Below, in pieces: positions 1-63,450 of a stretch of DNA of 63,450 bases. Within the stretch, counting starts at the first letter, position 1. Each line of letters begins with the position of its first letter. The notes below the pieces were generated by a model. The model searched no databases, had not been told where the DNA came from, and was given only the letters and a program-made list of their open reading frames with translations. The stretch lies in assembly GCA_013822265.1 (NCBI GenBank), contig PNKD01000009.1, positions 1 to 63,450 of the forward strand. Direction: 5' to 3'. The position numbers were made by a program, and so were the translations under genes. Source of the stretch: Leptothrix sp. (in: b-proteobacteria) (GTDB lineage: Bacteria; Pseudomonadota; Gammaproteobacteria; Burkholderiales; Burkholderiaceae_C).

Positions 1-149
1 GGGCTGATCCGTTTTTTTTGGCCGATCCGAGTCGTGTTTCTGGTGCCCGCCCGCCCGCCGGCCTGCTTGGTCGGCGTTCGGTTGCCGTTCATCGCTCCCG
101 CGTATATCGTTTCACAGCCAGTTGATGGACCACGTCGTTGCGCCGCTTG

Positions 150-492
150 CCACCGAGTCTTCTTCCTGGACAGCGTGGAGACTGCGGCCACCGATGCCGA
201 GCGCGGCATCGTGGCCATTGCCAGCCTGGTGGCGGTCGACCACCGAAGGCTGCTGGAGGCACCGCGCGTCGGCGCAGTGGGCCTTCGCCTCTTCGAGTTG
301 CCGCTATTGCTGCCGCGCTTGACCGTCGAGCGAGTGCGCCAGAAGCTGACGACCACTCTCCCAACGGCAACGGCAATGGCTGAGGTGAAGTTGCTGGAAG
401 TTCCCGGCATCGTCACCGAGCTGACCGGGCAGAAGAAGAACCGCTGTTTCAGCTATGCCGCCCGTGTCGAGCTGCTGGCTGGCGGATCATGA
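150..492 (+). pseudogene. Fic-family protein, C-terminal remnant
   Basis: The frame reads FFLDSVETAATDAERGIVAI and later GIVTELTGQKKNR followed by a YAARVELL-like end. This matches the usual C-terminal helical region and winged-helix tail of Fic/DOC AMP-transferase proteins of the HTH-containing class. The catalytic Fic motif (HPFxxGNGR) and the whole N-terminal half are absent, and no Fic sequence is recognisable upstream to position 1. The ATG at 34 is therefore an accident of frame rather than the gene start. I infer a 5'-truncated relic with no adenylylating activity. It lies at the window edge beside other decayed genes. Confidence 0.6.
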
Positions 493-571
493 GGGCACGT
501 GACAAGCAGATGTCGGCGCCCGAGCGGTCTGCGCTTGGGCAGCAACACGGCAGGCGGTGAGTTGGCGGGGT

Positions 572-1073
572 TCATCGGCAGCGGTCTCGAGGTGGCGCCG
601 ATTCGTGGGAGCGTGAGAGGGCTGACCACATCGAAGTTGCCTCCCTGTAGGAGTTGTCCACCATCAGCGGTCGCGTCATCGAGGCCAGGTGGCGACGGTG
701 GTCGAGCCGCCGGCGCAGCGGTTCGGTGAGCCGCCCGGCCGAGCACGCTGCACCGAGGTTCCACAATGTACCGATGAGATTGAAAGGGAAGCCGAGAAGG
801 AGCAGGCGCATCGCCTGGTTCGGCGCGCCCTGTTCGACGAACTGCGGCAAGAACGCGACGATGAGGACGGCGATCTTCGGGTTGAGCAGCTTGCTGCAGA
901 AGCCCTGGCGAAAGACCGCAGACAGCGGATCTCGCCGCATCGCCGGGACGGCAGCACTGCGCGCGCGCCGCGACCGTGCCGGCCCTGGGACCCTGGCTCG
1001 CGCTGCGGCCGGCGATGTAGAGTGTGTCGGGGCCAGGCGTGATCGCCAGCAGCAGGCGGGACACCGAGAACAA
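572..1073 (-). pseudogene. LysE/RhtB-type amino-acid exporter, broken
   Basis: Reading leftward from about 1073, one frame gives LLAITPGPDTLYIAGRS, the conserved N-terminus of LysE/RhtB exporters. The match then stops and resumes in another frame as FRQGFCSKLLNPKIAVLIVAFLPQFV, the conserved middle of the same family, followed by a weaker hydrophobic stretch. Intact members are about 205 residues with six membrane segments. Here about 60 residues between the two blocks are missing and the frame changes, so at least one deletion and one frameshift are present. The product cannot be functional. Confidence 0.65.
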
Positions 1074-1311
1074 TCAGAGACCGTGTACGTCGATCGCGGC
1101 GGCGTCTCTCAGGATCGTTCGAGCGATATCGCGTTCGGACGGCGTGCCAGGGGGCAATGGCAGCGAGTCACCGCATACGGGCAAGTCGCAGCAGACGCAG
1201 GGCCGGGCCGCGCCTCAGGCGGAAACCGCTTCAGCAAGTGATCGAGTCCGACGCAGGGCATGCCCGGCGATGCCTCGCTTGGTCCAGCACCGTGTGTGGG
1301 GCTGCTGCCGC

Positions 1312-2076
1312 TCAAGCCGGCCGGATCTCGGCGGACGGGGATGAAGGGGCGCGATCGGCTTCGGCGGCGACCGATCGCCATTTCTGTTCGTCTACACCAA
1401 AGACCAACAGCCAGAACACCGTCGCAGCGGCGCCGAACAAGGCCGTGGCGATGACCAACGACAGCAGTTGCCGGGCCAGCGGTTCGTAGAGATAGGTCAA
1501 CCAGCCCAGACCCCCCAGGCAGTTCAAGACGCCCAGCGCGCGCGGCAAGAAGGTGGACCGGAAGATGAGGTAGCCCTGAACGATCGTGTACAGGCCGAAA
1601 AAGACCACGGCGACAGTCTCGGCGGTGTGATTGATTCGCAGAAAGAGAAGCGCCACGGCCTGCAATTGTTCGTTGGGAAACACGCTCAGATACCTGGCCC
1701 CGCCCAGCACGAGCAGGGGTGAGTAGAAGAACACGCGTCCCATGAGCTTGACCACGCAACCGGCCAGTCCGAGGACCACGACGATTGCCGCTGCGGTGCG
1801 GTCCACCGGTCGCAGCAGGGTGTAGAAGAGCGCGATCATGGTGAGCTGACAGGCCATCTCGATGAGGTAGGCGGCGAAGCCGGCGCGAAAGAGCGACTCG
1901 TGCTGAAGGATGTTGGCGGCGGTTGCGGCGGCACTTCCGCCCACGATCAGGCGGTCTGCCACGAATGCCTGGGCAAAGATGCCAAGAAGCAGCGTGGCCA
2001 AGTAGGCGACACCGGCCCATCGGGCGCGGCGACGGGGCGAATCCGCAGGTCGGGCTTGGGGGGTGGCGGGCAACAT
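1312..2076 (-). CDS. DUF4386 integral membrane protein
   Basis: A 254-residue protein with an Arg/Pro-rich N-terminus followed by about six hydrophobic segments. It begins with GVAYLATLLLGIFAQAF and later has RALGVLNCLGGLGWLTY, the pattern of the DUF4386 family. Members are roughly 220-240 residues, so the length is normal. The function of the family is not known, and no catalytic motif is visible. The ATG at 2076 is the first in frame. The gene lies 49 bp downstream of the TPR gene end, on the same strand. It is intact although pseudogenes flank it on the left. Confidence 0.75.
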   Translation of the reverse strand: MLPATPQARPADSPRRRARWAGVAYLATLLLGIFAQAFVADRLIVGGSAAATAANILQHESLFRAGFAAYLIEMACQLTMIALFYTLLRPVDRTAAAIVVVLGLAGCVVKLMGRVFFYSPLLVLGGARYLSVFPNEQLQAVALLFLRINHTAETVAVVFFGLYTIVQGYLIFRSTFLPRALGVLNCLGGLGWLTYLYEPLARQLLSLVIATALFGAAATVFWLLVFGVDEQKWRSVAAEADRAPSSPSAEIRPA

Positions 2077-2125
2077 GGCGGCGTGGCGAGCGTGGGATGG
2101 ATCGAGCGCGGTGGGTGGTGTTTGA

Positions 2126-2905
2126 TCAGTCCAGCTTTGCGAGTGCGTCGGTCGCTTGCCGGAACTTCGGGTTCACCTTGAGCGAGGCTTCATAGGCGGC
2201 GCGGGCAGCGGCCTTGTCGCCGCGCTTTTCGTGGATGTTGCCCAGGCGCCAGTGGGCGGCGTCGTGGCCGGGTGCGCCGGTGGGCGGGGGCATCGCGAGA
2301 CAGCGCTTCAGGGCTTCACTGCCGCGTTCGAGCCGCTGGCCGCTGAGCGCCGCGGTCCGGCCGATTTGGAAGAGTGCCGCGTAGTCGCCGGGCGCGGCGC
2401 GGAGGGCGGCTTCGAATTCGGTGACGGCGTCGGCGTAGTTCTTCTCTGCCTGAAAGATCATGCCGAAGGCGACGTGGCCGCGCACGGCGTCGAGTTGACG
2501 AATGGCGGCGGCTTGTTCCCGCGCCTTGTCCATGCTGCCGCCCATCACGGACGGCGCCATCTGGTAGAAAGCCATGAGGCCTTCACGGGCGGCGAGGTTC
2601 GTGGGGTCGAGTTCGACGGCTTTTTCGTAGGCGACGCGGGCTTTGCCGGCCCAGCCCATCCTGGAAACCATGCCCGCCTTTTGCGCGGCGAGGCCGTAGG
2701 CTCCGGCGAGCTGCATGTGCAGACCGCTGTTGTTCGGGTCGAGCGCGACGGCCTTTTCGTAGGCGGCGACGGCGCCGTTGGCATCGCCCTGTTCGACATG
2801 CCTGGCACCGAACGCGGCGGCTTCCTGGGCGGCGAGCCTCGTGGCGTGGCCGGGGCCGGCGAGCAGGAGAAACACCATCGGAACGACGAAGAGGAAAGCG
2901 TGCAT
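2126..2905 (-). CDS. secreted or periplasmic TPR-repeat protein
   Basis: A 259-residue protein. The N-terminus MHAFLFVVPMVFLLLAGPGHA is a signal peptide with probable cleavage after GHA. TPR units follow: GDANGAVAAYEKAVALDPNN, a second ending in AVELDPTN, AEKNYADAVTEFEAALRAAPGD, and a last KAAARAAYEASLKVNPKF. The repeats should form a helical binding scaffold in the periplasm; the partner is unknown. The open frame extends upstream to 3817, but that part is antisense to the rhodanese gene. The ATG at 2905 is chosen because the signal peptide begins there. Confidence 0.8.
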   Translation of the reverse strand: MHAFLFVVPMVFLLLAGPGHATRLAAQEAAAFGARHVEQGDANGAVAAYEKAVALDPNNSGLHMQLAGAYGLAAQKAGMVSRMGWAGKARVAYEKAVELDPTNLAAREGLMAFYQMAPSVMGGSMDKAREQAAAIRQLDAVRGHVAFGMIFQAEKNYADAVTEFEAALRAAPGDYAALFQIGRTAALSGQRLERGSEALKRCLAMPPPTGAPGHDAAHWRLGNIHEKRGDKAAARAAYEASLKVNPKFRQATDALAKLD

Positions 2906-3051
2906 GGTGGGCCTTGCGATGAGGGGCAGATGAATGCCGGTCAAACCGGCGAACGCCGCCGTGGTTGGCGGTCGGCCCGGGCCACCGTGTCGGCGCAGGC
3001 GTTGTTCAACGGAGATTGGGCCTGCACCGGCAACCGGCTCGTGCGCCGCGC

Positions 3052-4686
3052 TCAACCCGGCAGCCATACCGTCACGTCTGCAAAGCCCATCAGCTTCAGC
3101 ACGAACCAGCTCACCGCCGCTTCGCCCGCATCGTCGGCAACGGTGACGATCTCGGCATAACGCGGCACGCCCGCCTTGGCGAGCACGCTCCACAAGTCCT
3201 TCGCCGCCTTGGGCGAGCCGCCGGGTTCGAGCAGTTCGGTGTAGGGCAGGTGGATCAGCTTGCTGCTGCCGTCTGCGGGGGGCACCAGCGCGGGGGCCTG
3301 CCTGCCGCTGGCAAGGTAGACGCGGGGGTAGACGGAGGCCTTGCCCGCAACCGGCGCGCGGTGGGGGTAGCCCACCGCCGGCACCACCAGGTCCTGCGGC
3401 GTCTTGCGTGCGCCCACCACGGTAGGCTGCTTGGCGACCGTGAGGCCGCTGAGTGCCCACTCGTCGAGGCTGTCCATCAACAGCGAAACCTTCTTCTGCC
3501 CCGCGCGCTCGAGCAACCACATCGCCAACGCAGTGGTGGGGCTGAGGCCGCCGTCGGCAACGAGTACGGCTTCGTGCTGCGGGTTGACGCCGGCAGCGCC
3601 CAGCAGCTCGGCGAGCTTCGCAGGCTGGCCCACGTGGGCGCGGAAGACATCGGCCGGGATGTTGAGCGCAAAGGGCACATGGCCCTTGGCATAGGCGTCG
3701 GACGGACGCAGGTCCACGACACTGAGGTTGGACAGGCCCACCATGCGCATCATCGCGCCGCCCCAGCCCTCGAGCCAGGCGGCGCGGCGCAGCCTGTGCG
3801 GTGTGGCATGGGTCCACAACGGCAAGTCGCGTTCATCCTGCAGCCACTCGCGTTGCGATTCGTTGTACAGCTTCACCTTGTCGCGGCCGAGCAGAAAGCG
3901 CAGCGCGAACACCGGCACGGCCGCCGCGCCGCCGCCGCCGCAGTACACATGCACCGTCTGATCGGGCTGGATGCCCAGGTGCGCCAGCATGCGGCGGATC
4001 TCGTCGGGCGACTTGAAGGCCTTGGTGCCCGGGTCGAAGAAGTCCGAGCTGGGCCACAGCCGCGCGTTCGGGATGTGGCCCGCACGGTCGAAGAACTTGG
4101 CGCCGCCGTAGTAGTAGGGCGGCTCGAGCGCATCGATAACGGCGTGCCTGGACGGATCGCCGGTGGCCGTGAGGAACTCATTCAGGCGCACGCGTTCCCC
4201 GTCCAGCACGCGGGTGACACGGAAGGTGCCTGCGGCAGGCGCGGGCGTGGCGTCGCGGGTTACCGGTTGACCGACGGCCTTCCAGCGGTGAAGCCCACCA
4301 TCCAGCAGGTACAGGTCGGCCAGCGGAAAGCCGTGGTGGTAGAGGTCCCAGAACAGCCGCGCGGCCATCCACGAGCCGCCCTCGTCGTAGACCACGATCT
4401 TGCGGCCCGCGCTGACGCCCCAGCCCTGCAGCTGGCGCTCGATCACCGCCGGGGGCAGGTCGCGCCCGGCGGTGAAGAAGGCCGAGGCGTTGACCGCGCC
4501 TGGGATGTGGCCGGCCGCGTACTGCTGCGGCATCGAGGCATCGAGGAGCAGCAGATTCGATCTGTTCGGGTGGTTCGCGAGCCACTGCGGGTCGATGAGG
4601 CGGCCTTCGGCACTGTCCGCCGCGAGAGCGGTCAGCGCCGCGAGTCCGATGCACAGGCCCAGCAGGGCACGCAGCCAGCGCGACAT
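3052..4686 (-). CDS. multi-domain rhodanese-like protein (sulfurtransferase family)
   Basis: A 544-residue exported protein. Residues 1-23 form a signal peptide ending ALTALAA. Three clear rhodanese modules follow (about 30-145, 165-292 and 315-415), plus a degenerate fourth (about 445-544). Only the second has a Cys at the active-site loop (VYCGGGG, C249). The first has YDEGGSWMAAR and the third VADGGLSPTTALA at that position. Thiosulfate sulfurtransferases normally have two modules, so this is about twice the usual length. One module may transfer sulfur while the others bind or scaffold; this is inference. A good AGGAG lies before the ATG at 4686, and the gene is divergent from the LytS kinase. 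Confidence 0.8.
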   Translation of the reverse strand: MSRWLRALLGLCIGLAALTALAADSAEGRLIDPQWLANHPNRSNLLLLDASMPQQYAAGHIPGAVNASAFFTAGRDLPPAVIERQLQGWGVSAGRKIVVYDEGGSWMAARLFWDLYHHGFPLADLYLLDGGLHRWKAVGQPVTRDATPAPAAGTFRVTRVLDGERVRLNEFLTATGDPSRHAVIDALEPPYYYGGAKFFDRAGHIPNARLWPSSDFFDPGTKAFKSPDEIRRMLAHLGIQPDQTVHVYCGGGGAAAVPVFALRFLLGRDKVKLYNESQREWLQDERDLPLWTHATPHRLRRAAWLEGWGGAMMRMVGLSNLSVVDLRPSDAYAKGHVPFALNIPADVFRAHVGQPAKLAELLGAAGVNPQHEAVLVADGGLSPTTALAMWLLERAGQKKVSLLMDSLDEWALSGLTVAKQPTVVGARKTPQDLVVPAVGYPHRAPVAGKASVYPRVYLASGRQAPALVPPADGSSKLIHLPYTELLEPGGSPKAAKDLWSVLAKAGVPRYAEIVTVADDAGEAAVSWFVLKLMGFADVTVWLPG

Positions 4687-4887
4687 GGGCGTCTCCTTGT
4701 CAGCAACGATGGGCGGCAGTGTGTGGCCCGTGTGGACGGGCTGGAAGCGGCGCCCGATGAAGCGACGTTGCGCCTGACCGAGTGACGTTCGGTGCCGACA
4801 AGCTGCAGCTGGGTCGGCGCCTCGCGCGCTTCGGTCGCGCTGCGCCGCGCCCGGTCGGAGCGCGCAGACTCGCATCGATCGTCGCGC

Positions 4888-4902
4888 CACAATCACGGTG
4901 CA
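4888..4902 (+). promoter_or_regulatory. -10-like hexamer close to a start codon (possible leaderless start)
   Basis: CACAAT at 4888-4893 lies only 9 nt before the ATG at 4903, and no Shine-Dalgarno sequence is present between them. This resembles the arrangement seen before several other genes in the window, where transcription would begin at or next to the start codon. No convincing -35 box is visible. The remainder of the 216-bp divergent gap (4687-4902) holds only the ribosome-binding site of the rhodanese gene. Confidence 0.35.
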
Positions 4903-5976
4903 ATGCGTTCCACCGCTGACCCCCGGCCTCGCGGCCTGGCCTTGATGCTGGGTTGGCGGCGCGTGCTCGTCGCAGTGGGCCTGGCCACGCTGATCGGACT
5001 GCTGTTCAGCACCTTCTGGAAGTCTTCGGTCACGGGCCTGTTCGGGCGTGTGATCGGTGTCGGGCTGCTGGCGATGCTGGCCTTCGGGCTCATCGAGCAG
5101 TGGCCACGCAGGCTCCCGCGCTGGTTGCCCCGCTGGCCACTCCAGGTGTTCACGGTGGCGATCACGGCGCCGGTGTCGGTGGCGGCCATCTACTGGGCCA
5201 GCACGCCCGCCGGCGCACCACCGTTCTGGCAGAGCGAGGACCGGTTCTTTGGCTTCGGCATGATGACCATTGCCGGCCTGTTGCTGGCGCCCTGGGTCGC
5301 GTTGGGTGCGCTGGTGCGCCAGCGCGAGGCCTTTGCGCGCGAGCAGTCGCTGGCGTTCGACCTCGAGCGAAGCGAACTCGAGCGGCAGGCGATCGATGCA
5401 CGCATGCGGCTGCTGCAGGCGCAGGTGCAGCCCCACTTTCTGTTCAACACGCTGGCCAATGTGCGCGCGCTCGTCAATATCGGTTCGCCGCGTGCCAGCG
5501 TAGTGCTCGACAGCCTGATCGACTACCTGCGCGCCGCGGTGCCGCGCCTGGACGAACCCGCCTGCACGCTCGCGGACGAAGTGCAGCTCGTGCGCGCCTA
5601 CCTGGAGCTGATGCAGATGCGCCTGCCCGACCGGCTGCGGTTCGCACTCGACATCGACGAGGCGGCGTTGCCGCTGCGCTGCCCGCCGCTGACCCTGATG
5701 ACCCTGGTGGAGAACGCCGTGCGGCACGGCATCGACCCGGCTGAGGAGGGCGGCTGCATCGAAGTGCGGGTGAGGCTGCGTGAAGGGCGCTGCTGCATCG
5801 GCGTGTGTGACAGCGGCGTGGGGCTGCACGACACCGGCCGCGGCGCCGGCGTCGGTCTGGCCAACCTGCGCCAACGGCTTCAACTGGCCTTCGGACCCCA
5901 TGTGCAGCTGCGCATCGGGGCACGCGAGCCGCGCGGCGTGTGCGCGGAGGTCGAGTTTGCGGTGCCGGCAACATGA
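4903..5976 (+). CDS. LytS-type membrane sensor histidine kinase
   Basis: A 357-residue kinase. The N-terminal 140 residues carry four hydrophobic segments with no obvious ligand domain. A short coiled linker (residues 140-168) leads to the His_kinase domain with QAQVQPHFLFNTL (phospho-acceptor H178). The HATPase region has VENAVRHGI (N-box) and a DSGVGL / GVGLANLRQRL G-box. This is the LytS/AlgZ class that pairs with LytTR response regulators. The ATG at 4903 is preferred over frame-extending upstream starts because membrane segment 1 begins soon after it. Its stop overlaps the next start (ATGA), so the pair is co-translated. Confidence 0.88.
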   Translation: MRSTADPRPRGLALMLGWRRVLVAVGLATLIGLLFSTFWKSSVTGLFGRVIGVGLLAMLAFGLIEQWPRRLPRWLPRWPLQVFTVAITAPVSVAAIYWASTPAGAPPFWQSEDRFFGFGMMTIAGLLLAPWVALGALVRQREAFAREQSLAFDLERSELERQAIDARMRLLQAQVQPHFLFNTLANVRALVNIGSPRASVVLDSLIDYLRAAVPRLDEPACTLADEVQLVRAYLELMQMRLPDRLRFALDIDEAALPLRCPPLTLMTLVENAVRHGIDPAEEGGCIEVRVRLREGRCCIGVCDSGVGLHDTGRGAGVGLANLRQRLQLAFGPHVQLRIGAREPRGVCAEVEFAVPAT

Positions 5977-6752
5977 CGACCGCGCTGATCGCCGACGACG
6001 AGCCGATGCTGATCGACGAGCTGGCAACGCAGCTCGCGAAGGCCTGGCCTGAGTTGAGCATCGTCGCGCGGGCACGCAACGGGCGCGACGCCGTGACGCA
6101 GTTCGAGGTCTACCAGCCCGACGTGTGTTTCCTCGACGTACACATGCCGGGCCTCACGGGCGTGGAGGCGGCTCGGCTCATCGGGCGACGTGCACACCTG
6201 GTGTTCGTGACCGCGTTCGACCAGTATGCGCTGCAGGCGTTCGAGCATGGCGTGCTCGACTACGTGGTCAAGCCCGTCAAGCAAGTGCGTCTGGCCGAGA
6301 CGGTGACGCGGCTGCAGGAGCGGTTGCGTGCCGCGCAGCCGGCGATCAACAGCGAAGCGCTGCTGCTGCAACTGGCGGCCCAGCTGCAGCGCGCGGGCAC
6401 GCCGCCGGCCACACCGCTGCGCTGGCTGCGCGTGCAGATCGCGAAGACGCTGCGCCTGATCCCGGTGGATGAGATCGACTATTTTCGTGCCGACTCCAAG
6501 TACACGCTGGTGGCCTGGCGCGGTGACGGCGGCGCGCCGGCAGAAGCGCTGGTCACGCTGCCGCTGAAGGATCTTGCAGCGCAACTGGATGCCGCGCGGT
6601 TCGTCCAAGTTCACCGCTCGACGGTGGTCAACCTCGCGGCGATCAGCCATGTGGTGCGTGGCGAGAACGAGACTGCGGCGATTCATCTGAAGGGCCGAAG
6701 CGATGTGCTGATGGTCAGCCGCAGCTACCTGCACCTCTTTCGGCAAACTTAG
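5973..6752 (+). CDS. LytTR-family response regulator
   Basis: A 259-residue protein with a receiver domain at residues 1-120 (acidic DDE at 8-10, phospho-acceptor D55 in CFLDVHMPG, and the conserved Lys in VVKPVK). A linker leads to a LytTR DNA-binding domain (about 150-259) with LIPVDEIDYFRADSKYT and FVQVHRSTVVNL. It is the evident partner of the LytS kinase, whose stop codon it overlaps. LytTR proteins bind paired direct repeats. The target genes are not evident here, and the following DNA is decayed, so the system probably acts elsewhere. Confidence 0.9.
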   Translation: MTTALIADDEPMLIDELATQLAKAWPELSIVARARNGRDAVTQFEVYQPDVCFLDVHMPGLTGVEAARLIGRRAHLVFVTAFDQYALQAFEHGVLDYVVKPVKQVRLAETVTRLQERLRAAQPAINSEALLLQLAAQLQRAGTPPATPLRWLRVQIAKTLRLIPVDEIDYFRADSKYTLVAWRGDGGAPAEALVTLPLKDLAAQLDAARFVQVHRSTVVNLAAISHVVRGENETAAIHLKGRSDVLMVSRSYLHLFRQT

Positions 6753-6799
6753 AGTGCCCGTTGGCGCCGCGGCCCAGGTCGGCGGCGACGGCCCGGGGA

Positions 6800-7053
6800 C
6801 TAGGCGGCGTCGATCGACGCCATGTGGTTGAGCGCCGCGTACGGCGAGGCCAAAGCTGGATCCAGACCAGCACCGCGGCGTAGCCCTTGAAGGCAAGCGT
6901 CGCCTCGCGCCCGCTGCTGGGCAGCATCAGCAGGGCGAGGAGTGGGAACAGCGCGCAGGGCATGGCCTCGATGACGTTGCGGAACGCCGGCAACGCCTGC
7001 TCGGCGACCTTGCCGGCACTCAGCCAACCGGCGTACTGCGGCACCACGGCCAA
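6800..7053 (-). pseudogene. TraG-type conjugal transfer protein fragment
   Basis: Reading leftward, the frame gives QALPAFRNVIEAMPCALFPLL followed by a hydrophobic stretch and FKGYAAVLVWIQLWP. This is the conserved membrane region of TraG N-terminal domain proteins, which act in mating-pair stabilisation. The continuation PYAALNHMASIDAA lies in a second frame, so there is a frameshift near 6848. Intact proteins exceed 900 residues; fewer than 90 remain. This is a clear relic of an integrative or conjugative element. It lies directly beside the decayed IS1182 transposase. Confidence 0.65.
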
Positions 7054-7149
7054 GAGCGTGAGAGATCTTCTCTCTGCCGCGGCATGTGGCGCGCGACTGG
7101 CTTGTTGTCAGGCAGGAGCGGGCACGAGTTGCAGGTTCAAGCGGAGGCG

Positions 7150-8050
7150 AGTCTGTTCGAGGCCTTGCCGGCGGTCGATGGGCATGAGGCTGCGGCGGCG
7201 GCACAGGCCCGCTGGGCAAGCCAGCGCCAGGACCTGGGCGCGCTGTTCGATGCGATCGAGGCCCGAGGTGCAGTGCCAGGCCGGCGCGTGATCGACCCGC
7301 GCATCCTGTTTGCGCCGTGGCTGTACGCGGCTGGACGGTGTAGGCAGTGGGCGCGAAGTCGCACGGCTGTGACGAGAGCACGACGCGTACCGCTGGATCT
7401 GTGGCGGCGTGCCGGTGAACTGTCACGCGCTCAACGACTTCCGCAGCGGCGCGGGCAACGACGCGGTGATGGACGAGGTGCTCAGCGACAACGTGGCCGC
7501 GCTGGTGGCCTCGGGGGTGCGATCACGCTGGAGCGAGTGGCGCAGGATGGCATGCGCGTACGAGCGGATGCGGGAGCGGCCTCGTGCCGGCGTCAGGCGC
7601 GGCTGCAGGAGCCCCACCGAGGTTGATGCGAGCAACATGAAGATGGGCGATGGCGGCTGCCGGCCTGCCTGCAACCTGCAGTTCGCTACAGACTGCACCG
7701 GCCAGGTGATCGTGGGCGTGGATGCTGTCACCGCAGGCAGCGAAATGGGCGCGACTCGCGCGCATGGTGGCGCAGGTTGAGCAACGTCTGGGGCAAGCCC
7801 CGCGGCATTGGTTGGTCGACGGAGGCTTCCCCGGGCATGCGCAGAGCAACGCGGTGTTTGGCAAGACCGAGTTGTCTGCGCCTTTGCCCCGGCCCAAGCC
7901 GGCCAAGGCCGAGGATGGCAAGGACGGCGACCGGCGCGTCCCCAGCCGAGGGTTCCTTCGGGGCGACGTCAACGCGTGGCAGCAGGCGCGCAACTCTGCG
8001 CAGCGCACCCTCGAGCGGTTGTTCACCCGTCAGAATGCTGATCGGAAGCT
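7150..8050 (+). pseudogene. IS1182-family transposase, multiply frameshifted
   Basis: Matches to the IS1182-type (DUF772/DDE_Tnp_1) transposase appear in order but in shifting frames. They include ARWASQRQDLGALFDAIEAR and VIDPRILFAPWLYA near 7200-7330, NCHALNDFRSGAGND and LSDNVAALVASG near 7420-7520, ITLERVAQDGMRVRA near 7530, NLQFATDCTGQVIVGVDAVT near 7670-7730, then MVAQVEQRLGQAPRHWLVDG and VFGKTELSAP to about 7960. At least four frame changes are needed and the C-terminal catalytic part is not seen. No terminal inverted repeats were found. The element is dead. Confidence 0.75.
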
Positions 8051-8100
8051 CGCTCGGCCTGACGTTCCGAAGTCTGCGTGTTGATGTACTTGGAGCCCGT

Positions 8101-8889
8101 ATGTCCGACCAGGAAAAAGAACTCGTGCTGCGCTCGACCGACGAGCGTGGCGTCGTCACGCTGACGCTGAACCGGCCCGACGCCTTCAATGCGCTGTCCG
8201 AGGCCATGATCGCTGCGCTGCAGGGCGCGCTGCAGCGCGTCGCCGACGATCCGGCGGCGCGGGTGGTGGTGATCGCCGCCGCGGGCCGCGCCTTCTGCGC
8301 CGGCCACGACCTCAAGGAGATGCGCGCCGACCCGTCGCTGGCCTACTACGAGCGGCTGTTCTCGCAGTGCGGCCACATGATGATGAGCTTGCAGAAACTG
8401 CCCGTGCCGGTGATCGCGCGCGTGCAAGGCATCGCCACCGCCGCCGGCTGCCAGCTGGTGGCGATGTGCGACCTGGCGGTGGCCGCGCGCGAGGCGCGTT
8501 TCGCCGTCAGCGGCGTCAACCTGGGGCTGTTCTGCAGCACGCCGGGCGTGGCGCTCAGCCGCAACATGCACCGCAAGGCGGCCTTCGAGATGCTGGTGAC
8601 GGGCGGCTTCATCAGCGCCGACGAGGCGCGCGAGAAGGGCCTGGTCAACCGCGTCGTCGACGCCGCCGATCTCGACGCCGAGGTCGAGAAGCTCGTCGCC
8701 GTCATCGCCGCCAAGCCGCAAGTGGCGCTGGCGCTGGGCAAGGCCCTGTTCTACCGCCAGCTCGAGGGCGGCATCGAGGCCGCCTACGCCGACGCCAGCC
8801 GCACCATGGCCTGCAACATGATGGACGCGTCGGCGCTGGAGGGCGTGCAGGCCTTCATCGACAAGCGGGCGCCGGGCTGGAAGGCGTGA
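8101..8889 (+). CDS. enoyl-CoA hydratase/isomerase family protein
   Basis: A 262-residue crotonase-fold protein. AGRAFCAGHDLKEM (about residues 62-75) is the first CoA/oxyanion-hole loop, and ARVQGIATAAGCQLVAMCDL (about 105-124) supplies the second. Later SGVNLGLFCSTPGVALSR lacks the usual catalytic Glu arrangement of classical 2-enoyl-CoA hydratase, and the sequence is closest in pattern to the ECHDC3-like branch. The substrate is therefore uncertain. The ATG at 8101 fits the family N-terminus; the longer open frame upstream is transposase relic. It stands alone, with no fatty-acid oxidation neighbours. Confidence 0.85.
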   Translation: MSDQEKELVLRSTDERGVVTLTLNRPDAFNALSEAMIAALQGALQRVADDPAARVVVIAAAGRAFCAGHDLKEMRADPSLAYYERLFSQCGHMMMSLQKLPVPVIARVQGIATAAGCQLVAMCDLAVAAREARFAVSGVNLGLFCSTPGVALSRNMHRKAAFEMLVTGGFISADEAREKGLVNRVVDAADLDAEVEKLVAVIAAKPQVALALGKALFYRQLEGGIEAAYADASRTMACNMMDASALEGVQAFIDKRAPGWKA

Positions 8890-9030
8890 GGGCGGGCCGG
8901 GCGGCAGCGTTTCGGGCGGCGTGACGGGTATCGGCCAACCAGCCGCTGCCAAGTGCCCGCTGTCGCAGAGCCCTGACCTGTCGTCGCGCGCCAACCTTGT
9001 TCGGCCGCGCCATCACGGGGTCGAGGAGGG

Positions 9031-10593
9031 TTAGGCCGCGAGCCTTTCGGCCTTCTCGACGCTGCGCAGGAATCCCTCGACCAGGTCTCGCTTGAGGTCG
9101 CAAAGAATTGACTGCCCTGGAGTCCCGGAGCGAACGATCCTGCCCTCCATGAGTTCGAGATCGGCCCCCAGGCAGCCGTAGCACAAGGGCTGCGCCCAGC
9201 AGCGCTGGCAAGCTGGATTCGTGTACTTGTCCTGCAACAAGATCTCTTGATGGACGAGGCTTGCGGCTGCGCCCTGCGTTCGATTGACTTTCCCGTCTTG
9301 GCCTCCGGGAGCGTTCACCACGCTGCCAAGACTGTGTTCGCGCGTCTGCATCAGCATGAAGCAGGCATACACACCACCGTCGGCATTGACGGTAATCTCC
9401 CTGCGGCCTGCCGGGCAGTAGTTCCTGATGGGCACGCCAGAGCTCAGACTCCGCAGCATGCGCACGGCGAGCGAGATCGTCTTGCGCGTGCCGGTGGCGA
9501 GATTGGCCAGCGACGCGTCGATCGCATCCCCAAGCAAGCGCACGCCGGCCGGCAACGGAACGAACTCGGAACTCGACGGTGCCGCCGAAACGATCTGGCA
9601 ATGCAGGGTGCCGCAGCCGAACTCCGAATGGAAGAAGTCCATCAGGTCGACGATGCTCATGCCGCGACGGAGATGCTCATTCGTGTATGTGCATTCGAAC
9701 TCCACCGCCAGGCCCATACGGAGCAGCCTGTGAGCGTTTGCGGCGACGGCATCGTAGGTGCCTCGGCCGGCAGGCGTCCGCCGCTTGGCATCGTGGATCT
9801 CGCGCGGGCCGTCCAGGCTCAAGGTCACGCTGAAATTGTGTCGCTGCAGCAGACCCAGCACCGTTGGGCTGAGCGCGTAGCCATTCGTCGCAGTGCCGAA
9901 AGACGGCCGATACAGGAGCTCGCCGCGTTCATACAGGTCGCCCACATGTGCGCAGGCGCTGTCGATGACCTCTACGTTCAGAGTCGGCTCGCCACCAAAG
10001 AAATTGACGTGCTCGATGCGGGAGTAGCTTCGAGCGGCGCGGTCGAGTGCAACGTGCATGACGTCGCGCGACATCAGCAGACCCTTCTTGCTGTAGTACC
10101 GGCCTGTCTGCGCGTAACAGTAGCTGCAGCGCAGGTTGCATGAATTGCTGACCGCGAGCGTCAGGCGGTCCAGCGTCGGTCTGTCGTCCGCGCCGGCTTG
10201 GGTTGAGGTCAATCCGTCGTTGGACATCAATTCGCCGGCCGCGACAGCAACACCCTCTGCGCCGCCCACTCGGGCAGTCTCGGCGCGGCCGGCGGCGAAC
10301 TCGCTCAGTGCAAGCCACAACCGGCCGCGGCTCTGGCTGGGCAGGATGCGCAATTCCAGCCTGTCGCGCAGGAACACTGCAATTCGATCTCCCGTGTCGA
10401 TGAGCCGTATATGCGGCAGCAGCTCGCGTGCCAGATCGACATCACCCGACGACCCAGCCGCAACTCGGGTGCAATGGGACGCGTCTGATGCCACGGGGCG
10501 CATGGTCAGGGCACGGCGCTCGTCGGACGCTGTTCGGACCGTGACATCGAAGCCCCGTTCGCGATTCAAGCCCTCAGCGTGAACGATGCCCAC
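9031..10593 (-). CDS. radical SAM/SPASM enzyme, probable peptide maturase
   Basis: A 520-residue enzyme. The radical SAM core starts at NSCNLRCSYCY with the cluster-binding C152-x3-C156-x2-C159, then FFGGEPTLN (GGEP at 200-203) for SAM binding. The C-terminus carries a full SPASM cysteine set: C393, C411, C462, C465, C471, C474 and C498, sufficient for two auxiliary [4Fe-4S] clusters. SPASM enzymes of this shape modify ribosomal peptides, forming thioether, C-C or epimerised residues. The first 140 residues precede the core and could hold a peptide-recognition domain (inference). The GTG at 10593 is only 14 nt after the upstream CG-repeat gene; M31 is an alternative start. No Shine-Dalgarno sequence is clear, so coupling to the upstream gene is likely. 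Confidence 0.85.
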   Translation of the reverse strand: MGIVHAEGLNRERGFDVTVRTASDERRALTMRPVASDASHCTRVAAGSSGDVDLARELLPHIRLIDTGDRIAVFLRDRLELRILPSQSRGRLWLALSEFAAGRAETARVGGAEGVAVAAGELMSNDGLTSTQAGADDRPTLDRLTLAVSNSCNLRCSYCYAQTGRYYSKKGLLMSRDVMHVALDRAARSYSRIEHVNFFGGEPTLNVEVIDSACAHVGDLYERGELLYRPSFGTATNGYALSPTVLGLLQRHNFSVTLSLDGPREIHDAKRRTPAGRGTYDAVAANAHRLLRMGLAVEFECTYTNEHLRRGMSIVDLMDFFHSEFGCGTLHCQIVSAAPSSSEFVPLPAGVRLLGDAIDASLANLATGTRKTISLAVRMLRSLSSGVPIRNYCPAGRREITVNADGGVYACFMLMQTREHSLGSVVNAPGGQDGKVNRTQGAAASLVHQEILLQDKYTNPACQRCWAQPLCYGCLGADLELMEGRIVRSGTPGQSILCDLKRDLVEGFLRSVEKAERLAA

Positions 10594-10607
10594 CTATCGG
10601 CATGGGG

Positions 10608-11207
10608 TCAGGATCCTCCGAAGTCCCTGCCCATCTGGAAGTAGCGCTCGTTGACACGGCGGGTCACCGAGGCGGACAAGTGCGCGACGCTCTCGAGAAA
10701 CTCGGTCGCCATCAGTGCATCACGCGTCTTGGTCGGTGTCTTGAGTTCGTTGAAGGGATCGATCGAATACGGCTTCGTTTGGTAGTGACTGACGATCTTC
10801 TCCTGATACGACAGATCGGCCATTGCAGCGCAACCGCAACCGCAGCCACAGCCGCAGTTGTCCGCCATGTTCTCTTTGCTGAAGTACGGCGCGTTGCGGT
10901 CGGCGGCCACCTGTCGCGACAGCCGGTGCAGCAGGGTCGAGGTTTCCAGCGAAGGAAGCTCGGCCATCACCAGCAGCGCGACCTGATCGGCGAACGACAT
11001 GCTGGCACTGGCCTCCTTCAGCTCTTCAAGCTGGCGCTTGCGTGGTTCGACGAGCTGCGTACGGAAGTTCTCGATCTCGATCTTTCGCAGTTCCTTGCGA
11101 CTGTCGGTCGACTGGATGGGCGGCCGGTTCTGGCGCGCGCGTACCCAACCATCGAACAGCCGCACTGCGATGTTTTGCGAACGTTGTTGCTCGGTAAGGT
11201 CAGACAT
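10608..11207 (-). CDS. (Cys-Gly)4-Cys repeat protein, candidate substrate of the adjacent radical SAM enzyme
   Basis: A 199-residue soluble protein with no signal peptide. The centre (residues 117-126) reads NCGCGCGCGC: five Cys alternating with Gly at 118, 120, 122, 124 and 126. These are the only Cys in the protein. The codons mix TGC/TGT and GGC/GGT, arguing that the peptide sequence rather than a DNA repeat is kept. The first 110 residues are charged and helical, with a hydrophobic amphipathic patch (SFADQVALLVMAELPSL), and about 70 residues follow the repeat. It lies just upstream of the radical SAM/SPASM gene. I do not recognise the family. A modified protein or RiPP precursor is the best inference; metal binding is the alternative. 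Confidence 0.75.
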   Translation of the reverse strand: MSDLTEQQRSQNIAVRLFDGWVRARQNRPPIQSTDSRKELRKIEIENFRTQLVEPRKRQLEELKEASASMSFADQVALLVMAELPSLETSTLLHRLSRQVAADRNAPYFSKENMADNCGCGCGCGCAAMADLSYQEKIVSHYQTKPYSIDPFNELKTPTKTRDALMATEFLESVAHLSASVTRRVNERYFQMGRDFGGS

Positions 11208-11212
11208 GGCTT

Positions 11213-11221
11213 ATCTCCTTA
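11213..11221 (-). promoter_or_regulatory. strong Shine-Dalgarno of the CG-repeat gene
   Basis: On the minus strand TAAGGAGAT precedes the ATG at 11207 by about 6 nt, a near-perfect anti-16S match. It fixes this start and suggests high translation, as expected for a substrate made in excess over its enzyme. The maturase gene that follows has no comparable site. Confidence 0.7.
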
Positions 11222-11626
11222 GACGGAGGCGGGAAGAAAACACCAACCCGCTTCCTATTTCAGACCAGCCGGCGAGTCCTCTTGGCCATTGAGCCTGGTC
11301 AATACAGCGTGGCAGTGCGCGCTGCGCAGCAGCGGGCGTTCGACGCGCCGCCGATGCCGGTGTTGGGAGCGTGTGCTCGGGGCGATGGCGTTCGTCGTGG
11401 AGCCGGGCGCCGTCGGGCGCCCGATGGGGCTGCCGGTCGATGGCTGGCGCGGCGGGCTTCCGGTGGGGTGAGCCCAAACGCTCTCAGTCCGTGCGCCGTG
11501 CCTTCATCGCCCTGAGTGCTGAGCGGCGGCTGTCGCCTGAGGGTCGTGCACCGCCGGCCGGCCCGTTGTCACGACGGGCAGCGATGCGGATCAAGGCGGT
11601 CGGCCGCGCCTCACGCGGCGGCGTGG

Positions 11627-11715
11627 GCTGCATCCGGCGAGATCGTCCAGCAGGTGGCGCTGAACACCTGGATGAACTGCGTCAACTCGGTGGCCCAGAC
11701 CGAGATCGATCGGTG
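11627..11715 (+). pseudogene. possible carboxymuconolactone-decarboxylase-family remnant
   Basis: One frame reads SGEIVQQVALNTWMNCVNSV then AQTEID. This resembles the C-terminal helix of AhpD/CMD-family alkylhydroperoxidase-like proteins (HVALNxxTNYVNxVAxTEIDFP). The frame is open on both sides but no CysXXCys active site or other conserved block is seen. If the match is right it is a short relic. The surrounding 556-bp stretch (11208-11763) otherwise shows no gene that I can support; other open frames there look like random GC-rich translation. Confidence 0.35.
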
Positions 11716-11763
11716 CAGCCAACCGCACCGCGCCGAGATCACGTCGGCGCTCGGCGTGGACCT

Positions 11764-11958
11764 TCAGTTCGCTTCCCCGGGTGCAGCCTGCGCCGCCGGC
11801 GGCGGCAGCTTGCGCCCGCGCCGCGCCAGCGCCTCGCGCAGCAGGAACTCGACCTGCGCGTTGACGCTGCGAAGTTCCTGCGCCGCCAGGCGTTCGATCT
11901 CGGCCCACACGGCCGGGTCGATGCGCAGTGGAAAGTGCTTTTTGCCGGGGCTGGCCAT
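11764..11958 (-). CDS. small ribbon-helix-helix (Arc-like) DNA-binding protein
   Basis: A 64-residue basic protein. KKHFPLRIDPAVWAEIERLA forms the beta strand and first helix, and ELRSVNAQVEFLLREALARR the second helix; this is the Arc/MetJ ribbon-helix-helix pattern (start MASPGKKHF). The PLRI strand would enter the DNA major groove of a dimer. A Pro/Ala-rich tail follows. It is the last gene of a three-gene unit behind the SPFH and membrane protein genes, 17 nt after the latter. The palindrome in the operon promoter makes autoregulation plausible (inference). An antitoxin role is possible, but no toxin gene is adjacent. Confidence 0.75.
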   Translation of the reverse strand: MASPGKKHFPLRIDPAVWAEIERLAAQELRSVNAQVEFLLREALARRGRKLPPPAAQAAPGEAN

Positions 11959-11975
11959 GGAAGACGGCGGCGGCT

Positions 11976-12455
11976 TCAGCCGGCCGGTGGTCGCGCCGTG
12001 GCGGGTGTCGGCAATCGTGGGGCGATGTAGCCCATCAGCCGCTCGGGTTCGTCGCTGCCCAGGCGCAGCGTGCGGCCGTCGCGCAGGTGCAGGCGCACGG
12101 CCTGCTGGCCGTGCGCGTTGTAGAGCATGCCGGTCCTGGTGCGGCGTATGCCCCAGCCTTCCAGCGCACTGCTGGTCGTGAGCTCCGCGCCCGTGATCTG
12201 GTCCAGCGCCACCTGCCAGCGCGGCCAGCCCAACACGCCGAAGCGCCATTCGACGCAGCCTTCGCCGACTTCGACCGTGAAGTGCCCCAGCGCCATCAGC
12301 AGCAGGATGTTGACGCCCAGCAGCAAGGCCACGCCGGGCCAGCCTGCAACGCCCTTCTCGGCCAGCAGCGAGACCCCCACGCCCACCGTCACGGGCAGCA
12401 CGATGGCCCACAGCAGCTTCACCGCCTGGGTGTGCGCGTAGATGGCGTGGCGCAT
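11976..12455 (-). CDS. two-segment membrane protein with cytoplasmic PH-like tail
   Basis: A 159-residue protein. After a short start (MRHAIYAHTQAVKLLW) two hydrophobic segments cover about residues 12-55 (VTVGVGVSLLA; VALLLGVNILLLMAL). They are followed by a beta-rich region with VEWRFGVLGWPRWQVALDQI, RTRTGMLYN and VRLHLRDGRTLRLGSDEP, typical of bPH/DUF-type membrane-anchored domains. The ATG at 12455 is preferred to the frame-extending start at 12530 because that would run into the SPFH gene, which ends at 12476. It sits between the SPFH and Arc-like genes, so all three are probably transcribed together. No enzyme function is apparent. Confidence 0.75.
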   Translation of the reverse strand: MRHAIYAHTQAVKLLWAIVLPVTVGVGVSLLAEKGVAGWPGVALLLGVNILLLMALGHFTVEVGEGCVEWRFGVLGWPRWQVALDQITGAELTTSSALEGWGIRRTRTGMLYNAHGQQAVRLHLRDGRTLRLGSDEPERLMGYIAPRLPTPATARPPAG

Positions 12456-12475
12456 CGTCGCTGCCTTTCGGCCCG

Positions 12476-13369
12476 TCACGCGTAGAGCGTGCCGGTGTTG
12501 ACCACCGGCTGCGTCTCGCGGTCGCTGCACAGCACCACCAGCAGGTTGCTCACCATGCTGGCCTTGCGCTCGTCGTCGAGCTGCACCACGTTGCGTTCAC
12601 TCAGGCCCAGCAGCGCGGCCTCGACCATGCCCACCGCGCCCTGCACGATCTTGTGGCGCGCGCTGACGATGGCCTCGGCCTGCTGGCGGCGCAGCATCAC
12701 CTGCGCGATCTCGGGCGCATAGGCCAGATGGCTGAGCTTGGCGTCCTGCACTTCCACGCCGGCGGCGTCGAAGCGTGCCTGCAGCTCGTCGCGCAGCGCC
12801 GCCGAGACGGCCTCCATGCCGCCGCGCAGCGTGTGCGAGCCGGCGGGCAGGTCTTCGCCGTCGTCGTAGGCGTACATCGACGCCAGATGGCGGATGGCAG
12901 CCTCGGCCTGTACCTTGACGTAGGTCTCGAAGTCGTCGACGTCGTAGGCCGCCTGCGCGGTGTCGCGCACGCGCCAGACGACCACGGCGCCGATCTCCAC
13001 CGGGTTGCCGCGCAGGTCGTTGACCTTCAGCGGCGCGACATTGAGGTTGCGCGAGCGCAGCGACAACCGGCGCTTGCGCACCAGCGGGTTGGCCCAGCGC
13101 AGGCCCTCGCCGCGGTCGGTGCCGGTGTAGGCGCCGAACAGCGTGAGGTTGGCCGCCTCGTTGGGCTGCAGCATGTACAGGCCGACCAGCAGCACGATGC
13201 CGGTGATGGACAGGAAGGGCGCGGCGATCAGCAAGCGCAGCGCGCCCTGCGCGGCGGCGATGGCCAGCAGCGGTGTCGCGACGAGCAGCGCGATGCCCAG
13301 CGCCGCCATCGGATAGCCGCTGCGCGTGAAGGCTGCGCGCTCCTGGCTGCGAGCGTTGTCGTTGGCCAT
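12476..13369 (-). CDS. SPFH/Band 7 membrane protein
   Basis: A 297-residue protein. Two hydrophobic stretches (about residues 18-45 and 50-68) anchor it. The SPFH domain follows, with [40 protein letters not shown] and a coiled region [20 protein letters not shown] before a C-terminal tail. Such stomatin-like proteins oligomerise into membrane microdomains and often scaffold proteases; here no NfeD or protease gene is adjacent. Instead it leads an operon with a small membrane protein and an Arc-like regulator. The ATG at 13369 is preceded by CGGAG at suitable spacing. Confidence 0.88.
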
Positions 13370-13394
13370 GTTCAGGCTCCGAGAGTGAAATTAG

Positions 13395-13432
13395 AGTGAT
13401 ATCACTGTAGACGGCGCGCACGGCGCTGTCAA
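13395..13432 (-). promoter_or_regulatory. sigma70 promoter with overlapping 12-bp palindromic operator
   Basis: On the minus strand a consensus -35 TTGACA (13427-13432) is followed by exactly 17 bp and TACAGT (-10, 13404-13409). The perfect palindrome AGTGATATCACT (13395-13406) overlaps the -10 and the start site, in the position of a repressor site. The promoter drives the SPFH operon. The likeliest ligand is the operon's own ribbon-helix-helix protein (inference). It is among the best promoter matches in the window. Confidence 0.7.
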
Positions 13433-13478
13433 CGGCTGCGCTCGCTGGCGGGCTACGGGGTGCCCTTAGCATCGCCCG

Positions 13479-14663
13479 ATGACCTCTGTCCAACGCATTC
13501 CCGGCCGCCGCTTGCTGCACTCGCCAGGCCCGACGCCGCTGCCCGACGCCGTGCTGCATGCCATGAGCCGCCAGCCCATGGACCTGGCCGACCCGCGTGT
13601 GGACGCCAACCTCGCCGCCGTCGAGGCCGGCCTGAAGCGCCTGCTGCACACGCAGGGCGATGTCTTCCTCTTCGCCGCCAACGGCCATGGCGCCTGGGAG
13701 GCGGCGGTCGAGAACCTGCTCGATCTCGGGCAGGCGGTGCTGGTGGCCGGCACCGGCCACTTCAGCGAGAGCTGGGCGTTGCAGACCGAGGCGCTGGGCC
13801 GCCGCGTCGTGCGCACGCCCTGGCGCGAGGGCTGGCCCATCGACGCCGCGGCCATCGAGCAGGCGCTGCGCGACGACAGCGCGCACGCCATCGAGGCGGT
13901 GTTCGCGGTGCATACCGATACCGCCAGCGGCGTCACCAGCGACCTCGCCGCCGTGCGCCGCGCCATCGATGCCGCGCGCCACCCGGCGCTGCTGGTGGCC
14001 GATGTGGTGGCCTCGCTGGCCGCGGCGCCGTTCGAGATGGATGCGCTGGGCGTGGACGTGGCGCTGGGCGCGTCGCAGAAGGGCCTGATGTGCCCGCCGG
14101 GCGTGGCTTTCGTGGCCGTCAATGCGCGTGCGCTGGCGCGCGCCGAGGCCAACCCGGCGCCGCGTTTTTACTGGCACTGGCTTTCGCGCAAGAGCGAGCT
14201 GAGCTACCGCAAGTACTGCGGCACGCCGCCGCAGAACCTGCTCTTCGGCATGGAGGCGGCGCTGGCGCTGATCTTCGACGAGGGGCTGCCGGCGGTGTTC
14301 GAGCGCCACGTGCTGCTGGCGCGTGCGGTGCATGCGGCCGTCGAAGGCTGGGCCGAGGCCGGCGCGCTGGGTTTCTTCGCGCAGGACGTGGCCGCGCGTT
14401 CGGTGAGCGTGACCACCATCACCGTGCCGCCGGGCACCGACGTCGATGCGCTGCGCGCGGTGGCACGCGAGCGTTTCCAGGTGGCGATGGCCGGCGGCCT
14501 GGGGCCGTTGGCGGGGCGCGCCTTCCGCATCGGCCATCTGGGCGACTGCAACCCGGCGATGATCCTGGGCGCCCTGGGCGGGGTCGAGGCGGCGCTGCGC
14601 CGGCAGGGCCTGCCCGTGGGCAGCGGCGTGGCCCGGGCCGTGGACTGGCTGGCAGCGGCCTGA
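13479..14663 (+). CDS. class V aminotransferase (serine/alanine-glyoxylate type)
   Basis: A 394-residue PLP enzyme. The N-terminal LLHSPGPTPLPDAVLHAM is the substrate-loop signature of alanine- and serine-glyoxylate aminotransferases. AANGHGAWEAAVEN (about 67-80) contacts PLP phosphate, VADVVASLAAAPFEMD holds the Asp over the pyridine ring, and GASQKGLMCPPG gives the Schiff-base Lys at 201. The C-terminal FRIGHLGDCN supplies the substrate carboxylate-binding Arg. It should transfer an amino group to glyoxylate, in glycine/serine metabolism. The gene is divergent from the SPFH operon; a TAGCAT -10-like box lies 6 nt before the ATG with no Shine-Dalgarno sequence. Confidence 0.88.
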   Translation: MTSVQRIPGRRLLHSPGPTPLPDAVLHAMSRQPMDLADPRVDANLAAVEAGLKRLLHTQGDVFLFAANGHGAWEAAVENLLDLGQAVLVAGTGHFSESWALQTEALGRRVVRTPWREGWPIDAAAIEQALRDDSAHAIEAVFAVHTDTASGVTSDLAAVRRAIDAARHPALLVADVVASLAAAPFEMDALGVDVALGASQKGLMCPPGVAFVAVNARALARAEANPAPRFYWHWLSRKSELSYRKYCGTPPQNLLFGMEAALALIFDEGLPAVFERHVLLARAVHAAVEGWAEAGALGFFAQDVAARSVSVTTITVPPGTDVDALRAVARERFQVAMAGGLGPLAGRAFRIGHLGDCNPAMILGALGGVEAALRRQGLPVGSGVARAVDWLAAA

Positions 14664-14716
14664 GCGATGGCAGTTGCCGCGGCGGCGCGTGTGCCGCCCC
14701 GCCCTCGGGCCCAGGC

Positions 14717-16573
14717 ATGACGCCGCAAGTGCAGGGCGGGCCTGACAGGCCCGCAGCGCGACCACGCCGCCGCATCCGCTGGCGGCGGGCGCGCCAGCGT
14801 GTGCGCCTGCCGCAGGCGCTGGGTCTGTCGTTGCTGATGCACGCGCTGCTGCTGGTGGTGCCGCTGGGGCAGGGCCTGATGTCCGCGCCCGGCGCGCCCG
14901 ACGCCGCCGCAGCGCTGGTGGTGCCCGACCTGACGGTGGTGCTGGCGGCGGCGCCCCCAGCGCCGCCACTGCCCGAACCGGCTGCACCAAGCGAGGTGCC
15001 TGCGCCCACCCCGGCCGAGAGCGTCGAACCGCCACCGGCCACGCCATTGCCGCCGCCTGCGGACTGGCAGGGCAGCACCGTGGCCTTCGTCGGTGATGTC
15101 GAGGCAACCCTGCCGCCCGTCGAGCCGGCAATGCCACCCACACCGCCGGTCATCGCGCCGACCCTGCCCGAACTGCCGACGCTGCCGGAAGTGCCGGAAG
15201 TGCGGAACGTCGAAGCGGCGACTGACGCGGTGACCGGCGTGCTGGCCTCGCGCCTGCCGGCGGCGCCGGCGCCACAGCCGTCGTTGATGGCCGTGAACCG
15301 GGCGAGGGCGGACGACTTCCGCGTGCCCGATGTGCCGCTCGTGCCGCTGGCCGCGCTGCCGCCCGATCGGCGCGCCAGCGACGCTGCACAACGGCAGGCG
15401 ACGGTCGATGCAGCCCAGGCCGAGAAGGAGGCCGCCCGCGTCGAAGCGGCGCGGCTGCAGGCGGCGCAGCTGGCCCGGCAGCGCGATGAGGCGGCGCGCG
15501 AACGGGCCGTGCGCGAACAGGCAGTGCGCGAACAGGCGGCACGTGAGGAAGCCGCACGTGCCGAGGCCGCGCAATTGGAGGCCGACCGCGCGCAGGCGGC
15601 GCGACGCGAGGCGCAGCGGCAAGCGCTGCACCAAGAGGCGCAGCGGCTGGAAAAGCAGCGGCAGCAGGCGGCCCGCGCCCAGGCTGCGCGCGTCGAGAGC
15701 GAACGTCTGGCGTGGCAGCGCGAAGAGGTCGCCCGTGCCGAAGCGGCGCGACTGCAAGCCGAGCGTGTGCTGGCGGCGCAGCTGGAGGCCCAGCGGCTGG
15801 AGGCGCAGCGCCAGCAGGCGGCCCGCGCCGAGGCCGCGCGTGCCGAAGCTGCTCGTCTGGAAGCGGTGCGCGCCGAAGCCGCACGGCTGGAGGCTGCCCG
15901 CGTTGAAGTCGTGCGCGTGGAGGCCGTCCGCGCGGAGGCCGCGCGCCTCGAAGCTGCACGCCTCGAAGCTGCCCGCGCCGAAGCCGCTCGTCAGGATGAA
16001 CTGAGTCGCGAGGCCCAGCGCCAGGCGGCCGTGCGAGACGATGCCGAGCGTGCGGCGCGCCACCGCCGCGCGATCGAGGCCGAGCACCGCCGCCTGGACG
16101 ACCTGGCCGCGGCGCAGCGCCTGGCCGAAGCCGCGCGCCAGCAGCCGGGCAGCGACAGCCCGCGCGCCGGCCTGCCGCTGCGCCTGCCGCCGCCATCGCT
16201 GGAAGCCCCGAGCCGCCGGCTGCTGCTGGTCGATCGTTTCGCGCGCAACCTCGACGCCGTCGTCTACGCCGAGGGCTGGCGCCAGAAGGTCGAGGCCGGC
16301 GCCCGGCCCGATGGGCTGCAGGACCTGCGTCCCGGTTCGTACACCGCCCCGATGGTCACCGTGGCACTGCGGCGCGACGGCACCGTCGAATCGGTGATCG
16401 TCAACCGTTCCAGCGGCCTGGGCCAGGTCGACGAGGCGGTGCACCGCATCGTGTGGTCGATCGGGCCCTACAGCCGGTTTCCCGCCGCCGTGGCGCAGGA
16501 CTACGACGTCATCGAGATCCGCCGCGTCTGGGCGCTGGACGGCGCCGTGCGCCTGTTGCCCGGCGTGCGCTGA
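14717..16573 (+). CDS. TonB-family protein with a very long Ala/Glu/Arg coiled coil
   Basis: A 618-residue protein. A basic cytoplasmic N-terminus (RPRRRIRWRRARQRVRLPQ) precedes one membrane segment (ALGLSLLMHALLLVVPLGQG), as in TonB. A Pro-rich stretch follows (about 75-165), then about 250 residues of RxEAARxEAAR-type heptads (about 223-477). The end is a compact domain (about 495-618) with TVALRRDGTVESVIVNRSSG, the TonB/TolA C-terminal fold. TonB is normally about 240 residues and TolA about 420; the layout here is closer to TolA, but no tolQ/R/B or exbB/D is near. It presumably spans the periplasm. The repeats are discussed in the findings. Confidence 0.75.
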   Translation: MTPQVQGGPDRPAARPRRRIRWRRARQRVRLPQALGLSLLMHALLLVVPLGQGLMSAPGAPDAAAALVVPDLTVVLAAAPPAPPLPEPAAPSEVPAPTPAESVEPPPATPLPPPADWQGSTVAFVGDVEATLPPVEPAMPPTPPVIAPTLPELPTLPEVPEVRNVEAATDAVTGVLASRLPAAPAPQPSLMAVNRARADDFRVPDVPLVPLAALPPDRRASDAAQRQATVDAAQAEKEAARVEAARLQAAQLARQRDEAARERAVREQAVREQAAREEAARAEAAQLEADRAQAARREAQRQALHQEAQRLEKQRQQAARAQAARVESERLAWQREEVARAEAARLQAERVLAAQLEAQRLEAQRQQAARAEAARAEAARLEAVRAEAARLEAARVEVVRVEAVRAEAARLEAARLEAARAEAARQDELSREAQRQAAVRDDAERAARHRRAIEAEHRRLDDLAAAQRLAEAARQQPGSDSPRAGLPLRLPPPSLEAPSRRLLLVDRFARNLDAVVYAEGWRQKVEAGARPDGLQDLRPGSYTAPMVTVALRRDGTVESVIVNRSSGLGQVDEAVHRIVWSIGPYSRFPAAVAQDYDVIEIRRVWALDGAVRLLPGVR

Positions 16574-16605
16574 GCCGGCAATTCAGGCGCCGCCGCGCCG
16601 CGCGA

Positions 16606-18279
16606 TCACATGCCGGCGTAGTTCGGCCCGCCACCGCCTTCGGGCGTGACCCAGACGATGTTCTGCGTCGGGTCCTTGATGTCGCAGGTCTTGCAGTGCA
16701 CGCAGTTCTGCGCGTTGATCTGCAGTGCCTCGCCGCCGCCTTCGGCGGGCACGAACTCGTAGACGCCGGCCGGGCAGTAGCGGCTCTCGGGGCCGGCGTA
16801 CAGCGCCAGGTTCACGGCCACGGGCACCGCGGCGTCCTTCAGCGTCAGGTGCGCGGGCTGGTTCTCTTCGTGGTTGGTGTTGCTGAGGAAGACCGAGCTC
16901 GGGCGGTCGAAGGTCAGCACGTTGTCGGGCTTGGGGTAGGCGATGGGCGCCACCTGGCCGGCGGCATGCATGCCCTCATGGTCGGCGCGCTTGCGGTGGA
17001 GGGTCCAGGGCGGGCTCTTGAAGCCCAGCTTGGGCAGCAGCCACTGCTCTATGCCCGTCATCAGCGCACCCACCGTGTTGCCCTGCTTGAACCACTGCTT
17101 GAAGTTGCGCGCCTGGTCCAGCTCGGCATGCAGCCAGCTCTTGTCGAAGGCTGCCGGGTAGGCCTCGAGCTCGTCGCCGCTGCGGCCCGCGGCCAGCGCC
17201 GGCGCCAGCGCCTCGGCGGCCAGCATGCCGGTCTTGATGGCGGCGTGGCTGCCCTTGATGCGCGCGGCGTTGAGCGTGCCGGCCTCGCAGCCCACCAGCA
17301 CGCCTCCCGGGAACACCAGTTTCGGGAGGCTGAGCAGGCCGCCGGCGATGATGGCGCGCGCGCCGTAGCCGATGCGCTTGCCGCCTTCGAGGTGGGCGCG
17401 TATGGCCGGGTGTGTCTTCCAGCGCTGCATCTCCTCAAAGGGGCTGATCCAGGGGTTCTGGTAGTCCAGGCCGGTGACGAAGCCCACCGTGGCCAGGTTG
17501 CCCTCGAGGTGGTAGAGAAAGCCGCCGCCGTAGGTGTGCTCGTCCATCGGCCAGCCGGCGGTGTGCACGACATGGCCGGGCTTGGCCTTTTCGGGGGCGA
17601 TCTCCCACAGCTCCTTGACGCCCAGCGCGTAGCTCTGCGGGTCGCGGCCCTCGTCGAGCCGGTAGCGTGCGATCAGCTGTTTGCCCAGGTGGCCGCGAGC
17701 GCCTTCGGCGAACACGGTGTACTTGCCCGTGAGCTCCATGCCGAGCTGGAAGCCGTCGTGCGGCTGGCCGTCCTTGCCGACGCCGAGGTTGCCGGTGGCC
17801 ACGCCGCGTACCGCGCCGGCGTCGTCATACAGCACCTCGGCGGCAGTGAAGCCCGGAAAGATCTCGACGCCCAGCGCCTCGGCCTGCTCGCCCAGCCACT
17901 TCGTCACCGCGCCCAGGCGCACGACGTAGTTGCCGGTGTTGTGGAAGCAGCCCGGCAGCAGCCAGTCGGGCATGGTGTGTGCGCCGGTCTCGTTGAGGAA
18001 CAGCACCTCGTCGCCCGTCACCGGCTGGTTCAGCGGCGCGCCGCGCTCCTTCCAGTCGGCGAAGAGTTCGTTCATCGCGTGCGGGTCCATCACGGCGCCC
18101 GACAAGGTGTGCGCGCCGGGCTCGCTGCCCTTTTCCAGCACCACCACCGAGATGTCGGCGTTGAGCTGCTTGAGCCGGATCGCCGTGGCCAGGCCCGCCG
18201 GGCCGGCACCGACGACGACGACGTCGTACGCCATCGTCTCGCGCGGGCCGTACTGGGATAGGATGTCTGCAGGGGTCAT
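16606..18279 (-). CDS. electron transfer flavoprotein-ubiquinone oxidoreductase
   Basis: A 557-residue enzyme passing electrons from reduced ETF to ubiquinone at the inner membrane. The FAD-binding motif is at the N-terminus (VVVVGAGPAGLATAIRL), with GSEPGAHTLSGAV and VGCEAGTLNAARIKG later. The C-terminal [4Fe-4S] site is seen as RYCPAGVYEF plus NCVHCKTCDIKDP. Length is normal for the family. The start at 18279 (MTPADILSQYGP) has GGAG 9 nt upstream and suits the family N-terminus better than an in-frame start 14 codons earlier. No etfAB genes lie in the window. It supports fatty-acid and amino-acid oxidation. Confidence 0.93.
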   Translation of the reverse strand: MTPADILSQYGPRETMAYDVVVVGAGPAGLATAIRLKQLNADISVVVLEKGSEPGAHTLSGAVMDPHAMNELFADWKERGAPLNQPVTGDEVLFLNETGAHTMPDWLLPGCFHNTGNYVVRLGAVTKWLGEQAEALGVEIFPGFTAAEVLYDDAGAVRGVATGNLGVGKDGQPHDGFQLGMELTGKYTVFAEGARGHLGKQLIARYRLDEGRDPQSYALGVKELWEIAPEKAKPGHVVHTAGWPMDEHTYGGGFLYHLEGNLATVGFVTGLDYQNPWISPFEEMQRWKTHPAIRAHLEGGKRIGYGARAIIAGGLLSLPKLVFPGGVLVGCEAGTLNAARIKGSHAAIKTGMLAAEALAPALAAGRSGDELEAYPAAFDKSWLHAELDQARNFKQWFKQGNTVGALMTGIEQWLLPKLGFKSPPWTLHRKRADHEGMHAAGQVAPIAYPKPDNVLTFDRPSSVFLSNTNHEENQPAHLTLKDAAVPVAVNLALYAGPESRYCPAGVYEFVPAEGGGEALQINAQNCVHCKTCDIKDPTQNIVWVTPEGGGGPNYAGM

Positions 18280-18405
18280 CTGGGGGGTCTCCGCGCCCGG
18301 CCGGGCGCCATCTCGGGCCACAAAACAGCGGCGCGATTCTAGGTGGCGCCCCGTGCGTGGCGGCTAGAGAGGCCTGCCCAGGCAGGGCTGCGGGGCTGGC
18401 GGAGA

Positions 18406-18786
18406 TCAGGCCTTGAACAGCGCCGGCGTGGCCAGGCCTGCCAGGGTCAGCGCCAGCGAGCCCAGCACGTGCAAGGCCACCGTGGCCACGGCCCAGCCGG
18501 TGCGCCCGGCCTGCAGCGCATGCACGACCTCGGCCGAGAAGGTGGAGAAAGTGGTCAGCCCGCCCAGGAAGCCGGTGACGACGAACAGCCGCCATTCGGG
18601 CGGCAGCTGCGGCAGCTGGGCCATCAGCGCCACTGCCAGGCCGACGAGGTAGCCGCCGACGAGGTTGGCCACCAGCGTGCCCGGCGGCAGCGCCGGGAAC
18701 AGGTGGTTGAGCCCGAGACCCAGGCCCCAGCGCAACAATGCCCCGAGCGCGGCGCCCAGGCTGATGGCGAGGATGGCGGAGAGCAT
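18406..18786 (-). CDS. crcB: CrcB fluoride exporter
   Basis: A 126-residue protein with four hydrophobic segments. [13 protein letters not shown] near the N-terminus, [19 protein letters not shown] and [18 protein letters not shown] contain the conserved Asn and the GGxTTFSTF Phe/Ser track through which dual-topology Fluc channels conduct fluoride. It protects against fluoride by exporting it. The 100 bp between this gene and the GGDEF gene upstream on the same strand show no recognisable fluoride riboswitch, so it may be constitutive or co-transcribed. Confidence 0.92.
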
Positions 18787-18886
18787 GGGGACAGGAGGGG
18801 GGATGGAGTGGGCAGCGCCCGATTATCCGCAGCCGACCCGCACCGCTGGCCGCACGCCGCGCAACGCCGCGCGGCCACCTCCGCCC

Positions 18887-20092
18887 TCAGCAGGGCAGCA
18901 TGGCAAAGGGCAGGCTGGCGCTGAACACCGGGGGGTCCTGGTCGCCCAGCGCCGCGACCGCGCGTGACCGCCCCTGGCGCTTGGCCTCGAGCCGCGCCTG
19001 GTCGGCGCGCCGCATGGCGGCATCGATGCTCTCGCCGCCACGCACTTGCACGACGCCGAAGCTCAGGCTCAGCGCCGGCAGCGGCGTGGCCTCGAGGCGG
19101 CGTTGCACCTCCGCGGCGATGCGGGCGGCCACGCCCATCGCGGCGTCGGTGGTGGTGCCGCGCAGCAGCATCACGAACTCGTCGCTGCCGTGGCGGCCGG
19201 CGGCGTCGCGCGTGCGCAGCAGTTCCAGCACGCTGCGGGCCACCAGGCACAGCGCGCGGTCGCCGGCCGAGTGGCCCAGGCGCTGGTTGACCTGCTTGAA
19301 GTCGTCGATGTCGAAGACCAGCATCACGGCGCTGCCGGGCGGGTCGTTGCGCAGCGCGCGGCCGGCGAGTTCGTCGAAGTGGCGGCGGCTGGGGGCCTGC
19401 GTCAACGCGTCGAGATGGGCCAGCAGGCGCAGCCGGCGGTGCGACTCGCGAAGCTGGCGCTCGGTGCGTTCGAAGGCCAAAGTCAGGGCCACGAAACCCA
19501 GCACCAGCGCCTGCATCGCCGCGGCCAGCACGCGCGCCCCGTGCGCGGCGTCGGCCTGCGCCACCGCGCCGGCGCCCGCGAGCCCACTGCCCAGCACCGC
19601 CAGCCCGGGGGCAAAGGCCAGTGCCGCCAGCGCGGCCGCCAGGGCCAGCACCGGCGTTGTCTCGCGGCCGCCCGGCGCGCCCATCATCACCGCCGCGGCG
19701 TACAGGTGCACGGCGAGGCCGCAACCCAGCAGCACCCAGGTGGCGGCTTCGTGCCACAGCAGCTGGGCGCCGCTGGCCAGCAGCAGCGCTGCGGCCAGCA
19801 GCGCCAGGTCGCTGCGCACGCTGCCGGGCCAGCGCTGGCGGGCCTGGAAGCAGCGCAGCCCGATCAGCGTGATCAGCGGCATCTGCAGCAGCAGCGGCGT
19901 GGCCAGCCTGCGGCCCCACCAAGCCGGTGCCAGCGCCAGCACGGCCGCGCCCAGCGTTGCCAGCCACAGCGCCGCCAGCCACCAGCGCCAGCCCGGCAGG
20001 CGCCCGCGCCGCCGCCCGAAGGCGCCGAGCGCGGCGGCGGTGGCGGCCATCGTGGCGGTGGCAAACAGCAGCAGTTCTGATGGCGGCGACAT
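18887..20092 (-). CDS. membrane GGDEF-domain protein (putative diguanylate cyclase)
   Basis: About 401 residues. Six or seven hydrophobic segments form a sensor-like N-terminal half (to about residue 215), then a short linker ([20 protein letters not shown]) and the GGDEF domain, beginning [15 protein letters not shown]. The signature reads RHGSDEF, with Ser in place of the second Gly. An inhibitory I-site RTRD sits at the normal distance before it. Cyclic di-GMP synthesis is plausible, but the substitution makes activity uncertain. Start choice is weak: MSPPSELLL at 20092 and a Met four codons upstream (20104) are both possible. A longer start at 20191 would come within 40 bp of the divergent gene. 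Confidence 0.8.
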
Positions 20093-20226
20093 GGTCGCGG
20101 CCATTGTCGGCAGCCAGGCCGAGGCGACAGGCTGCACCGCGCCTGCCCATTGCAACGCTTTGCTACCGGTTGGCCGGCCCTTCGGTACCATTCCCGGTTG
20201 ACCTGAACAGTTGCGGAGAAGCCGGC

Positions 20227-21039
20227 ATGGCCATGGACGTGGTGGACTACGAGATCAAGGGCGCAGAGATGCAGTTCGTCGAGGTCGAACTCGACCCCGG
20301 CGAGGCCGCTGTCGGCGAGGCCGGCAGCATGTTCTTCATGGACCCGGGCATCACGATGGACACCGTGTTCGGCGACGGCAGCGCGCAGCAGGGCGGCCTG
20401 TTCGGCAAGCTGCTGGGTGCCGGCAAACGGCTCGTCACCGGCGAGTCGCTGTTCACCACCGTCTACACCAACGGCAGCTCGGCCAAGCAGCGCGTGGCCT
20501 TCGGCGCGCCCTACCCGGGCAAGATCCTGCCCATGGACCTGTCGCAGCTGGGCGGCACGCTGATCTGCCAGAAGGACGCCTTCCTGTGCGCCGCGCGCGG
20601 CGTCTCGCTGGGCATCGCGCTGCAGAAGAAGCTGGGCGCCGGCTTCTTCGGCGGCGAGGGTTTCATCATGCAGAAGCTCGAAGGCAACGGCCTGGCCTTC
20701 GTGCATGCCGGCGGCACCGTGGTGCGCCGCGAACTGGCGGCCGGCCAGTCGCTGCTGGTCGACACCGGCTGCGTCGTGGCCTACACGCCCAGCGTCGACT
20801 TCGAGATCCAGTACGTCGGCAAGATCAAGACCGCGCTGTTCGGCGGCGAGGGCCTGTTCTTCGCGAAGCTCACCGGTCCGGGCACGATCTGGCTGCAGAG
20901 CCTGCCGTTCTCGCGCCTGGCCTCGCGCGTGTTCGCCGCCGCGCCGCAGCAGGGCGGCCGCAAGGAGGAAAGCGCGCTCGGCGGCCTGGCTGTCGGTGGT
21001 GGGCTGCTGGGCGGCCTGCTGGGTGGTGACGACGAGTGA
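20227..21039 (+). CDS. TIGR00266/AIM24-family protein
   Basis: A 270-residue protein. It begins [20 protein letters not shown] and has the repeating Gly-rich beta-barrel blocks of the family: [45 protein letters not shown] and [15 protein letters not shown], with a Gly-rich tail ([11 protein letters not shown]). The family is conserved but without a proven biochemical role; yeast AIM24 is mitochondrial. The ATG at 20227 has GGAGAAG 7 nt upstream. Its stop overlaps the following GTG start, so it appears to head a chain of coupled genes running to 25482. Confidence 0.88.
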
Positions 21040-22091
21040 AAACCGCGCAGCGCATGGGCCACCTTGCCATTACGGCACTTACGCGTGGATACCGGGCTGC
21101 CGGCGCCCGCGCGCTGCGCCACGCCGCCGTGCTGTGCACGTTGCTGGGGGCGAGCCTGGCCGCCACGGCTGCGGCGCCGATCTTCGTGCTGAATTCGCAG
21201 GACGCCGACGTCAGCATCATCGACCCCGCCACCCACACCGTGGTGCGCCGCGTGCCGACGGGCAAGGAGCCGCACCACCTCTACCTCGCGCCCGACGAGA
21301 AAGTGCTGATCGTGGCCAACGCCACCGGCAACACGCTGACCTTCATCGACCCCAGCGATGGCCGCGTGATGCGCACCGTGCGCGACATCGCCGACCCCTA
21401 CCACCTGCGCTTCTCGCCCGACATGAAGTGGTTCGTGACGGCGGCCAACCGGCTCAACCACGTCGACCTCTACCGCTGGCAGGGCGCCGGCGCCGAAGTG
21501 CCGTTCAAGCTGGTCAAGCGCATCGACGCGCCCAAGACGCCCAGCCACCTCAGCATCGACAGCAAGAGCAGCGTGGTCTACGCGTCGCTGCAGGACAGCG
21601 ACGAACTGCTGGCCATCGACCTGGCCACGCAGGCGCCGCGCTGGAAGATCAAGGTCGGCAAGATGCCGGCCGACCTCTTCCTCACCGCCGACGACCGCAC
21701 GCTGCTGGTGGGCCTGACCGGCGACCGCGTCGTCGAGGCCTACGACGTCAGCGGCGCTCAGCCGAGGCTGCTCAAGCGCATCGTCACGGGCGACGGCGCG
21801 CACGCGTTCCGGGCCCGCGGCGACAAGCGCCACGTCTTCGTCAGCAACCGCGTGGCCAACACCATCAGCCTCGTCGACACGCAATCGCTGGCCGTGGTCG
21901 CCGAGTACCCCGCGCCGGGCGGGCCCGACTGCATGGAGATGCTGGCCGACAACCGCACGCTGCTGGTGAGCTCGCGCTGGGCGCGCCGCTTGAGCTTCAT
22001 CGACATCGAGAGCAAGCGCGTGGTGCGGCAGATCCCGGTCGGGCGTTCGCCGCATGGGGTGTGGACACTGGACCATGCACCCAGGCAGTAG
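21036..22091 (+). CDS. exported YncE-like beta-propeller protein
   Basis: A 351-residue protein starting at GTG (GTGA overlap with the preceding stop). A signal peptide ends near LAATAAA. Repeated blade motifs follow, such as ISIIDPATH-like [51 protein letters not shown] and [18 protein letters not shown]. This is the YVTN/YncE seven-bladed propeller. No haem or metal motif is seen, so it may be a binding or surface-associated protein. The gene overlaps the deacetylase gene downstream by 17 nt. Confidence 0.83.
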
Positions 22092-22899
22092 CGCCTTGTT
22101 TCGCGCCGGCGCCCGTGGCGCGGGCCGGGTCGCCCTGCTGGCGGCGCTGGCTGCCGGCGCGGCACACGCTGCGGCCGCCGCGCCGGCGGCCTGCGCGCGG
22201 CCGGTGTATCTCACCTTCGACACCGGCCACATGGGCGTGGCCCCGCTGGTGGCCGAGGTGCTGCAGCGCCACGCGGTGAAGGCGACCTTCTTCCTCGCCA
22301 ACGAGCGCACGCTGACCGGCGGCAGCAGCCTCGACGCCAGCTGGGCGCCCTGGTGGCAGGCGCGTGCCGCCGAGGGTCATGCCTTCGGCTCGCACACCTG
22401 GGACCACGACAGCTGGCTGGCCGACGTGCCCGGCGGCCTGCGCGTCAAGCCGTCCCAAGGGGCGCACGCAGGACGCGCGCGCACGCTGGCCCCCGCGGCC
22501 TATTGCGCCGAGCTCGACAAACCCGCCCAGCGCCTGCAGGCGATGACGGGGCAGCGCATGGGCGCCATCTTCCGCGCGCCGGGCGGCAAGACCTCGCCGG
22601 CACTGCTGCAGGCCGCGACGGCCTGCGGCTGGACGCATGTGGGCTGGGCGCCGGCCGGCTTCCTGGGCGACGAGTTGCCCAGCGAGCGCCACCCTAACGC
22701 GCAGCTGCTGCAGCGCGCGCTGCGCGACATCCGCGAAGGTGACGTGCTGGTGGCCCACCTGGGCATCTGGTCGCGACAGGACGCCTGGGCGCCGGCGGTG
22801 CTGGAGCCGCTGGTCGCCGGCCTGCAGGCGCGGGGCCTGTGTTTTGCCACGCTGCGCGAACACCCGCAACTCGGCGCCGCCGCCCGCACGCCGCGATGA
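22075..22899 (+). CDS. polysaccharide deacetylase-family (NodB-like) protein
   Basis: A 274-residue exported protein with an Ala-rich signal peptide (to about residue 38). The NodB fold shows VYLTFDTGHMG (motif 1, TFDxG rather than TFDDG), HAFGSHTWDHDSW (metal-binding HxxxD/H motif 2) and RAPGGKTSP (motif 3). It likely removes N-acetyl or similar groups from a cell-wall or envelope polysaccharide. The second Asp of motif 1 is replaced by Thr, which might affect catalysis. The ATG at 22075 is chosen because the signal peptide follows directly. Coupled by ATGA to the next gene. Confidence 0.85.
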   Translation: MHPGSSALFRAGARGAGRVALLAALAAGAAHAAAAAPAACARPVYLTFDTGHMGVAPLVAEVLQRHAVKATFFLANERTLTGGSSLDASWAPWWQARAAEGHAFGSHTWDHDSWLADVPGGLRVKPSQGAHAGRARTLAPAAYCAELDKPAQRLQAMTGQRMGAIFRAPGGKTSPALLQAATACGWTHVGWAPAGFLGDELPSERHPNAQLLQRALRDIREGDVLVAHLGIWSRQDAWAPAVLEPLVAGLQARGLCFATLREHPQLGAAARTPR

Positions 22900-23837
22900 A
22901 CACGCTGGTCGACCTCTTCGGGCAGGTGCAGCAGGCGCTCTTCGAGAGCGCCATGCAGCCGCTGCTCTTCGGCCTGGGCCTGGGCAACCTGCTGGAAGAC
23001 GGTTTCGTCGCCACCGGCTGGCTGATGGTGGGGCTGCTGGAGATCGCCGTCATGCTGACGCTGTTCCAGGCGCTGGAACGATGGCGCCCGGTGGAGGCAG
23101 TGACCGACCGCGCCGCAGTGCGCGTCGACGTCGTCTACACGCTCATCCATCGCCTGGGGCTGTTCCGCGTGGCGCTGTTCTTCACGCTCGACCCGCTGTG
23201 GGACGACCTGATTGGCCGCCTGCGCGTGGCCGGCCTGCCGGCGGTCTCGGTCGACGATCTCTGGCCTGGCGTCACCGACATCGCGTGGGTCAGCTTCGCG
23301 CTCTACCTGCTGCTCTTCGACGCCGTGCAGTACGGCCTGCACCGTGCCCAGCATCGCCTGGGCTGGTGGTGGCAGCTGCACGCGCTGCACCACAGCCAGC
23401 GCCAGATGACGATGTGGTCCGACAACCGCAACCACCTGCTCGACAGCGTGCTCACCGACAGCGCGCTCGTGCTGGTGGCGTTGGGCGTGGGCATCGCGCC
23501 CGCGCAGTTCGTCGGCGTGGTGGTGCTGATGCAGTTGCTCGAGAGCCTGTCGCACGCCAACGTGCGCATGAGCTTCGGGCCCGTGATCGGCCGGCTGCTG
23601 GTCAGCCCGCGCTTCCACCGGCTGCACCATGCCATCGACGAGTGGCAGGGCGCGGGCCGTGCCGGTGGCCACAACTTCGCGGTGCTGTTCCCGCTGTGGG
23701 ACATGCTCTTTCGCACGGCGCGCTTCGACCCCAGCTATCACGCCACGGGCGTGAGCGATCAGCGCCAGGGCCGCGACTACGGTCGCGGCTTCTGGGCCCA
23801 GCAGTGGCTGGGCCTGGCCCGGCTGGTGGGCCGATGA
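22896..23837 (+). CDS. fatty acid hydroxylase/sterol desaturase-family membrane protein
   Basis: A 313-residue membrane protein. Three histidine boxes for a di-iron site are present: LHRAQH, LHALHHSQ and RFHRLHHAID, with a further HNFAVLFPLWD. Members hydroxylate or desaturate lipids such as fatty acids, sterols or hopanoid-like compounds; the substrate is unknown here. It sits between a polysaccharide deacetylase and an EI24-type protein, with 4-nt overlaps on both sides, consistent with an envelope-related operon. Confidence 0.87.
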   Translation: MNTLVDLFGQVQQALFESAMQPLLFGLGLGNLLEDGFVATGWLMVGLLEIAVMLTLFQALERWRPVEAVTDRAAVRVDVVYTLIHRLGLFRVALFFTLDPLWDDLIGRLRVAGLPAVSVDDLWPGVTDIAWVSFALYLLLFDAVQYGLHRAQHRLGWWWQLHALHHSQRQMTMWSDNRNHLLDSVLTDSALVLVALGVGIAPAQFVGVVVLMQLLESLSHANVRMSFGPVIGRLLVSPRFHRLHHAIDEWQGAGRAGGHNFAVLFPLWDMLFRTARFDPSYHATGVSDQRQGRDYGRGFWAQQWLGLARLVGR

Positions 23838-24682
23838 ACGACCTCTTCGATGCCTTCTGGCGCGCCGCGGCCTATTGCCTGCACCCGCGCGTCATCCTCT
23901 GGTCGCTGCTGCCGCTGGTGGTGGGCGGCGGCGCGGTGGCGCTGCTGGGCTGGGCCTACTGGGAAAGCACCGTCGCGGCGGTGCGTGGCGCGCTGGAGCA
24001 ATGGGAGCTCGTGGCCACGCTGCTGCAGTGGCTGGAGTCGATTGGTGCCGACCGCCTGCGCACGCTGATGGCGCCGATGATCGTGGTTGCGCTGTCGGTG
24101 CCGGTGGTGGTGGTGACCACGCTGCTGCTGGTGGCGCTGCTGCTCACGCCGGTGGTGGTGCGCATGGTGGCTTCGCGGCGTTTCCCGACGCTGGAGCGGC
24201 GCCACGGCGCGACCTGGTGGCAGGGCCTGCTGTGGGCGCTGGCCTGCACCGCGGCGGCGCTGCTGGCGCTGGTGCTCAGCATCCCGCTGTGGTTCGTGCC
24301 GCCGCTGGTGCTGGTGCTGCCACCGCTGATCTGGGGCTGGCTGACCTGCCGAGTGCTGGCCTTCGACGTGCTGGCCGCGCACGCCACGGCGCCCGAGCGG
24401 CGTTTCGTGCTGCGCAACCGCCGCTGGTCGCTGCTGACCATGGGCGTGCTCTGCGGCTGCCTCGGCGCGCTGCCTTCGCTGCTGTGGGCGGCCAGCGCCG
24501 CGGCGCTGATCTTCGCGCCGCTGCTGGTGGTGCTGTCGGTCTGGCTATACACGCTGGTCTTCGCCTTCGCGGCATGCTGGTTCGCGCACTTCACGCTGGC
24601 CGAACTGCAGCGCCTGCGCGACGCGCAGCGGCCCGTGCTCTCCGTCCTGCCCTCGAGTTTCGCCCCGGATACCCAGCCATGA
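23834..24682 (+). CDS. EI24-domain membrane protein
   Basis: A 282-residue protein with a family-typical start (MNDLFDAFWRAAAYCLHPRVI) and about six hydrophobic segments, including VVVVTTLLLVALLLTPVVV and FVPPLVLVLPPLIWGWL. The pattern is that of EI24/CysZ-like proteins. CysZ is a sulfate transporter, but many betaproteobacterial EI24 proteins have no tested function, and nothing here points to sulfate. The ATG overlaps the previous stop and its own end overlaps the next start. Confidence 0.82.
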   Translation: MNDLFDAFWRAAAYCLHPRVILWSLLPLVVGGGAVALLGWAYWESTVAAVRGALEQWELVATLLQWLESIGADRLRTLMAPMIVVALSVPVVVVTTLLLVALLLTPVVVRMVASRRFPTLERRHGATWWQGLLWALACTAAALLALVLSIPLWFVPPLVLVLPPLIWGWLTCRVLAFDVLAAHATAPERRFVLRNRRWSLLTMGVLCGCLGALPSLLWAASAAALIFAPLLVVLSVWLYTLVFAFAACWFAHFTLAELQRLRDAQRPVLSVLPSSFAPDTQP

Positions 24683-25482
24683 CGACGCCTCAGGACATCG
24701 GCCTGGTCATCGTCGGCGACGAGATCCTCTCCGGCAAGCGCCAGGACAAGCACCTCGCCAAGGTCATCGAGCTGCTGGCGGCGCGCGGCCTGGCGCTGTC
24801 TTGGGCGCGCTACGTCGGCGACGACAGGCCGCGCATCACCGCCGCGCTGGCCGACGCCTTTGCCAGCGGTGACCTGGTGTTCAGCTGCGGCGGCATCGGC
24901 GCCACGCCCGACGACCACACGCGCCAGTGCGCGGCGGCGGCCCTGGGCGTCGGCCTGGCGCTGCACCCGCAAGCCCGCGAGCTCATCCTCGAGCGCATGC
25001 GCGACGTCGCCATCGAGCAGGGCAAGCCCTTCGAGCCCGAGCGCGCCGACAACCTGCACCGCCTGAACATGGGCGTCTTCCCGGAAGGCGCGCAGATCAT
25101 CCGCAACCCCTACAACAAGATTCCCGGCTTCAGCCTCGGCGACGTGCACTTCGTGCCCGGCTTTCCGGTCATGGCCTGGCCGATGATCGAAGCGGTGCTC
25201 GACCAGCGCTACGCCCACCTGCACGGTGGCGCGCGCACGGCCGAGCGCTCGGTGATCGTGTTCGGCGCCATGGAGGCCACGCTGACGCCGCTGATGGAGG
25301 ACATCGAGGCGCGTTTCGCCGGCGTCAAGGTCTTCAGCCTGCCCAGCGTCGACCACCCGACCTACGGCCGCCACATCGAACTCGGCGTCAAGGGCAGTGG
25401 CGACCCGGCCGAGGCTTTCGCGGCCTTGCGCGGCGGCCTGCTCGCCGCCGGTGTGAGCCTGGGCCCCGAGTTGGTGCGTTGA
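24679..25482 (+). CDS. molybdopterin-binding (CinA N-terminal-like) protein
   Basis: A 267-residue protein of the MoCF_biosynth/CinA-N fold: IGLVIVGDEILSGKRQDKHL at the start, then VFSCGGIGATPDDHTRQC, the substrate-binding loop. The C-terminal amidase domain of full-length CinA is absent. Full CinA acts as NMN deamidase and ADP-ribose pyrophosphatase; this short form is of uncertain function. It ends the coupled run that began at 20227. Confidence 0.82.
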   Translation: MTTPQDIGLVIVGDEILSGKRQDKHLAKVIELLAARGLALSWARYVGDDRPRITAALADAFASGDLVFSCGGIGATPDDHTRQCAAAALGVGLALHPQARELILERMRDVAIEQGKPFEPERADNLHRLNMGVFPEGAQIIRNPYNKIPGFSLGDVHFVPGFPVMAWPMIEAVLDQRYAHLHGGARTAERSVIVFGAMEATLTPLMEDIEARFAGVKVFSLPSVDHPTYGRHIELGVKGSGDPAEAFAALRGGLLAAGVSLGPELVR

Positions 25483-25678
25483 TGCATCGTGCCGCGCCGT
25501 CGTGGTGCATCAGGCCGAGCCTCGGCCGGGCTGTTGCGCAGCCTGCACGCGGGCGTGCACCGTCAGCGGCCGCGGGCATGCTTTCTGCTAAATTCGTCTG
25601 CGCCTTGTTGGGGCCCGGCCCCGCAGCACCGCATCCCGCCCGAATACCAATCCACGAGCCCCGCTAGGAGAGTTTTAG
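25483..25678 (+). promoter_or_regulatory. glnA upstream region
   Basis: The 196-bp gap holds a possible extended -10 (TGCTAAATT, with TAAATT at 25589-25594) and a 7-bp inverted repeat, TGATGCA (25480-25486) and TGCATCA (25506-25512), spaced by 19 bp. I see no GG-N10-GC sigma54 element and no clear NtrC dyad, although nitrogen control would be expected. A ribosome-binding site TAGGAGAG lies about 6-7 nt before the ATG at 25679. The promoter call is tentative. Confidence 0.3.
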
Positions 25679-27094
25679 ATGGCCAAGACCGTTGCCGACG
25701 TGATGAAGATGGTGAAGGAGAACGAAGTCAAGTTCGTCGACTTCCGCTTCACCGACACCCGCGGCAAGGAACAGCATGTGTCCGTGCCTGTGTCCGCTTT
25801 CGACGAAGACAAGTTCACCTCGGGCCATGCCTTCGACGGCTCGTCGATCGCCGGCTGGAAGGGCATCGAGGCCTCGGACATGCTGCTCATGCCCGACCCG
25901 TCGACGGCCAACCTCGACCCGTTCTTCGAAGAGCCGACGGTCATCCTGAGCTGCGACGTGCTCGACCCCACCGACGGCAAGCCCTACGAGCGCGACCCGC
26001 GCTCGCTGGCCAAGCGCGCCGAGGCCTACCTCAAGAGCAGCGGCCTGGGCGACGCCGCCTACTTCGGCCCCGAGCCCGAGTTCTTCATCTTCGACCAGGT
26101 GCAGTGGACGAACGACATGTCGGGCTGCTCGTTCAAGATCGGCTCCGAAGAGGCGCCGTGGAACACCGGAGCCAGCTTCGAAGGCGGCAACATGGGCCAC
26201 CGACCGGCGGTCAAGGGCGGCTACTTCCCGGTGCCCCCGGTCGACAGCTTCCAGGACATGCGCAGCGAGATGTGCCTGATCCTCGAGAGCCTGGGCATCC
26301 CGGTCGAGGTGCACCACCACGAAGTGGCGGGCCCGGGCCAGAACGAGCTGGGCACCAAGTTCAGCACGCTCGTGCAGCGCGCCGACTGGTCGCAACTGCA
26401 GAAGTACGTCATCCACAACGTGGCCCACGCCTACGGCAAGACGGCGACCTTCATGCCCAAGCCCGTGGTCGGCGACAACGGCAGCGGCATGCACGTGCAC
26501 CAGAGCGTCTGGAAGGACGGCAAGAACCTGTTCGCCGGCGACGGCTACGCGGGCCTTTCCGAGTTCGCGCTGTACTACATCGGCGGCATCATCAAGCACG
26601 CCCGCGCGCTCAACGCCATCACCAACCCCGGCACCAACAGCTACAAGCGCCTGGTGCCTGGTTTCGAGGCGCCGGTGAAGCTGGCCTACTCGGCGAAGAA
26701 CCGCTCGGCGTCTATCCGCATCCCCTACGTCGCCAGCCCCAAGGGCCGTCGTGTCGAGGCGCGTTTCCCCGATCCCCTGATGAACCCCTACCTGGGCTTC
26801 AGCGCGCTGCTGATGGCCGGCCTGGACGGCGTCGAAAACAAGATTCACCCCGGCGACCCCGCCACCAAGGACCTGTACCACCTGCCGCCGGAAGAAAACG
26901 CGGCCATCCCCACCGTCTGCCACAGCCTCGACCAGGCGCTGGACTACCTGGACAAGGAGCGCGGCTTCCTGACCAAGGGCGGCGTCTTCACCGATTCGTA
27001 CATCGACGCCTACATCGAGCTGAAGATGCAGGAAGTGACGCGCTTCCGCATGGCCACGCACCCGTGCGAGTTCGACATGTACTACTCGCTGTAA
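25679..27094 (+). CDS. glnA: type I glutamine synthetase
   Basis: A 471-residue enzyme that makes glutamine from glutamate, ammonia and ATP. The N-terminal beta-grasp begins [20 protein letters not shown]. Catalytic motifs are [32 protein letters not shown] and the ATP loop [16 protein letters not shown], with [10 protein letters not shown]. Tyr400 in [10 protein letters not shown] is the adenylylation site of the GlnE-regulated dodecameric form. The length equals E. coli GlnA. An intrinsic terminator follows, and ntrB/ntrC lie downstream behind one small gene, so this is the nitrogen-control locus. Confidence 0.98.
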
Positions 27095-27118
27095 ACGCCC
27101 CGCGCGTCGGCAGCCAAG

Positions 27119-27140
27119 GCGGGCCTTAGGGCCCGCTTTT
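27119..27140 (+). terminator. intrinsic terminator after glnA
   Basis: A 7-bp perfect stem GCGGGCC / GGCCCGC with a TTAG loop is followed directly by TTTT. It lies 25 bp after the glnA stop codon and separates most glnA transcription from ntrBC. Confidence 0.85.
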
Positions 27141-27213
27141 CATTGGCCGGCGCCGCGGCGCGGCGGCAGCCGGCCGGTTGTCGCGGCCTCGGGCGCTGGG
27201 CGACAATGCCCCC

Positions 27214-27729
27214 ATGATGCTGCCGAACAAGACCCTCGCCCGTGCCGGTGCGCTGGCCCTGCTGCTTGCGCCCGTGGCGGCTGCCTGGGCACAGGACAAG
27301 ACGGTCTACCGCTGCCCCGGCCCGCCCGTGCTCTACACCGATGCGATGACGGCGCAGGAGGCCAAGGACAAGGGCTGCCGGCCCATCGAAGGCGTGCCGG
27401 TAACGGTGGTGCCGGCGCCACCGCGGCCACGTGTCGCGGCGCCGGCCCCCGGGGCGTCGGCCCGCCCCGGCGAAGGCCGCGTCGACCCGGCGGAACAGCG
27501 TGCGCGCGACAGCGATGCCAGGCGCATCCTCGCCGACGAAATGAAGCGCGAGGAAGACCGCCTGGCCGAGATGAAGCGCGAGTTCAACAACGGCGAACCC
27601 GAGCGCCGCGGCGACGAGCGCAACTACGCCAAGTACCTCGAGCGGGTCGCCGAGATGCGCGCCGCCATCCAGCGCAAGGAAGCCGACCTCGCCGCCCTGA
27701 AGCGCGAACTCGCCAAGCTGCCGTCGTGA
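27214..27729 (+). CDS. exported DUF4124-type protein
   Basis: A 171-residue protein. A signal peptide ends AAAWAQ, followed by DKTVYRCPGPPVLYTDAMTAQ, the DUF4124 pattern with a conserved Cys near the mature N-terminus and a second Cys (KGCRPI). A Pro-rich linker leads to a charged helical tail (KREEDRLAEMKREFNNGEPERR and a final KEADLAALKRELAKL). Function is unknown; it is probably periplasmic. A GACAAT -10-like box ends 6 nt before the ATG. It overlaps the ntrB start by GTGA, so it may be co-expressed with ntrBC. Confidence 0.8.
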   Translation: MMLPNKTLARAGALALLLAPVAAAWAQDKTVYRCPGPPVLYTDAMTAQEAKDKGCRPIEGVPVTVVPAPPRPRVAAPAPGASARPGEGRVDPAEQRARDSDARRILADEMKREEDRLAEMKREFNNGEPERRGDERNYAKYLERVAEMRAAIQRKEADLAALKRELAKLPS

Positions 27730-28844
27730 GCGACGAGCGCGACGCCGGCGCGGGCCTGCGCAGCTTCGAGGCCTTCGACCAGCTGGCCACGATGGTCGCG
27801 TTGGTCGGTACCGACGGACGCTGCCTGCAGGTCAATTCGGCGCTCGAGAACACGATGGGTGTGTCGCGGCGCGCGTTGCAGCGCGGCAGTGCGCTCGACT
27901 GGCTTGCCGATTCACAGCAGCTGCGCGAGACGCTGGACCTCGTGGCACGCAACCAGGTCGCCACCAGCCGCTTCGACGCCCTGCTCAGGCGCCAGCCCGC
28001 GGGCAGCACCGACCTGCCGGTGCACGCCATCGTCAACCAGACCGAATGGCCCGACCGCGTGCTCGTCGAACTGATCGAGATCGAGCAGCAGATCCGGCTC
28101 GACCGCGAAGAGCGCACCATGGGTCTGGCGCAGGCCAACAAGGAACTGGTGCGCAACCTCGCGCACGAGATCAAGAACCCGCTGGGCGGCATCCGTGGCG
28201 CGGCGCAGCTGCTGGCGATGGAGGTGACCAGCCGCGAGCTCACCGAGTACACCCAGGTCATCATCCACGAGGCCGACCGCCTGCAGGTGCTGGTCGACCG
28301 CCTGCTCGCGCCGCACCGCCGCCCGCACGTCGTCGCCGACGTCAACATCCACGAGGTCTGCGAGCGCGTGCGCGCGCTGATCATGGCCGAGTTTCCGCGC
28401 GGGCTCGAGGTGCTGCGCGACTACGACACGTCGTTGCCCGAGTTTCGCGGCGACCGCGAGCAGCTCATCCAGGCCGTGCTCAACATCGCGCACAACGCCA
28501 CCCAGGCGCTGTCCACGGGCCCCGCGAGCGGCGATTCGCCCTACACCGGGCGCATCGCGCGCGGCGACGCCATGCTCACCCTGCGCACCCGTGTGGCGCG
28601 CCAGGCCACTTTCGGCCGCCAGCGCTTCCGGCTGGCACTGGAATTGCATATCGAGGACAACGGGCCCGGTGTGCACGAGGACATCCGTGAACGCATCTTC
28701 CAGCCCCTGGTGTCGGGGCGTGAAGGCGGCTCGGGCCTCGGGCTCACGCTGGCGCAGACTTTCGTGCAGCAGCATCAAGGCACGATCGAATGCGAGAGCG
28801 TGCCGGGCCACACGGTGTTCAAGATCCTGATTCCATTGCCTTGA
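27726..28844 (+). CDS. ntrB: nitrogen regulation sensor kinase NtrB
   Basis: A 372-residue soluble kinase (GTG start overlapping the preceding stop). A PAS domain covers about residues 14-120. The H-box NLAHEIKNPLGGIRGAAQLL gives phospho-acceptor H147, and the ATP-binding part has AVLNIAHNATQAL (N-box), IEDNGPGV and GGSGLGLTLAQT. It phosphorylates or dephosphorylates NtrC according to PII status. Its position before ntrC and after glnA matches the common proteobacterial order. Confidence 0.95.
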   Translation: MSDERDAGAGLRSFEAFDQLATMVALVGTDGRCLQVNSALENTMGVSRRALQRGSALDWLADSQQLRETLDLVARNQVATSRFDALLRRQPAGSTDLPVHAIVNQTEWPDRVLVELIEIEQQIRLDREERTMGLAQANKELVRNLAHEIKNPLGGIRGAAQLLAMEVTSRELTEYTQVIIHEADRLQVLVDRLLAPHRRPHVVADVNIHEVCERVRALIMAEFPRGLEVLRDYDTSLPEFRGDREQLIQAVLNIAHNATQALSTGPASGDSPYTGRIARGDAMLTLRTRVARQATFGRQRFRLALELHIEDNGPGVHEDIRERIFQPLVSGREGGSGLGLTLAQTFVQQHQGTIECESVPGHTVFKILIPLP

Positions 28845-28872
28845 AGGGCGCCTTGCGGCGCGGTCCATCCGC

Positions 28873-30345
<1,473 letters not shown>

Positions 30346-30384
30346 GCGCGCCGCGCACCGGCCGCGACCCGGCCCCGTGCCGTT

Positions 30385-30423
30385 TCGGCGTCAGTCATTG
30401 GCGTCAGTCATCGGCGTCAGTCA
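30385..30423 (+). repeat. three tandem 13-bp repeats
   Basis: TCGGCGTCAGTCA occurs three times head to tail (30385-30397, 30398-30410 and 30411-30423); the middle copy differs by one base (TTGG for TCGG). It lies 40 bp after the ntrC stop and about 130 bp before the DapA-like gene. No hairpin forms from the unit, and the rest of the 207-bp gap shows no promoter I can support. Confidence 0.8.
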
Positions 30424-30552
30424 CCCGCTGCGGCCACCATTGCCAGGCCGCCGGCACCGGCAGCCCGGCTGCGACAATCGGCGCTGCACCGGCAGCGGGC
30501 CCGCTCGACATCGCTCAAGCCCGGGCCGCGTGCACCGAAGCAGGAGCCCGAA

Positions 30553-31488
30553 GTGAACCGACTGCAAGCCACTGCCACCGGCGTCTTCCTGATCACGGTG
30601 ACACCCTTCACCGACAGCGGCGCGCTGGACCTGGCCAGCACCGACCGTTTGGTCGACTTCTGCCTGGCGCAGGGGGTGAGCGGCCTCACCGTGCTGGGCA
30701 TCATGGGCGAGGCGCCCAAGCTCTCGGCCGCCGAGTCGCGCCAGTTCGTCAGGCAGGTGCTGGCGCGCGTCGCGGGCCGCGTGCCGGTGGTGGTGGGTGC
30801 TTCGGCCCCCGGCTTCGCGGCGATGGGCGAGTTCAGCGCCGACGTGATGGCGCTGGGGGCCTCGGGCGTGATGGTGGCGCCGCCGCCCAGCCTGCGCACC
30901 GACGACCGGATCATCGGCCACTTCGCCATGGTGCAGGAGACGCTGGGCGCCGACGTGCCCTGGGTGCTGCAAGACCACCCGGTGGCCACCGGCGTGCAGA
31001 TGACCGCCCCGGTGATCCTGCGCATCCTGCGTGACGCGCCGGGCTGCGTGATGCTCAAGCACGAAGACTGCCCCGGGCTGGCCAAGCTGTCGGCGCTGCG
31101 CGGCGCCAGCGAGCGCGGTGAAGTCAGGCGCGTGGCCATCCTCACCGGCAACGGCGGCGGCCTGTTCCTGCCCGAAGAGCTGGCGCGCGGCGCCGACGGT
31201 GCCATGACCGGCTTCGCCTACCCCGAGATGATGGTCGGCGTGTGCCGCGCGCATGCCGCCGGCGACCGCGGGCGCGCACACGACCTCTTCGACGCCTACC
31301 TGCCGCTGGCGCGCTACGAGCAGCAGCCCGGCATCGGCCTGGCGGTGCGCAAGCACATCCTGGCCGAGCGCGGCGTCATTGCGTCCGCCTTCGTGCGCCG
31401 GCCCGGGCCGCGGCTGTCGGCGGCCGACATCGCCGACATCGACTGGCTGACTCGTCGCCAGCAGCGCCGCCTGGCCGAGATCGGCTGA
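30553..31488 (+). CDS. DapA/DHDPS-family aldolase-like protein
   Basis: A 311-residue TIM-barrel protein. ATGVFLITVTPFTDSGALD and TVLGIMGEAPKLSAAE are family blocks, and VMLKHEDCPG supplies the Schiff-base Lys at 169. The usual YNxP tyrosine motif is replaced by LQDHPVATG (Q140), so this is not dihydrodipicolinate synthase itself. Other family members act on keto-acids such as ketodeoxygluconate or aromatic-pathway pyruvate adducts. GTG start with AGGAG upstream. An RraA/HMG-aldolase-like gene follows 32 nt later; together they suggest a small catabolic operon with pyruvate chemistry (inference). Confidence 0.83.
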   Translation: MNRLQATATGVFLITVTPFTDSGALDLASTDRLVDFCLAQGVSGLTVLGIMGEAPKLSAAESRQFVRQVLARVAGRVPVVVGASAPGFAAMGEFSADVMALGASGVMVAPPPSLRTDDRIIGHFAMVQETLGADVPWVLQDHPVATGVQMTAPVILRILRDAPGCVMLKHEDCPGLAKLSALRGASERGEVRRVAILTGNGGGLFLPEELARGADGAMTGFAYPEMMVGVCRAHAAGDRGRAHDLFDAYLPLARYEQQPGIGLAVRKHILAERGVIASAFVRRPGPRLSAADIADIDWLTRRQQRRLAEIG

Positions 31489-31520
31489 GCACCCGACCGG
31501 CCCGACCCCCGGAGGCTCGC

Positions 31521-32258
31521 ATGCCCACCGCCGCACCATCGCCCCTGGACGCCCAGGCCATCGCCGTCCTGTCGCAGGTCACCACGGCCACGCTGACCAC
31601 CATCCTGCTCAAGAAGGGCCTGCGCAACGTCTGGCTGCGCGGCACGCGGCCGCTGCGGCCGGGGCAGCCGCGCCGGGTCGGCCGGGCCTTCACGCTGCGC
31701 TTCGTGCCGGCCCGCGAGGACCTCGCCACGCCCGAGTCGTGGGCCTCGCCGGTCTCCACCCGCGCCGCCATCGAGGCCATGCCCGCCGGCTGCATTGCGG
31801 TGGTCGATGCCATGGGCGTGGCCGACGCCGGCATCTTCGGCGACATCCTGTGCGCGCGCATGGCGCGGCGCGGCGTGGCCGCGCTGGTCACCGACGGCGT
31901 GGTGCGCGACGTCGCCGGCGTGCGGGGTACCGGGCTGCCCGTCTGGTGCAGCGGCGCCGCGGCGCCGCCCTCGGTGGCCGGCCTGACCTTCGTGGCCTGG
32001 CAGCAGCCCATAGGCTGCGGCGGCGTGGCCGTCTTCCCCGACGACGTGCTGGTGGTGGACGACGACGGCGCGGTGGTCATCCCCGCCGCGCTGCTCGATG
32101 AGATGCTGGTGCTGGCCCCCGAGCAGGAACGGCTCGAGGCCTGGATCATGTGCGAGGTCGAAAGGGGCGCGGCGCTGCCGGGGCTGTACCCGCCCAACGC
32201 CGAGCACAAGGCGCGCTACCGGGCCGAAACGGCCGCCAGCCAGCCGCCGCTGCCGTGA
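31521..32258 (+). CDS. RraA-like / HMG aldolase-family protein
   Basis: A 245-residue protein with VVDAMGVADAGIFGDILCARM and ALVTDGVVRDVAGVRGTGLPVW, the metal- and substrate-binding core shared by RraA and 4-hydroxy-4-methyl-2-oxoglutarate aldolases. The R-D pair of the aldolase active site is present in VVRDV, which favours an aldolase/decarboxylase rather than an RNase E regulator. GGAGG lies 6 nt before the ATG at 31521. Its pairing with the DapA-like gene supports a role in oxo-acid catabolism. Confidence 0.82.
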   Translation: MPTAAPSPLDAQAIAVLSQVTTATLTTILLKKGLRNVWLRGTRPLRPGQPRRVGRAFTLRFVPAREDLATPESWASPVSTRAAIEAMPAGCIAVVDAMGVADAGIFGDILCARMARRGVAALVTDGVVRDVAGVRGTGLPVWCSGAAAPPSVAGLTFVAWQQPIGCGGVAVFPDDVLVVDDDGAVVIPAALLDEMLVLAPEQERLEAWIMCEVERGAALPGLYPPNAEHKARYRAETAASQPPLP

Positions 32259-32268
32259 CGCTGGGCGC

Positions 32269-33066
32269 TCAGCCCGCCGCCGGGCCGGCGCCCAGCGTCA
32301 CGATCACCGGCGCATGGTCGCTGGGGCGTTCGTTCTTGCGCATCGGCTTGTCGATGACGCAGGCCTGCACACGCGGCTGCAGCGCCGCGCTGACCAGGAT
32401 GTGGTCGATGCGCAGGCCCTGGTTCCTGCGGAACGCCAGGTTGCGGTAGTCCCACCAGCTCCAGCTCTTGGGCGGCTGCTCGAAGAGGCGGAAGGCGTCG
32501 ACGAGGCCGAGCGCCAGCAGGCGCTGGAACTGCGCGCGCTCTTCGGGCGTGCAGTGGATCTGCCCGGCCCAGGCCACCGGGTCGTAGACATCGCGGTCTT
32601 CGGGTGCGACGTTGAAGTCGCCCATCAGCACCAGCTGCGGGTGGTGCGCGAGTTCGTCGCGCACCCAGTCGTGCAGCGCGTCCTGCCAGCGCATCTTGTA
32701 GACGAACTTGTCGCTGTCGGGCGCCTGGCCGTTGGGGAAGTAGGCACCGATGACGCGCACTCCGTCCACCGTGCCGGCGATGACGCGCGCCTGGCCGTCG
32801 TCGAAGCCGGGGATGTTCTTCACCGCGTCGGTGGCTGCGCCGCGGCTGAGCAGCGCGACGCCGTTATAGGTCTTCTGGCCGTGGAAGACCACGCGGTAGC
32901 CCGCGGCCTCGATCTCGGCCTGTGGAAACTTCTCGTCGACGAGCTTGGTCTCCTGCAGCACCACCGCGTCCACCGGGCTGCCGGTGGCCGCCTGCGCGGC
33001 CAGCCAGTCGAGCAGCTGCGGCAGGCGCACGGCCAGGGAGTTGACGTTCCAGGTGGCGAGTTTCAT
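32269..33066 (-). CDS. xth: exodeoxyribonuclease III
   Basis: A 265-residue Mg-dependent AP endonuclease/3'-exonuclease. Motifs are LATWNVNSL, VLQETKL (catalytic Glu), GAYFPNG, LMGDFNVAPEDRD (Asp/Asn pair), WSWWDYR and the terminal RIDHILVS and PSDHAPV (catalytic Asp-His). It acts in base-excision repair. The ATG at 33066 begins MKLATWNVNSL, matching XthA; the 18-codon extension in frame upstream is rejected. It lies 72 nt beyond the hybrid kinase gene on the same strand, and converges on the RraA-like gene with 10 bp between them. Confidence 0.95.
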   Translation of the reverse strand: MKLATWNVNSLAVRLPQLLDWLAAQAATGSPVDAVVLQETKLVDEKFPQAEIEAAGYRVVFHGQKTYNGVALLSRGAATDAVKNIPGFDDGQARVIAGTVDGVRVIGAYFPNGQAPDSDKFVYKMRWQDALHDWVRDELAHHPQLVLMGDFNVAPEDRDVYDPVAWAGQIHCTPEERAQFQRLLALGLVDAFRLFEQPPKSWSWWDYRNLAFRRNQGLRIDHILVSAALQPRVQACVIDKPMRKNERPSDHAPVIVTLGAGPAAG

Positions 33067-33138
33067 GGGGGGTGTGCGTTGGAGAGGGCGGGCCAGGCCG
33101 GCCGCCTGCATCGGCGACACGATACCTCGCGGCCGGCA

Positions 33139-35523
33139 TCACTCGCCACGAGGTTCAGGCGCTGCCGCGCTCTGCGGCCCCAGCAGCCCGTCCACCACCG
33201 CCAGCAGGCGCACGAGGTCCAGCGGCTTGGTCACGTAGTCGGCAAAGCCGGCGCGGCGCGCATCGTCGAGGTCGCTGTGCATCGCGTTGGCGCTCACGGC
33301 CACCACCGGCAAGTGCCGCGTGGCCGCTTCTGCGCGCAGCCGGCGCAGCACTTCGAAGCCGTCGATGCCGGGCAACTGGATGTCCAGCAGCACGAGGTCG
33401 GGCGGGTTCTCGGTGGCCATGGCCAGCCCCTCCTCGGGCAGGCCCGCGATGCGCAGCGCCAGCCCCGGGCGCTGCGCCAGCATGCCTTCCATCAGCACCT
33501 GGTTGACGACGTTGTCCTCGATGTAGAGCACCGTCTTGGCCGGCGGCGCCGAAGCGGGGTCAGGCGCAGTGCCGGCGCCGCCCGGCGCCTTCAGTGCGGC
33601 GCCGGGGGCTTCCGCGCAGCGCAGCTGCACCCAGAACGTGCTGCCCTGGCCAGGCTCGCTGCGCACGCCTATCGAGCCCTGCATCAGTTCGACGAGCCAC
33701 TTGCTGAGCGCCAGCCCGATGCCCGCGCCTTCGATGTCGGTGCGGTCGGCGTCCAGCCGCTCGAAGGCCTGGAACAGGCGCGACTGATGCGCCGCGCTGA
33801 TGCCGGGGCCGCTGTCGTGCACCTCGAGCTTCACGGTGGCGCCTTCAGCGTCACCCGACCACGCGAGCTCGACGCGCCCGGCCGGCCGGTTGTACTTGAC
33901 GGCGTTGGACAGCAGGTTCAGCAGCACCTGGCGCAGGCGCGTCGGGTCGGCGCTCACGTGGCACACGCCAAGCGGCGGCGGGCGGATGCGCAGCGAGATG
34001 CCGCGCGCGTCGGCCGCGGCGCGAACCAGCGGCAGGCAGTCGTCGACCAGCGCCTGGAGTTCCACCGCGCCGAGCTGGAGCTGCACTGCGCCGACCTCGA
34101 TGCGCGCGAGGTCGAGCACGTCGTTGATCAGGCTGAGCAGGTGCCGGCCGCCAAGCAGCATTTCGTTCACGCGCGCATGCTGGCGTGGGCTCAGCGGCTC
34201 GTCGGTGTCGGCCTGCAGCAGCTGCGCGAATCCCAGCACGGCGTTCAGCGGCGTGCGCAGTTCGTGCGACATGCGTGACAGGAACTCGCACTTGGCGCGG
34301 TTGGCGCGTTCGGCCTCGTCCTTGGCGGCGCCCAGCGCGGCCTCGTGGGCCTTGCGCTCGGTGATGTCCCAGCCGTAGACGATGTAGCCCTGGAAGCTGC
34401 CGTCGTCGGCCAGCCGCGGAATGCCCTTGTCGGCGATCCAGCGCAGGCTGCCGTCGGCGTTGCGCAGCCTGTACTCCACCTCGTAGGCCGCCCGCAGCGG
34501 CGCGGCGGTGCGGTAGGCGGCGCGGCAGGCTTCGAGGTCTTCGGCGACGATGCGCTCGGGCCAGGCGCAGGCCAGTTCTTCTTCCAGCGTGCGGCCGGTG
34601 TGCTGCAGCCAGCGCTGGTTGAACCAGGCCGGCCTGTGGTCGGGGCCCGACAACCAGATCAGCGCCGGCGCCGCATCGGCCAGCGTGCGAAAGCGCCGCT
34701 CGCTCTCGGTCAGGGTGCGCTGTGCCAGCACGCTGGCGGTCACGTCGCTGTAGGTGCGCACGACGCTGCCATCGTCGCAGTGGCTGGTGCGCACCTCGAG
34801 CACGACGCCGTCGCGGCGCGTGTGCTGGTACAGCGGCGGGCGTTCGAGCCCGCTGAAGGCGCCGACCTCGATGAGCCCATGCTCGGCCTGGTGGCGCGAC
34901 AGCTCGGCCAGCGTGGGGTGGCTGTGCAAGACGGCTTCGGTGAGCTGCAGCAGCTCGAGCGCGCGGAGGTTCCAGGCCGTGATGCGGCCGCCGGCATCGA
35001 TCGTCAGCACGCCCAGCGGCAGGCTTTGCAGCGTGGCCTCGAGTACACCCGACTTCTGCGCCAGCAGCTCGGTGGTCTGGCGCAGCCGTGCCTCGGTGCG
35101 CAGGCGCTCGGTAACCTCGGCGTAGAGCATCACGAAGCCGCCGCCCGGCCGAAGCGTGCGCCGCAACTCGATGCTGCGGCCGTTGGGCCGCGTGCGCTGC
35201 GTGACCGAAGGCGTCCCGGCACACAGCTGGGCCAGCCGCCGTGCCGCTTCGGCCTCGGCATCGCCGGGGCCGAATTCGCCCAGGCGTGCCATGGCCAGCA
35301 GCAGCTCGCCCAGCGGCGCGCCAGCCACCGCCAGTTCGGGCGGCAGGCCGGTGAAGTCGAGGAATCGCTGGTTCCAGACCTGCAGCCGCCAATCGGCGTC
35401 GAAGACGCTGATGCCCTCGCCGGTCTGGTCGAAGAACAGCTGCAGCAGCTCGCCGCTGCGCGCGCGGCCCCCCGGCTCGTGCTGGGCGGTGTCGGTACCG
35501 GGCTCGTCTGGGTCAGCGGGCAC
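33139..35523 (-). CDS. hybrid sensor histidine kinase with three PAS domains and C-terminal receiver
   Basis: A 794-residue protein without a membrane segment. Three PAS-type domains cover about 25-140, 165-275 and 285-400 (third ends YIVYGWDITERKAHEAAL). HisKA follows (RMSHELRTPLNAVLGFAQLL, H420), then HATPase with LLSNAVKYNR, DSGPGI and GAGIGLALSKW, and a receiver with LYIEDNVVNQ and LLDIQLPGIDGF carrying the acceptor Asp. Soluble PAS sensing suggests an internal redox or small-molecule cue. It starts at GTG 35523 inside the end of folA (11-nt overlap), an odd partner for folate genes. No response regulator with an output domain is adjacent. Confidence 0.88.
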   Translation of the reverse strand: MPADPDEPGTDTAQHEPGGRARSGELLQLFFDQTGEGISVFDADWRLQVWNQRFLDFTGLPPELAVAGAPLGELLLAMARLGEFGPGDAEAEAARRLAQLCAGTPSVTQRTRPNGRSIELRRTLRPGGGFVMLYAEVTERLRTEARLRQTTELLAQKSGVLEATLQSLPLGVLTIDAGGRITAWNLRALELLQLTEAVLHSHPTLAELSRHQAEHGLIEVGAFSGLERPPLYQHTRRDGVVLEVRTSHCDDGSVVRTYSDVTASVLAQRTLTESERRFRTLADAAPALIWLSGPDHRPAWFNQRWLQHTGRTLEEELACAWPERIVAEDLEACRAAYRTAAPLRAAYEVEYRLRNADGSLRWIADKGIPRLADDGSFQGYIVYGWDITERKAHEAALGAAKDEAERANRAKCEFLSRMSHELRTPLNAVLGFAQLLQADTDEPLSPRQHARVNEMLLGGRHLLSLINDVLDLARIEVGAVQLQLGAVELQALVDDCLPLVRAAADARGISLRIRPPPLGVCHVSADPTRLRQVLLNLLSNAVKYNRPAGRVELAWSGDAEGATVKLEVHDSGPGISAAHQSRLFQAFERLDADRTDIEGAGIGLALSKWLVELMQGSIGVRSEPGQGSTFWVQLRCAEAPGAALKAPGGAGTAPDPASAPPAKTVLYIEDNVVNQVLMEGMLAQRPGLALRIAGLPEEGLAMATENPPDLVLLDIQLPGIDGFEVLRRLRAEAATRHLPVVAVSANAMHSDLDDARRAGFADYVTKPLDLVRLLAVVDGLLGPQSAAAPEPRGE

Positions 35524-36013
35524 GGCGGTAGGTCACGAAGGCAAAGCCGAACGGCCTGGCAGGCACGGCGCCGTGCACCTCACGCGCAGCCTCGCGGAAG
35601 ACGGTGGCGTCGACGGGCGGGAAGCGCACATCGCCTTCGAAATCGGCCGCGATCTCGGTCAGCAGCAGCGTGTCGGCGTGGGGCAGCGCGGCGGCGTAGA
35701 GCTCGGCGCCGCCGATCACGAACACGCGCTCGGCCGCGGCCGTGGCGGCCAGCGCGGCCTCGAGCGAGGGCATGGCTTCGGCGCCGGCGGCGTGCCAGGT
35801 GGGGTCGCGCGTGAGCACGAGGTTGCGCCGGCCCGGCAGCGGGCGAAAGCGCGGCGGCAGCGACTCCCAGGTGCGGCGGCCCATCAGCACGGGGTGACCA
35901 CGCGTCACCTCGCGGAAGTGGGCCATGTCCTCGGGCAGGTGCCAAGGCAGGGTGTTGCCGCGGCCGATGACGCGGCCGTTGGACATCGCCGCGATCAGCA
36001 CCAGCTCGCTCAT
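35513..36013 (-). CDS. folA: dihydrofolate reductase
   Basis: A 166-residue enzyme reducing dihydrofolate with NADPH. Motifs are LIAAMSNGRVIGRGNTLPWHLPEDMAHF (start, catalytic Asp after the Leu-Pro), VLMGRRTWESLP (NADPH and substrate), RNLVLTRD and VFVIGGAELYAAALPHADTLLLTEI. It regenerates tetrahydrofolate used by the thyA product immediately upstream (24-nt gap). Confidence 0.95.
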   Translation of the reverse strand: MSELVLIAAMSNGRVIGRGNTLPWHLPEDMAHFREVTRGHPVLMGRRTWESLPPRFRPLPGRRNLVLTRDPTWHAAGAEAMPSLEAALAATAAAERVFVIGGAELYAAALPHADTLLLTEIAADFEGDVRFPPVDATVFREAAREVHGAVPARPFGFAFVTYRRAR

Positions 36014-36037
36014 GACCAGCGGACCAGCGCCCTGTGC

Positions 36038-36871
36038 CTACACCGCCACCGATGCCTTGATGGCCGGGTGCGGGTCGTAGCCTGTGACCTCGAAGTCCTC
36101 GTACGCGTAGTCGAAGATCGACGCCGGCCGGCGCTTGATGACCAGCGTGGGGTAGGGCCGCGGCGCGCGCGACAGTTGCAGCGCCACCTGCTCGGCATGG
36201 TTGCTGTAGATGTGGCAATCGCCGCCGGTCCAGATGAAGTCGCCGACGTCGAGATCGCACTGCTGCGCCAGCATGTGCGTGAGCAGCGCGTAGCTGGCGA
36301 TGTTGAAGGGCACGCCGAGAAAGATGTCGGCACTGCGCTGGTAGAGCTGGCAGCTGAGCTTGCCGCGCCCGCCCGGGGCGGCGGCCGGCGCGACGTAGAA
36401 CTGGAAGAAGGCGTGGCACGGCATCAAGGCCATACGCGGCAGGTCGGCGACGTTCCAGGCGCTGACGATCATGCGCCGGCTGTCGGGGTTGGTCTCGAGC
36501 TGCTGCACCACCTGGGCGATCTGGTCGATGTGGCCACCGTCGGGCGTGGGCCAGCTGCGCCACTGCACGCCGTAGACCGGGCCCAGGTCGCCGTCGGGGC
36601 CGGCCCATTCGTTCCAGATCGTCACGCCGCGTTCCTGCAGCCACTTCGCGTTGCCGTCGCCGCGCAGGAACCACAGCAGCTCGAGGATGATGCTCTTGAG
36701 GTGCACCTTCTTGGTGGTGACCAGCGGAAAGCCCTCGGCGAGGTCGAAGCGCATCTGGTGCCCGAACAGGCTGGTGGTGCCGGTGCCGGTGCGGTCGCCC
36801 TTGGCCACGCCGGTGGTGGCGACCAGGCGCATGAAGTCTTCGTACTGCGATCGGATGGGGCGGTCTTGCAT
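36038..36871 (-). CDS. thyA: thymidylate synthase
   Basis: A 277-residue enzyme making dTMP from dUMP with methylene-tetrahydrofolate. Features are [31 protein letters not shown], a catalytic Cys in [38 protein letters not shown] and GDCHIYSNH. About 18 residues ([11 protein letters not shown]) are inserted between the Cys loop and LSCQLYQR, a common form. A GATAAT box lies 7 nt before the ATG, suggesting leaderless transcription independent of the ABC exporter gene 8 nt upstream. Confidence 0.96.
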
Positions 36872-36879
36872 GGCGTCGA

Positions 36880-38712
36880 TTATCCCGGCGCCGCCTGCAT
36901 CTCGAACTGCATCGCCGCCAGCCGCGCGTAGAGCCCGCCGCGCTGCACCAGCTCGTCGTGGCGGCCGATGTCAACGACGCGGCCCTCGTCGAGCACGACG
37001 ATGCGGTCGGCGCGCAGCACGGTGGCCAGGCGGTGGGCGATGACGATGGTGGTGCGGTCCTTCATCGCCGCCTCCAGCGCGGCCTGCACCACGCGCTCGC
37101 TCTCGGCGTCGAGCGCGCTGGTGGCTTCGTCCAGCAGCAGCAGCGGCGGGTTCTTGAGCATCGCGCGCGCGATGCTGATGCGCTGGCGCTGGCCGCCGCT
37201 GAGCCGCACGCCGCGCTCGCCAAGGTAGGTGGCATAACCCTCGGGCAGGGTGCTGATGAACTCGTGCGCGAAGGCCGCCCGGGCGGCGGCGATCACCTCG
37301 TCGTCGCTGGCTTCGGGGCGGCCGTAGCGTATGTTCTCGAACGCGCTGGTCGAGAACACGGTGCTGTCCTGCGGCACGATGCCGATGCGCTGGCGCAGTG
37401 CGGCCAATGGCAGCTCGGGCAGCGGCACGCCGTCCAGGCGCACCACTCCGGCCTTGACGTCGTAAAAACGCAGCAGCAACTGCAGCACCGTGCTCTTGCC
37501 GGCGCCGCTGGGGCCCACCAGCGCCACCGTCTCGCCGGGGCGGATGGCGAGCGTGAAGTCGTGCAGCGCGGCCTGCAGCGGACGCGACGGGTAGTTGAAC
37601 TCGACGTGTTCGAAGCCCACCGCCGAGCCGCCCTGCACCGGCGGCAACGCGCGCGGCGCGGCCGGCTCGGCCACCGGCGAGCGCGCGGCCAGCAGCTCCA
37701 TCAGGCGCTCGGTGGCGCCGGCGGCGCGCAGCAGGTCGCCGTAGACCTCGGACAGCACCGCCACGGCGCCGACGAAGATGATCACCAGCACCACCGTCTG
37801 CCCCAGGTGGCCGGCGCTGATGCGGCCGCCGAGCACCGCCTGCGTGCCCTGGTACAGGCCCCACAACAGCGCGCCGAAAGTGGCGGTGATCATGAAGGCC
37901 ACCAGCACCGCGCGCACGCGGCTGCGCTTGACGGCGGTGTCGAAGGCGGACTCGGTGCTGCGGTCGAAACGCGCCGCCTCGGCGCCTTCCTGCACATAGC
38001 TCTGCACCACCGGGATTTCGCCCAGCACCTCGGCCGCGATGGCGCTGCTGTCGGCGACGCGGTCCTGGCTGGCGCGGCTGAGCTTGCGCACGCGGCGGCC
38101 GAAGTACAGGCTGGGCAGCACCACCAGCACCAGGATGCCCAGCACCTGCGTCATCACCCAGGGGTTGGTGACGATCAGCGCGGCCAGCGCGCCCACACCC
38201 ATCACGACGTTGCGCAGGCCCATGCTGAGGCTGCTGCCGACCACCGTCTGCACCAGCGTGGTGTCGGTGGTCAGGCGGCTCAGCACCTCGCCGGTCTTGG
38301 TGCTCTCGAAGAACTCGGGGCTCTGGCGCAGCACGTGGGCGTAGACGGCGTTGCGCAGGTCGGCGGTGATGCGCTCGCCCAGCCAGCTGACGACGTAGAA
38401 GCGCGCCGCCGAGAACAGGCCCAGCGCCGCGGCCACGCCGAACAGCGCCAGGAAGTGCTCGCGCAGCTGCATCACGCGCTCGCCCGGCTCGGCGGCGACC
38501 AGGCCCTCGTCGATCAGCAGCTTCAGCGCCAGCGGGAAGGCCAGCGTGCTGAGCGCGGCCAGCACCAGGAAGACGCCGGCCAGGGCCACCTGCAGCCGGT
38601 AGGGGCGGATGAAGGGCAGCAGGCCGGACAGCGAGCGCGGCGTGGCGGCGGCGGGTCGTTGGGGCGTGGACGAGTTCGTGGACGAGTTTGTAGATGAAGG
38701 GCCGGTGGACAT
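36880..38712 (-). CDS. ABC exporter, fused membrane and ATPase domains (MsbA-like)
   Basis: A 610-residue half-transporter. After a Ser/Thr-rich cytoplasmic lead, six membrane segments span about 40-325. The ATPase follows with [17 protein letters not shown] (Walker A), the Q-loop [27 protein letters not shown] (signature), [12 protein letters not shown] (Walker B) and the H-loop VIAHRLATV. Homologues export lipids, peptides or drugs; the substrate cannot be told. M10 of the open frame (38712) is favoured because translation from 38739 adds no conserved residues. It lies 8 nt upstream of thyA. Confidence 0.9.
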
Positions 38713-38793
38713 GCGGGCGAGTCTATGCGTGAGCAACACAGCGCTTCAGTTCCGGCGCCTTGTGGTCGAATACGCGGAAGTGAGTCTGCATCG

Positions 38794-39690
38794 ATGACGT
38801 CCGCTCCCCCGCCCCTGCCTGAACGGCATCCGCCTGCGCCTGCCCCGGCCTCTTCTGCCGAAGCCCCGCTGCGCGCCGGCCATGGCCTGCGCCCGGCCGT
38901 GCCCGGGTTGATGCTGGGCCTGCTGTCGGTGCTGCTGGCGGCCGTGCTGGCCTTCGGCCTGGTGCCTATCTTCGGCGGCGACGAAGGCCGCTGGGCCGCC
39001 GCCCTGGCTGCGGCGCTGGCCGTGGCGGCCACCGGGGCGCCCGTGGGCTGGCTGCTGCTGAAACGGGCCGCCGAGATGGCCCCCGGCGCCGGCCGCGCAG
39101 ACGCCGGCCCCGCCCCGCCGGCCGGCATGCCCCATGCCCTGTTCATGACACTGGCCGAACGCGAGTTCGCGCGTGCCCGCCGCTACGGTACCGGCGCCGC
39201 GCTGCTGCTGGTGGAGATCGACCGCCACAACCGCCTGTGCCAGGCGCGCGGCGAGGCCGCCGGCGCCGCCGTGCTGGCCGAGCTGCTGCGCCGCACCGCG
39301 CCCACGCTGCGCACCGCCGACGTGCTGACGCCGTTCGGCAACTCGCAGATGGCGGTATTTCTCGCCCACGCCGACGCCACCGGGGCGCTGGACGTGGCCG
39401 AGCGCATCCGCGAACGCAGCGAGCAGATGGAAGTGCTGTTTCCCGAAACGCCGCAGGGCTTGCGCCTGCGTGTCACCGTCAGTGCCGGCGTGGCGCATCT
39501 GCGGCCGGCCCACCTGGGCCTGCAGGCCATGATCGACGACGCGCTGGACGCCGTGGCCGCGGCGCGCACCGCCGGCGGCAACAGCGTGCGTGCCGCGCCC
39601 GTCGATCCGGCGGCCGCCTCACCCGGCCCCTGGCCCGACCGCCGCGCCAAGACCAAGCCACCGCCCTCGCGGCCCGGCGCCGGCAGCTGA
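38794..39690 (+). CDS. membrane protein with degenerate GGDEF domain
   Basis: A 298-residue protein with two hydrophobic segments (about 36-62 and 68-90), then a GGDEF-like fold: ALFMTLAEREFARARRYGTG, ALLLVEIDRHNRLCQARGEAAG and VTVSAGVAHLRPAHLGLQAMIDDAL. The signature site reads LTPFGNSQMAVFL, lacking GGDEF entirely, so cyclic di-GMP synthesis is not expected. Degenerate domains can bind nucleotides or act as structural sensors. It is divergent from the ABC exporter, with an 81-bp shared upstream region. A Pro-rich C-terminal tail follows. Confidence 0.75.
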   Translation: MTSAPPPLPERHPPAPAPASSAEAPLRAGHGLRPAVPGLMLGLLSVLLAAVLAFGLVPIFGGDEGRWAAALAAALAVAATGAPVGWLLLKRAAEMAPGAGRADAGPAPPAGMPHALFMTLAEREFARARRYGTGAALLLVEIDRHNRLCQARGEAAGAAVLAELLRRTAPTLRTADVLTPFGNSQMAVFLAHADATGALDVAERIRERSEQMEVLFPETPQGLRLRVTVSAGVAHLRPAHLGLQAMIDDALDAVAAARTAGGNSVRAAPVDPAAASPGPWPDRRAKTKPPPSRPGAGS

Positions 39691-39698
39691 GGCCACCG

Positions 39699-40829
39699 TC
39701 ACAGCTTCAGCGCGCCGGCGTAGCCCGTCATCTCGAGATAGCCCAGGCCGACGCGCCGGCCCTGGCCGTCCAGCAATTCGCTCAGGCCCTCCCAGTACAC
39801 CGTGCCGGTGCTGGCGCGGCTGTCGAGCTCCTGTGCGTCGGCCAGCGCACGCAGGCTGTGGCGGCCGGCGGGGCTGACGAGCTGCCAGGCCACCGGGTAG
39901 CTGGCGCCCGTGGCCGGGCTGCGCCAGCGCCGGCCGGCGATGAGCCGCAGTTCGTCGGGCGCAAAGCTGCGCGGCGCCGCGCCGGCGGCGCGAAAGCTGC
40001 CGCCGGCCCACAGCGCGCTGCCGTCGGCGCGGCGCAGCACGAAGGCGGTGAGCGCGCTGCCGTCGAAGAGGTTGATGCCCATCCAGTCCCAGCCCACGGC
40101 ATCGGCGGCCAGGATCTGATCGCTCCACTCGTGGTCGAGCCAGGCGCGGCCCTGGCCCTGCGCCTCGCGGCCTTCCAGCGCCAGCCGGCCGCTGGCCGCG
40201 AGCTGCACCTCGCTGTAGTAGTGGCTGGCCTGACCGGCCTCGGGGCCCTTGCGCGAGAACCCGGCGCGGCCCTGCCGCAGCAGCGGCTGGCTGCGCGCCA
40301 GGCGCAGGTCCAGCGCCAGCGCGGGGCCGTCGGCACGGGCGCGCCAGGCGTCGCCGTTGTCGTGCAGCGACCAGCCGCCCAACTGCACCGCGCCGCTGCC
40401 GACCGCCGCGTGGCCGCCGGCAGCGGGCTCGCGGCCGTTCCAGCGCACGATGCGCTGGTCGTGGCCGTGCGGCCTGGCGGCGTCGGACAGCGCCAGGGCC
40501 GTGACGGCGGCGTGCGCAAACAGCAGCTGGCGCGCCGCGAATCGGCTCGGGTTGCCCTCGGCCAGCCCGGTGCGGCTGCGAAAGAAGGTGATCTGGAAGC
40601 CGTGCGTTGGCGCGGCTTCACTGCCCAGCCAGCCGGTGGCGTACCACCACTCGGTGCGCGCCGCGAGGTGGGCGCCGTGGTCCTGCGGGAACGCCAGCAT
40701 GCGGTCGGCGCTGATGGTGTCGCCAGGGGGCGTGTGGTTTGGCCCGCTCGCCGCCGCCATCGGCGCCAGCGGCGCCAGCGGCGCCAGCGCCGCCAGCCGC
40801 CGCAACCAGCGCCGGCGCTGCGGGTTCAC
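39699..40829 (-). CDS. AttH/CrtC-like lipocalin-domain protein
   Basis: A 376-residue exported protein. An N-terminal RR (RRRWLRRLAALAPLAPLAP) resembles a twin-arginine signal. The body has TEWWYATGWL, FQITFFRSRTGL, GWSLHDNGDAW and WLDHEWSDQIL, the hallmarks of the AttH/carotenoid-hydratase-like double lipocalin family. It starts at GTG 40829, overlapping the permease stop by GTGA, so it is the third gene of an ABC system. AttH-type partners probably handle a hydrophobic ligand for the permease. No carotenoid genes are nearby. Confidence 0.85.
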   Translation of the reverse strand: MNPQRRRWLRRLAALAPLAPLAPMAAASGPNHTPPGDTISADRMLAFPQDHGAHLAARTEWWYATGWLGSEAAPTHGFQITFFRSRTGLAEGNPSRFAARQLLFAHAAVTALALSDAARPHGHDQRIVRWNGREPAAGGHAAVGSGAVQLGGWSLHDNGDAWRARADGPALALDLRLARSQPLLRQGRAGFSRKGPEAGQASHYYSEVQLAASGRLALEGREAQGQGRAWLDHEWSDQILAADAVGWDWMGINLFDGSALTAFVLRRADGSALWAGGSFRAAGAAPRSFAPDELRLIAGRRWRSPATGASYPVAWQLVSPAGRHSLRALADAQELDSRASTGTVYWEGLSELLDGQGRRVGLGYLEMTGYAGALKL

Positions 40830-43342
40830 CAGTCCTCCTTCACCGACAACACCGCGGCGCGGCCGGCGGCGCGGCGGGCGCTGAAGGCCGCGGTGGCGGT
40901 GCCGGCCACCAGCACGGCGGCGCACAGCAGCGCCAGCCGGCCCCAGGGCAGCACGAGGTCCATGGTCCAGTGGAAGCTCTGCGGGTTGACGACGAAGACC
41001 AGCACCATGCTCACCGCCAGCCCCAGCGCCAGGCCGACCAGCGTGCCCGCCGCGACCCAGGCGCCGCTCTCGCCGGCCACCACGCCCACCACCTGGCGCC
41101 TCGTGAGGCCCAGGTGGGCGAGCAGGCCGAACTCCTTGCGCCGCGCCAGCACCTGCGCCGACAGGCTGGCCGCCACGCCCACCAGCCCGATGGCGATGGC
41201 CACCGCCTGCAGGTAGTAGGTGACGGCGAAGCTGCGGTCGAAGATGTGCAGCGAGATGCGGCGCAACTCGGCGCTGGACGCGAAGTCGAGCATCGCCGGG
41301 TCGGGCAGCAGCGCGCGCAGCGCGTCCTGCACCTCGGCGGCGCGGGCGCCGGGCGCCAGCCACAGCGCGAGGTCGTTGAGCCGGGTGTCGCCGCTGGCGC
41401 GGCGGTAGTCGGCGTCGTCCATCACCACGGTGCCGAACTGGCGCGCGTAGTCGCGCCAGACGCCGCGCACGCGCACCGGCACGCTCGCGCCGGCCAGCGG
41501 CAGCTCAAGCCGCGTGCCGGGTGCGGCGCCGTACAAGGCGAGCATGGCCTCGCTGACGAACACGCCCACCTCACCGGCCTGCACGCTGGCCGCGGGCAGC
41601 GGTGCCTGCAGCAGCGGCAGGGCGGCCGCGGGGTCGGGCAAGGGGCGGGCGACCAGCGTCACGCCGGGGCGGTCGGCGGCCAGCTGCAGGCTGCGCGTGC
41701 GCGACGCCATCACGCGCGCCACGCCCGGCACGGCGGCGGCGCGCGCGGCAAAGTCGGGCGGCAGCCAGGCCTGCTCGGCGGTGCTGCCGGTGGCCGCGCT
41801 GCGGCCGTAGAGGTCGGCCGGCAGCACGCTGTCGAGCCAGGCGCTGACACCTTCGCGAAAGCTCGCCACCATCACCGTCAGCGCCACGCTCAGCGCCAGG
41901 CTGGCCACCACGCCGGCCACCGCCGCGGTGGCGGTGCGGCGCTGGAAGCGCGCGCGCTGCAGCGCCAGCAGCGGCAATGCCCCCAGGCGGGCGCGGCGCG
42001 CCGCCGGCACGCCGGCCAGCAACGCATGCACGGCGGCGGGCACCAGCGCCACGCCACCCAGCAACAGCGCCGCCACGCCGACGTAGGCGGCCAGCGGCAG
42101 GCCGAACAACGGCGGCGCGAAGGCCGCCGCCGTGCCCAGCGCCAGCAGCGCCAGCCCCGGCCACGCCGGCGGCGCGGCGCCGCCGGGCGTGCCCAGGCCC
42201 TTGAGCGCCAGCGCCGGCGAGATCTGCTCGGCTTGGCGCGCCGGCCACCAACCGCCGGCCAGCGCCGACGCCGTGCCCAGCAAGCCGAACAGCAGCGTGC
42301 CGGCAGCGCTCACCTGCAGCGCCGGCGCGATGCCCGGGAAGTAGCCGCCACCCAGGTCGCCGGCCATGAAACGCAGCGCCGCGGCGGCCAGGCCGGCGCC
42401 CATCACCAGCCCCAGCAAGCTGCCCGCGGCGCCGAGCAGCGCGCACTCGGCCAGCACGCAGCCGCGCCGCTGCCGCGCGGTGAGCCCCAGCACGCCCAGC
42501 AGGGCCAGGCCGGGCGTGCGCTGCGCAACGCTCAGCGAGACCACCGAGAACACCAGGAAGGCGCCGACGAACAGCGCCACCAGCGCCAGCACCGTGAGGT
42601 TGACGCGGTAGGCACGCGACAGGTTGCTGACGCGCTGCTCGGCGTCGTCGGCCGCGGCGGCGCCGACAACCGCCGGCAGCGCCAGCCGCGCCAGCAGCAC
42701 CGCGCGCTCGGTGCCGGGCGCCAGGCGCAGGTCGATGCGCGACAGGCGGCCGACGAGCCCGAAGCGCGACTGCGCGCCGGCGATGTCCATCACCACCAGC
42801 GGCGTGCCGCCGGCAGCGTTGCTGCCGGCCACGCGCAGCACCTGCCAGCCGGGGCCGGACTGCAGGCGCAGCGCGCCGCCGTCGGCCCCACCCAGCCGCT
42901 GGCGCGCGGCGGCGTTGGGGAAGGCGGCGTCGGGGTCGAGGAAGACGAGGCGGTCTTCGCCGGCGGCCGGCCGCGGCACCAGCGCCGGCGCCAGCGGCCC
43001 GGCGCGCAGCAGGTCCAGGCCGAGCACACGCAGCGTGACGCGCCGGCCGTCGGCGGCCAGGGCATAGGTGTCGACCTCGAGCACCGGGCTGGCCAGCACG
43101 ACGCCGGGGTCGGCGGCGACACGTTCGAACAGCGCGTCGTCGAAGCCCTCGCGCGGGCCGCGCAACGAGAGGTCGGGCTCGCCGTTGGCCGTGCGCACGG
43201 CCTGCGAGAACTCGGCCAGCGCCGAGTGGTTGATGAGGTGCACCGAGTACGCCAGCGCCACGCCCAGCGCCACGGCCAGCAGCGCCATGGCGTTGCGCCA
43301 GGGGTGGTGGCGCCACTCGCGGGCGATCAGCAGCAGCATCAT
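40826..43342 (-). CDS. ABC transporter permease with two FtsX-type domains
   Basis: An 838-residue membrane protein. The N-terminal segment (HHPWRNAMALLAVALGVALAYSV) is followed by a large periplasmic MacB-like core domain. FtsX blocks come at about 250-380 (GVLGLTARQRRGCVLAECALLGAAGSLLGL) and at the C-terminus (LAHLGLTRRQVVGVVAGESG). This is the AttF-AttG fused type that works with a LolD-like ATPase in extracting lipid-like molecules from membranes. The ATPase gene ends 10 nt upstream. Confidence 0.88.
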   Translation of the reverse strand: MMLLLIAREWRHHPWRNAMALLAVALGVALAYSVHLINHSALAEFSQAVRTANGEPDLSLRGPREGFDDALFERVAADPGVVLASPVLEVDTYALAADGRRVTLRVLGLDLLRAGPLAPALVPRPAAGEDRLVFLDPDAAFPNAAARQRLGGADGGALRLQSGPGWQVLRVAGSNAAGGTPLVVMDIAGAQSRFGLVGRLSRIDLRLAPGTERAVLLARLALPAVVGAAAADDAEQRVSNLSRAYRVNLTVLALVALFVGAFLVFSVVSLSVAQRTPGLALLGVLGLTARQRRGCVLAECALLGAAGSLLGLVMGAGLAAAALRFMAGDLGGGYFPGIAPALQVSAAGTLLFGLLGTASALAGGWWPARQAEQISPALALKGLGTPGGAAPPAWPGLALLALGTAAAFAPPLFGLPLAAYVGVAALLLGGVALVPAAVHALLAGVPAARRARLGALPLLALQRARFQRRTATAAVAGVVASLALSVALTVMVASFREGVSAWLDSVLPADLYGRSAATGSTAEQAWLPPDFAARAAAVPGVARVMASRTRSLQLAADRPGVTLVARPLPDPAAALPLLQAPLPAASVQAGEVGVFVSEAMLALYGAAPGTRLELPLAGASVPVRVRGVWRDYARQFGTVVMDDADYRRASGDTRLNDLALWLAPGARAAEVQDALRALLPDPAMLDFASSAELRRISLHIFDRSFAVTYYLQAVAIAIGLVGVAASLSAQVLARRKEFGLLAHLGLTRRQVVGVVAGESGAWVAAGTLVGLALGLAVSMVLVFVVNPQSFHWTMDLVLPWGRLALLCAAVLVAGTATAAFSARRAAGRAAVLSVKEDW

Positions 43343-43352
43343 GGTCGCGGCT

Positions 43353-44015
43353 TCACGACCGACAGGCCGCCACGGCCACGATGCCCGCGGCGGTCAGGCG
43401 CAGCACGCGGTCGGCGCGCGCCGCGGCGGCGGCCGAGTGCGTCACCAGCAGGCAGGCCGCGCCGGTGTCGTGCACCTCGGCGCGCAGCACGGCCAGCACG
43501 CGTTCGGCGGTGTCGGGGTCGAGGTTGCCGGTGGGTTCGTCGGCCAGGATCAGCCCCGGCGCGTGCACCACCGCGCGCGCGATCGCCACGCGTTGCAACT
43601 GCCCGCCCGACAGCTGCGCCGGCATGCGCGCGCCCATCGCCTGCAGGCCCACGGCGGCCAGCACGGCGGCCACGCGGCCGTCGTCGTGGCGGCCCAGCAG
43701 GCGCAGCGGCAGGCTCACGTTCTCGGCCACCGTCAGGTGCGGCAGCACGTGGAAGGCCTGGAAGACGAAACCGAGCCGGGCGCGGCGCAGGCGGGCGCAG
43801 CCGTCGTCGTCGAGCGTGGCGAGGTCGGTGCCGGCGATCTCGACGCGGCCGGCATCGGCGCGGTCCAGGCCCGCGATGCAGTTCAGCAGCGTGCTCTTGC
43901 CGACGCCCGATTCGCCCAGCAGGGCCACGAACTCGCCGCGCTGCAGGTGCAGGCAGACGTCGTGAAAGACGGGCGTGTCGCCGAAGCGTTTGCCCAGTGC
44001 ATTGAGGTACAGCAT
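43353..44015 (-). CDS. LolD/MacB-type ABC ATPase
   Basis: A 220-residue ATPase: GESGVGKSTLLNCIAGLDRAD (Walker A), FVFQAFHVLPHLTVAENV (Q-loop), LSGGQLQRVAIARAVV (signature), LILADEPTGNLD (Walker B) and the H-loop in LLVTHS. It powers the FtsX-type permease and AttH-like partner encoded next. The ATG at 44015 (MLYLNALGKRFGD) suits the family. It is divergent from the SDR gene, with 93 bp between starts. Confidence 0.92.
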   Translation of the reverse strand: MLYLNALGKRFGDTPVFHDVCLHLQRGEFVALLGESGVGKSTLLNCIAGLDRADAGRVEIAGTDLATLDDDGCARLRRARLGFVFQAFHVLPHLTVAENVSLPLRLLGRHDDGRVAAVLAAVGLQAMGARMPAQLSGGQLQRVAIARAVVHAPGLILADEPTGNLDPDTAERVLAVLRAEVHDTGAACLLVTHSAAAAARADRVLRLTAAGIVAVAACRS

Positions 44016-44108
44016 GGAAGCCGCGCATGATGCCCGCAATCGGCCAGCCCGCGAGGGGCTGCGTGCTATCGTGGTTTGTGCCCAGCAACAGAGGAGAGGC
44101 CGCACATC

Positions 44109-44891
44109 ATGGCTTACCAGATCGATCTCGCAGGCCGCGTGGCCTTCGTCACCGGCGCATCCAGCGGGCTGGGTGCGCAGTTCGCCAGGACGCTGGCCGC
44201 CGCCGGCGCGGGCGTGGTGCTGGCGGCCCGCCGCATCGAGCGCCTGAAGGCGCTGCGCGCCGAGATCGAGGCCGAAGGCGGCGACGCGCATGTCGTCGGC
44301 CTGGACGTCACCGACCCGGTGAGCATCCGCGCCGCCGTGGCCCACGCCGAGACCGAGATGGGCGCCATCGACATCCTGGTCAACAACTCGGGTGTCGGCA
44401 CGACGCAGCGACTGACCGACGTCAAGCCAGACGACTTCGACCACATCATGGGCGTCAACACCCGCGGCGCGTTTTTCGTGGCGCAGGAAGTGGCCAAGCG
44501 CATGATCGCGCGCAGCAAGGGCGAAGCGCCGGGCACCTTCACCGGCGGGCGCATCGTCAACGTGGCCTCGATGGCCGGGCTGCGCGCCTATCCGCAGATC
44601 GGCGTCTACTGCATGAGCAAGGCCGCGGTGGTGCACATGACACGCGCCATGGCGCTGGAATGGGGGCCCTTCGGCATCAACGTCAACGCGCTGTGCCCGG
44701 GCTACATCGACACCGAGATCAACCACCATGTCTGGGCCACCGAGGCCGGGCAGAAGATGGTGCAGGCGATGCCGCGCAAGCGCGTGGGCCAGCCGGCCGA
44801 CCTCGACGCCGTGCTGATGATGCTGTGTGCCAACCAGAGCCACTTCGTCAACGGTGCGGTCATCAGCGCCGACGACGGCCAGGCGCTGTGA
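44109..44891 (+). CDS. short-chain dehydrogenase/reductase
   Basis: A 260-residue classical SDR. TGASSGLGAQFARTLAAAGAG binds the NAD(P) cofactor, LVNNSGVG is the NNAG-type motif, and VASMAGLRAYPQIGVYCMSKAA gives the Ser-Tyr-x3-Lys active site (YCMSK). PGYIDTEI follows. The substrate is unknown, though a 3-ketoacyl- or 3-hydroxyacyl-type oxidation is plausible. GGAGAGG lies about 10 nt before the ATG at 44109. Confidence 0.9.
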   Translation: MAYQIDLAGRVAFVTGASSGLGAQFARTLAAAGAGVVLAARRIERLKALRAEIEAEGGDAHVVGLDVTDPVSIRAAVAHAETEMGAIDILVNNSGVGTTQRLTDVKPDDFDHIMGVNTRGAFFVAQEVAKRMIARSKGEAPGTFTGGRIVNVASMAGLRAYPQIGVYCMSKAAVVHMTRAMALEWGPFGINVNALCPGYIDTEINHHVWATEAGQKMVQAMPRKRVGQPADLDAVLMMLCANQSHFVNGAVISADDGQAL

Positions 44892-44893
44892 TG

Positions 44894-45005
44894 GAGCCCC
44901 CAAGCTCGCTGGCGCTCGCTACCCCTGGGGCCTTGTCAAGGACCCCTTCGCGGCCCTGGGGCCGTCGGCCGGCGGCCCGGCGAAGCCGGTTCCGCGGCGG
45001 GAAGC
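44894..45005. repeat. GC-rich interspersed-repeat-like segment
   Basis: Between the SDR and YceH genes lies a segment beginning GAGCCCCCAAGCTCGCTGG and continuing with GCTCGCTACCCCTGGGG, then CCGGCGGCCCGGCGAAGCCG and CCGCGGCGGGAAGCCGG. It has imperfect self-complementary blocks (CCCCAAG/CCTGGGG and AAGCTCGC/GGCGCTCGC). Very similar CCCCAAGCTCGCT motifs recur as intergenic repeats in Burkholderiales genomes, from memory. Only one copy is seen in this window. No coding sense is apparent. Confidence 0.45.
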
Positions 45006-45018
45006 CGGGTCGAAAGCC

Positions 45019-45669
45019 ATGAGAGTCCTCTCGCCGCTGGAAGCGCGCGTGCTGGGCGTGCTGGTGGAGAAGCAGGCCACCGTGCCTGACACCTACCCGC
45101 TGTCGCTCAACGCGCTGGTGGTGGGCTGCAACCAGAAGTCCGCGCGCCACCCCGTCATCGAGGCCACCGAGGCCGAGGTGCTGACGGCCATCGACGGCCT
45201 CAAGGGCCTGAGTCTGGTGTTCGAGGGCAGCAGCAGCCGTGTCGTCAAGTTCGAGCACAACACCGCGCGCGTGCTGCATGTGCCCTCGCAGGCCGTGGCG
45301 CTGCTGGCGGTGCTGATGCTGCGTGGCCCGCAGACGGCCGCCGAGCTGCGGCTGAACTGCGAGCGCCTGCACCGTTTTGCCGACATCTCGTCGGTCGAAG
45401 GTTTCCTCGACGAACTGGCAGCCAAGGCCGAGCCGATGGTCGTCAAGCTCGATCGTGCCCCGGGAGAACGCGAGGCACGCTGGGCGCAACTGCTGTGCGG
45501 CGAGGTGGCGCAGCCCGCGGCGCGTGCCGGCGCCCACGACGACGGCGGCGGCAGCGTGAGCGCCGGCGAGCTGAGCGCGCTGCGTGCCGAGCAGACGCGG
45601 CTGGCTGCCGAGGTGGCCGAGCTCAAGGCCCTGGTGCAGCGGCTGGCCAAAGAGCTCGGCGTCGAGTAG
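45019..45669 (+). CDS. YceH/DUF480-family protein
   Basis: A 216-residue protein with two winged-helix modules. LSPLEARVLGVLVEKQATVPDTYPLSLNALVVGCNQKSARHPV is the diagnostic start, and VLMLRGPQTAAELRLNCERLHRFA marks the second module. The C-terminal end is a short coiled coil (LRAEQTRLAAEVAELKALVQRL). The fold suggests nucleic-acid binding; the function is unproven. The ATG at 45019 corresponds to the family start (MRVLSPLEARVLG). Confidence 0.9.
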   Translation: MRVLSPLEARVLGVLVEKQATVPDTYPLSLNALVVGCNQKSARHPVIEATEAEVLTAIDGLKGLSLVFEGSSSRVVKFEHNTARVLHVPSQAVALLAVLMLRGPQTAAELRLNCERLHRFADISSVEGFLDELAAKAEPMVVKLDRAPGEREARWAQLLCGEVAQPAARAGAHDDGGGSVSAGELSALRAEQTRLAAEVAELKALVQRLAKELGVE

Positions 45670-45681
45670 GCTGCAGCCGCC

Positions 45682-46101
45682 ATGCGCTTTCACCTGCCCG
45701 CCGAGAGGAAGCTGGTGCACGAGATGGTGGTCCCGGTGCGCTGGGGCGACATGGACGCGCTGGGCCACGTCAACAACACCGTCTACTTCCGCTACATGGA
45801 GATCGTGCGCCTGGACTGGATCTTCAAGATCGGTGGCCGCGCCGACCCCGCCGGCCAGGGCCCGCTGATCGTCAACTGCTTTTGCAACTTCCTGCGCCAG
45901 CTCGACTATCCGGGCGACCTGCGCGTGACGATGTTCGTCGCCAACCCCGGCCGCAGCAGCTTCGAGACCTTCCACACCATTGCCCGCAGCGACGAGCCGG
46001 AGGTCATCTGCGCCGAGGGCGGCGCGCTGACCGTGTGGGCCGACTACGGCGCGAAGAAGTCGGTGCCGTTGCCCGACTGGCTGCGCGCGCTGGTCGGCTG
46101 A
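45682..46101 (+). CDS. acyl-CoA thioesterase, 4HBT hot-dog family
   Basis: A 139-residue single hot-dog protein. VPVRWGDMDALGHVNNTVYFRYMEIVRLDW holds the catalytic Asp and the HVNN loop of YbgC/4-hydroxybenzoyl-CoA-type thioesterases. It hydrolyses acyl-CoA thioesters; chain preference is unknown. It lies 12 nt after the YceH gene, so the two are probably co-transcribed. Confidence 0.88.
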   Translation: MRFHLPAERKLVHEMVVPVRWGDMDALGHVNNTVYFRYMEIVRLDWIFKIGGRADPAGQGPLIVNCFCNFLRQLDYPGDLRVTMFVANPGRSSFETFHTIARSDEPEVICAEGGALTVWADYGAKKSVPLPDWLRALVG

Positions 46102-46185
46102 AGCCGGCCAGTCGCCGGGCAGCGGGCGCCTGCGGGCTGGGCCGCCGGTTTCGGCCATGGCCTCCATGGCAGCCAGCCAGCGCAC

Positions 46186-46797
46186 TCAGCCCTGCCCCGA
46201 CACCAGCCGGTTGACGAGATCGGGTGCCGTCGCCGCGCCGGTCTTGCGCATCAGCCGGGCGCGGTAGACGTCCACCGTGCGCGGGCTGATGCCCAGGCGC
46301 TTGCCTATGCCCTTGCTGGTCAGGCCCTCGATCAGCAGCGCCGCGATCTCGCGTTCACGCGGCGTCAGCTCGAGCTTGAGCACGCGCCGCGCCGACAGGT
46401 CCTCGAAGGCCCAGATGCCTTCGGCATGCGGGTCGGCCGGGGTCAGTGCGCGGCCGCTGACATGGCACCAGAACAGCTCGCCGGCCGCGGCTTCGGCGCC
46501 AGTGCCCAGGCGCTTCATCACGCGCTCGTCGGCATAGCGGCCCATGGTGTCGAGCTGCGCGCTGATGCGGCTGCCGGTGCGCCTGAACTCGTCGGGCGAG
46601 GGGTAGAGGACCTCGAAACTCTGGCCTACGAGCTGGTGGCGATCGGCGCGGAACATCACCAGCAGTTCGCGGTTGCAGTCGATGATCAGGCGCTGGCGCG
46701 ACAGCGCCAGGCCGATGGGCGCGAGCTCGAAGGCGGTGCGGTAGTCGATGCCTGCGCCGGCCTCGCGCGCCGCGCCGCGCGCCTTGGCGGCGCTCAC
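46186..46797 (-). CDS. PAS-LuxR-type transcriptional regulator
   Basis: A 203-residue regulator. A PAS-like sensory part (about 18-125: YRTAFELAPIGLALSRQRLIIDCN) precedes a LuxR/FixJ helix-turn-helix (LELTPREREIAALLIEGLTSKGIGKRLGISPRTVDVYRARLMRKTG). There is no receiver domain, so it senses a ligand directly rather than by phosphorylation. The GTG at 46797 is chosen because it overlaps the stop of a 27-codon upstream frame (GTGA); no ATG in frame gives conserved residues. It is divergent from the CoA-transferase operon and probably controls it through the TACGTA dyads between them. Confidence 0.82.
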   Translation of the reverse strand: MSAAKARGAAREAGAGIDYRTAFELAPIGLALSRQRLIIDCNRELLVMFRADRHQLVGQSFEVLYPSPDEFRRTGSRISAQLDTMGRYADERVMKRLGTGAEAAAGELFWCHVSGRALTPADPHAEGIWAFEDLSARRVLKLELTPREREIAALLIEGLTSKGIGKRLGISPRTVDVYRARLMRKTGAATAPDLVNRLVSGQG

Positions 46798-46877
46798 AGC
46801 GGCGTGCACGTGGCCGTGGCGTGGCAGGCCAGCTCGTCTTCGGCGCCGAGCCAAGCGTGGGGGTCGCGAGCGGTCAT
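46794..46877 (-). CDS. 27-codon open frame overlapping the LuxR-type regulator start
   Basis: The frame MTARDPHAWLGAEDELACHA continues seven more codons to TPL and stops in a GTGA overlap with the regulator GTG. GAGG lies 7 nt upstream of its ATG. It has three Cys/His pairs at its end but no known family. It may be a short protein or a leader whose translation opens the regulator start. Alternatively, it could be the regulator's true N-terminus separated by a one-base error. No independent evidence of expression is available. Confidence 0.45.
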   Translation of the reverse strand: MTARDPHAWLGAEDELACHATATCTPL

Positions 46878-46925
46878 GGGGCGGCCTCGGCCATGCGCCG
46901 CCACCGGGCAGGCGCTTAGGCGATT

Positions 46926-46955
46926 TTACGTAGCCCCTGCGTAAGGCACTACGTA
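46926..46955. promoter_or_regulatory. TACGTAG dyad, likely LuxR-type regulator site
   Basis: TACGTAG (46927-46933) and CTACGTA (46949-46955) form a perfect 7-bp inverted repeat with 15 bp between the arms (22 bp centre to centre). A second nested dyad TTACG (46926-46930) / CGTAA (46940-46944) shares the left arm. The site lies 45-75 bp before the CoA-transferase start and 50-80 bp before the regulator's upstream frame, so it could control both directions. Confidence 0.6.
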
Positions 46956-46999
46956 GTACGCTTCTTGGCTTCAACCGCACCGCAGATGAGGCCTCGCGC

Positions 47000-47707
47000 A
47001 TGAACAAGATCTACCCCAGTGCCGCGGCGGCGCTGGCAGGCATCACCCACGACGGCATGGTGATCGCCGTCGGCGGTTTCGGCCTCTGCGGCATCCCCGA
47101 GACGCTGACCGACGCGCTGTGCGCCACCGGCGCCAAGCACATCACGGCCATCAGCAACAACGCCGGCACCGACGGCCACGGCCTGGGCAAGCTGCTGCAG
47201 ACGCGCCAGATCAAGAAGATGATCAGCAGCTACGTCGGCGAGAACAAGGAGTTCGAGCGCCAGTACCTCGCCGGCGAACTCGAGCTCGAGTTCACGCCGC
47301 AAGGCACGCTGGCCGAGAAGCTGCGCGCCGGCGGCGCCGGCATCCCGGCGTTCTTCACGCGTACCGGCGTCGGCACGCTGGTGGCCGAAGGCAAGGAAAC
47401 GCGCGAGTTCGACGGCCACACCTGCATCATGGAACGCAGCCTGGTGCCCGACGTGAGCCTCGTGAAGGCCTGGAAGGCCGACCACTCGGGCAACCTGGTG
47501 TTCCGCCTCACGGCGCGCAACTTCAACCCCGCGGCCGCGATGGCCGGCAAGATCACGGTGGTCGAGGTCGAGCACCTCGTGCCCACCGGCAGCATCGCGC
47601 CCGACGACGTGCACCTGCCCGGCATCTACGTGCACCGCATCGTGCACGTGCCCGACGGCGTCAAGCACATCGAGAAACGCACGCTCACGGAAAAGAAGGG
47701 AGCCTGA
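47000..47707 (+). CDS. 3-oxoacid CoA-transferase, subunit A
   Basis: A 235-residue subunit. [17 protein letters not shown] is the CoA-binding loop of class I CoA-transferase A subunits, and [40 protein letters not shown] follow. With subunit B it moves CoA from succinyl-CoA to acetoacetate or a related oxoacid in ketone-body-like catabolism. The ATG at 47000 is downstream of the TACGTA dyads. Subunit B starts 2 nt after its stop. Confidence 0.93.
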
Positions 47708-47709
47708 CC

Positions 47710-48348
47710 ATGGCCTGGACCCACGATCAGATGGCCGCGCGCGCGGCGCAGGAGCTGCAGGACGGCTTCTACGTCAACCTCGGCATCGGCCTGCCCACGC
47801 TGGTGGCCAACTTCGTCCGCCCCGACATCGAGGTCTGGCTGCAGAGCGAAAACGGCATGCTCGGCATCGGCCCCTTCCCGACCGAGGAGCAGGTCGACGC
47901 CGACCTCATCAACGCCGGCAAGCAGACCGTGACCACTTTGCCCGGCAGCAGCATCTTCGGCAGCCACGACAGCTTCGCGATGATCCGCGGCGGCAAGATC
48001 AACCTGTCCATCCTGGGCGCCATGCAGGTCAGCGAACACGGCGACCTGGCCAACTGGATGATCCCGGGCAAGATGGTCAAGGGCATGGGCGGCGCCATGG
48101 ACCTGGTGGCCGGCGTGAAGAACGTCGTCGTGCTGATGGAGCACGTGGCGCGCAAGAAGGACGGCGGCTTCGACCTCAAGATCCTGCCCAGGTGCACGCT
48201 GCCGCTGACCGGCCTGGGCGTGGTCGACCGCATCATCACCGACCTGGCGGTGATGGACGTCACCCCGCACGGCCTCAAGCTGGTCGAACTCGCGCCGGGC
48301 GTGACGCGCGAAGAGCTGCAGAGCAAGACGGGCGTGCCGCTGCACTGA
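47710..48348 (+). CDS. 3-oxoacid CoA-transferase, subunit B
   Basis: A 212-residue subunit. [18 protein letters not shown] and [15 protein letters not shown] contain the catalytic Glu that forms the enzyme-CoA thioester; [30 protein letters not shown] follows. It forms a heterodimer or heterotetramer with subunit A. The exact oxoacid (acetoacetate or 3-oxoadipate) cannot be told from sequence; no aromatic-pathway genes adjoin, which favours acetoacetate. Confidence 0.93.
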
Positions 48349-48376
48349 GCGCCCGGTTCCCGACCGAGGGGGCCCG

Positions 48377-48857
48377 ATGACGGCTTCGACTCGCGTTGCT
48401 GCGCTGCCGGCGCGGCTGGTGACGCCAGCCTTGCTGGCCCTCGTCGAGCCGCAGTCCAGCGGCATCGGTGGTGGTGCCTTCCTGATGCCCTGGGACGGCC
48501 GCGCGGTGGCGGCGACGACGACCGTCGAGTCGTTCTTCGGCGCCCGGATGAGGTCCGACGGCGGCACCGGCAAGGCCGGCGATCATCCACTTCGTCGCCA
48601 AGACGCTGACCGGTTCGCTGCAGTGGGGGCTGGATGTCCAGCGCGCCATCGACCTGCCCAACTTCGGCAGCCTCAACGGCCCGACACTGCTCGAGAGGGG
48701 GCTGTTCCCGGCGGCCACGGTGCAGGCGCTGCGCGAGCGCGGTCATGTCGTCAACGGGGTCGACCTCACCAGCGGCCTGCAGGCCATCCGGCGCACGCCG
48801 GGCGGCTGGATCGGCGGCGCCGACCCGCGGCGCGAAGGCACGGCGCGCGGCGACTGA
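48377..48857 (+). pseudogene. gamma-glutamyltransferase, internally deleted relic
   Basis: The first frame shows ALVEPQSSGIGGGAFLM (the conserved N-terminal gamma-glutamyltransferase block), then TTTVESFFGARM from a much later region. A second frame (48579-48857) gives AIIHFVAKTLTGSLQWGLDV, RAIDLPNFGSLNGPT and a natural-looking C-terminus GGWIGGADPRREGTARGD. Intact proteins are about 530-580 residues; only about 155 remain, and the catalytic Thr region is lost. This is a dead gene with a large internal deletion and a frameshift. Confidence 0.75.
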
Positions 48858-48903
48858 GCACCACTGGGCGCCACTGGGCGCGACGGGCCGCGCCGGTGCG
48901 GTC

Positions 48904-49944
48904 TCAGACGCGTTGCAGTGCGCGTGCGGCTTCGGCGACCAACCTGGGGCCGCGGTAGATCAGCCCGGTGTAGATCTGCACCAGGTCGGCCCCGGCCTCG
49001 CGCTTGGCGCGGGCGTCGTCAGCGCTCATCACGCCGCCGACGCCGATGATCGGATAGGCCGGGCCCAGTGCTGCCCGCAGCAGGCGCACGACGCGGTTGC
49101 TGGCCTCGCGCACCGGCGCGCCGCTGAGGCCGCCGGCCTCGTCGGCATGGGGCTGGCCCTTCACGGCGTCGCGCGCGATGGTGGTGTTGGTGGCGACGAC
49201 GCCGTCGATGCCGTTCTTCTGCAGCGTCGCGGCGATCACGCCCACCTGCGCCTCGTCGAGGTCGGGTGCGATCTTCACGAACATCGGCACCGCCTTGCCG
49301 TGCTGCAGCGCCAGCGCCTGCCGGCGCGCCTGCAGTGCCGCGAGCAGCGCGTCCAGCGCCTCGTCGCTTTGCAGCGCGCGCAGGTTCTTGGTGTTGGGGC
49401 TGCTGATGTTCACGGTCACGTAGTCGGCGTGCGGGTAGACGCCGTCCAGGCACAGCAGGTAGTCGTCGACCGCGCGCTCGATGGGCGTGGCCGCGTTCTT
49501 GCCGATGTTCAGCCCCAGGATGCCGCCGGCGGCGCGAAAGCTGCGCGCGCGCTGCACGTTGGCCAGGAAGGCCTGCAGGCCCTGGTTGTTGAAGCCCATG
49601 CGGTTGATCAGCGCCTGCCTGGCCGGGATGCGGAACATGCGCGGCCTGGCGTTGCCGGGCTGGGCCAGCGGCGTGACGGTGCCGACCTCGATGTGGCCGA
49701 AGCCCATCGCGCCCAGGCCGTCGATGCACTCGCCGTTCTTGTCCAGCCCGGCGGCCAGGCCGATGCGGTTCGGGAAGCGCAGGCCGGCCAGCGTCACCGC
49801 GTCGGCCACGCGGGGCTGCGACCACAGGCACATCGCCGGCGTGTTCTGCAGCCGCGCCAGCGAGTGCATCGCGAGCTCGTGCGCGCGCTCGGGGTCGAGG
49901 CCGAAGAGGAAGGGGCGGGTGAGGGCGTAGGGGACGAGCGGCAT
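48904..49944 (-). CDS. pyrD: class 2 (quinone-dependent) dihydroorotate dehydrogenase
   Basis: A 346-residue membrane-associated FMN enzyme for the fourth step of pyrimidine synthesis. The N-terminal helix ([25 protein letters not shown]) for quinone access marks class 2. [46 protein letters not shown] (catalytic Ser), VKIAPDL and [13 protein letters not shown] follow. A GACAAT box ends 7 nt before the ATG with no Shine-Dalgarno sequence. It is divergent from rpiA with only 38 bp between starts. Confidence 0.96.
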
Positions 49945-49982
49945 GGCGCCGATTGTCTCAGCAGCCATTCGATAATCGCGCC
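49945..49982. promoter_or_regulatory. 38-bp divergent promoter, pyrD and rpiA (probably leaderless both ways)
   Basis: GATAAT (49971-49976, plus strand) ends 6 nt before the rpiA ATG. GACAAT (49952-49957 read on the minus strand) ends 7 nt before the pyrD ATG. No Shine-Dalgarno sequence fits either gene. If both hexamers are -10 boxes, each -35 region would lie under the other gene's start, so the two promoters overlap back to back. Confidence 0.5.
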
Positions 49983-50657
49983 ATGACACAAGACGAACTC
50001 AAGGCCCTGGTGGGGCAGGCGGCGCTGCAGTACGTGGTGCCCGGTGAACTCGTGGGCGTGGGCACGGGCAGCACCGTGAACCACTTCATCGATGCGCTGG
50101 CGACGATGAAACACCGCATCAAGGGCGCGGTGTCGAGCAGCCACGCCAGCACGCTGCGGCTGCAGGCGCACGGCATCCACGTCTTCGAGGCTGCCGAGGT
50201 GAAGCGGCTGCCGGTCTATGTCGACGGCGCCGACGAGATCGACGGCCGCGGCTTCATGGTCAAGGGCGGCGGCGCGGCGCTGACGCGCGAGAAGATCGTC
50301 GCCGACCTGGCCGAGCGTTTCGTCTGCATCGCCGACGCCAGCAAGCGCGTCGAGGTGCTGGGCGCCTTTGCGCTGCCGGTGGAGGTCATCACCATGGCCG
50401 CCCACCAGCTCGAGCGGCGCTTCACGGCGCTGGGCGGCACGGCCACGCTGCGCCGCCGCGCCGACGGCGCGCCGGTGCTCACCGACAACGGCCACCCGCT
50501 GCTCGACGTGCAGGGCCTGCGCATCGCCGACCCGCTGGCGATGGAGGCCGAGATCAACCAGTGGCCCGGCGTCGTGACCGTGGGGCTGTTTGCGCGGCAT
50601 CGCGCCAGCCTGTGCCTGCTCGGCACGCCCGAAGGCGTGCAGACGCTGGTGTTCTAA
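49983..50657 (+). CDS. rpiA: ribose-5-phosphate isomerase A
   Basis: A 224-residue enzyme interconverting ribose-5-phosphate and ribulose-5-phosphate. Family blocks: [16 protein letters not shown] (phosphate site), [41 protein letters not shown] (catalytic Asp/Lys region) and [21 protein letters not shown]. The ATG at 49983 starts [15 protein letters not shown], as is typical. It feeds nucleotide synthesis, as does the divergent pyrD. Confidence 0.96.
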
Positions 50658-50690
50658 TCGGGGCTCACTTTCCCCATCCGAGGATCCGCT

Positions 50691-50864
50691 TTGGCCAAAC
50701 CCAACTATTCGTTCGAGAAGCGCCAACGCGAGTTGGCCAAGAAGAAGAAGAAGGAAGAGAAGGAAAAGGAAAAGGCCGCGCGCAAGGCTGCCGGCCTGCC
50801 GCCGCTGGCCGACGAGCCCGAGGACGGCGAGCCGCAGCCCGAGCCGGGTCAGCCCGCGGGCTGA
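50691..50864 (+). CDS. small Lys/Glu-rich conserved-type protein
   Basis: A 57-residue frame from TTG at 50691: MAKPNYSFEKRQRELAKKKK, then a KEEKEKEKAARKAAGLPPL stretch and an acidic, Pro-rich end. Small proteins beginning AKPNYxFEKRQRELAKKxKKEEK recur in Betaproteobacteria to my knowledge, with no known function; a nucleic-acid or ribosome association would fit the charge. AGGA lies 7 nt upstream. It ends tail to tail over the last 16 nt of mnmC. It is in no frame with an ATG, so it is easily missed. Confidence 0.7.
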   Translation: MAKPNYSFEKRQRELAKKKKKEEKEKEKAARKAAGLPPLADEPEDGEPQPEPGQPAG

Positions 50865-52879
50865 AGACCCCCGGCGGGCGCCGCGCGATCCCTGCGCGCC
50901 GCCCGCACCCGCCAACGGCCGGGATCGACGGCGTCGGCGAGATCCTGTTCCAGCGGCCACGGCGTGCCCGTGGCCTGCGCCGCCACCAGGCGCGCCAGCA
51001 GCGGCGCCAGCGTCAGGCCCCGAGCGCCCAGCGCCGTCAACACGAACAAGCCCCTCTCACGCGGCAGCAGCCTCGCCTGGTCGAGGCGCTGGCCCGCCGG
51101 CATGGCCGCCAGCGGCAAGGCGCCTGCGATGGGCAGGCGGTCGTTGCTGTGCAGCCGCCAGCCGGCGCGGCCCTGCCACAGCGCCGGGTCGGCAGGCGGC
51201 ACGAGGCCCGTCAGGCGCTGCAGGCGCTGCAGGTTGTGCCGGTGGTCTGCCAGCCGCGTTTCGGGCGCCGCCCAAGGGGTGGCGCGGCCGTCCTGCTCAG
51301 GCGTGCCGGCCTCGCGCGTGGCACCGCACAGCAGGCCTGCACCACAGCCCGGCCCGGCCAGCGGGATGGCGTAGCCGTCTCCGGCCACCGGCAGCCGCAG
51401 CGCGTGCTGGCCGGCCCAGTGCGTGACCTGGCCTCGCGTGCAGCGCAAGGGCCAGGGTGGGTGGCCCAGCGGCGCCAGCAGCCGCGCCGCGGCGCCGGCA
51501 TTCGCCAGCACCACCGTGGCGGCCTGCGCGAGCAGGTGGCCCGAGGCGCTGCGCAACTGCCAGGCGTCGCCCTCGCGGGCCAGCGCGGCCACCTCGACGC
51601 CGCCCACGAAATGCACGCCCGGCGTCGACAAGGCGTGGCGCACCCACGCCGCCGGCGCCACCCAGCCGCCTCCCGGATAGAGCCAGGCCGTAGGCGCCAG
51701 CGGCACGCCAGCCAGCGCGCTGGCCTCCTCGGCCGACAGCGCCTGCACATAGCCCGGCGGCAGCCCCAGCCGGTGCAGCAGGGCCAGCATGGCCGGCAGC
51801 CCGCCGGCGTCTTGCGCCAGCCGCAGCAGGCCCGTGGCCTGGCCGGGCACGGCGCCGGTGGCGATGGCGGCCGCATGCTCGGCGTGGGCCACGAGCGCGG
51901 CGCTGCGGAACAGCCGCGCATAGACGCTGTCGTCGGCGTTGAGGCTGCCGTGGAAGAGCCCGGCCGGGTTGCCCGAGGTCTCGGCGGCGGGCTCGGCATG
52001 GCGCTCGAGCACGGTGACCGACCAGCCGAGTTGCGCCAGCGCGGACGCCGCAGCGGCGCCCGCCAGGCCGGCGCCCACGACCACGGCCTCGCGGCCCGCC
52101 GCCGCGGCCGACGGCGGCCGGCGCGGCCTGAAGCGGGGCGCCCAGTCGGCGAGCGTGATCTCGCGCTGGTCGTTCCGGCTGCGCGCCGGCCGCGGCACGA
52201 AGCCGGCGCTCGTCAGCGCCGCGCGCAGCGGGGTCGCGGCGCTCGAGGTGACCAGCGTGGCGCCGGGCGCGGCAAGTGCGGCCAGCGCCTTGATCACGCG
52301 CGGCTGCCCGATCGCCGGGTTGCGCGCCGGAGAGTAGTCGTCGCGGTGGCCGTCGCGGTGGGCGTCGAGGTGGGCGTCGACGTAGAAGGCGTCGGCCTGC
52401 AGCCGCAGGCCCGGCAGCACCGCGGCCACGTCGCCCAGCGCCAGCAGCAGTTGCACGCGGCCGCCTTCGAACGCCAGGCTGTGCAGGTTGGCCGTCAGCG
52501 GCGGCCAGGCCTGCAGCAGTTGGCCGGCCAGCGCGGGAAGGGGCGAGCCGGCATGGGCGCGCTGCAGGTCGGCGGCCTGCAGCGGGTGGCGCTCGACGGC
52601 GACGTAGAACAAGCGTTCGCAGCGCGCCGGGTCGTCGCGCCACGCCTGCCAGGTGGCGAGGAAGTCGTGGCCGAGGCCGAAGCCGGTCTCGAGCACAGTG
52701 AACTGCGCCCGACCGGCCCAGCGCCCTGGCAGGCCGTTGCCCTGCAGGCGGACATGGCGCGCCTGCGCCAGTGCGCCGGATGGCGGGTGGTCGATGTCGC
52801 CGTACTGCGGCGATCTCGGGACGTCGCCCGGCTGGGTGCCCCAGTCGACGACGGCGGGCTCGACGGGCGGCGTCGTCAA
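50849..52879 (-). CDS. mnmC: bifunctional tRNA (mnm5s2U34) methyltransferase/FAD oxidoreductase MnmC
   Basis: A 676-residue protein. The N-terminal methyltransferase domain (about 1-250) has VLETGFGLGHDFLATWQAWR (SAM site) and DAFYVDAHLDAHR, followed by ARNPAIGQPRVIKALAALA. The FAD oxidoreductase domain begins AVVVGAGLAGAAAASALAQLG (about 265) and includes VLANAGAAARLL and the terminal TALGARGLTLAPLLA. It converts cmnm5s2U to mnm5s2U at tRNA wobble position 34. The TTG start at 52879 overlaps the stop of the preceding gene (TTGA); there is no ATG in frame near the conserved N-terminus VEPAVVDWGTQ. ARNP replaces the usual SPxRNPxxW block partly, so methyltransferase efficiency is uncertain. 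Confidence 0.9.
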   Translation of the reverse strand: MTTPPVEPAVVDWGTQPGDVPRSPQYGDIDHPPSGALAQARHVRLQGNGLPGRWAGRAQFTVLETGFGLGHDFLATWQAWRDDPARCERLFYVAVERHPLQAADLQRAHAGSPLPALAGQLLQAWPPLTANLHSLAFEGGRVQLLLALGDVAAVLPGLRLQADAFYVDAHLDAHRDGHRDDYSPARNPAIGQPRVIKALAALAAPGATLVTSSAATPLRAALTSAGFVPRPARSRNDQREITLADWAPRFRPRRPPSAAAAGREAVVVGAGLAGAAAASALAQLGWSVTVLERHAEPAAETSGNPAGLFHGSLNADDSVYARLFRSAALVAHAEHAAAIATGAVPGQATGLLRLAQDAGGLPAMLALLHRLGLPPGYVQALSAEEASALAGVPLAPTAWLYPGGGWVAPAAWVRHALSTPGVHFVGGVEVAALAREGDAWQLRSASGHLLAQAATVVLANAGAAARLLAPLGHPPWPLRCTRGQVTHWAGQHALRLPVAGDGYAIPLAGPGCGAGLLCGATREAGTPEQDGRATPWAAPETRLADHRHNLQRLQRLTGLVPPADPALWQGRAGWRLHSNDRLPIAGALPLAAMPAGQRLDQARLLPRERGLFVLTALGARGLTLAPLLARLVAAQATGTPWPLEQDLADAVDPGRWRVRAARRDRAAPAGGLQPAG

Positions 52880-53841
52880 GGCGCGTCGGCGGCCGCCGTT
52901 GAGGCCTGTGACGCCCGTGACGCCAGCCAGGCCAGCAGCGGCTCGCGCACGCCGCCCAGGCTGCGGTAGGCGAGCACGGCCGGGCTCATGCTGGCGATGG
53001 CGTCGTGCAGCGTGGCGGCGCGCCGCGGCGTGCCAAGCACCTGAGCCAGCGGCTGCACCTCGACGTGGATGGTGAACACCGTCTGCGCCCGTTCGGGCAA
53101 GGGGATGAAGGTCTGGTGCTCGCTGCGCAGCCAGGCTTCGGCGGGTGCCGTGTGCTGCCAGCGCTGCGGGTCGACGCGCGCCGGGTGGGCGTGCAGGCGC
53201 GGGTGGTCGCTGACGTTCCAGACGAAACGCTCCCAGCGGTCGGTGCCGGTGGCCAGGCGCAGCAGGCCGGCCGTGGCCTTGAGCAGCAGCGTGTTGTCGG
53301 CCACCGGCGCGTGCACCTCGGTGAAGTGGCGGCCCAGCTTCTCTTCGGGCGCCCAGTGGCTGGGCAGGGTGACGGCCAGCCAGGGGATGGTGCCGGTGGT
53401 GCCGTCGACGATGGCGAAGTCCTCGGCGAAGGCCAGGCTGGCCAGCCCGGCCTGGCGCCACGCGGGGGGCAGCCCGGCCAGGCAGCGCGCCACTTCGTCG
53501 CCGAGGCCGAAGGCGCCGGCCTGCAGTTGCAGCAGCTCGCCGTCGTCGCCCACCGCGGTGCCCAGCCGCCGCGCCACGGCAAGCCCGCCGTCCCAGGCCC
53601 AGGCGTCGGCGTGTTCCTGCGCGGCGTGCATGAACAGCGCGGCCAGCGCCGGTGCGGCGTCGAACCCCGGCACGGCGCCGAGCGCCTGGCGCCAGAAGGC
53701 CGACAGCACCGCGAGCTTCTCGCGCTGATGGCGCGAGCCCGGCGCCAGCGGCGTGAGCTGCTGCGCCCCCGCGGCCAGGCGGCGCAGGCCCGGCTGCATG
53801 CGAAAGGGCGCAGTGACGGCGGCGTCGAAGTCGAAGGGCAT
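52876..53841 (-). CDS. DUF3445 (haem-dependent oxidative demethylase-like) protein
   Basis: A 321-residue protein. The start MPFDFDAAVTAPFRMQPGLR and blocks EDFAIVDG, LAVTLPSHWAPEEKLGRHFTEVHAPV, RLHAHPARVD and LRSEHQTFIPLP match the DUF3445 family, some of which oxidise N-methyl or dimethylsulfoniopropionate-like substrates using haem. The substrate here is unknown. The ATG at 53841 is preferred over one 14 codons earlier. It is upstream of mnmC with a 4-nt overlap and might act on small methylated compounds or have no link to tRNA. Confidence 0.82.
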   Translation of the reverse strand: MPFDFDAAVTAPFRMQPGLRRLAAGAQQLTPLAPGSRHQREKLAVLSAFWRQALGAVPGFDAAPALAALFMHAAQEHADAWAWDGGLAVARRLGTAVGDDGELLQLQAGAFGLGDEVARCLAGLPPAWRQAGLASLAFAEDFAIVDGTTGTIPWLAVTLPSHWAPEEKLGRHFTEVHAPVADNTLLLKATAGLLRLATGTDRWERFVWNVSDHPRLHAHPARVDPQRWQHTAPAEAWLRSEHQTFIPLPERAQTVFTIHVEVQPLAQVLGTPRRAATLHDAIASMSPAVLAYRSLGGVREPLLAWLASRASQASTAAADAP

Positions 53842-53870
53842 GGCGTGATGATGGCGGATGCCGGGTGGAC

Positions 53871-53898
53871 AAGAAAAAGGCACCCCGCAGGGTGCCCG
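53871..53898 (-). terminator. intrinsic terminator after efp
   Basis: On the minus strand a perfect 7-bp stem GGCACCC / GGGTGCC with a 4-nt loop is followed by TTTTTC. It lies 38 bp downstream of the efp stop and upstream of the DUF3445 gene, so the latter needs its own promoter. Confidence 0.85.
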
Positions 53899-53935
53899 TT
53901 TCGGTGGCGCCGTACGGGGCGCTACATCGAGGCGT

Positions 53936-54490
53936 TCAGACGCGCTTCTTGTACTCGTGCGTGCGGGTGTCGATCTCGATCTTGTCGCCGTTCTCGACGA
54001 AGATGGGCACGCTGACCACGAAGCCCGTGCCCACCAGCTTGGCCGGCTTGAGCACCTTGCCCGAGGTGTCGCCCTTGACGGCGGGGTCGGTCTCGATCTC
54101 GCGCACCACGGTCGTCGGCAGTTCGACCGAGATCGCCTTGCCGTCGTAGAACACGACTTCGACGGACATGTTGTCCTCGAGGTAGTTGATGGCGTCGCCC
54201 ATGTTCTCGGCCTCGACCTCGAACTGGTTGTACTCGGCGTCCATGAAGGCGTACATCGGGTCGGCGAAATAGGAGTAGGTGCACTCCTTCTTGTCGAGCA
54301 CGATCTGGTCCATCTTGTCGTCGGCCTTGAAGACCACTTCGGCGCCGCCGCCGTTGAGCAGGTTCTTCATCTTCAGGCGCACGGTGGCGGCGTTGCGGCC
54401 ACCACGGCTGTATTCGGTCCTCAGCACGACCATCGGGTCCTTGCCCTGCATGATGACGTTGCCGGCCCGGATCTCTTGAGCAATCTTCAT
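53936..54490 (-). CDS. efp: elongation factor P
   Basis: A 184-residue factor that rescues ribosomes stalled at polyproline. Three OB-like domains are present; the tip loop at residues 28-33 reads SRGGRN, with Arg at 32 as in rhamnosylated EF-P, not the Lys of the EpmA type. The end [10 protein letters not shown] is conserved. It is followed (upstream on the map, same strand) by earP, the enzyme for that modification. The large Pro-rich proteins in this window, such as the TonB-like one, are natural clients. Confidence 0.97.
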
Positions 54491-54600
54491 AGCGGTTTCC
54501 GTGGTTTGGGGGCCGGCGGCATCCCGGCATGCGAGCTTGATGCGGGTATGGCTGCGTAGGCCTTGCTTGCTTGACGCAAAGCCCGCAATTCTATCAGGCC

Positions 54601-55626
54601 TCAGGGTTTTCGTGGGTGGGCGGCAGCGAAGGCGATCAGCTGCGAGACGAGGTCGGGCTGCCCGGCCAACGCCTGCTGCCAAGCCAAGGCTTCGGCTATC
54701 CAGGGCGGCGGCAGCCCGGGCCAGTCGGCACGCAGGCCGTTCCAGGCCTGCCACAGCGCGGCCACCGCCGGCAGCGCCTGCATCGCCAGCAGCAGCGCCT
54801 CGAGCTTGGCGGCGTGCGCGCCGTCGTGCTGCGGGTAGGCCTGCCAGACGAAAGGCGCGCCGGCCCAGATGGCACGCACCAGCGAGTCCTCGCCGCGCAC
54901 GAAGTTGAGGTCGGCCGACCACAGCAGGCGGTCGAACTCGGCCTGGCTCAGCCAGGGCAGGCGGTGCAGCCGCACGCCGGCCGGCGCCGCGGCCACCTGC
55001 CGCTGCGCCGGCCCCGGTGTCAGCAGCAGCAGCGTCGGCTGACGCGCCAGGTCTTGCAGCAGCGACGGCAGGGCCGGGTTGTCGTAGCAGAACAGCGTGA
55101 CCACGCGTTCGCCGGGCTGCACGGGGATGCCCTGCGCCTGCCACCAGGCGGCGCGGTCGAAGGCGGCGCGGGCCTGCAGCAGGCCCGGCTCGCGCAGCAG
55201 CCCGCCGGTGCGCGCCGTGAAGCCGGGGTAGAAGAACCACTTCGTCAGGCCGCGGCCCGGCCCCTGCTGCTGCGGCGACGGCAGGCCGTGCGAGCGCTCG
55301 ACGTAAGCCTCGGCGCTGAGGTACTCGAGGTTGATCCACAGCGGCGGCGGCGAGGCAGCGGCCATCGCCGCCACCCTGGCCGGTGGCGGGTCGCAGCCGA
55401 AAGCCTCGATGACGACGTCGCCCGGCCCGGCCGGGCCCGGCCAGCCCATGACCTCGACACCCGCGGCGCCGCCGGGGGCCATGAAGGCCAGCGGTGCGGC
55501 GTCGTCGATGACCAGCCGCACACGGTGTCCGCGGGCCGCGAGGTCGGCGGCCAGGCGCCAGCAGACGCCGGCGTCGCCGAGGTTGTCGACGACGCGGCAG
55601 TACACATCCCACAACAAGGCCGCCAT
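54601..55626 (-). CDS. earP: EF-P arginine-32 rhamnosyltransferase EarP
   Basis: A 341-residue glycosyltransferase. [30 protein letters not shown] with its conserved Asp is the diagnostic N-terminus, and [39 protein letters not shown] and the C-terminal [27 protein letters not shown] donor site follow. It transfers rhamnose from dTDP-rhamnose to EF-P Arg32. A GATAAT box ends 6 nt before the ATG, so it may be leaderless. It is divergent from uvrC. Confidence 0.94.
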
Positions 55627-55661
55627 CGCCGGATTATCGAAGCGACCGAGAATCGCGCCCT
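55627..55661. promoter_or_regulatory. 35-bp divergent promoter, earP and uvrC (probably leaderless)
   Basis: On the minus strand GATAAT (55633-55638) ends 6 nt before the earP ATG. On the plus strand GAGAAT (55648-55653) ends 8 nt before the uvrC ATG. No Shine-Dalgarno sequence is present in either direction, and no clear -35 box was found. The layout copies the pyrD/rpiA gap. Confidence 0.5.
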
Positions 55662-57791
55662 ATGAGTGATCGCACCGGACCCCGCCGCAAGCCCGTCGAC
55701 GCGGACCCCCCGGCCGCCGCGCCGGCCGGCGCGGCCGCGCCCGGCCGCGACAAGCTGCTGGCCGAGGTGGCCGCGCTGCCCGGGCTGCCCGGGGTCTATC
55801 GCTGGTTCGATGCGCAGGGCGCGCTGCTCTACGTCGGCAAGGCGCGCAACCTCAGGAGGCGCGTCGGCAGCTACCTGCAGCGAGACCACGACGGCACGCG
55901 CATCGGCCACATGGTGAGCCGCATCGCGCGGCTGGAGACGACGGTGGTGCGCAGCGAGGCCGAGGCGCTGCTGCTCGAGAACAACCTCATCAAGACGCTG
56001 GACCCGAAGTTCAACATCCTGTTCCGCGACGACAAGAGCTACCCCTACCTGAAGATCACCGGCGCGCGCGCCGCCGAGGGCGCGGCGGCCCTGTCGGCCG
56101 CCCACTGCGCGCGCATGACCTACTTCCGCGGCGCGGTCGACAAGAAGCACCGCTACTTCGGCCCCTACCCGAACGCCTGGGCGGTGAAGCAGACCATCCA
56201 GCTGATGCAGAAGGTGTTTCGCCTGCGCACCTGCGAGGACACGGTCTACAACCACCGCAGCCGGCCCTGCCTGCTGTACCAGATCCAGCGCTGCACGGCG
56301 CCCTGCGTGGGCTTGATCACGCCGCAGGACTACGCGCGCGACGTGCGCAATGCCGAACGTTTCCTGCTCGGCGACACGCAGGAGGTCATCGCCGACCTGC
56401 AGGCCGAGATGATGAGCTGCGCCGAGGCGCTGGACTTCGAGAAGGCCGCCGCCCTGCGCGACCGCATCGGCTCGCTGTCCCAGGTGCTGCACCGGCAGAG
56501 CGTGGAAGCCAGCAGCCTGTCGGCGTCGGACAAGGACGTCGACATCCTGGCCGTCAAGGTGGCCGGTGGCCGCGCCTGCGTGAACCTGGCGATGGTGCGC
56601 GGCAGCCGCCACCTCGGCGACCGCGCCTACTTCCCGCAGCATGTCGACGACGGCGCCGCGCTCAGCGCCGAGGAGGCCGACGCGCGGTTCGAGGATGGCG
56701 CTGCCGCCGATGACGCGCCGCGCGCGGCGCCGCGTTCGACCGAGGCGGCGGTGCTCGAGGCCTTCATCGCCCAGCACTACATCGGCCAGCCCGTGCCGCC
56801 GCAACTGGTGGTGAGCCACGCCGTCGATGCGTTGCTGCTCGACGCGCTGGGCGAGGCCAGCGGCGTGCGCGTGCGCGCCCAACACCAGCCGCGCGAGCAG
56901 CGGCGCATCTGGCTGGAGATGGCGGCCAAGGGCGCCGAGCTGGCGCTGGCGCGGCTGCTGGCCGAAGAAGGCTCGGCGCAAGCGCGGACGCGGGCGCTGG
57001 TCGAGGCGCTGGACCTCGACATCGCCGACCCGGCGGCGCTGCGCATCGAGTGCTTCGACATCAGCCACACCGCGGGCGAGGCCACGCAGGCCTCTTGCGT
57101 CGTCTACGAGAACCACGCCATGCAGAGCGCGCAGTACCGGCGCTTCAACATCGAGGGCGTGACCGGCGGCGACGACTATGCGGCAATGCGCCAGGTGCTG
57201 ACGCGGCGGTATGCGCGACTGGCCGAGGCCGTGTCGGCCGGCAAGGCCGACGGTGACGGCGACGGCGAAGGCGCCGTCGGTACCGACGCGGCCGACACCA
57301 CGGCGCCCCAGGCCACCAAGAAGCCGCGGCGCCCCGCCGCGCGCCTGCCCGACCTCGTGCTCGTCGACGGCGGCCGCGGCCAGGTCGCGATGGCCCGCGA
57401 GGTGTTCCAGGCACTGGGCCTGGACATCGCGCTCATCGTCGGTGTCGAGAAGGGCGAGGGCCGCAAGGTCGGCCTGGAGGAGCTGGTGTTCGCCGATGGC
57501 CGCGAGAAGGCCTATCTCGGCCACGACTCGGCCGCGCTGATGCTGGTGGCACAGATCCGCGACGAGGCCCATCGGTTCGCGATCACGGGCATGCGCGCCC
57601 GGCGCGCCAGCGTGCGCACCGGCGGCAGCAAGCTCGAGGACATCGCCGGCGTCGGCCCGCGCAAGCGGGCGCGACTGCTGCAGCGTTTCGGCGGCCTGCG
57701 CGGCGTGGCCAGCGCCGGCGTCGACGACCTGGCGAGCGTCGAAGGCATCTCGAAAGACCTGGCCGAGGAGATCTACCGTGCCCTGCACTGA
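55662..57791 (+). CDS. uvrC: excinuclease ABC subunit C
   Basis: A 709-residue nuclease of nucleotide-excision repair. The GIY-YIG domain ([25 protein letters not shown]) makes the 3' cut, a Cys-rich part ([27 protein letters not shown]) and UVR motif ([16 protein letters not shown]) follow, then the RNase H-like 5'-nuclease ([33 protein letters not shown]) and C-terminal helix-hairpin-helix pairs. It is about 100 residues longer than E. coli UvrC, mostly through a low-complexity Asp/Gly/Ala insert ([18 protein letters not shown]) and an N-terminal Pro/Ala lead. It overlaps the next gene by 14 nt. Confidence 0.95.
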
Positions 57792-58419
57792 TACACGCCG
57801 ACCGTTGTTGTCGCGGGCCATCGCGCGTGGACCGTTGGCGCTGGCCGCGGCCGTCGGCCTGGCTGGATGCGCGCAGCGCCCACTGCCGCCGCCATCGCCT
57901 GTGCCGGCACCGGCCGCGGCGCGCCCGCCTGCCGCCGCTCAAGCGCCCGCACAGGCGCCCGCACAGGCGGCCCCGGTGGCAGCGCCGGGCCGCACGGCGG
58001 CGTCGCCTTCGGTTCCCGCAGCCCCACCAGCGGCGCGCGGGCCCATCCCGCGCAATCCCCGCTACGTGACGCTCGCACCGCCGCCGGCGCCGCGCAACGA
58101 GGCCGAACTGCAGCGGCAGTTTGCGCGGCGACTGGTGGCCGCCCACCCGGACAGCAGCTACACCGCCCGCGCGCCCGATCGGCTGCTGGCCATCCCGGTG
58201 CTCGAGGTCGAACTCGAAGCCGACGGCAGCGTTCGCGGCATCAAGGTGCTGCGCAAGCCCAGCACCGGCAACGAGGCCACGGCGCTGGCGATCGCGGCGG
58301 TGCGCCGCGCCGCGCCCTACGGCAACGTGTCGCGCCTGCCGCGGCCGTGGAAGGTGGTCGAGACCTTTCTCTTCGACGACGACTTGCGCTTCAAGCCGCG
58401 CACGCTCGATGCCGACTGA
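57778..58419 (+). CDS. TonB-C-like lipoprotein
   Basis: A 213-residue protein from GTG at 57778, inside the end of uvrC. The N-terminus has a lipobox LAGC ([14 protein letters not shown]), so it is likely a lipoprotein. A Pro/Ala-rich stretch (about 35-100) leads to a C-terminal domain with [24 protein letters not shown] and [15 protein letters not shown], the TonB/TolA C-terminal fold. It lacks a membrane-spanning TonB box. It may contact envelope partners; the role is unknown. A comparable domain ends the large protein at 14717-16573. Confidence 0.75.
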
Positions 58420-58473
58420 GCGGCCCGACCCACAGGTTCGTGCCAGGGCGCCCGCCTTGGGCACAATCCACGC

Positions 58474-59040
58474 ATGTTCCTGACCATCCCCACGCTGCTG
58501 ACCTGGGCGCGCATTGCAGCCATTCCGCTCATCATCGGCGTGTACTACCTGGGTTGGGACACGGCGACCAAGAACCTGGTCGCGACCACGCTGTTCGTGC
58601 TGTTCGCCGCCACCGACTGGCTCGACGGCTGGCTGGCGCGCCGGCTCAACCAGACCTCGGCCTTCGGCGCCTTTCTCGACCCGGTGGCCGACAAGTTCCT
58701 CATCTGCGCCAGCCTGCTGGTGCTGCTGGGCGAGGGCCGCGTCGACCCGCTCATCGCGCTGATCATCATCGGGCGCGAGATCGCCATCTCGGCGTTGCGC
58801 GAGTGGATGGCGCATATCGGCGCCTCGCGCAGCGTGGCGGTGCACATGCTGGGCAAGCTCAAGACCGTGGCGCAGATGGTGGCCATCCCCTTCCTGCTCT
58901 ACGACGGGCATCTGTTCGGCATCGTCGATACGCGGCTGTGGGGCACGGTGCTGGTGGTCGTGGCCGCCGTGCTGACCATCTGGTCGATGGTCTACTACCT
59001 GCGCAAGGCGATCCCGGAGATCAGGGCCAAGGCGCGATGA
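58474..59040 (+). CDS. pgsA: CDP-diacylglycerol-glycerol-3-phosphate 3-phosphatidyltransferase
   Basis: A 188-residue membrane enzyme committing CDP-diacylglycerol to phosphatidylglycerol. The CDP-alcohol phosphotransferase motif is TDWLDGWLARRLNQTSAFGAFLDPVADKF (D-G-x2-A-R ... G-x3-D-x3-D). Start MFLTIPTLLTWARIAAIPLI is standard. A CACAAT -10-like box ends 6 nt before the ATG at 58474, again without a Shine-Dalgarno sequence. Its stop overlaps the next start (ATGA). Confidence 0.94.
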   Translation: MFLTIPTLLTWARIAAIPLIIGVYYLGWDTATKNLVATTLFVLFAATDWLDGWLARRLNQTSAFGAFLDPVADKFLICASLLVLLGEGRVDPLIALIIIGREIAISALREWMAHIGASRSVAVHMLGKLKTVAQMVAIPFLLYDGHLFGIVDTRLWGTVLVVVAAVLTIWSMVYYLRKAIPEIRAKAR

Positions 59041-59951
59041 CCTCGGTGCCGCCCGCGCCGGCGTCGCTGCGGCGCGGTGTGCCGGTGATCTTCGTGCTCA
59101 TCTGGAGCACGGGCTTCGTGGTCGCGCGCTACGGCATGCCCCACGCCGGGCCGATGGGCTTCCTGGCGTTGCGCTACTTGCTGTCGGTGCTGGCCTTCGG
59201 TGCCTGGATAGCCTGGGCCGGCGCGCGCTGGCCGCAGGGGCGGTCGCAGTGGCTGCACCTGGCCGTGACCGGGCTGTTGATGCACGGCGGCTACCTCGGC
59301 GGCGTTTGGGTGGCCGTGAAGGGCGGGCTGGGCGCAGGCATGGCCGCACTCATCGTCGGCCTGCAGCCGGTGCTGACTGCACTGTGGCTCAGCATCATGG
59401 TCGGCGGCGCGCAGCGCGTGCGCCCGCTGCAATGGCTGGGGCTGGGGCTCGGGTTGGCCGGGCTGGCCCTGGTGGTCGGCCACAAGCTCGACCTGGGGCT
59501 GGCCTCACCCGCCAACATCTTGCCGGTGATGCTGGCGCTGGCCAGCATCACCGTCGGTACGCTGTACCAGAAGCGCTGGGTCGCGCCCTGCGACGTGCGC
59601 ACGGCCAGCACGGTGCAGCTGGCGGCGGCCCTGGCGGCCACCGCGCCGCTGGCCCTCATCGAGCCCCATGCCTTCGACTGGCATCCCGAGTTGGTGGCCG
59701 CATTGGCGTGGTCGGTGCTGGTGCTCACGCTGGGCGGCAGCTCACTGTTGTACATGCTGATACAGCGGGGTGCCGCCACCGCGGTCACGAGCCTGATGTA
59801 CCTCGTGCCGCCCTGTACGGCCGTGCTGGCGTGGTGGCTGTTCGACGAGGGCCTGACGGCGCTGAGCCTGTCCGGCCTGGCCTGCACCGCCGTGGGTGTG
59901 GCGCTGGTGGTGCGCGACGTGCCGCCGGCGCCACGCGGGCCGCTCGCCTGA
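59037..59951 (+). CDS. EamA/DMT-family transporter
   Basis: A 304-residue protein with ten predicted membrane segments in two EamA repeats. FVLIWSTGFVVARYGMPHAGPMGFLALRYLLS begins repeat one, and SSLLYMLIQRGAATAVTSLMYLVPPCTAVLAWWLFDEGLT lies in repeat two. Substrates of such drug/metabolite transporters include amino acids and nucleobases; this one is unassigned. It is translationally coupled to pgsA. Confidence 0.9.
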   Translation: MTSVPPAPASLRRGVPVIFVLIWSTGFVVARYGMPHAGPMGFLALRYLLSVLAFGAWIAWAGARWPQGRSQWLHLAVTGLLMHGGYLGGVWVAVKGGLGAGMAALIVGLQPVLTALWLSIMVGGAQRVRPLQWLGLGLGLAGLALVVGHKLDLGLASPANILPVMLALASITVGTLYQKRWVAPCDVRTASTVQLAAALAATAPLALIEPHAFDWHPELVAALAWSVLVLTLGGSSLLYMLIQRGAATAVTSLMYLVPPCTAVLAWWLFDEGLTALSLSGLACTAVGVALVVRDVPPAPRGPLA

Positions 59952-60050
59952 GGGCGGCGTGACGTCGAACCGGCTGTTTCAGACTGTCGTGCTAAGGGCC
60001 GCGCCAGCCCCGCGACGGCAGGATATCTGGCCCTAGAATCCGGCCTCCAC

Positions 60051-60080
60051 TTGACACTGCCGAAGCCAGCGGGATGTAAT
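60051..60080 (+). promoter_or_regulatory. promoter of the HU gene
   Basis: A perfect -35 TTGACA (60051-60056) is separated by 18 bp from TGTAAT (60075-60080), one base from the -10 consensus. It lies 92 bp before the GTG at 60173 and fits a strongly expressed gene. A second -10-like TAGAAT at 60034-60039 lacks a partner. The rest of the 221-bp gap after the EamA gene holds nothing else I can support. Confidence 0.65.
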
Positions 60081-60172
60081 GAGCCGGCACCCCGCGTTGC
60101 CTGCATGTGGGGCGCCGCAGGGCGGTACCGGGCCAATGAAATCCGAAGACTCCACATGAGGGGAACCGAGAC

Positions 60173-60442
60173 GTGAACAAGAGTGAACTGATCGAGCACA
60201 TCGCCAAGCAGGCCGACATTTCCAAGGCGGCCGCCTCGCGTTCACTCGAGGCGATCATCGGCGCCGTCAAGACCACCCTGAAGAAGGGCGGCAGCGTCAC
60301 GATCACCGGCTTCGGCACCTTCACCGCGCCCAAGCGGCAGGCCCGCATGGGCCGCAACCCACGCACCGGTGCCGCGATCAAGATCAAGGCGGCCAAGGTG
60401 CCGAAGTTCCGCCCGGGCAAGGGCCTGCGCGACGCCCTCTGA
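60173..60442 (+). CDS. hupB: HU-family DNA-binding protein
   Basis: An 89-residue nucleoid protein. MNKSELIEHIAKQADISKAAASRSLEAII is the N-terminal helical part, and GSVTITGFGTFTAPKRQARMGRNPRTGAAIKIKAAKVPKFRPGKGL contains the GFGTF turn and DNA-embracing beta arm with the RNPRTG Pro. It bends and compacts DNA. GTG start with GAGGGGA upstream. tRNA-Val follows 13 bp later and may be cotranscribed. hupA/hupB/IHF subfamily cannot be fixed by eye. Confidence 0.94.
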   Translation: MNKSELIEHIAKQADISKAAASRSLEAIIGAVKTTLKKGGSVTITGFGTFTAPKRQARMGRNPRTGAAIKIKAAKVPKFRPGKGLRDAL

Positions 60443-60455
60443 GGCTTGCCTCACC

Positions 60456-60531
60456 GGGTGCTTAGCTCAGCCGGTAGAGCGGCGCCCTTACAAGGCGTAG
60501 GTCGGCGGTTCGAACCCGTCAGCACCCACCA
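60456..60531 (+). tRNA. tRNA-Val (anticodon TAC)
   Basis: The acceptor stem GGGTGCT pairs with AGCACCC; the D-arm has AGCTCAGCCGGTAGAGC, the anticodon loop CTTACAA gives TAC (valine), and the T-arm has GGTTCGAACC-type loop sequence. The 3' CCA is encoded. It is 76 nt long and lies 13 bp after the HU gene. A 6-bp stem GCGGCC/GGCCGC occurs 20 bp downstream without a T-run. Confidence 0.95.
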
Positions 60532-60745
60532 CCTCGTCGGATAGAATTTGCGGCCTGCATGACAGCGGCCGCATGGCGCCGCTCGTCCGGGCGGCCCGTG
60601 CGCCAGGGCCGCAGCGATGTGCGCCGTGGCAGCGTCCGCGTTGCATCGTCGACGATGGCCTGAGCGGCGCATCACCCGTCTGCCATGTCTTCCCCATCTC
60701 TCCCGACGCAGCCCGCTGCGTGAAGTCTCCCAGAGGTTCCGACAG

Positions 60746-62659
60746 ATGTTCGAGTTCATCCGCACCCACACCCGGCTGGCGCTGGGTTTCATGCTCCTGC
60801 TCATCATCCCGTCGTTCGTCTTCTTCGGTGTGCAGGGGTACTCGCAGTTCAACGATGCGGGCAACGACACGGTTGCCAAGGTCGACGGCCAGTCGATCAC
60901 GCGGGCCGAATGGGACAGCGGCCACCAGCGCTATCTCGATCAGCTGCGCCGCCAATCGCCGGATCTCGCGAACCTGCCCGTGGACACGCCCGAATCGCGC
61001 CGAGCCACGCTGGACAACCTGGTGCGCGAACGTGTGCTGCTGGCCGCGGCCAACAAGCAGCACCTGTTCCCGACCAACGAGCGCATGGCGCGCCTGTTCG
61101 ACAGCGACCCGCAGTACGCGGGGCTGCGCGGCCCCGACGGCCGCATCAGCCGCGAGCTGCTGGTGGCGCAGGGCCTGACGCCGGCCTTGTTCGACCAGCG
61201 GCTGCGCCAGGAACTGGGCCTCAAGCAAGTGCTGGCCGGTGTGCTGCAGACGGCGCCGGCCTCGGCCACACCGGCCAAGGCGGCGCTGGATGCCTTTTTC
61301 GAGCGCCGCGCCGTGCAGCTGCAGAGGTTCGACCCGGCGGCGTACCGCGACCGCGTCAAGCCCGGCGATGCCGAGATCGAGGCCTACTACAAGGCCAACG
61401 AAGCGCAGTTCCGCGCGCCCGAGCAGGCCGACATCGAGTACGTGACCCTCGATCTGGACATGCTGGGCAAGGCCGTCACGCAGAGCGAAGAGCAACTGCG
61501 CAAGGCCTACACCGAAGGCATTGCGCGCTACTCGGTGGCCGAAGAGCGCCGCGCCAGCCACATCCTGGTGAAGGCCGAGGCCGGCGCCCCGGCGGCAGAG
61601 CGGCGGGCGGCCCGCGCCAAGGCCGAGGCCCTGCTGGCCGAGGTGCGCAAGACGCCCTCGGCCTTTGCCGAGCTGGCGCGCAAGAACTCCGACGACAGCG
61701 GCTCGGCGGCGCAAGGCGGCGACCTCGACTTCTTCGGCCGTGGCCAGATGGTCAAGGCCTTCGAGGACAGCGCATTCAGCCTCAAGGCAGGTGAGATCAG
61801 CGGCATCGTCGAGAGCGACTTCGGCTTTCACATCATCACCTTGACCGGCGTGCGCGGCGGCCAGACGCGGCCCTTCGAAGAGGTGCGCGGCGAAGTCGAG
61901 GCCGAGGCCCGCAAGGCCGCGGCGCAGAAGCGCTGGGCCGAGGCCGCCGAGAGCTTCAGCAACACCGTCTACGAACAAAGCGACAGCCTGCAGCCGGTGA
62001 TCGACAAGCTCAAGCTCACCAAGCAAACGGCGACCGTGCAGCGCACGGCCGCGCCTGGTGCGACCGGTGCGCTGGCCTCGGCCAAGCTGCTGGCGGCGGT
62101 GTTTTCCACCGACGCCGTGAAGGACAAGCGCAACACCGATGCCGTCGAGGTCGGTCCCAACGGGCTGGCCGCCGCGCGTGTCGTGCGTCATGCGCCGGCG
62201 CGCAGCCTGCCTCTGGCCGAGGTCAAGGACAAGGTGCGTGCACGCCTCGTTGATGAGCAGAGTGCCGCGCTGGCCCGCACCGAAGGGCAGGCGCGCGTGA
62301 AGGCGCTGCAGGCCGGCGGCAGCACCGAAGCTTTGCCCATCGTCGTCACGGTGTCGCGCGCGCAGGCCCAGGGCATGCCGCGGCCGCTGATGGACGCCGC
62401 CTTGCGCGCCGATGCCGGCAAGCTGCCGGTGGTGACGGGCGTCGACCTGGGCGCCGATGGCTTCTTCGTGATGCGCGTGATGCAGGTGCTGCCGCGCGAG
62501 CAACCGCCCGGCGGCGAGGAGCCGTTGCGTGCCCAATACGCGCAGGCCTGGGCCAACGCTGAAGCCGAGGCTTACCTGGGGGCGCTGAAGAAGCGCCACA
62601 AGGCCGTCGTCACCGCTGCAGCCGATGCGCCCGTGGCTGCGGCAACGCCCGAGCGTTGA
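60746..62659 (+). CDS. ppiD: PpiD-type periplasmic peptidyl-prolyl isomerase
   Basis: A 637-residue inner-membrane-anchored chaperone. A single N-terminal segment ([22 protein letters not shown]) leads to a SurA-like N region, and one parvulin domain (about 270-370) with [56 protein letters not shown] and GFHIITLTG. It assists outer-membrane and secreted protein folding. The ATG at 60746 ([18 protein letters not shown]) is typical; the frame is open further upstream by 43 codons but without homology. GAGG lies 10 nt upstream. Confidence 0.93.
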
Positions 62660-62689
62660 CGTCGGGCCGCTATAATTCCGTCTCTCTGC

Positions 62690-62766
62690 GGTGGCTGTAG
62701 CTCAGTTGGTAGAGTCCCAGATTGTGATTCTGGTCGTCGTGGGTTCGAGTCCCATCAGCCACCCCA
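62690..62766 (+). tRNA. tRNA-His (anticodon GTG)
   Basis: The acceptor stem GTGGCTG pairs with CAGCCAC. An extra G at 62690 can pair with discriminator C73, the identity element of tRNA-His. The anticodon loop TTGTGAT gives GTG, the T-arm has GGTTCGAGTCC and CCA is encoded. A perfect -10 TATAAT lies 14 bp upstream (62671-62676), without a good -35. Beyond its 3' end the DNA becomes accessory in character. Confidence 0.95.
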
Positions 62767-62850
62767 TCCCAGCGTTTCACTCGGTCCCATGCCGGACCGA
62801 ACTTCCCGCAAAATCAACGACTTAGCTGGTCGCTTGAGTCAGGAAGTCTC

Positions 62851-62939
62851 CTGCCGTCTCACGGCAGCACAGCGCAAGTAGGGGAACATGTACGGGAACA
62901 AATGGCGTTCATCAGGCCATTTGGAGTTTTGTTCCCCTA
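62851..62939. repeat. nested inverted repeats downstream of tRNA-His
   Basis: Three perfect inverted repeats occur. CTGCCGT/ACGGCAG (62851-62867, 3-nt loop). TAGGGGAACA (62879-62888) with TGTTCCCCTA (62930-62939). CAAATGGC (62899-62906) with GCCATTTG (62916-62923) nested inside the second, with GGGGAACA repeated as CGGGAACA at 62893-62900. The 329-bp stretch from 62767 to 63095 shows no supported gene; a 60-codon ATG frame at 62888 starts inside the repeat and lacks any recognisable domain. Confidence 0.7.
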
Positions 62940-63095
62940 GGCTCGCCGACAAACAGTTGCGCCGTCTTGAGGGGCCGTACATATCGCGCGGACCTGGGCG
63001 AACCCGGGAACCACTTGTTGCCGTGCCGCACTTCAATTTGGACGAGACTGTTCAATCTCGTTTGCGGTAAGGTCTGCCTTGAAGAGGTGACGATC

Positions 63096-63401
63096 ATGCG
63101 AAAGCTCATCTTCATCGGCTTCCTTGTCATCGGCGCGCTGGTCGGACTGCTTTCGGCCGCCCATGACGACTGGGCGACGCGGACGGTCCTGGGTGCGGTA
63201 GGAGCGCTCTTCGGTGCAGCAACTGGAGGCGCCGTTACAGGCCTTGGTCGGTCGAAGAAGGCGCTGCCGTTGGAGAGCGACGCGATCCCCGGGATGGGCG
63301 TGACGTCAGAGGACTTGGTCGCCAACTTCTGGCGCGACAAAGGCCGTCCGCCGTTCATGAAGCCGCCTGAGGCGGATTCGGACCCAGGTAGCCCGCGCTG
63401 A
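63096..63401 (+). CDS. small membrane protein, unknown
   Basis: A 101-residue protein with two hydrophobic stretches: FIGFLVIGALVGLLSAAH and a Gly-rich VLGAVGALFGAATGGAVTGLG (glycine-zipper-like), followed by a hydrophilic tail (LVANFWRDKGRPPFM). GAAGAGG lies 8 nt before the ATG at 63096. I recognise no family. It lies beyond the tRNA-His-linked repeats and may be part of an accessory segment. Confidence 0.65.
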   Translation: MRKLIFIGFLVIGALVGLLSAAHDDWATRTVLGAVGALFGAATGGAVTGLGRSKKALPLESDAIPGMGVTSEDLVANFWRDKGRPPFMKPPEADSDPGSPR

Positions 63402-63450
63402 CTACTTCTTCAGCAAGCCTTTGACTGCTTCCTTGGCGCTGTCGAGCGTC
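63402..63450 (-). CDS. C-terminal end of a gene running off the window
   Basis: On the minus strand the last bases read TLDSAKEAVKGLLKK then TAG. The Lys-rich helical end resembles small stress or phasin-like proteins, but 15 residues cannot assign a family. It converges on the small membrane-protein gene with no gap (that gene's stop ends at 63401). Confidence 0.45.
   Translation of the reverse strand, partial: TLDSAKEAVKGLLKK

Follow-up and report, generated by a model that had tools for sequence, protein, structure and literature searches.

We describe a gene pair in which a 199-residue protein whose only cysteines form an unbroken (Cys-Gly)4-Cys run, here called the CG protein, is encoded next to a radical SAM/SPASM enzyme, and which recurs in the same order in two bacterial phyla. 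On balance, we favor the explanation that the enzyme remodels the run inside the intact CG protein, most likely by forming thioether links. The pair was analyzed in a 63,450-nucleotide stretch of Leptothrix sp. DNA (the window) and at its counterpart locus in Candidatus Brocadia pituitae; the run and its flanks are conserved between the two, the enzyme carries the radical SAM and SPASM-type cluster motifs, and the pair is absent from the corresponding place in a genome of the same genus.

Radical SAM/SPASM maturases are in many cases known from short peptides. The partner found here is a long protein with an unbroken alternation of Cys and Gly, and we regard it as a putative new class of substrate for an enzyme of a known kind. 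Crosslinking of the run would mean a new substrate logic, with donors and possible acceptors side by side and four times repeated, and would leave a compact scaffold of thiols or thioethers that may be a metal or redox site. The complete pair lies within one 2.2-kb stretch, and no such protein/enzyme pair was found in titles and abstracts of the open-licence PMC literature, among the matches listed.

The gene pair

The locus comprises the following features (window coordinates):

9031..10593, minus strand: radical SAM/SPASM enzyme, 520 aa from GTG (open reading frame; Pfam Radical_SAM above cut-off; 48% identical to the Brocadia enzyme)
9100..9417, minus strand: SPASM-type segment, enzyme residues 393-498, CX12GX4C-X50-CX2CX5CX2C-X23-C
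10117..10140, minus strand: CX3CX2C radical SAM cluster motif CNLRCSYC, enzyme residues 152-159
10608..11207, minus strand: CG protein, 199 aa, probable substrate of the enzyme (open reading frame; 63% identical Brocadia homologue adjoining an orthologous enzyme)
10743..10781, minus strand: QTKPYSIDPFNEL, CG protein residues 143-155, the longest invariant stretch after the run (two-protein alignment)
10830..10856, minus strand: (Cys-Gly)4-Cys run, CG protein residues 118-126 (codons and coordinates; identical run in Brocadia)
11215..11220, minus strand: Shine-Dalgarno-like AAGGAG, 7 nt upstream of the CG protein ATG

A first-pass annotation of this DNA had reported two genes adjacent on one strand with the CG gene first, an enzyme with C152xxxC156xxC159 and seven SPASM cysteines, and a 199-residue protein whose sole five cysteines form (Cys-Gly)4-Cys; every one of these counts proved correct on checking. 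The cysteines of the CG protein (118, 120, 122, 124 and 126) all lie inside CGCGCGCGC, and the SPASM-type cysteines of the enzyme are C393, C411, C462, C465, C471, C474 and C498. The genes are 14 nt apart if the GTG is the start of the enzyme and farther apart with a later start; this start is uncertain, as the BLASTP alignment to the Brocadia enzyme opens at residue 62 and further start codons lie downstream.

The enzyme exceeds the cut-off of Pfam Radical_SAM (49.8 bits against 29.5) and falls just below that of Pfam SPASM (19.8 against 21.5), and the seven-cysteine SPASM pattern is present in both the window and the Brocadia enzymes. Its nearest solved structure by sequence is 5wgg, which is CteB (PMC7876137, excerpt). 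No model in Pfam, NCBIfam, PHROGs or PADLOC covers the CG protein, in agreement with the earlier remark that its class was not one recognized, and its profile gave no match at E up to 10 to the sequences of solved structures. A citryl-CoA lyase match (E 0.0008, 18.5 bits, cut-off 261) and PHROG matches (E 0.018 and 0.02) were taken as chance. Structure predictions from two-row alignments were poor for both proteins, with a mean pLDDT of 40.7 for the enzyme and 46.4 for the CG protein.

Reading frames of (CG)n type are not rare in this GC-rich genome, where a degenerate pattern gave 8 matches at 5 places and (CG)n frames other than that of the window arise from TGCGGG-type repeats. At the 4 places outside the window, the CG frame is an open stretch of 35 aa (L001), nothing but repeated TGCGGG (L002) or, in L007 and L008, an open stretch that has no Met ahead of the run. 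The run of the CG protein might accordingly be the translation of a GC-rich repeat, and its open reading frame no gene. Against this, and setting the window run above chance, stand the AAGGAG site 7 nt before the ATG, the mixed codons of the run, and an intact run in a 63% identical homologue of another phylum, which lies in a locus of 45% GC and uses mostly different codons. On these sequence grounds we regard the artefact reading as in practice already refuted.

The pair in Candidatus Brocadia pituitae

The scan for close relatives compared the enzyme with one genome per species (84,980 species) and used six short peptide patterns. Of 22 stretches that matched a pattern, one was confirmed as a relative: Candidatus Brocadia pituitae (AP021856.1), an anammox member of the Planctomycetota. 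Its locus (L018) encodes a 206-residue CG protein, in which the nine-residue run is identical and holds every cysteine, 95 nt upstream of a 500-residue enzyme, with strand and order as in the window.

By BLASTP, the CG proteins share 121 of 193 residues (63%) and the enzymes 226 of 469 (48%), so that the CG protein is the better kept of the two (60.8% against 49.2% of aligned positions). Its best kept part surrounds the run (44 of 57 residues identical over residues 107-163, against 77 of 142 elsewhere). Five of the nine run codons differ between the genomes, all silently, and 81 of the 121 identical residues of the whole protein are specified by different codons; the same residues under different silent codons indicate that the protein sequence has been kept by selection.

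We compared every open frame of 60 residues or more from the 13.4-kb Brocadia locus against the full window. Good matches were limited to the two genes, the remaining rows being two antisense enzyme frames and one weak 33-residue match far off, and no protease or transporter was common to the two loci. The recurrence of these two genes, and of these two only, in one order and on one strand argues for a two-gene unit. Between the Brocadia genes (L018:5891-5985) lies a long, strong hairpin (z -5.1; none of 200 shuffles did as well), possibly an attenuator, which would fit, in this one case, a substrate made in excess over the enzyme; the intergenic stretch of the window holds no comparable hairpin (z 0.07; 104 of 200 shuffles).

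Distribution

The pair is very rare. In genome sets that overlap and are mostly thin samples of large groups, the CG protein was found in 2 of 299 genomes of the window's family (its own and one low-complexity match), 1 of 369 of its class and 1 of 47 of its genus (its own in each), and 1 of 392 of the phylum of Brocadia (B. pituitae itself). The low-complexity match, in G051 (37% over residues 92-145, with an internal TAG), was dropped; in L010 the CG stretch runs antisense to a 557-aa open reading frame. The enzyme was found in 5 of 399 genomes of the window's order at E up to 1e-20 (its own and four with distant SPASM enzymes), 4 of 398 of the window's phylum at E up to 1e-25 (its own and three distant) and 5 of 62 of the order of Brocadia (one ortholog and four distant). 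Viral contigs gave no match for the CG protein or the enzyme alignment, and a phage collection none for the Brocadia CG protein; a plasmid collection gave none for the CG protein and 11 distant records for the enzyme.

Neither a CG protein without the enzyme nor an orthologous enzyme without the CG protein occurs in the genomes sampled. Co-occurrence of the run with the maturase gene, set beforehand by the first-pass annotation as a test of its proposal that the run is what the enzyme modifies, thus holds in B. pituitae, the one further genome in which either gene was found, and homologues lacking the maturase or the cysteines, which would have spoken against the proposal, are absent from the family, phylum, class and genus sets searched. 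With two pairs in all, this amounts to one independent case of co-occurrence.

Comparison with known maturation systems

In both genomes a gene for a ribosomal, putative substrate adjoins a gene for a modifying enzyme, the arrangement taken as the RiPP criterion, and SPASM maturases typically act on Cys-bearing partners encoded alongside them (PMC8326336, excerpt). Neither protein of the pair reaches the cut-off of any curated specific family. The best curated match of both enzymes is to the PapB ranthipeptide maturases (NF047865), which likewise combine radical SAM and SPASM parts and act on Cys-bearing substrates, at 150.5 bits for the window enzyme and 161.8 for the Brocadia enzyme against a cut-off of 340. 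Next for the window enzyme come nif11-type maturases (113.8 bits, cut-off 518.7), SCIFF maturases (TIGR03974; 113.1, cut-off 425) and QhpD (97.9, cut-off 453), and the Brocadia enzyme ranks these families in the same order. That the best matches are all maturases that crosslink peptides or proteins supports crosslinking as the activity of the enzyme.

The likely substrate departs from those of these families. PapB joins Cys to Asp or Glu (PMC9413430, excerpt), whereas Gly stands between the cysteines of the run, and the six-cysteine SCIFF substrate contrasts with five cysteines within nine residues. The streptosactin maturase GggB (NF050038) is also among the enzyme matches, at 80.4 bits against a cut-off of 650, and its substrate GggA, in contrast to the CG protein, is a short precursor peptide cleaved by GggC. 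In streptosactin, a radical SAM thioether connects Cys31 to the alpha-carbon of Gly34, and the RumMC sactisynthases (NF035951) have the SPASM spacing CX2CX5CX2C (both from the excerpt of PMC8172795). The window enzyme shares this spacing, although it scores 61.8 bits against the RumMC cut-off of 720 and the substrates differ.

A close parallel is QhpD/QhpC of quinohemoprotein amine dehydrogenase maturation (TIGR03906, NF037958), in which a SPASM radical SAM enzyme is also encoded beside a Cys-bearing protein substrate. QhpD acts on a protein subunit, QhpC, and not on a small peptide, and QhpC loses a 28-residue leader to QhpE (PMC7876137, excerpt). As with the CG protein, conservation of the substrate roughly matches or exceeds that of the enzyme: between two fetched loci used as a yardstick, the QhpC-type pair is 67.6% identical and the QhpD-type pair 65.3%, where the QhpC of one locus (L021) was confirmed by NF037958 and the other proteins were named by neighborhood and likeness. 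Unlike QhpC, with its Cys paired with Asp/Glu, the CG protein bears a CG run, and it matches neither QH_gamma (E up to 1) nor any other NCBIfam model at a meaningful score. No gene for a dehydrogenase subunit, protease, transporter or flavoprotein is common to the window and Brocadia loci.

Proposed mechanism and alternatives

We infer a substrate-enzyme unit in which the enzyme would bind the CG protein, cleave SAM at its CX3CX2C cluster and abstract hydrogen atoms in the (Cys-Gly)4-Cys run or next to it. The most likely outcome would be one or more links from Cys sulphur to carbon (thioethers), for which the Gly alpha-carbons are the nearest acceptors; the Cys31-Gly34 link of streptosactin (PMC8172795, excerpt) is a precedent for the bond, and QhpC (PMC7876137, excerpt) for a protein subunit as substrate. 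The product would be the intact protein, conserved and mostly helical, in which the ladder of cysteines has been remodelled; no peptide would be released, and the finished protein may carry a metal or redox site. We consider it most likely that an intact protein is modified, as QhpC is by QhpD, rather than a short peptide matured. Counting against this explanation, there are only two instances, and invariant residues off the run, such as QTKPYSIDPFNEL, are an equally possible target. A bolder form, which we advance tentatively and with some doubt, is that the pair represents a new class of protein maturation, in which Cys-to-Gly alpha-thioether or equivalent bonds would turn a strictly alternating (Cys-Gly)4-Cys strand into a ladder and so give the protein a metal or redox site of its own, with the two-gene unit carried between phyla.

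The first-pass annotation had also termed the run a core. The run is indeed conserved, but the sense of a released peptide is probably wrong, given that the whole length of the protein and both flanks of the run are kept. A classical RiPP is an alternative reading: the CG protein would be a long precursor from which a protease encoded elsewhere frees a small CG peptide, to be exported or to bind metal. Substrate and maturase genes are adjacent, the nearest curated families of the enzyme are mostly RiPP maturases, short open reading frames of 62-107 aa beside distant relatives contain Cys/Gly stretches, C-terminal in two cases, and the Brocadia hairpin could make the substrate exceed the enzyme. 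The leader loss of QhpC (PMC7876137, excerpt) likewise leaves room for a cut of the CG protein despite the QhpD analogy. This reading has to accommodate some 73 conserved residues after the run, a substrate better kept than its enzyme, loci that share no protease or transporter, and a window intergenic stretch devoid of a comparable hairpin, and we think it unlikely, if by no means negligible. Conservation over the whole length, together with the lack of a common protease or transporter, fits an intact modified protein better than a cut-out peptide.

With a cysteine at every second residue, five thiols share one face of a strand, much as they do in CXC motifs that bind metal. The unmodified thiols might thus bind a metal or an iron-sulphur cluster, with the enzyme modifying another part of the CG protein, where the further invariant stretches, chiefly QTKPYSIDPFNEL, would be candidates, or another molecule altogether. 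We treat this as a serious alternative, albeit an improbable one, for the CG protein occurs only beside a SPASM maturase, in both genomes, and the typical targets of such maturases are Cys-bearing neighbors (PMC8326336, excerpt). The enzyme might also act on the run by chemistry other than thioether formation, for instance conversion of Cys to formylglycine, or Cys decarboxylation or epimerisation. Anaerobic sulfatase maturases make formylglycine from Cys, and their profiles and structures are among the enzyme matches, yet they score below PapB, SCIFF and QhpD, and the run presumably holds no sulfatase-type motif, which makes this chemistry distinctly improbable.

Genomic context

The pair differs in composition from its surroundings. 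GC content is 71% in the window, 64% in the enzyme gene and 60% in the CG gene, and in-frame third-position GC is 0.77 for each gene of the pair against 0.83-0.95 in eight other open reading frames of the window (0.86 in the gene near 4.9-5.98 kb). The pair lies within a segment missing at the corresponding place in a genome of the same genus (G1484):

8899..11812, no strand assigned: segment without match at the corresponding place in G1484 (L050), which has 392 other bases there

In G1484, the end of an enoyl-CoA hydratase gene and the match to window positions 11813-11959 are just 392 unaligned bases apart; the pair is absent there, and no CG protein was found elsewhere in that genome. Based on the low GC and third-position GC, the absence of the pair at this place in G1484 and the other bases found there instead, we take the two genes to be a unit acquired horizontally at a variable site. 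Repeats within 8899-11812 are short or imperfect, and none marks the ends of the segment as those of an element. Elsewhere in the window (7409-8084, plus strand), pieces of open reading frame resemble, by eye, the broken remains of a transposase, with no Pfam match. In a plasmid collection, the best listed matches of a window stretch are to Eleftheria (73.5%) and Roseateles (78.5%), and most of the 62 matching records belong to other proteobacterial genera such as Rhizobium and Paracoccus; the elongation factor P of the genome is nearest to Pseudoalteromonas, Shewanella, Aeromonas and Neisseria records, at 61-64%.

Distant relatives of the enzyme

A tree of 15 rows places the window and Brocadia enzymes together (100/100). 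Four distant enzymes (L032, L057, L058 and L023, the last from a Methylocystis plasmid) join them in a group that is separated at 100/99 from the other rows, the QhpD-type and nif11-type ones among them. Support for the position of L032 is lower (84/82), the tree contains some long branches, its rows were picked by likeness to the window enzyme, and the distant hits L020 and L059 were left out. A small open reading frame with a Cys/Gly stretch lies beside three of the four distant members, which supports the substrate-enzyme unit; these frames were picked by eye, with no control count, and are a lead. None was picked out by eye at the L023 and L059 loci, and a scan of 11 relatives' loci for (CG)2C and similar patterns gave a (CG)n protein in the Brocadia locus only.

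At L057:2017-3586 (G1615:C17, of the window's phylum), a 98-aa open reading frame ending in NCGNGCAG lies 64 nt ahead of a 402-aa radical SAM enzyme; its end, MADGNCGNGCAG, recalls MADNCGCGCGCGCA of the CG protein, and it looks like a minimal RiPP precursor. At L058:4806-6341 (G1513:C8, same phylum), a 425-aa radical SAM enzyme is followed after 69 nt by a 62-aa open reading frame ending in KNFCCSGVG, which has no family and is possibly another precursor. At L032:5644-7513 (G1056:C23, of the order of Brocadia), a 474-aa radical SAM enzyme, in which the usual SPASM cysteine pattern was not found, precedes a 107-aa open reading frame with ECGCGGQGHHC. Neither the enzymes nor the small frames of L057 and L032 reach an NCBIfam cut-off among the matches listed.

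A leader common to the CG protein and the distant small frames seemed plausible by eye and failed a shuffle test (z -1.1 to 1.6 for the parts before the run); the whole L057 frame scored z 4.4 against the CG protein, a signal gone once the Cys/Gly motif was removed. What we take to be a named family, 'CGCGG family rSAM-modified RiPP', was considered for the L032 frame and set aside, the CGCGG frame matching no such NCBIfam model. The letters CGCGG in the excerpt of PMC12323606 are those of a primer.

Other loci with related enzymes show further arrangements. By reading of open frames, L019:5864-9762 (G359:C5) holds three tandem radical SAM enzymes followed by ABC transporter-like frames, with TonB-receptor-like frames on both sides. 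At L035:601-2893 (G1092:C352), a radical SAM enzyme adjoins a 284-aa open reading frame with 27 cysteines, and at L033:1-2174 (G839:C24) one adjoins a 148-aa open reading frame with 12 cysteines and CDPGTNNP-type repeats; these two Cys-rich frames are possibly large ranthipeptide-like substrates in the order of Brocadia.
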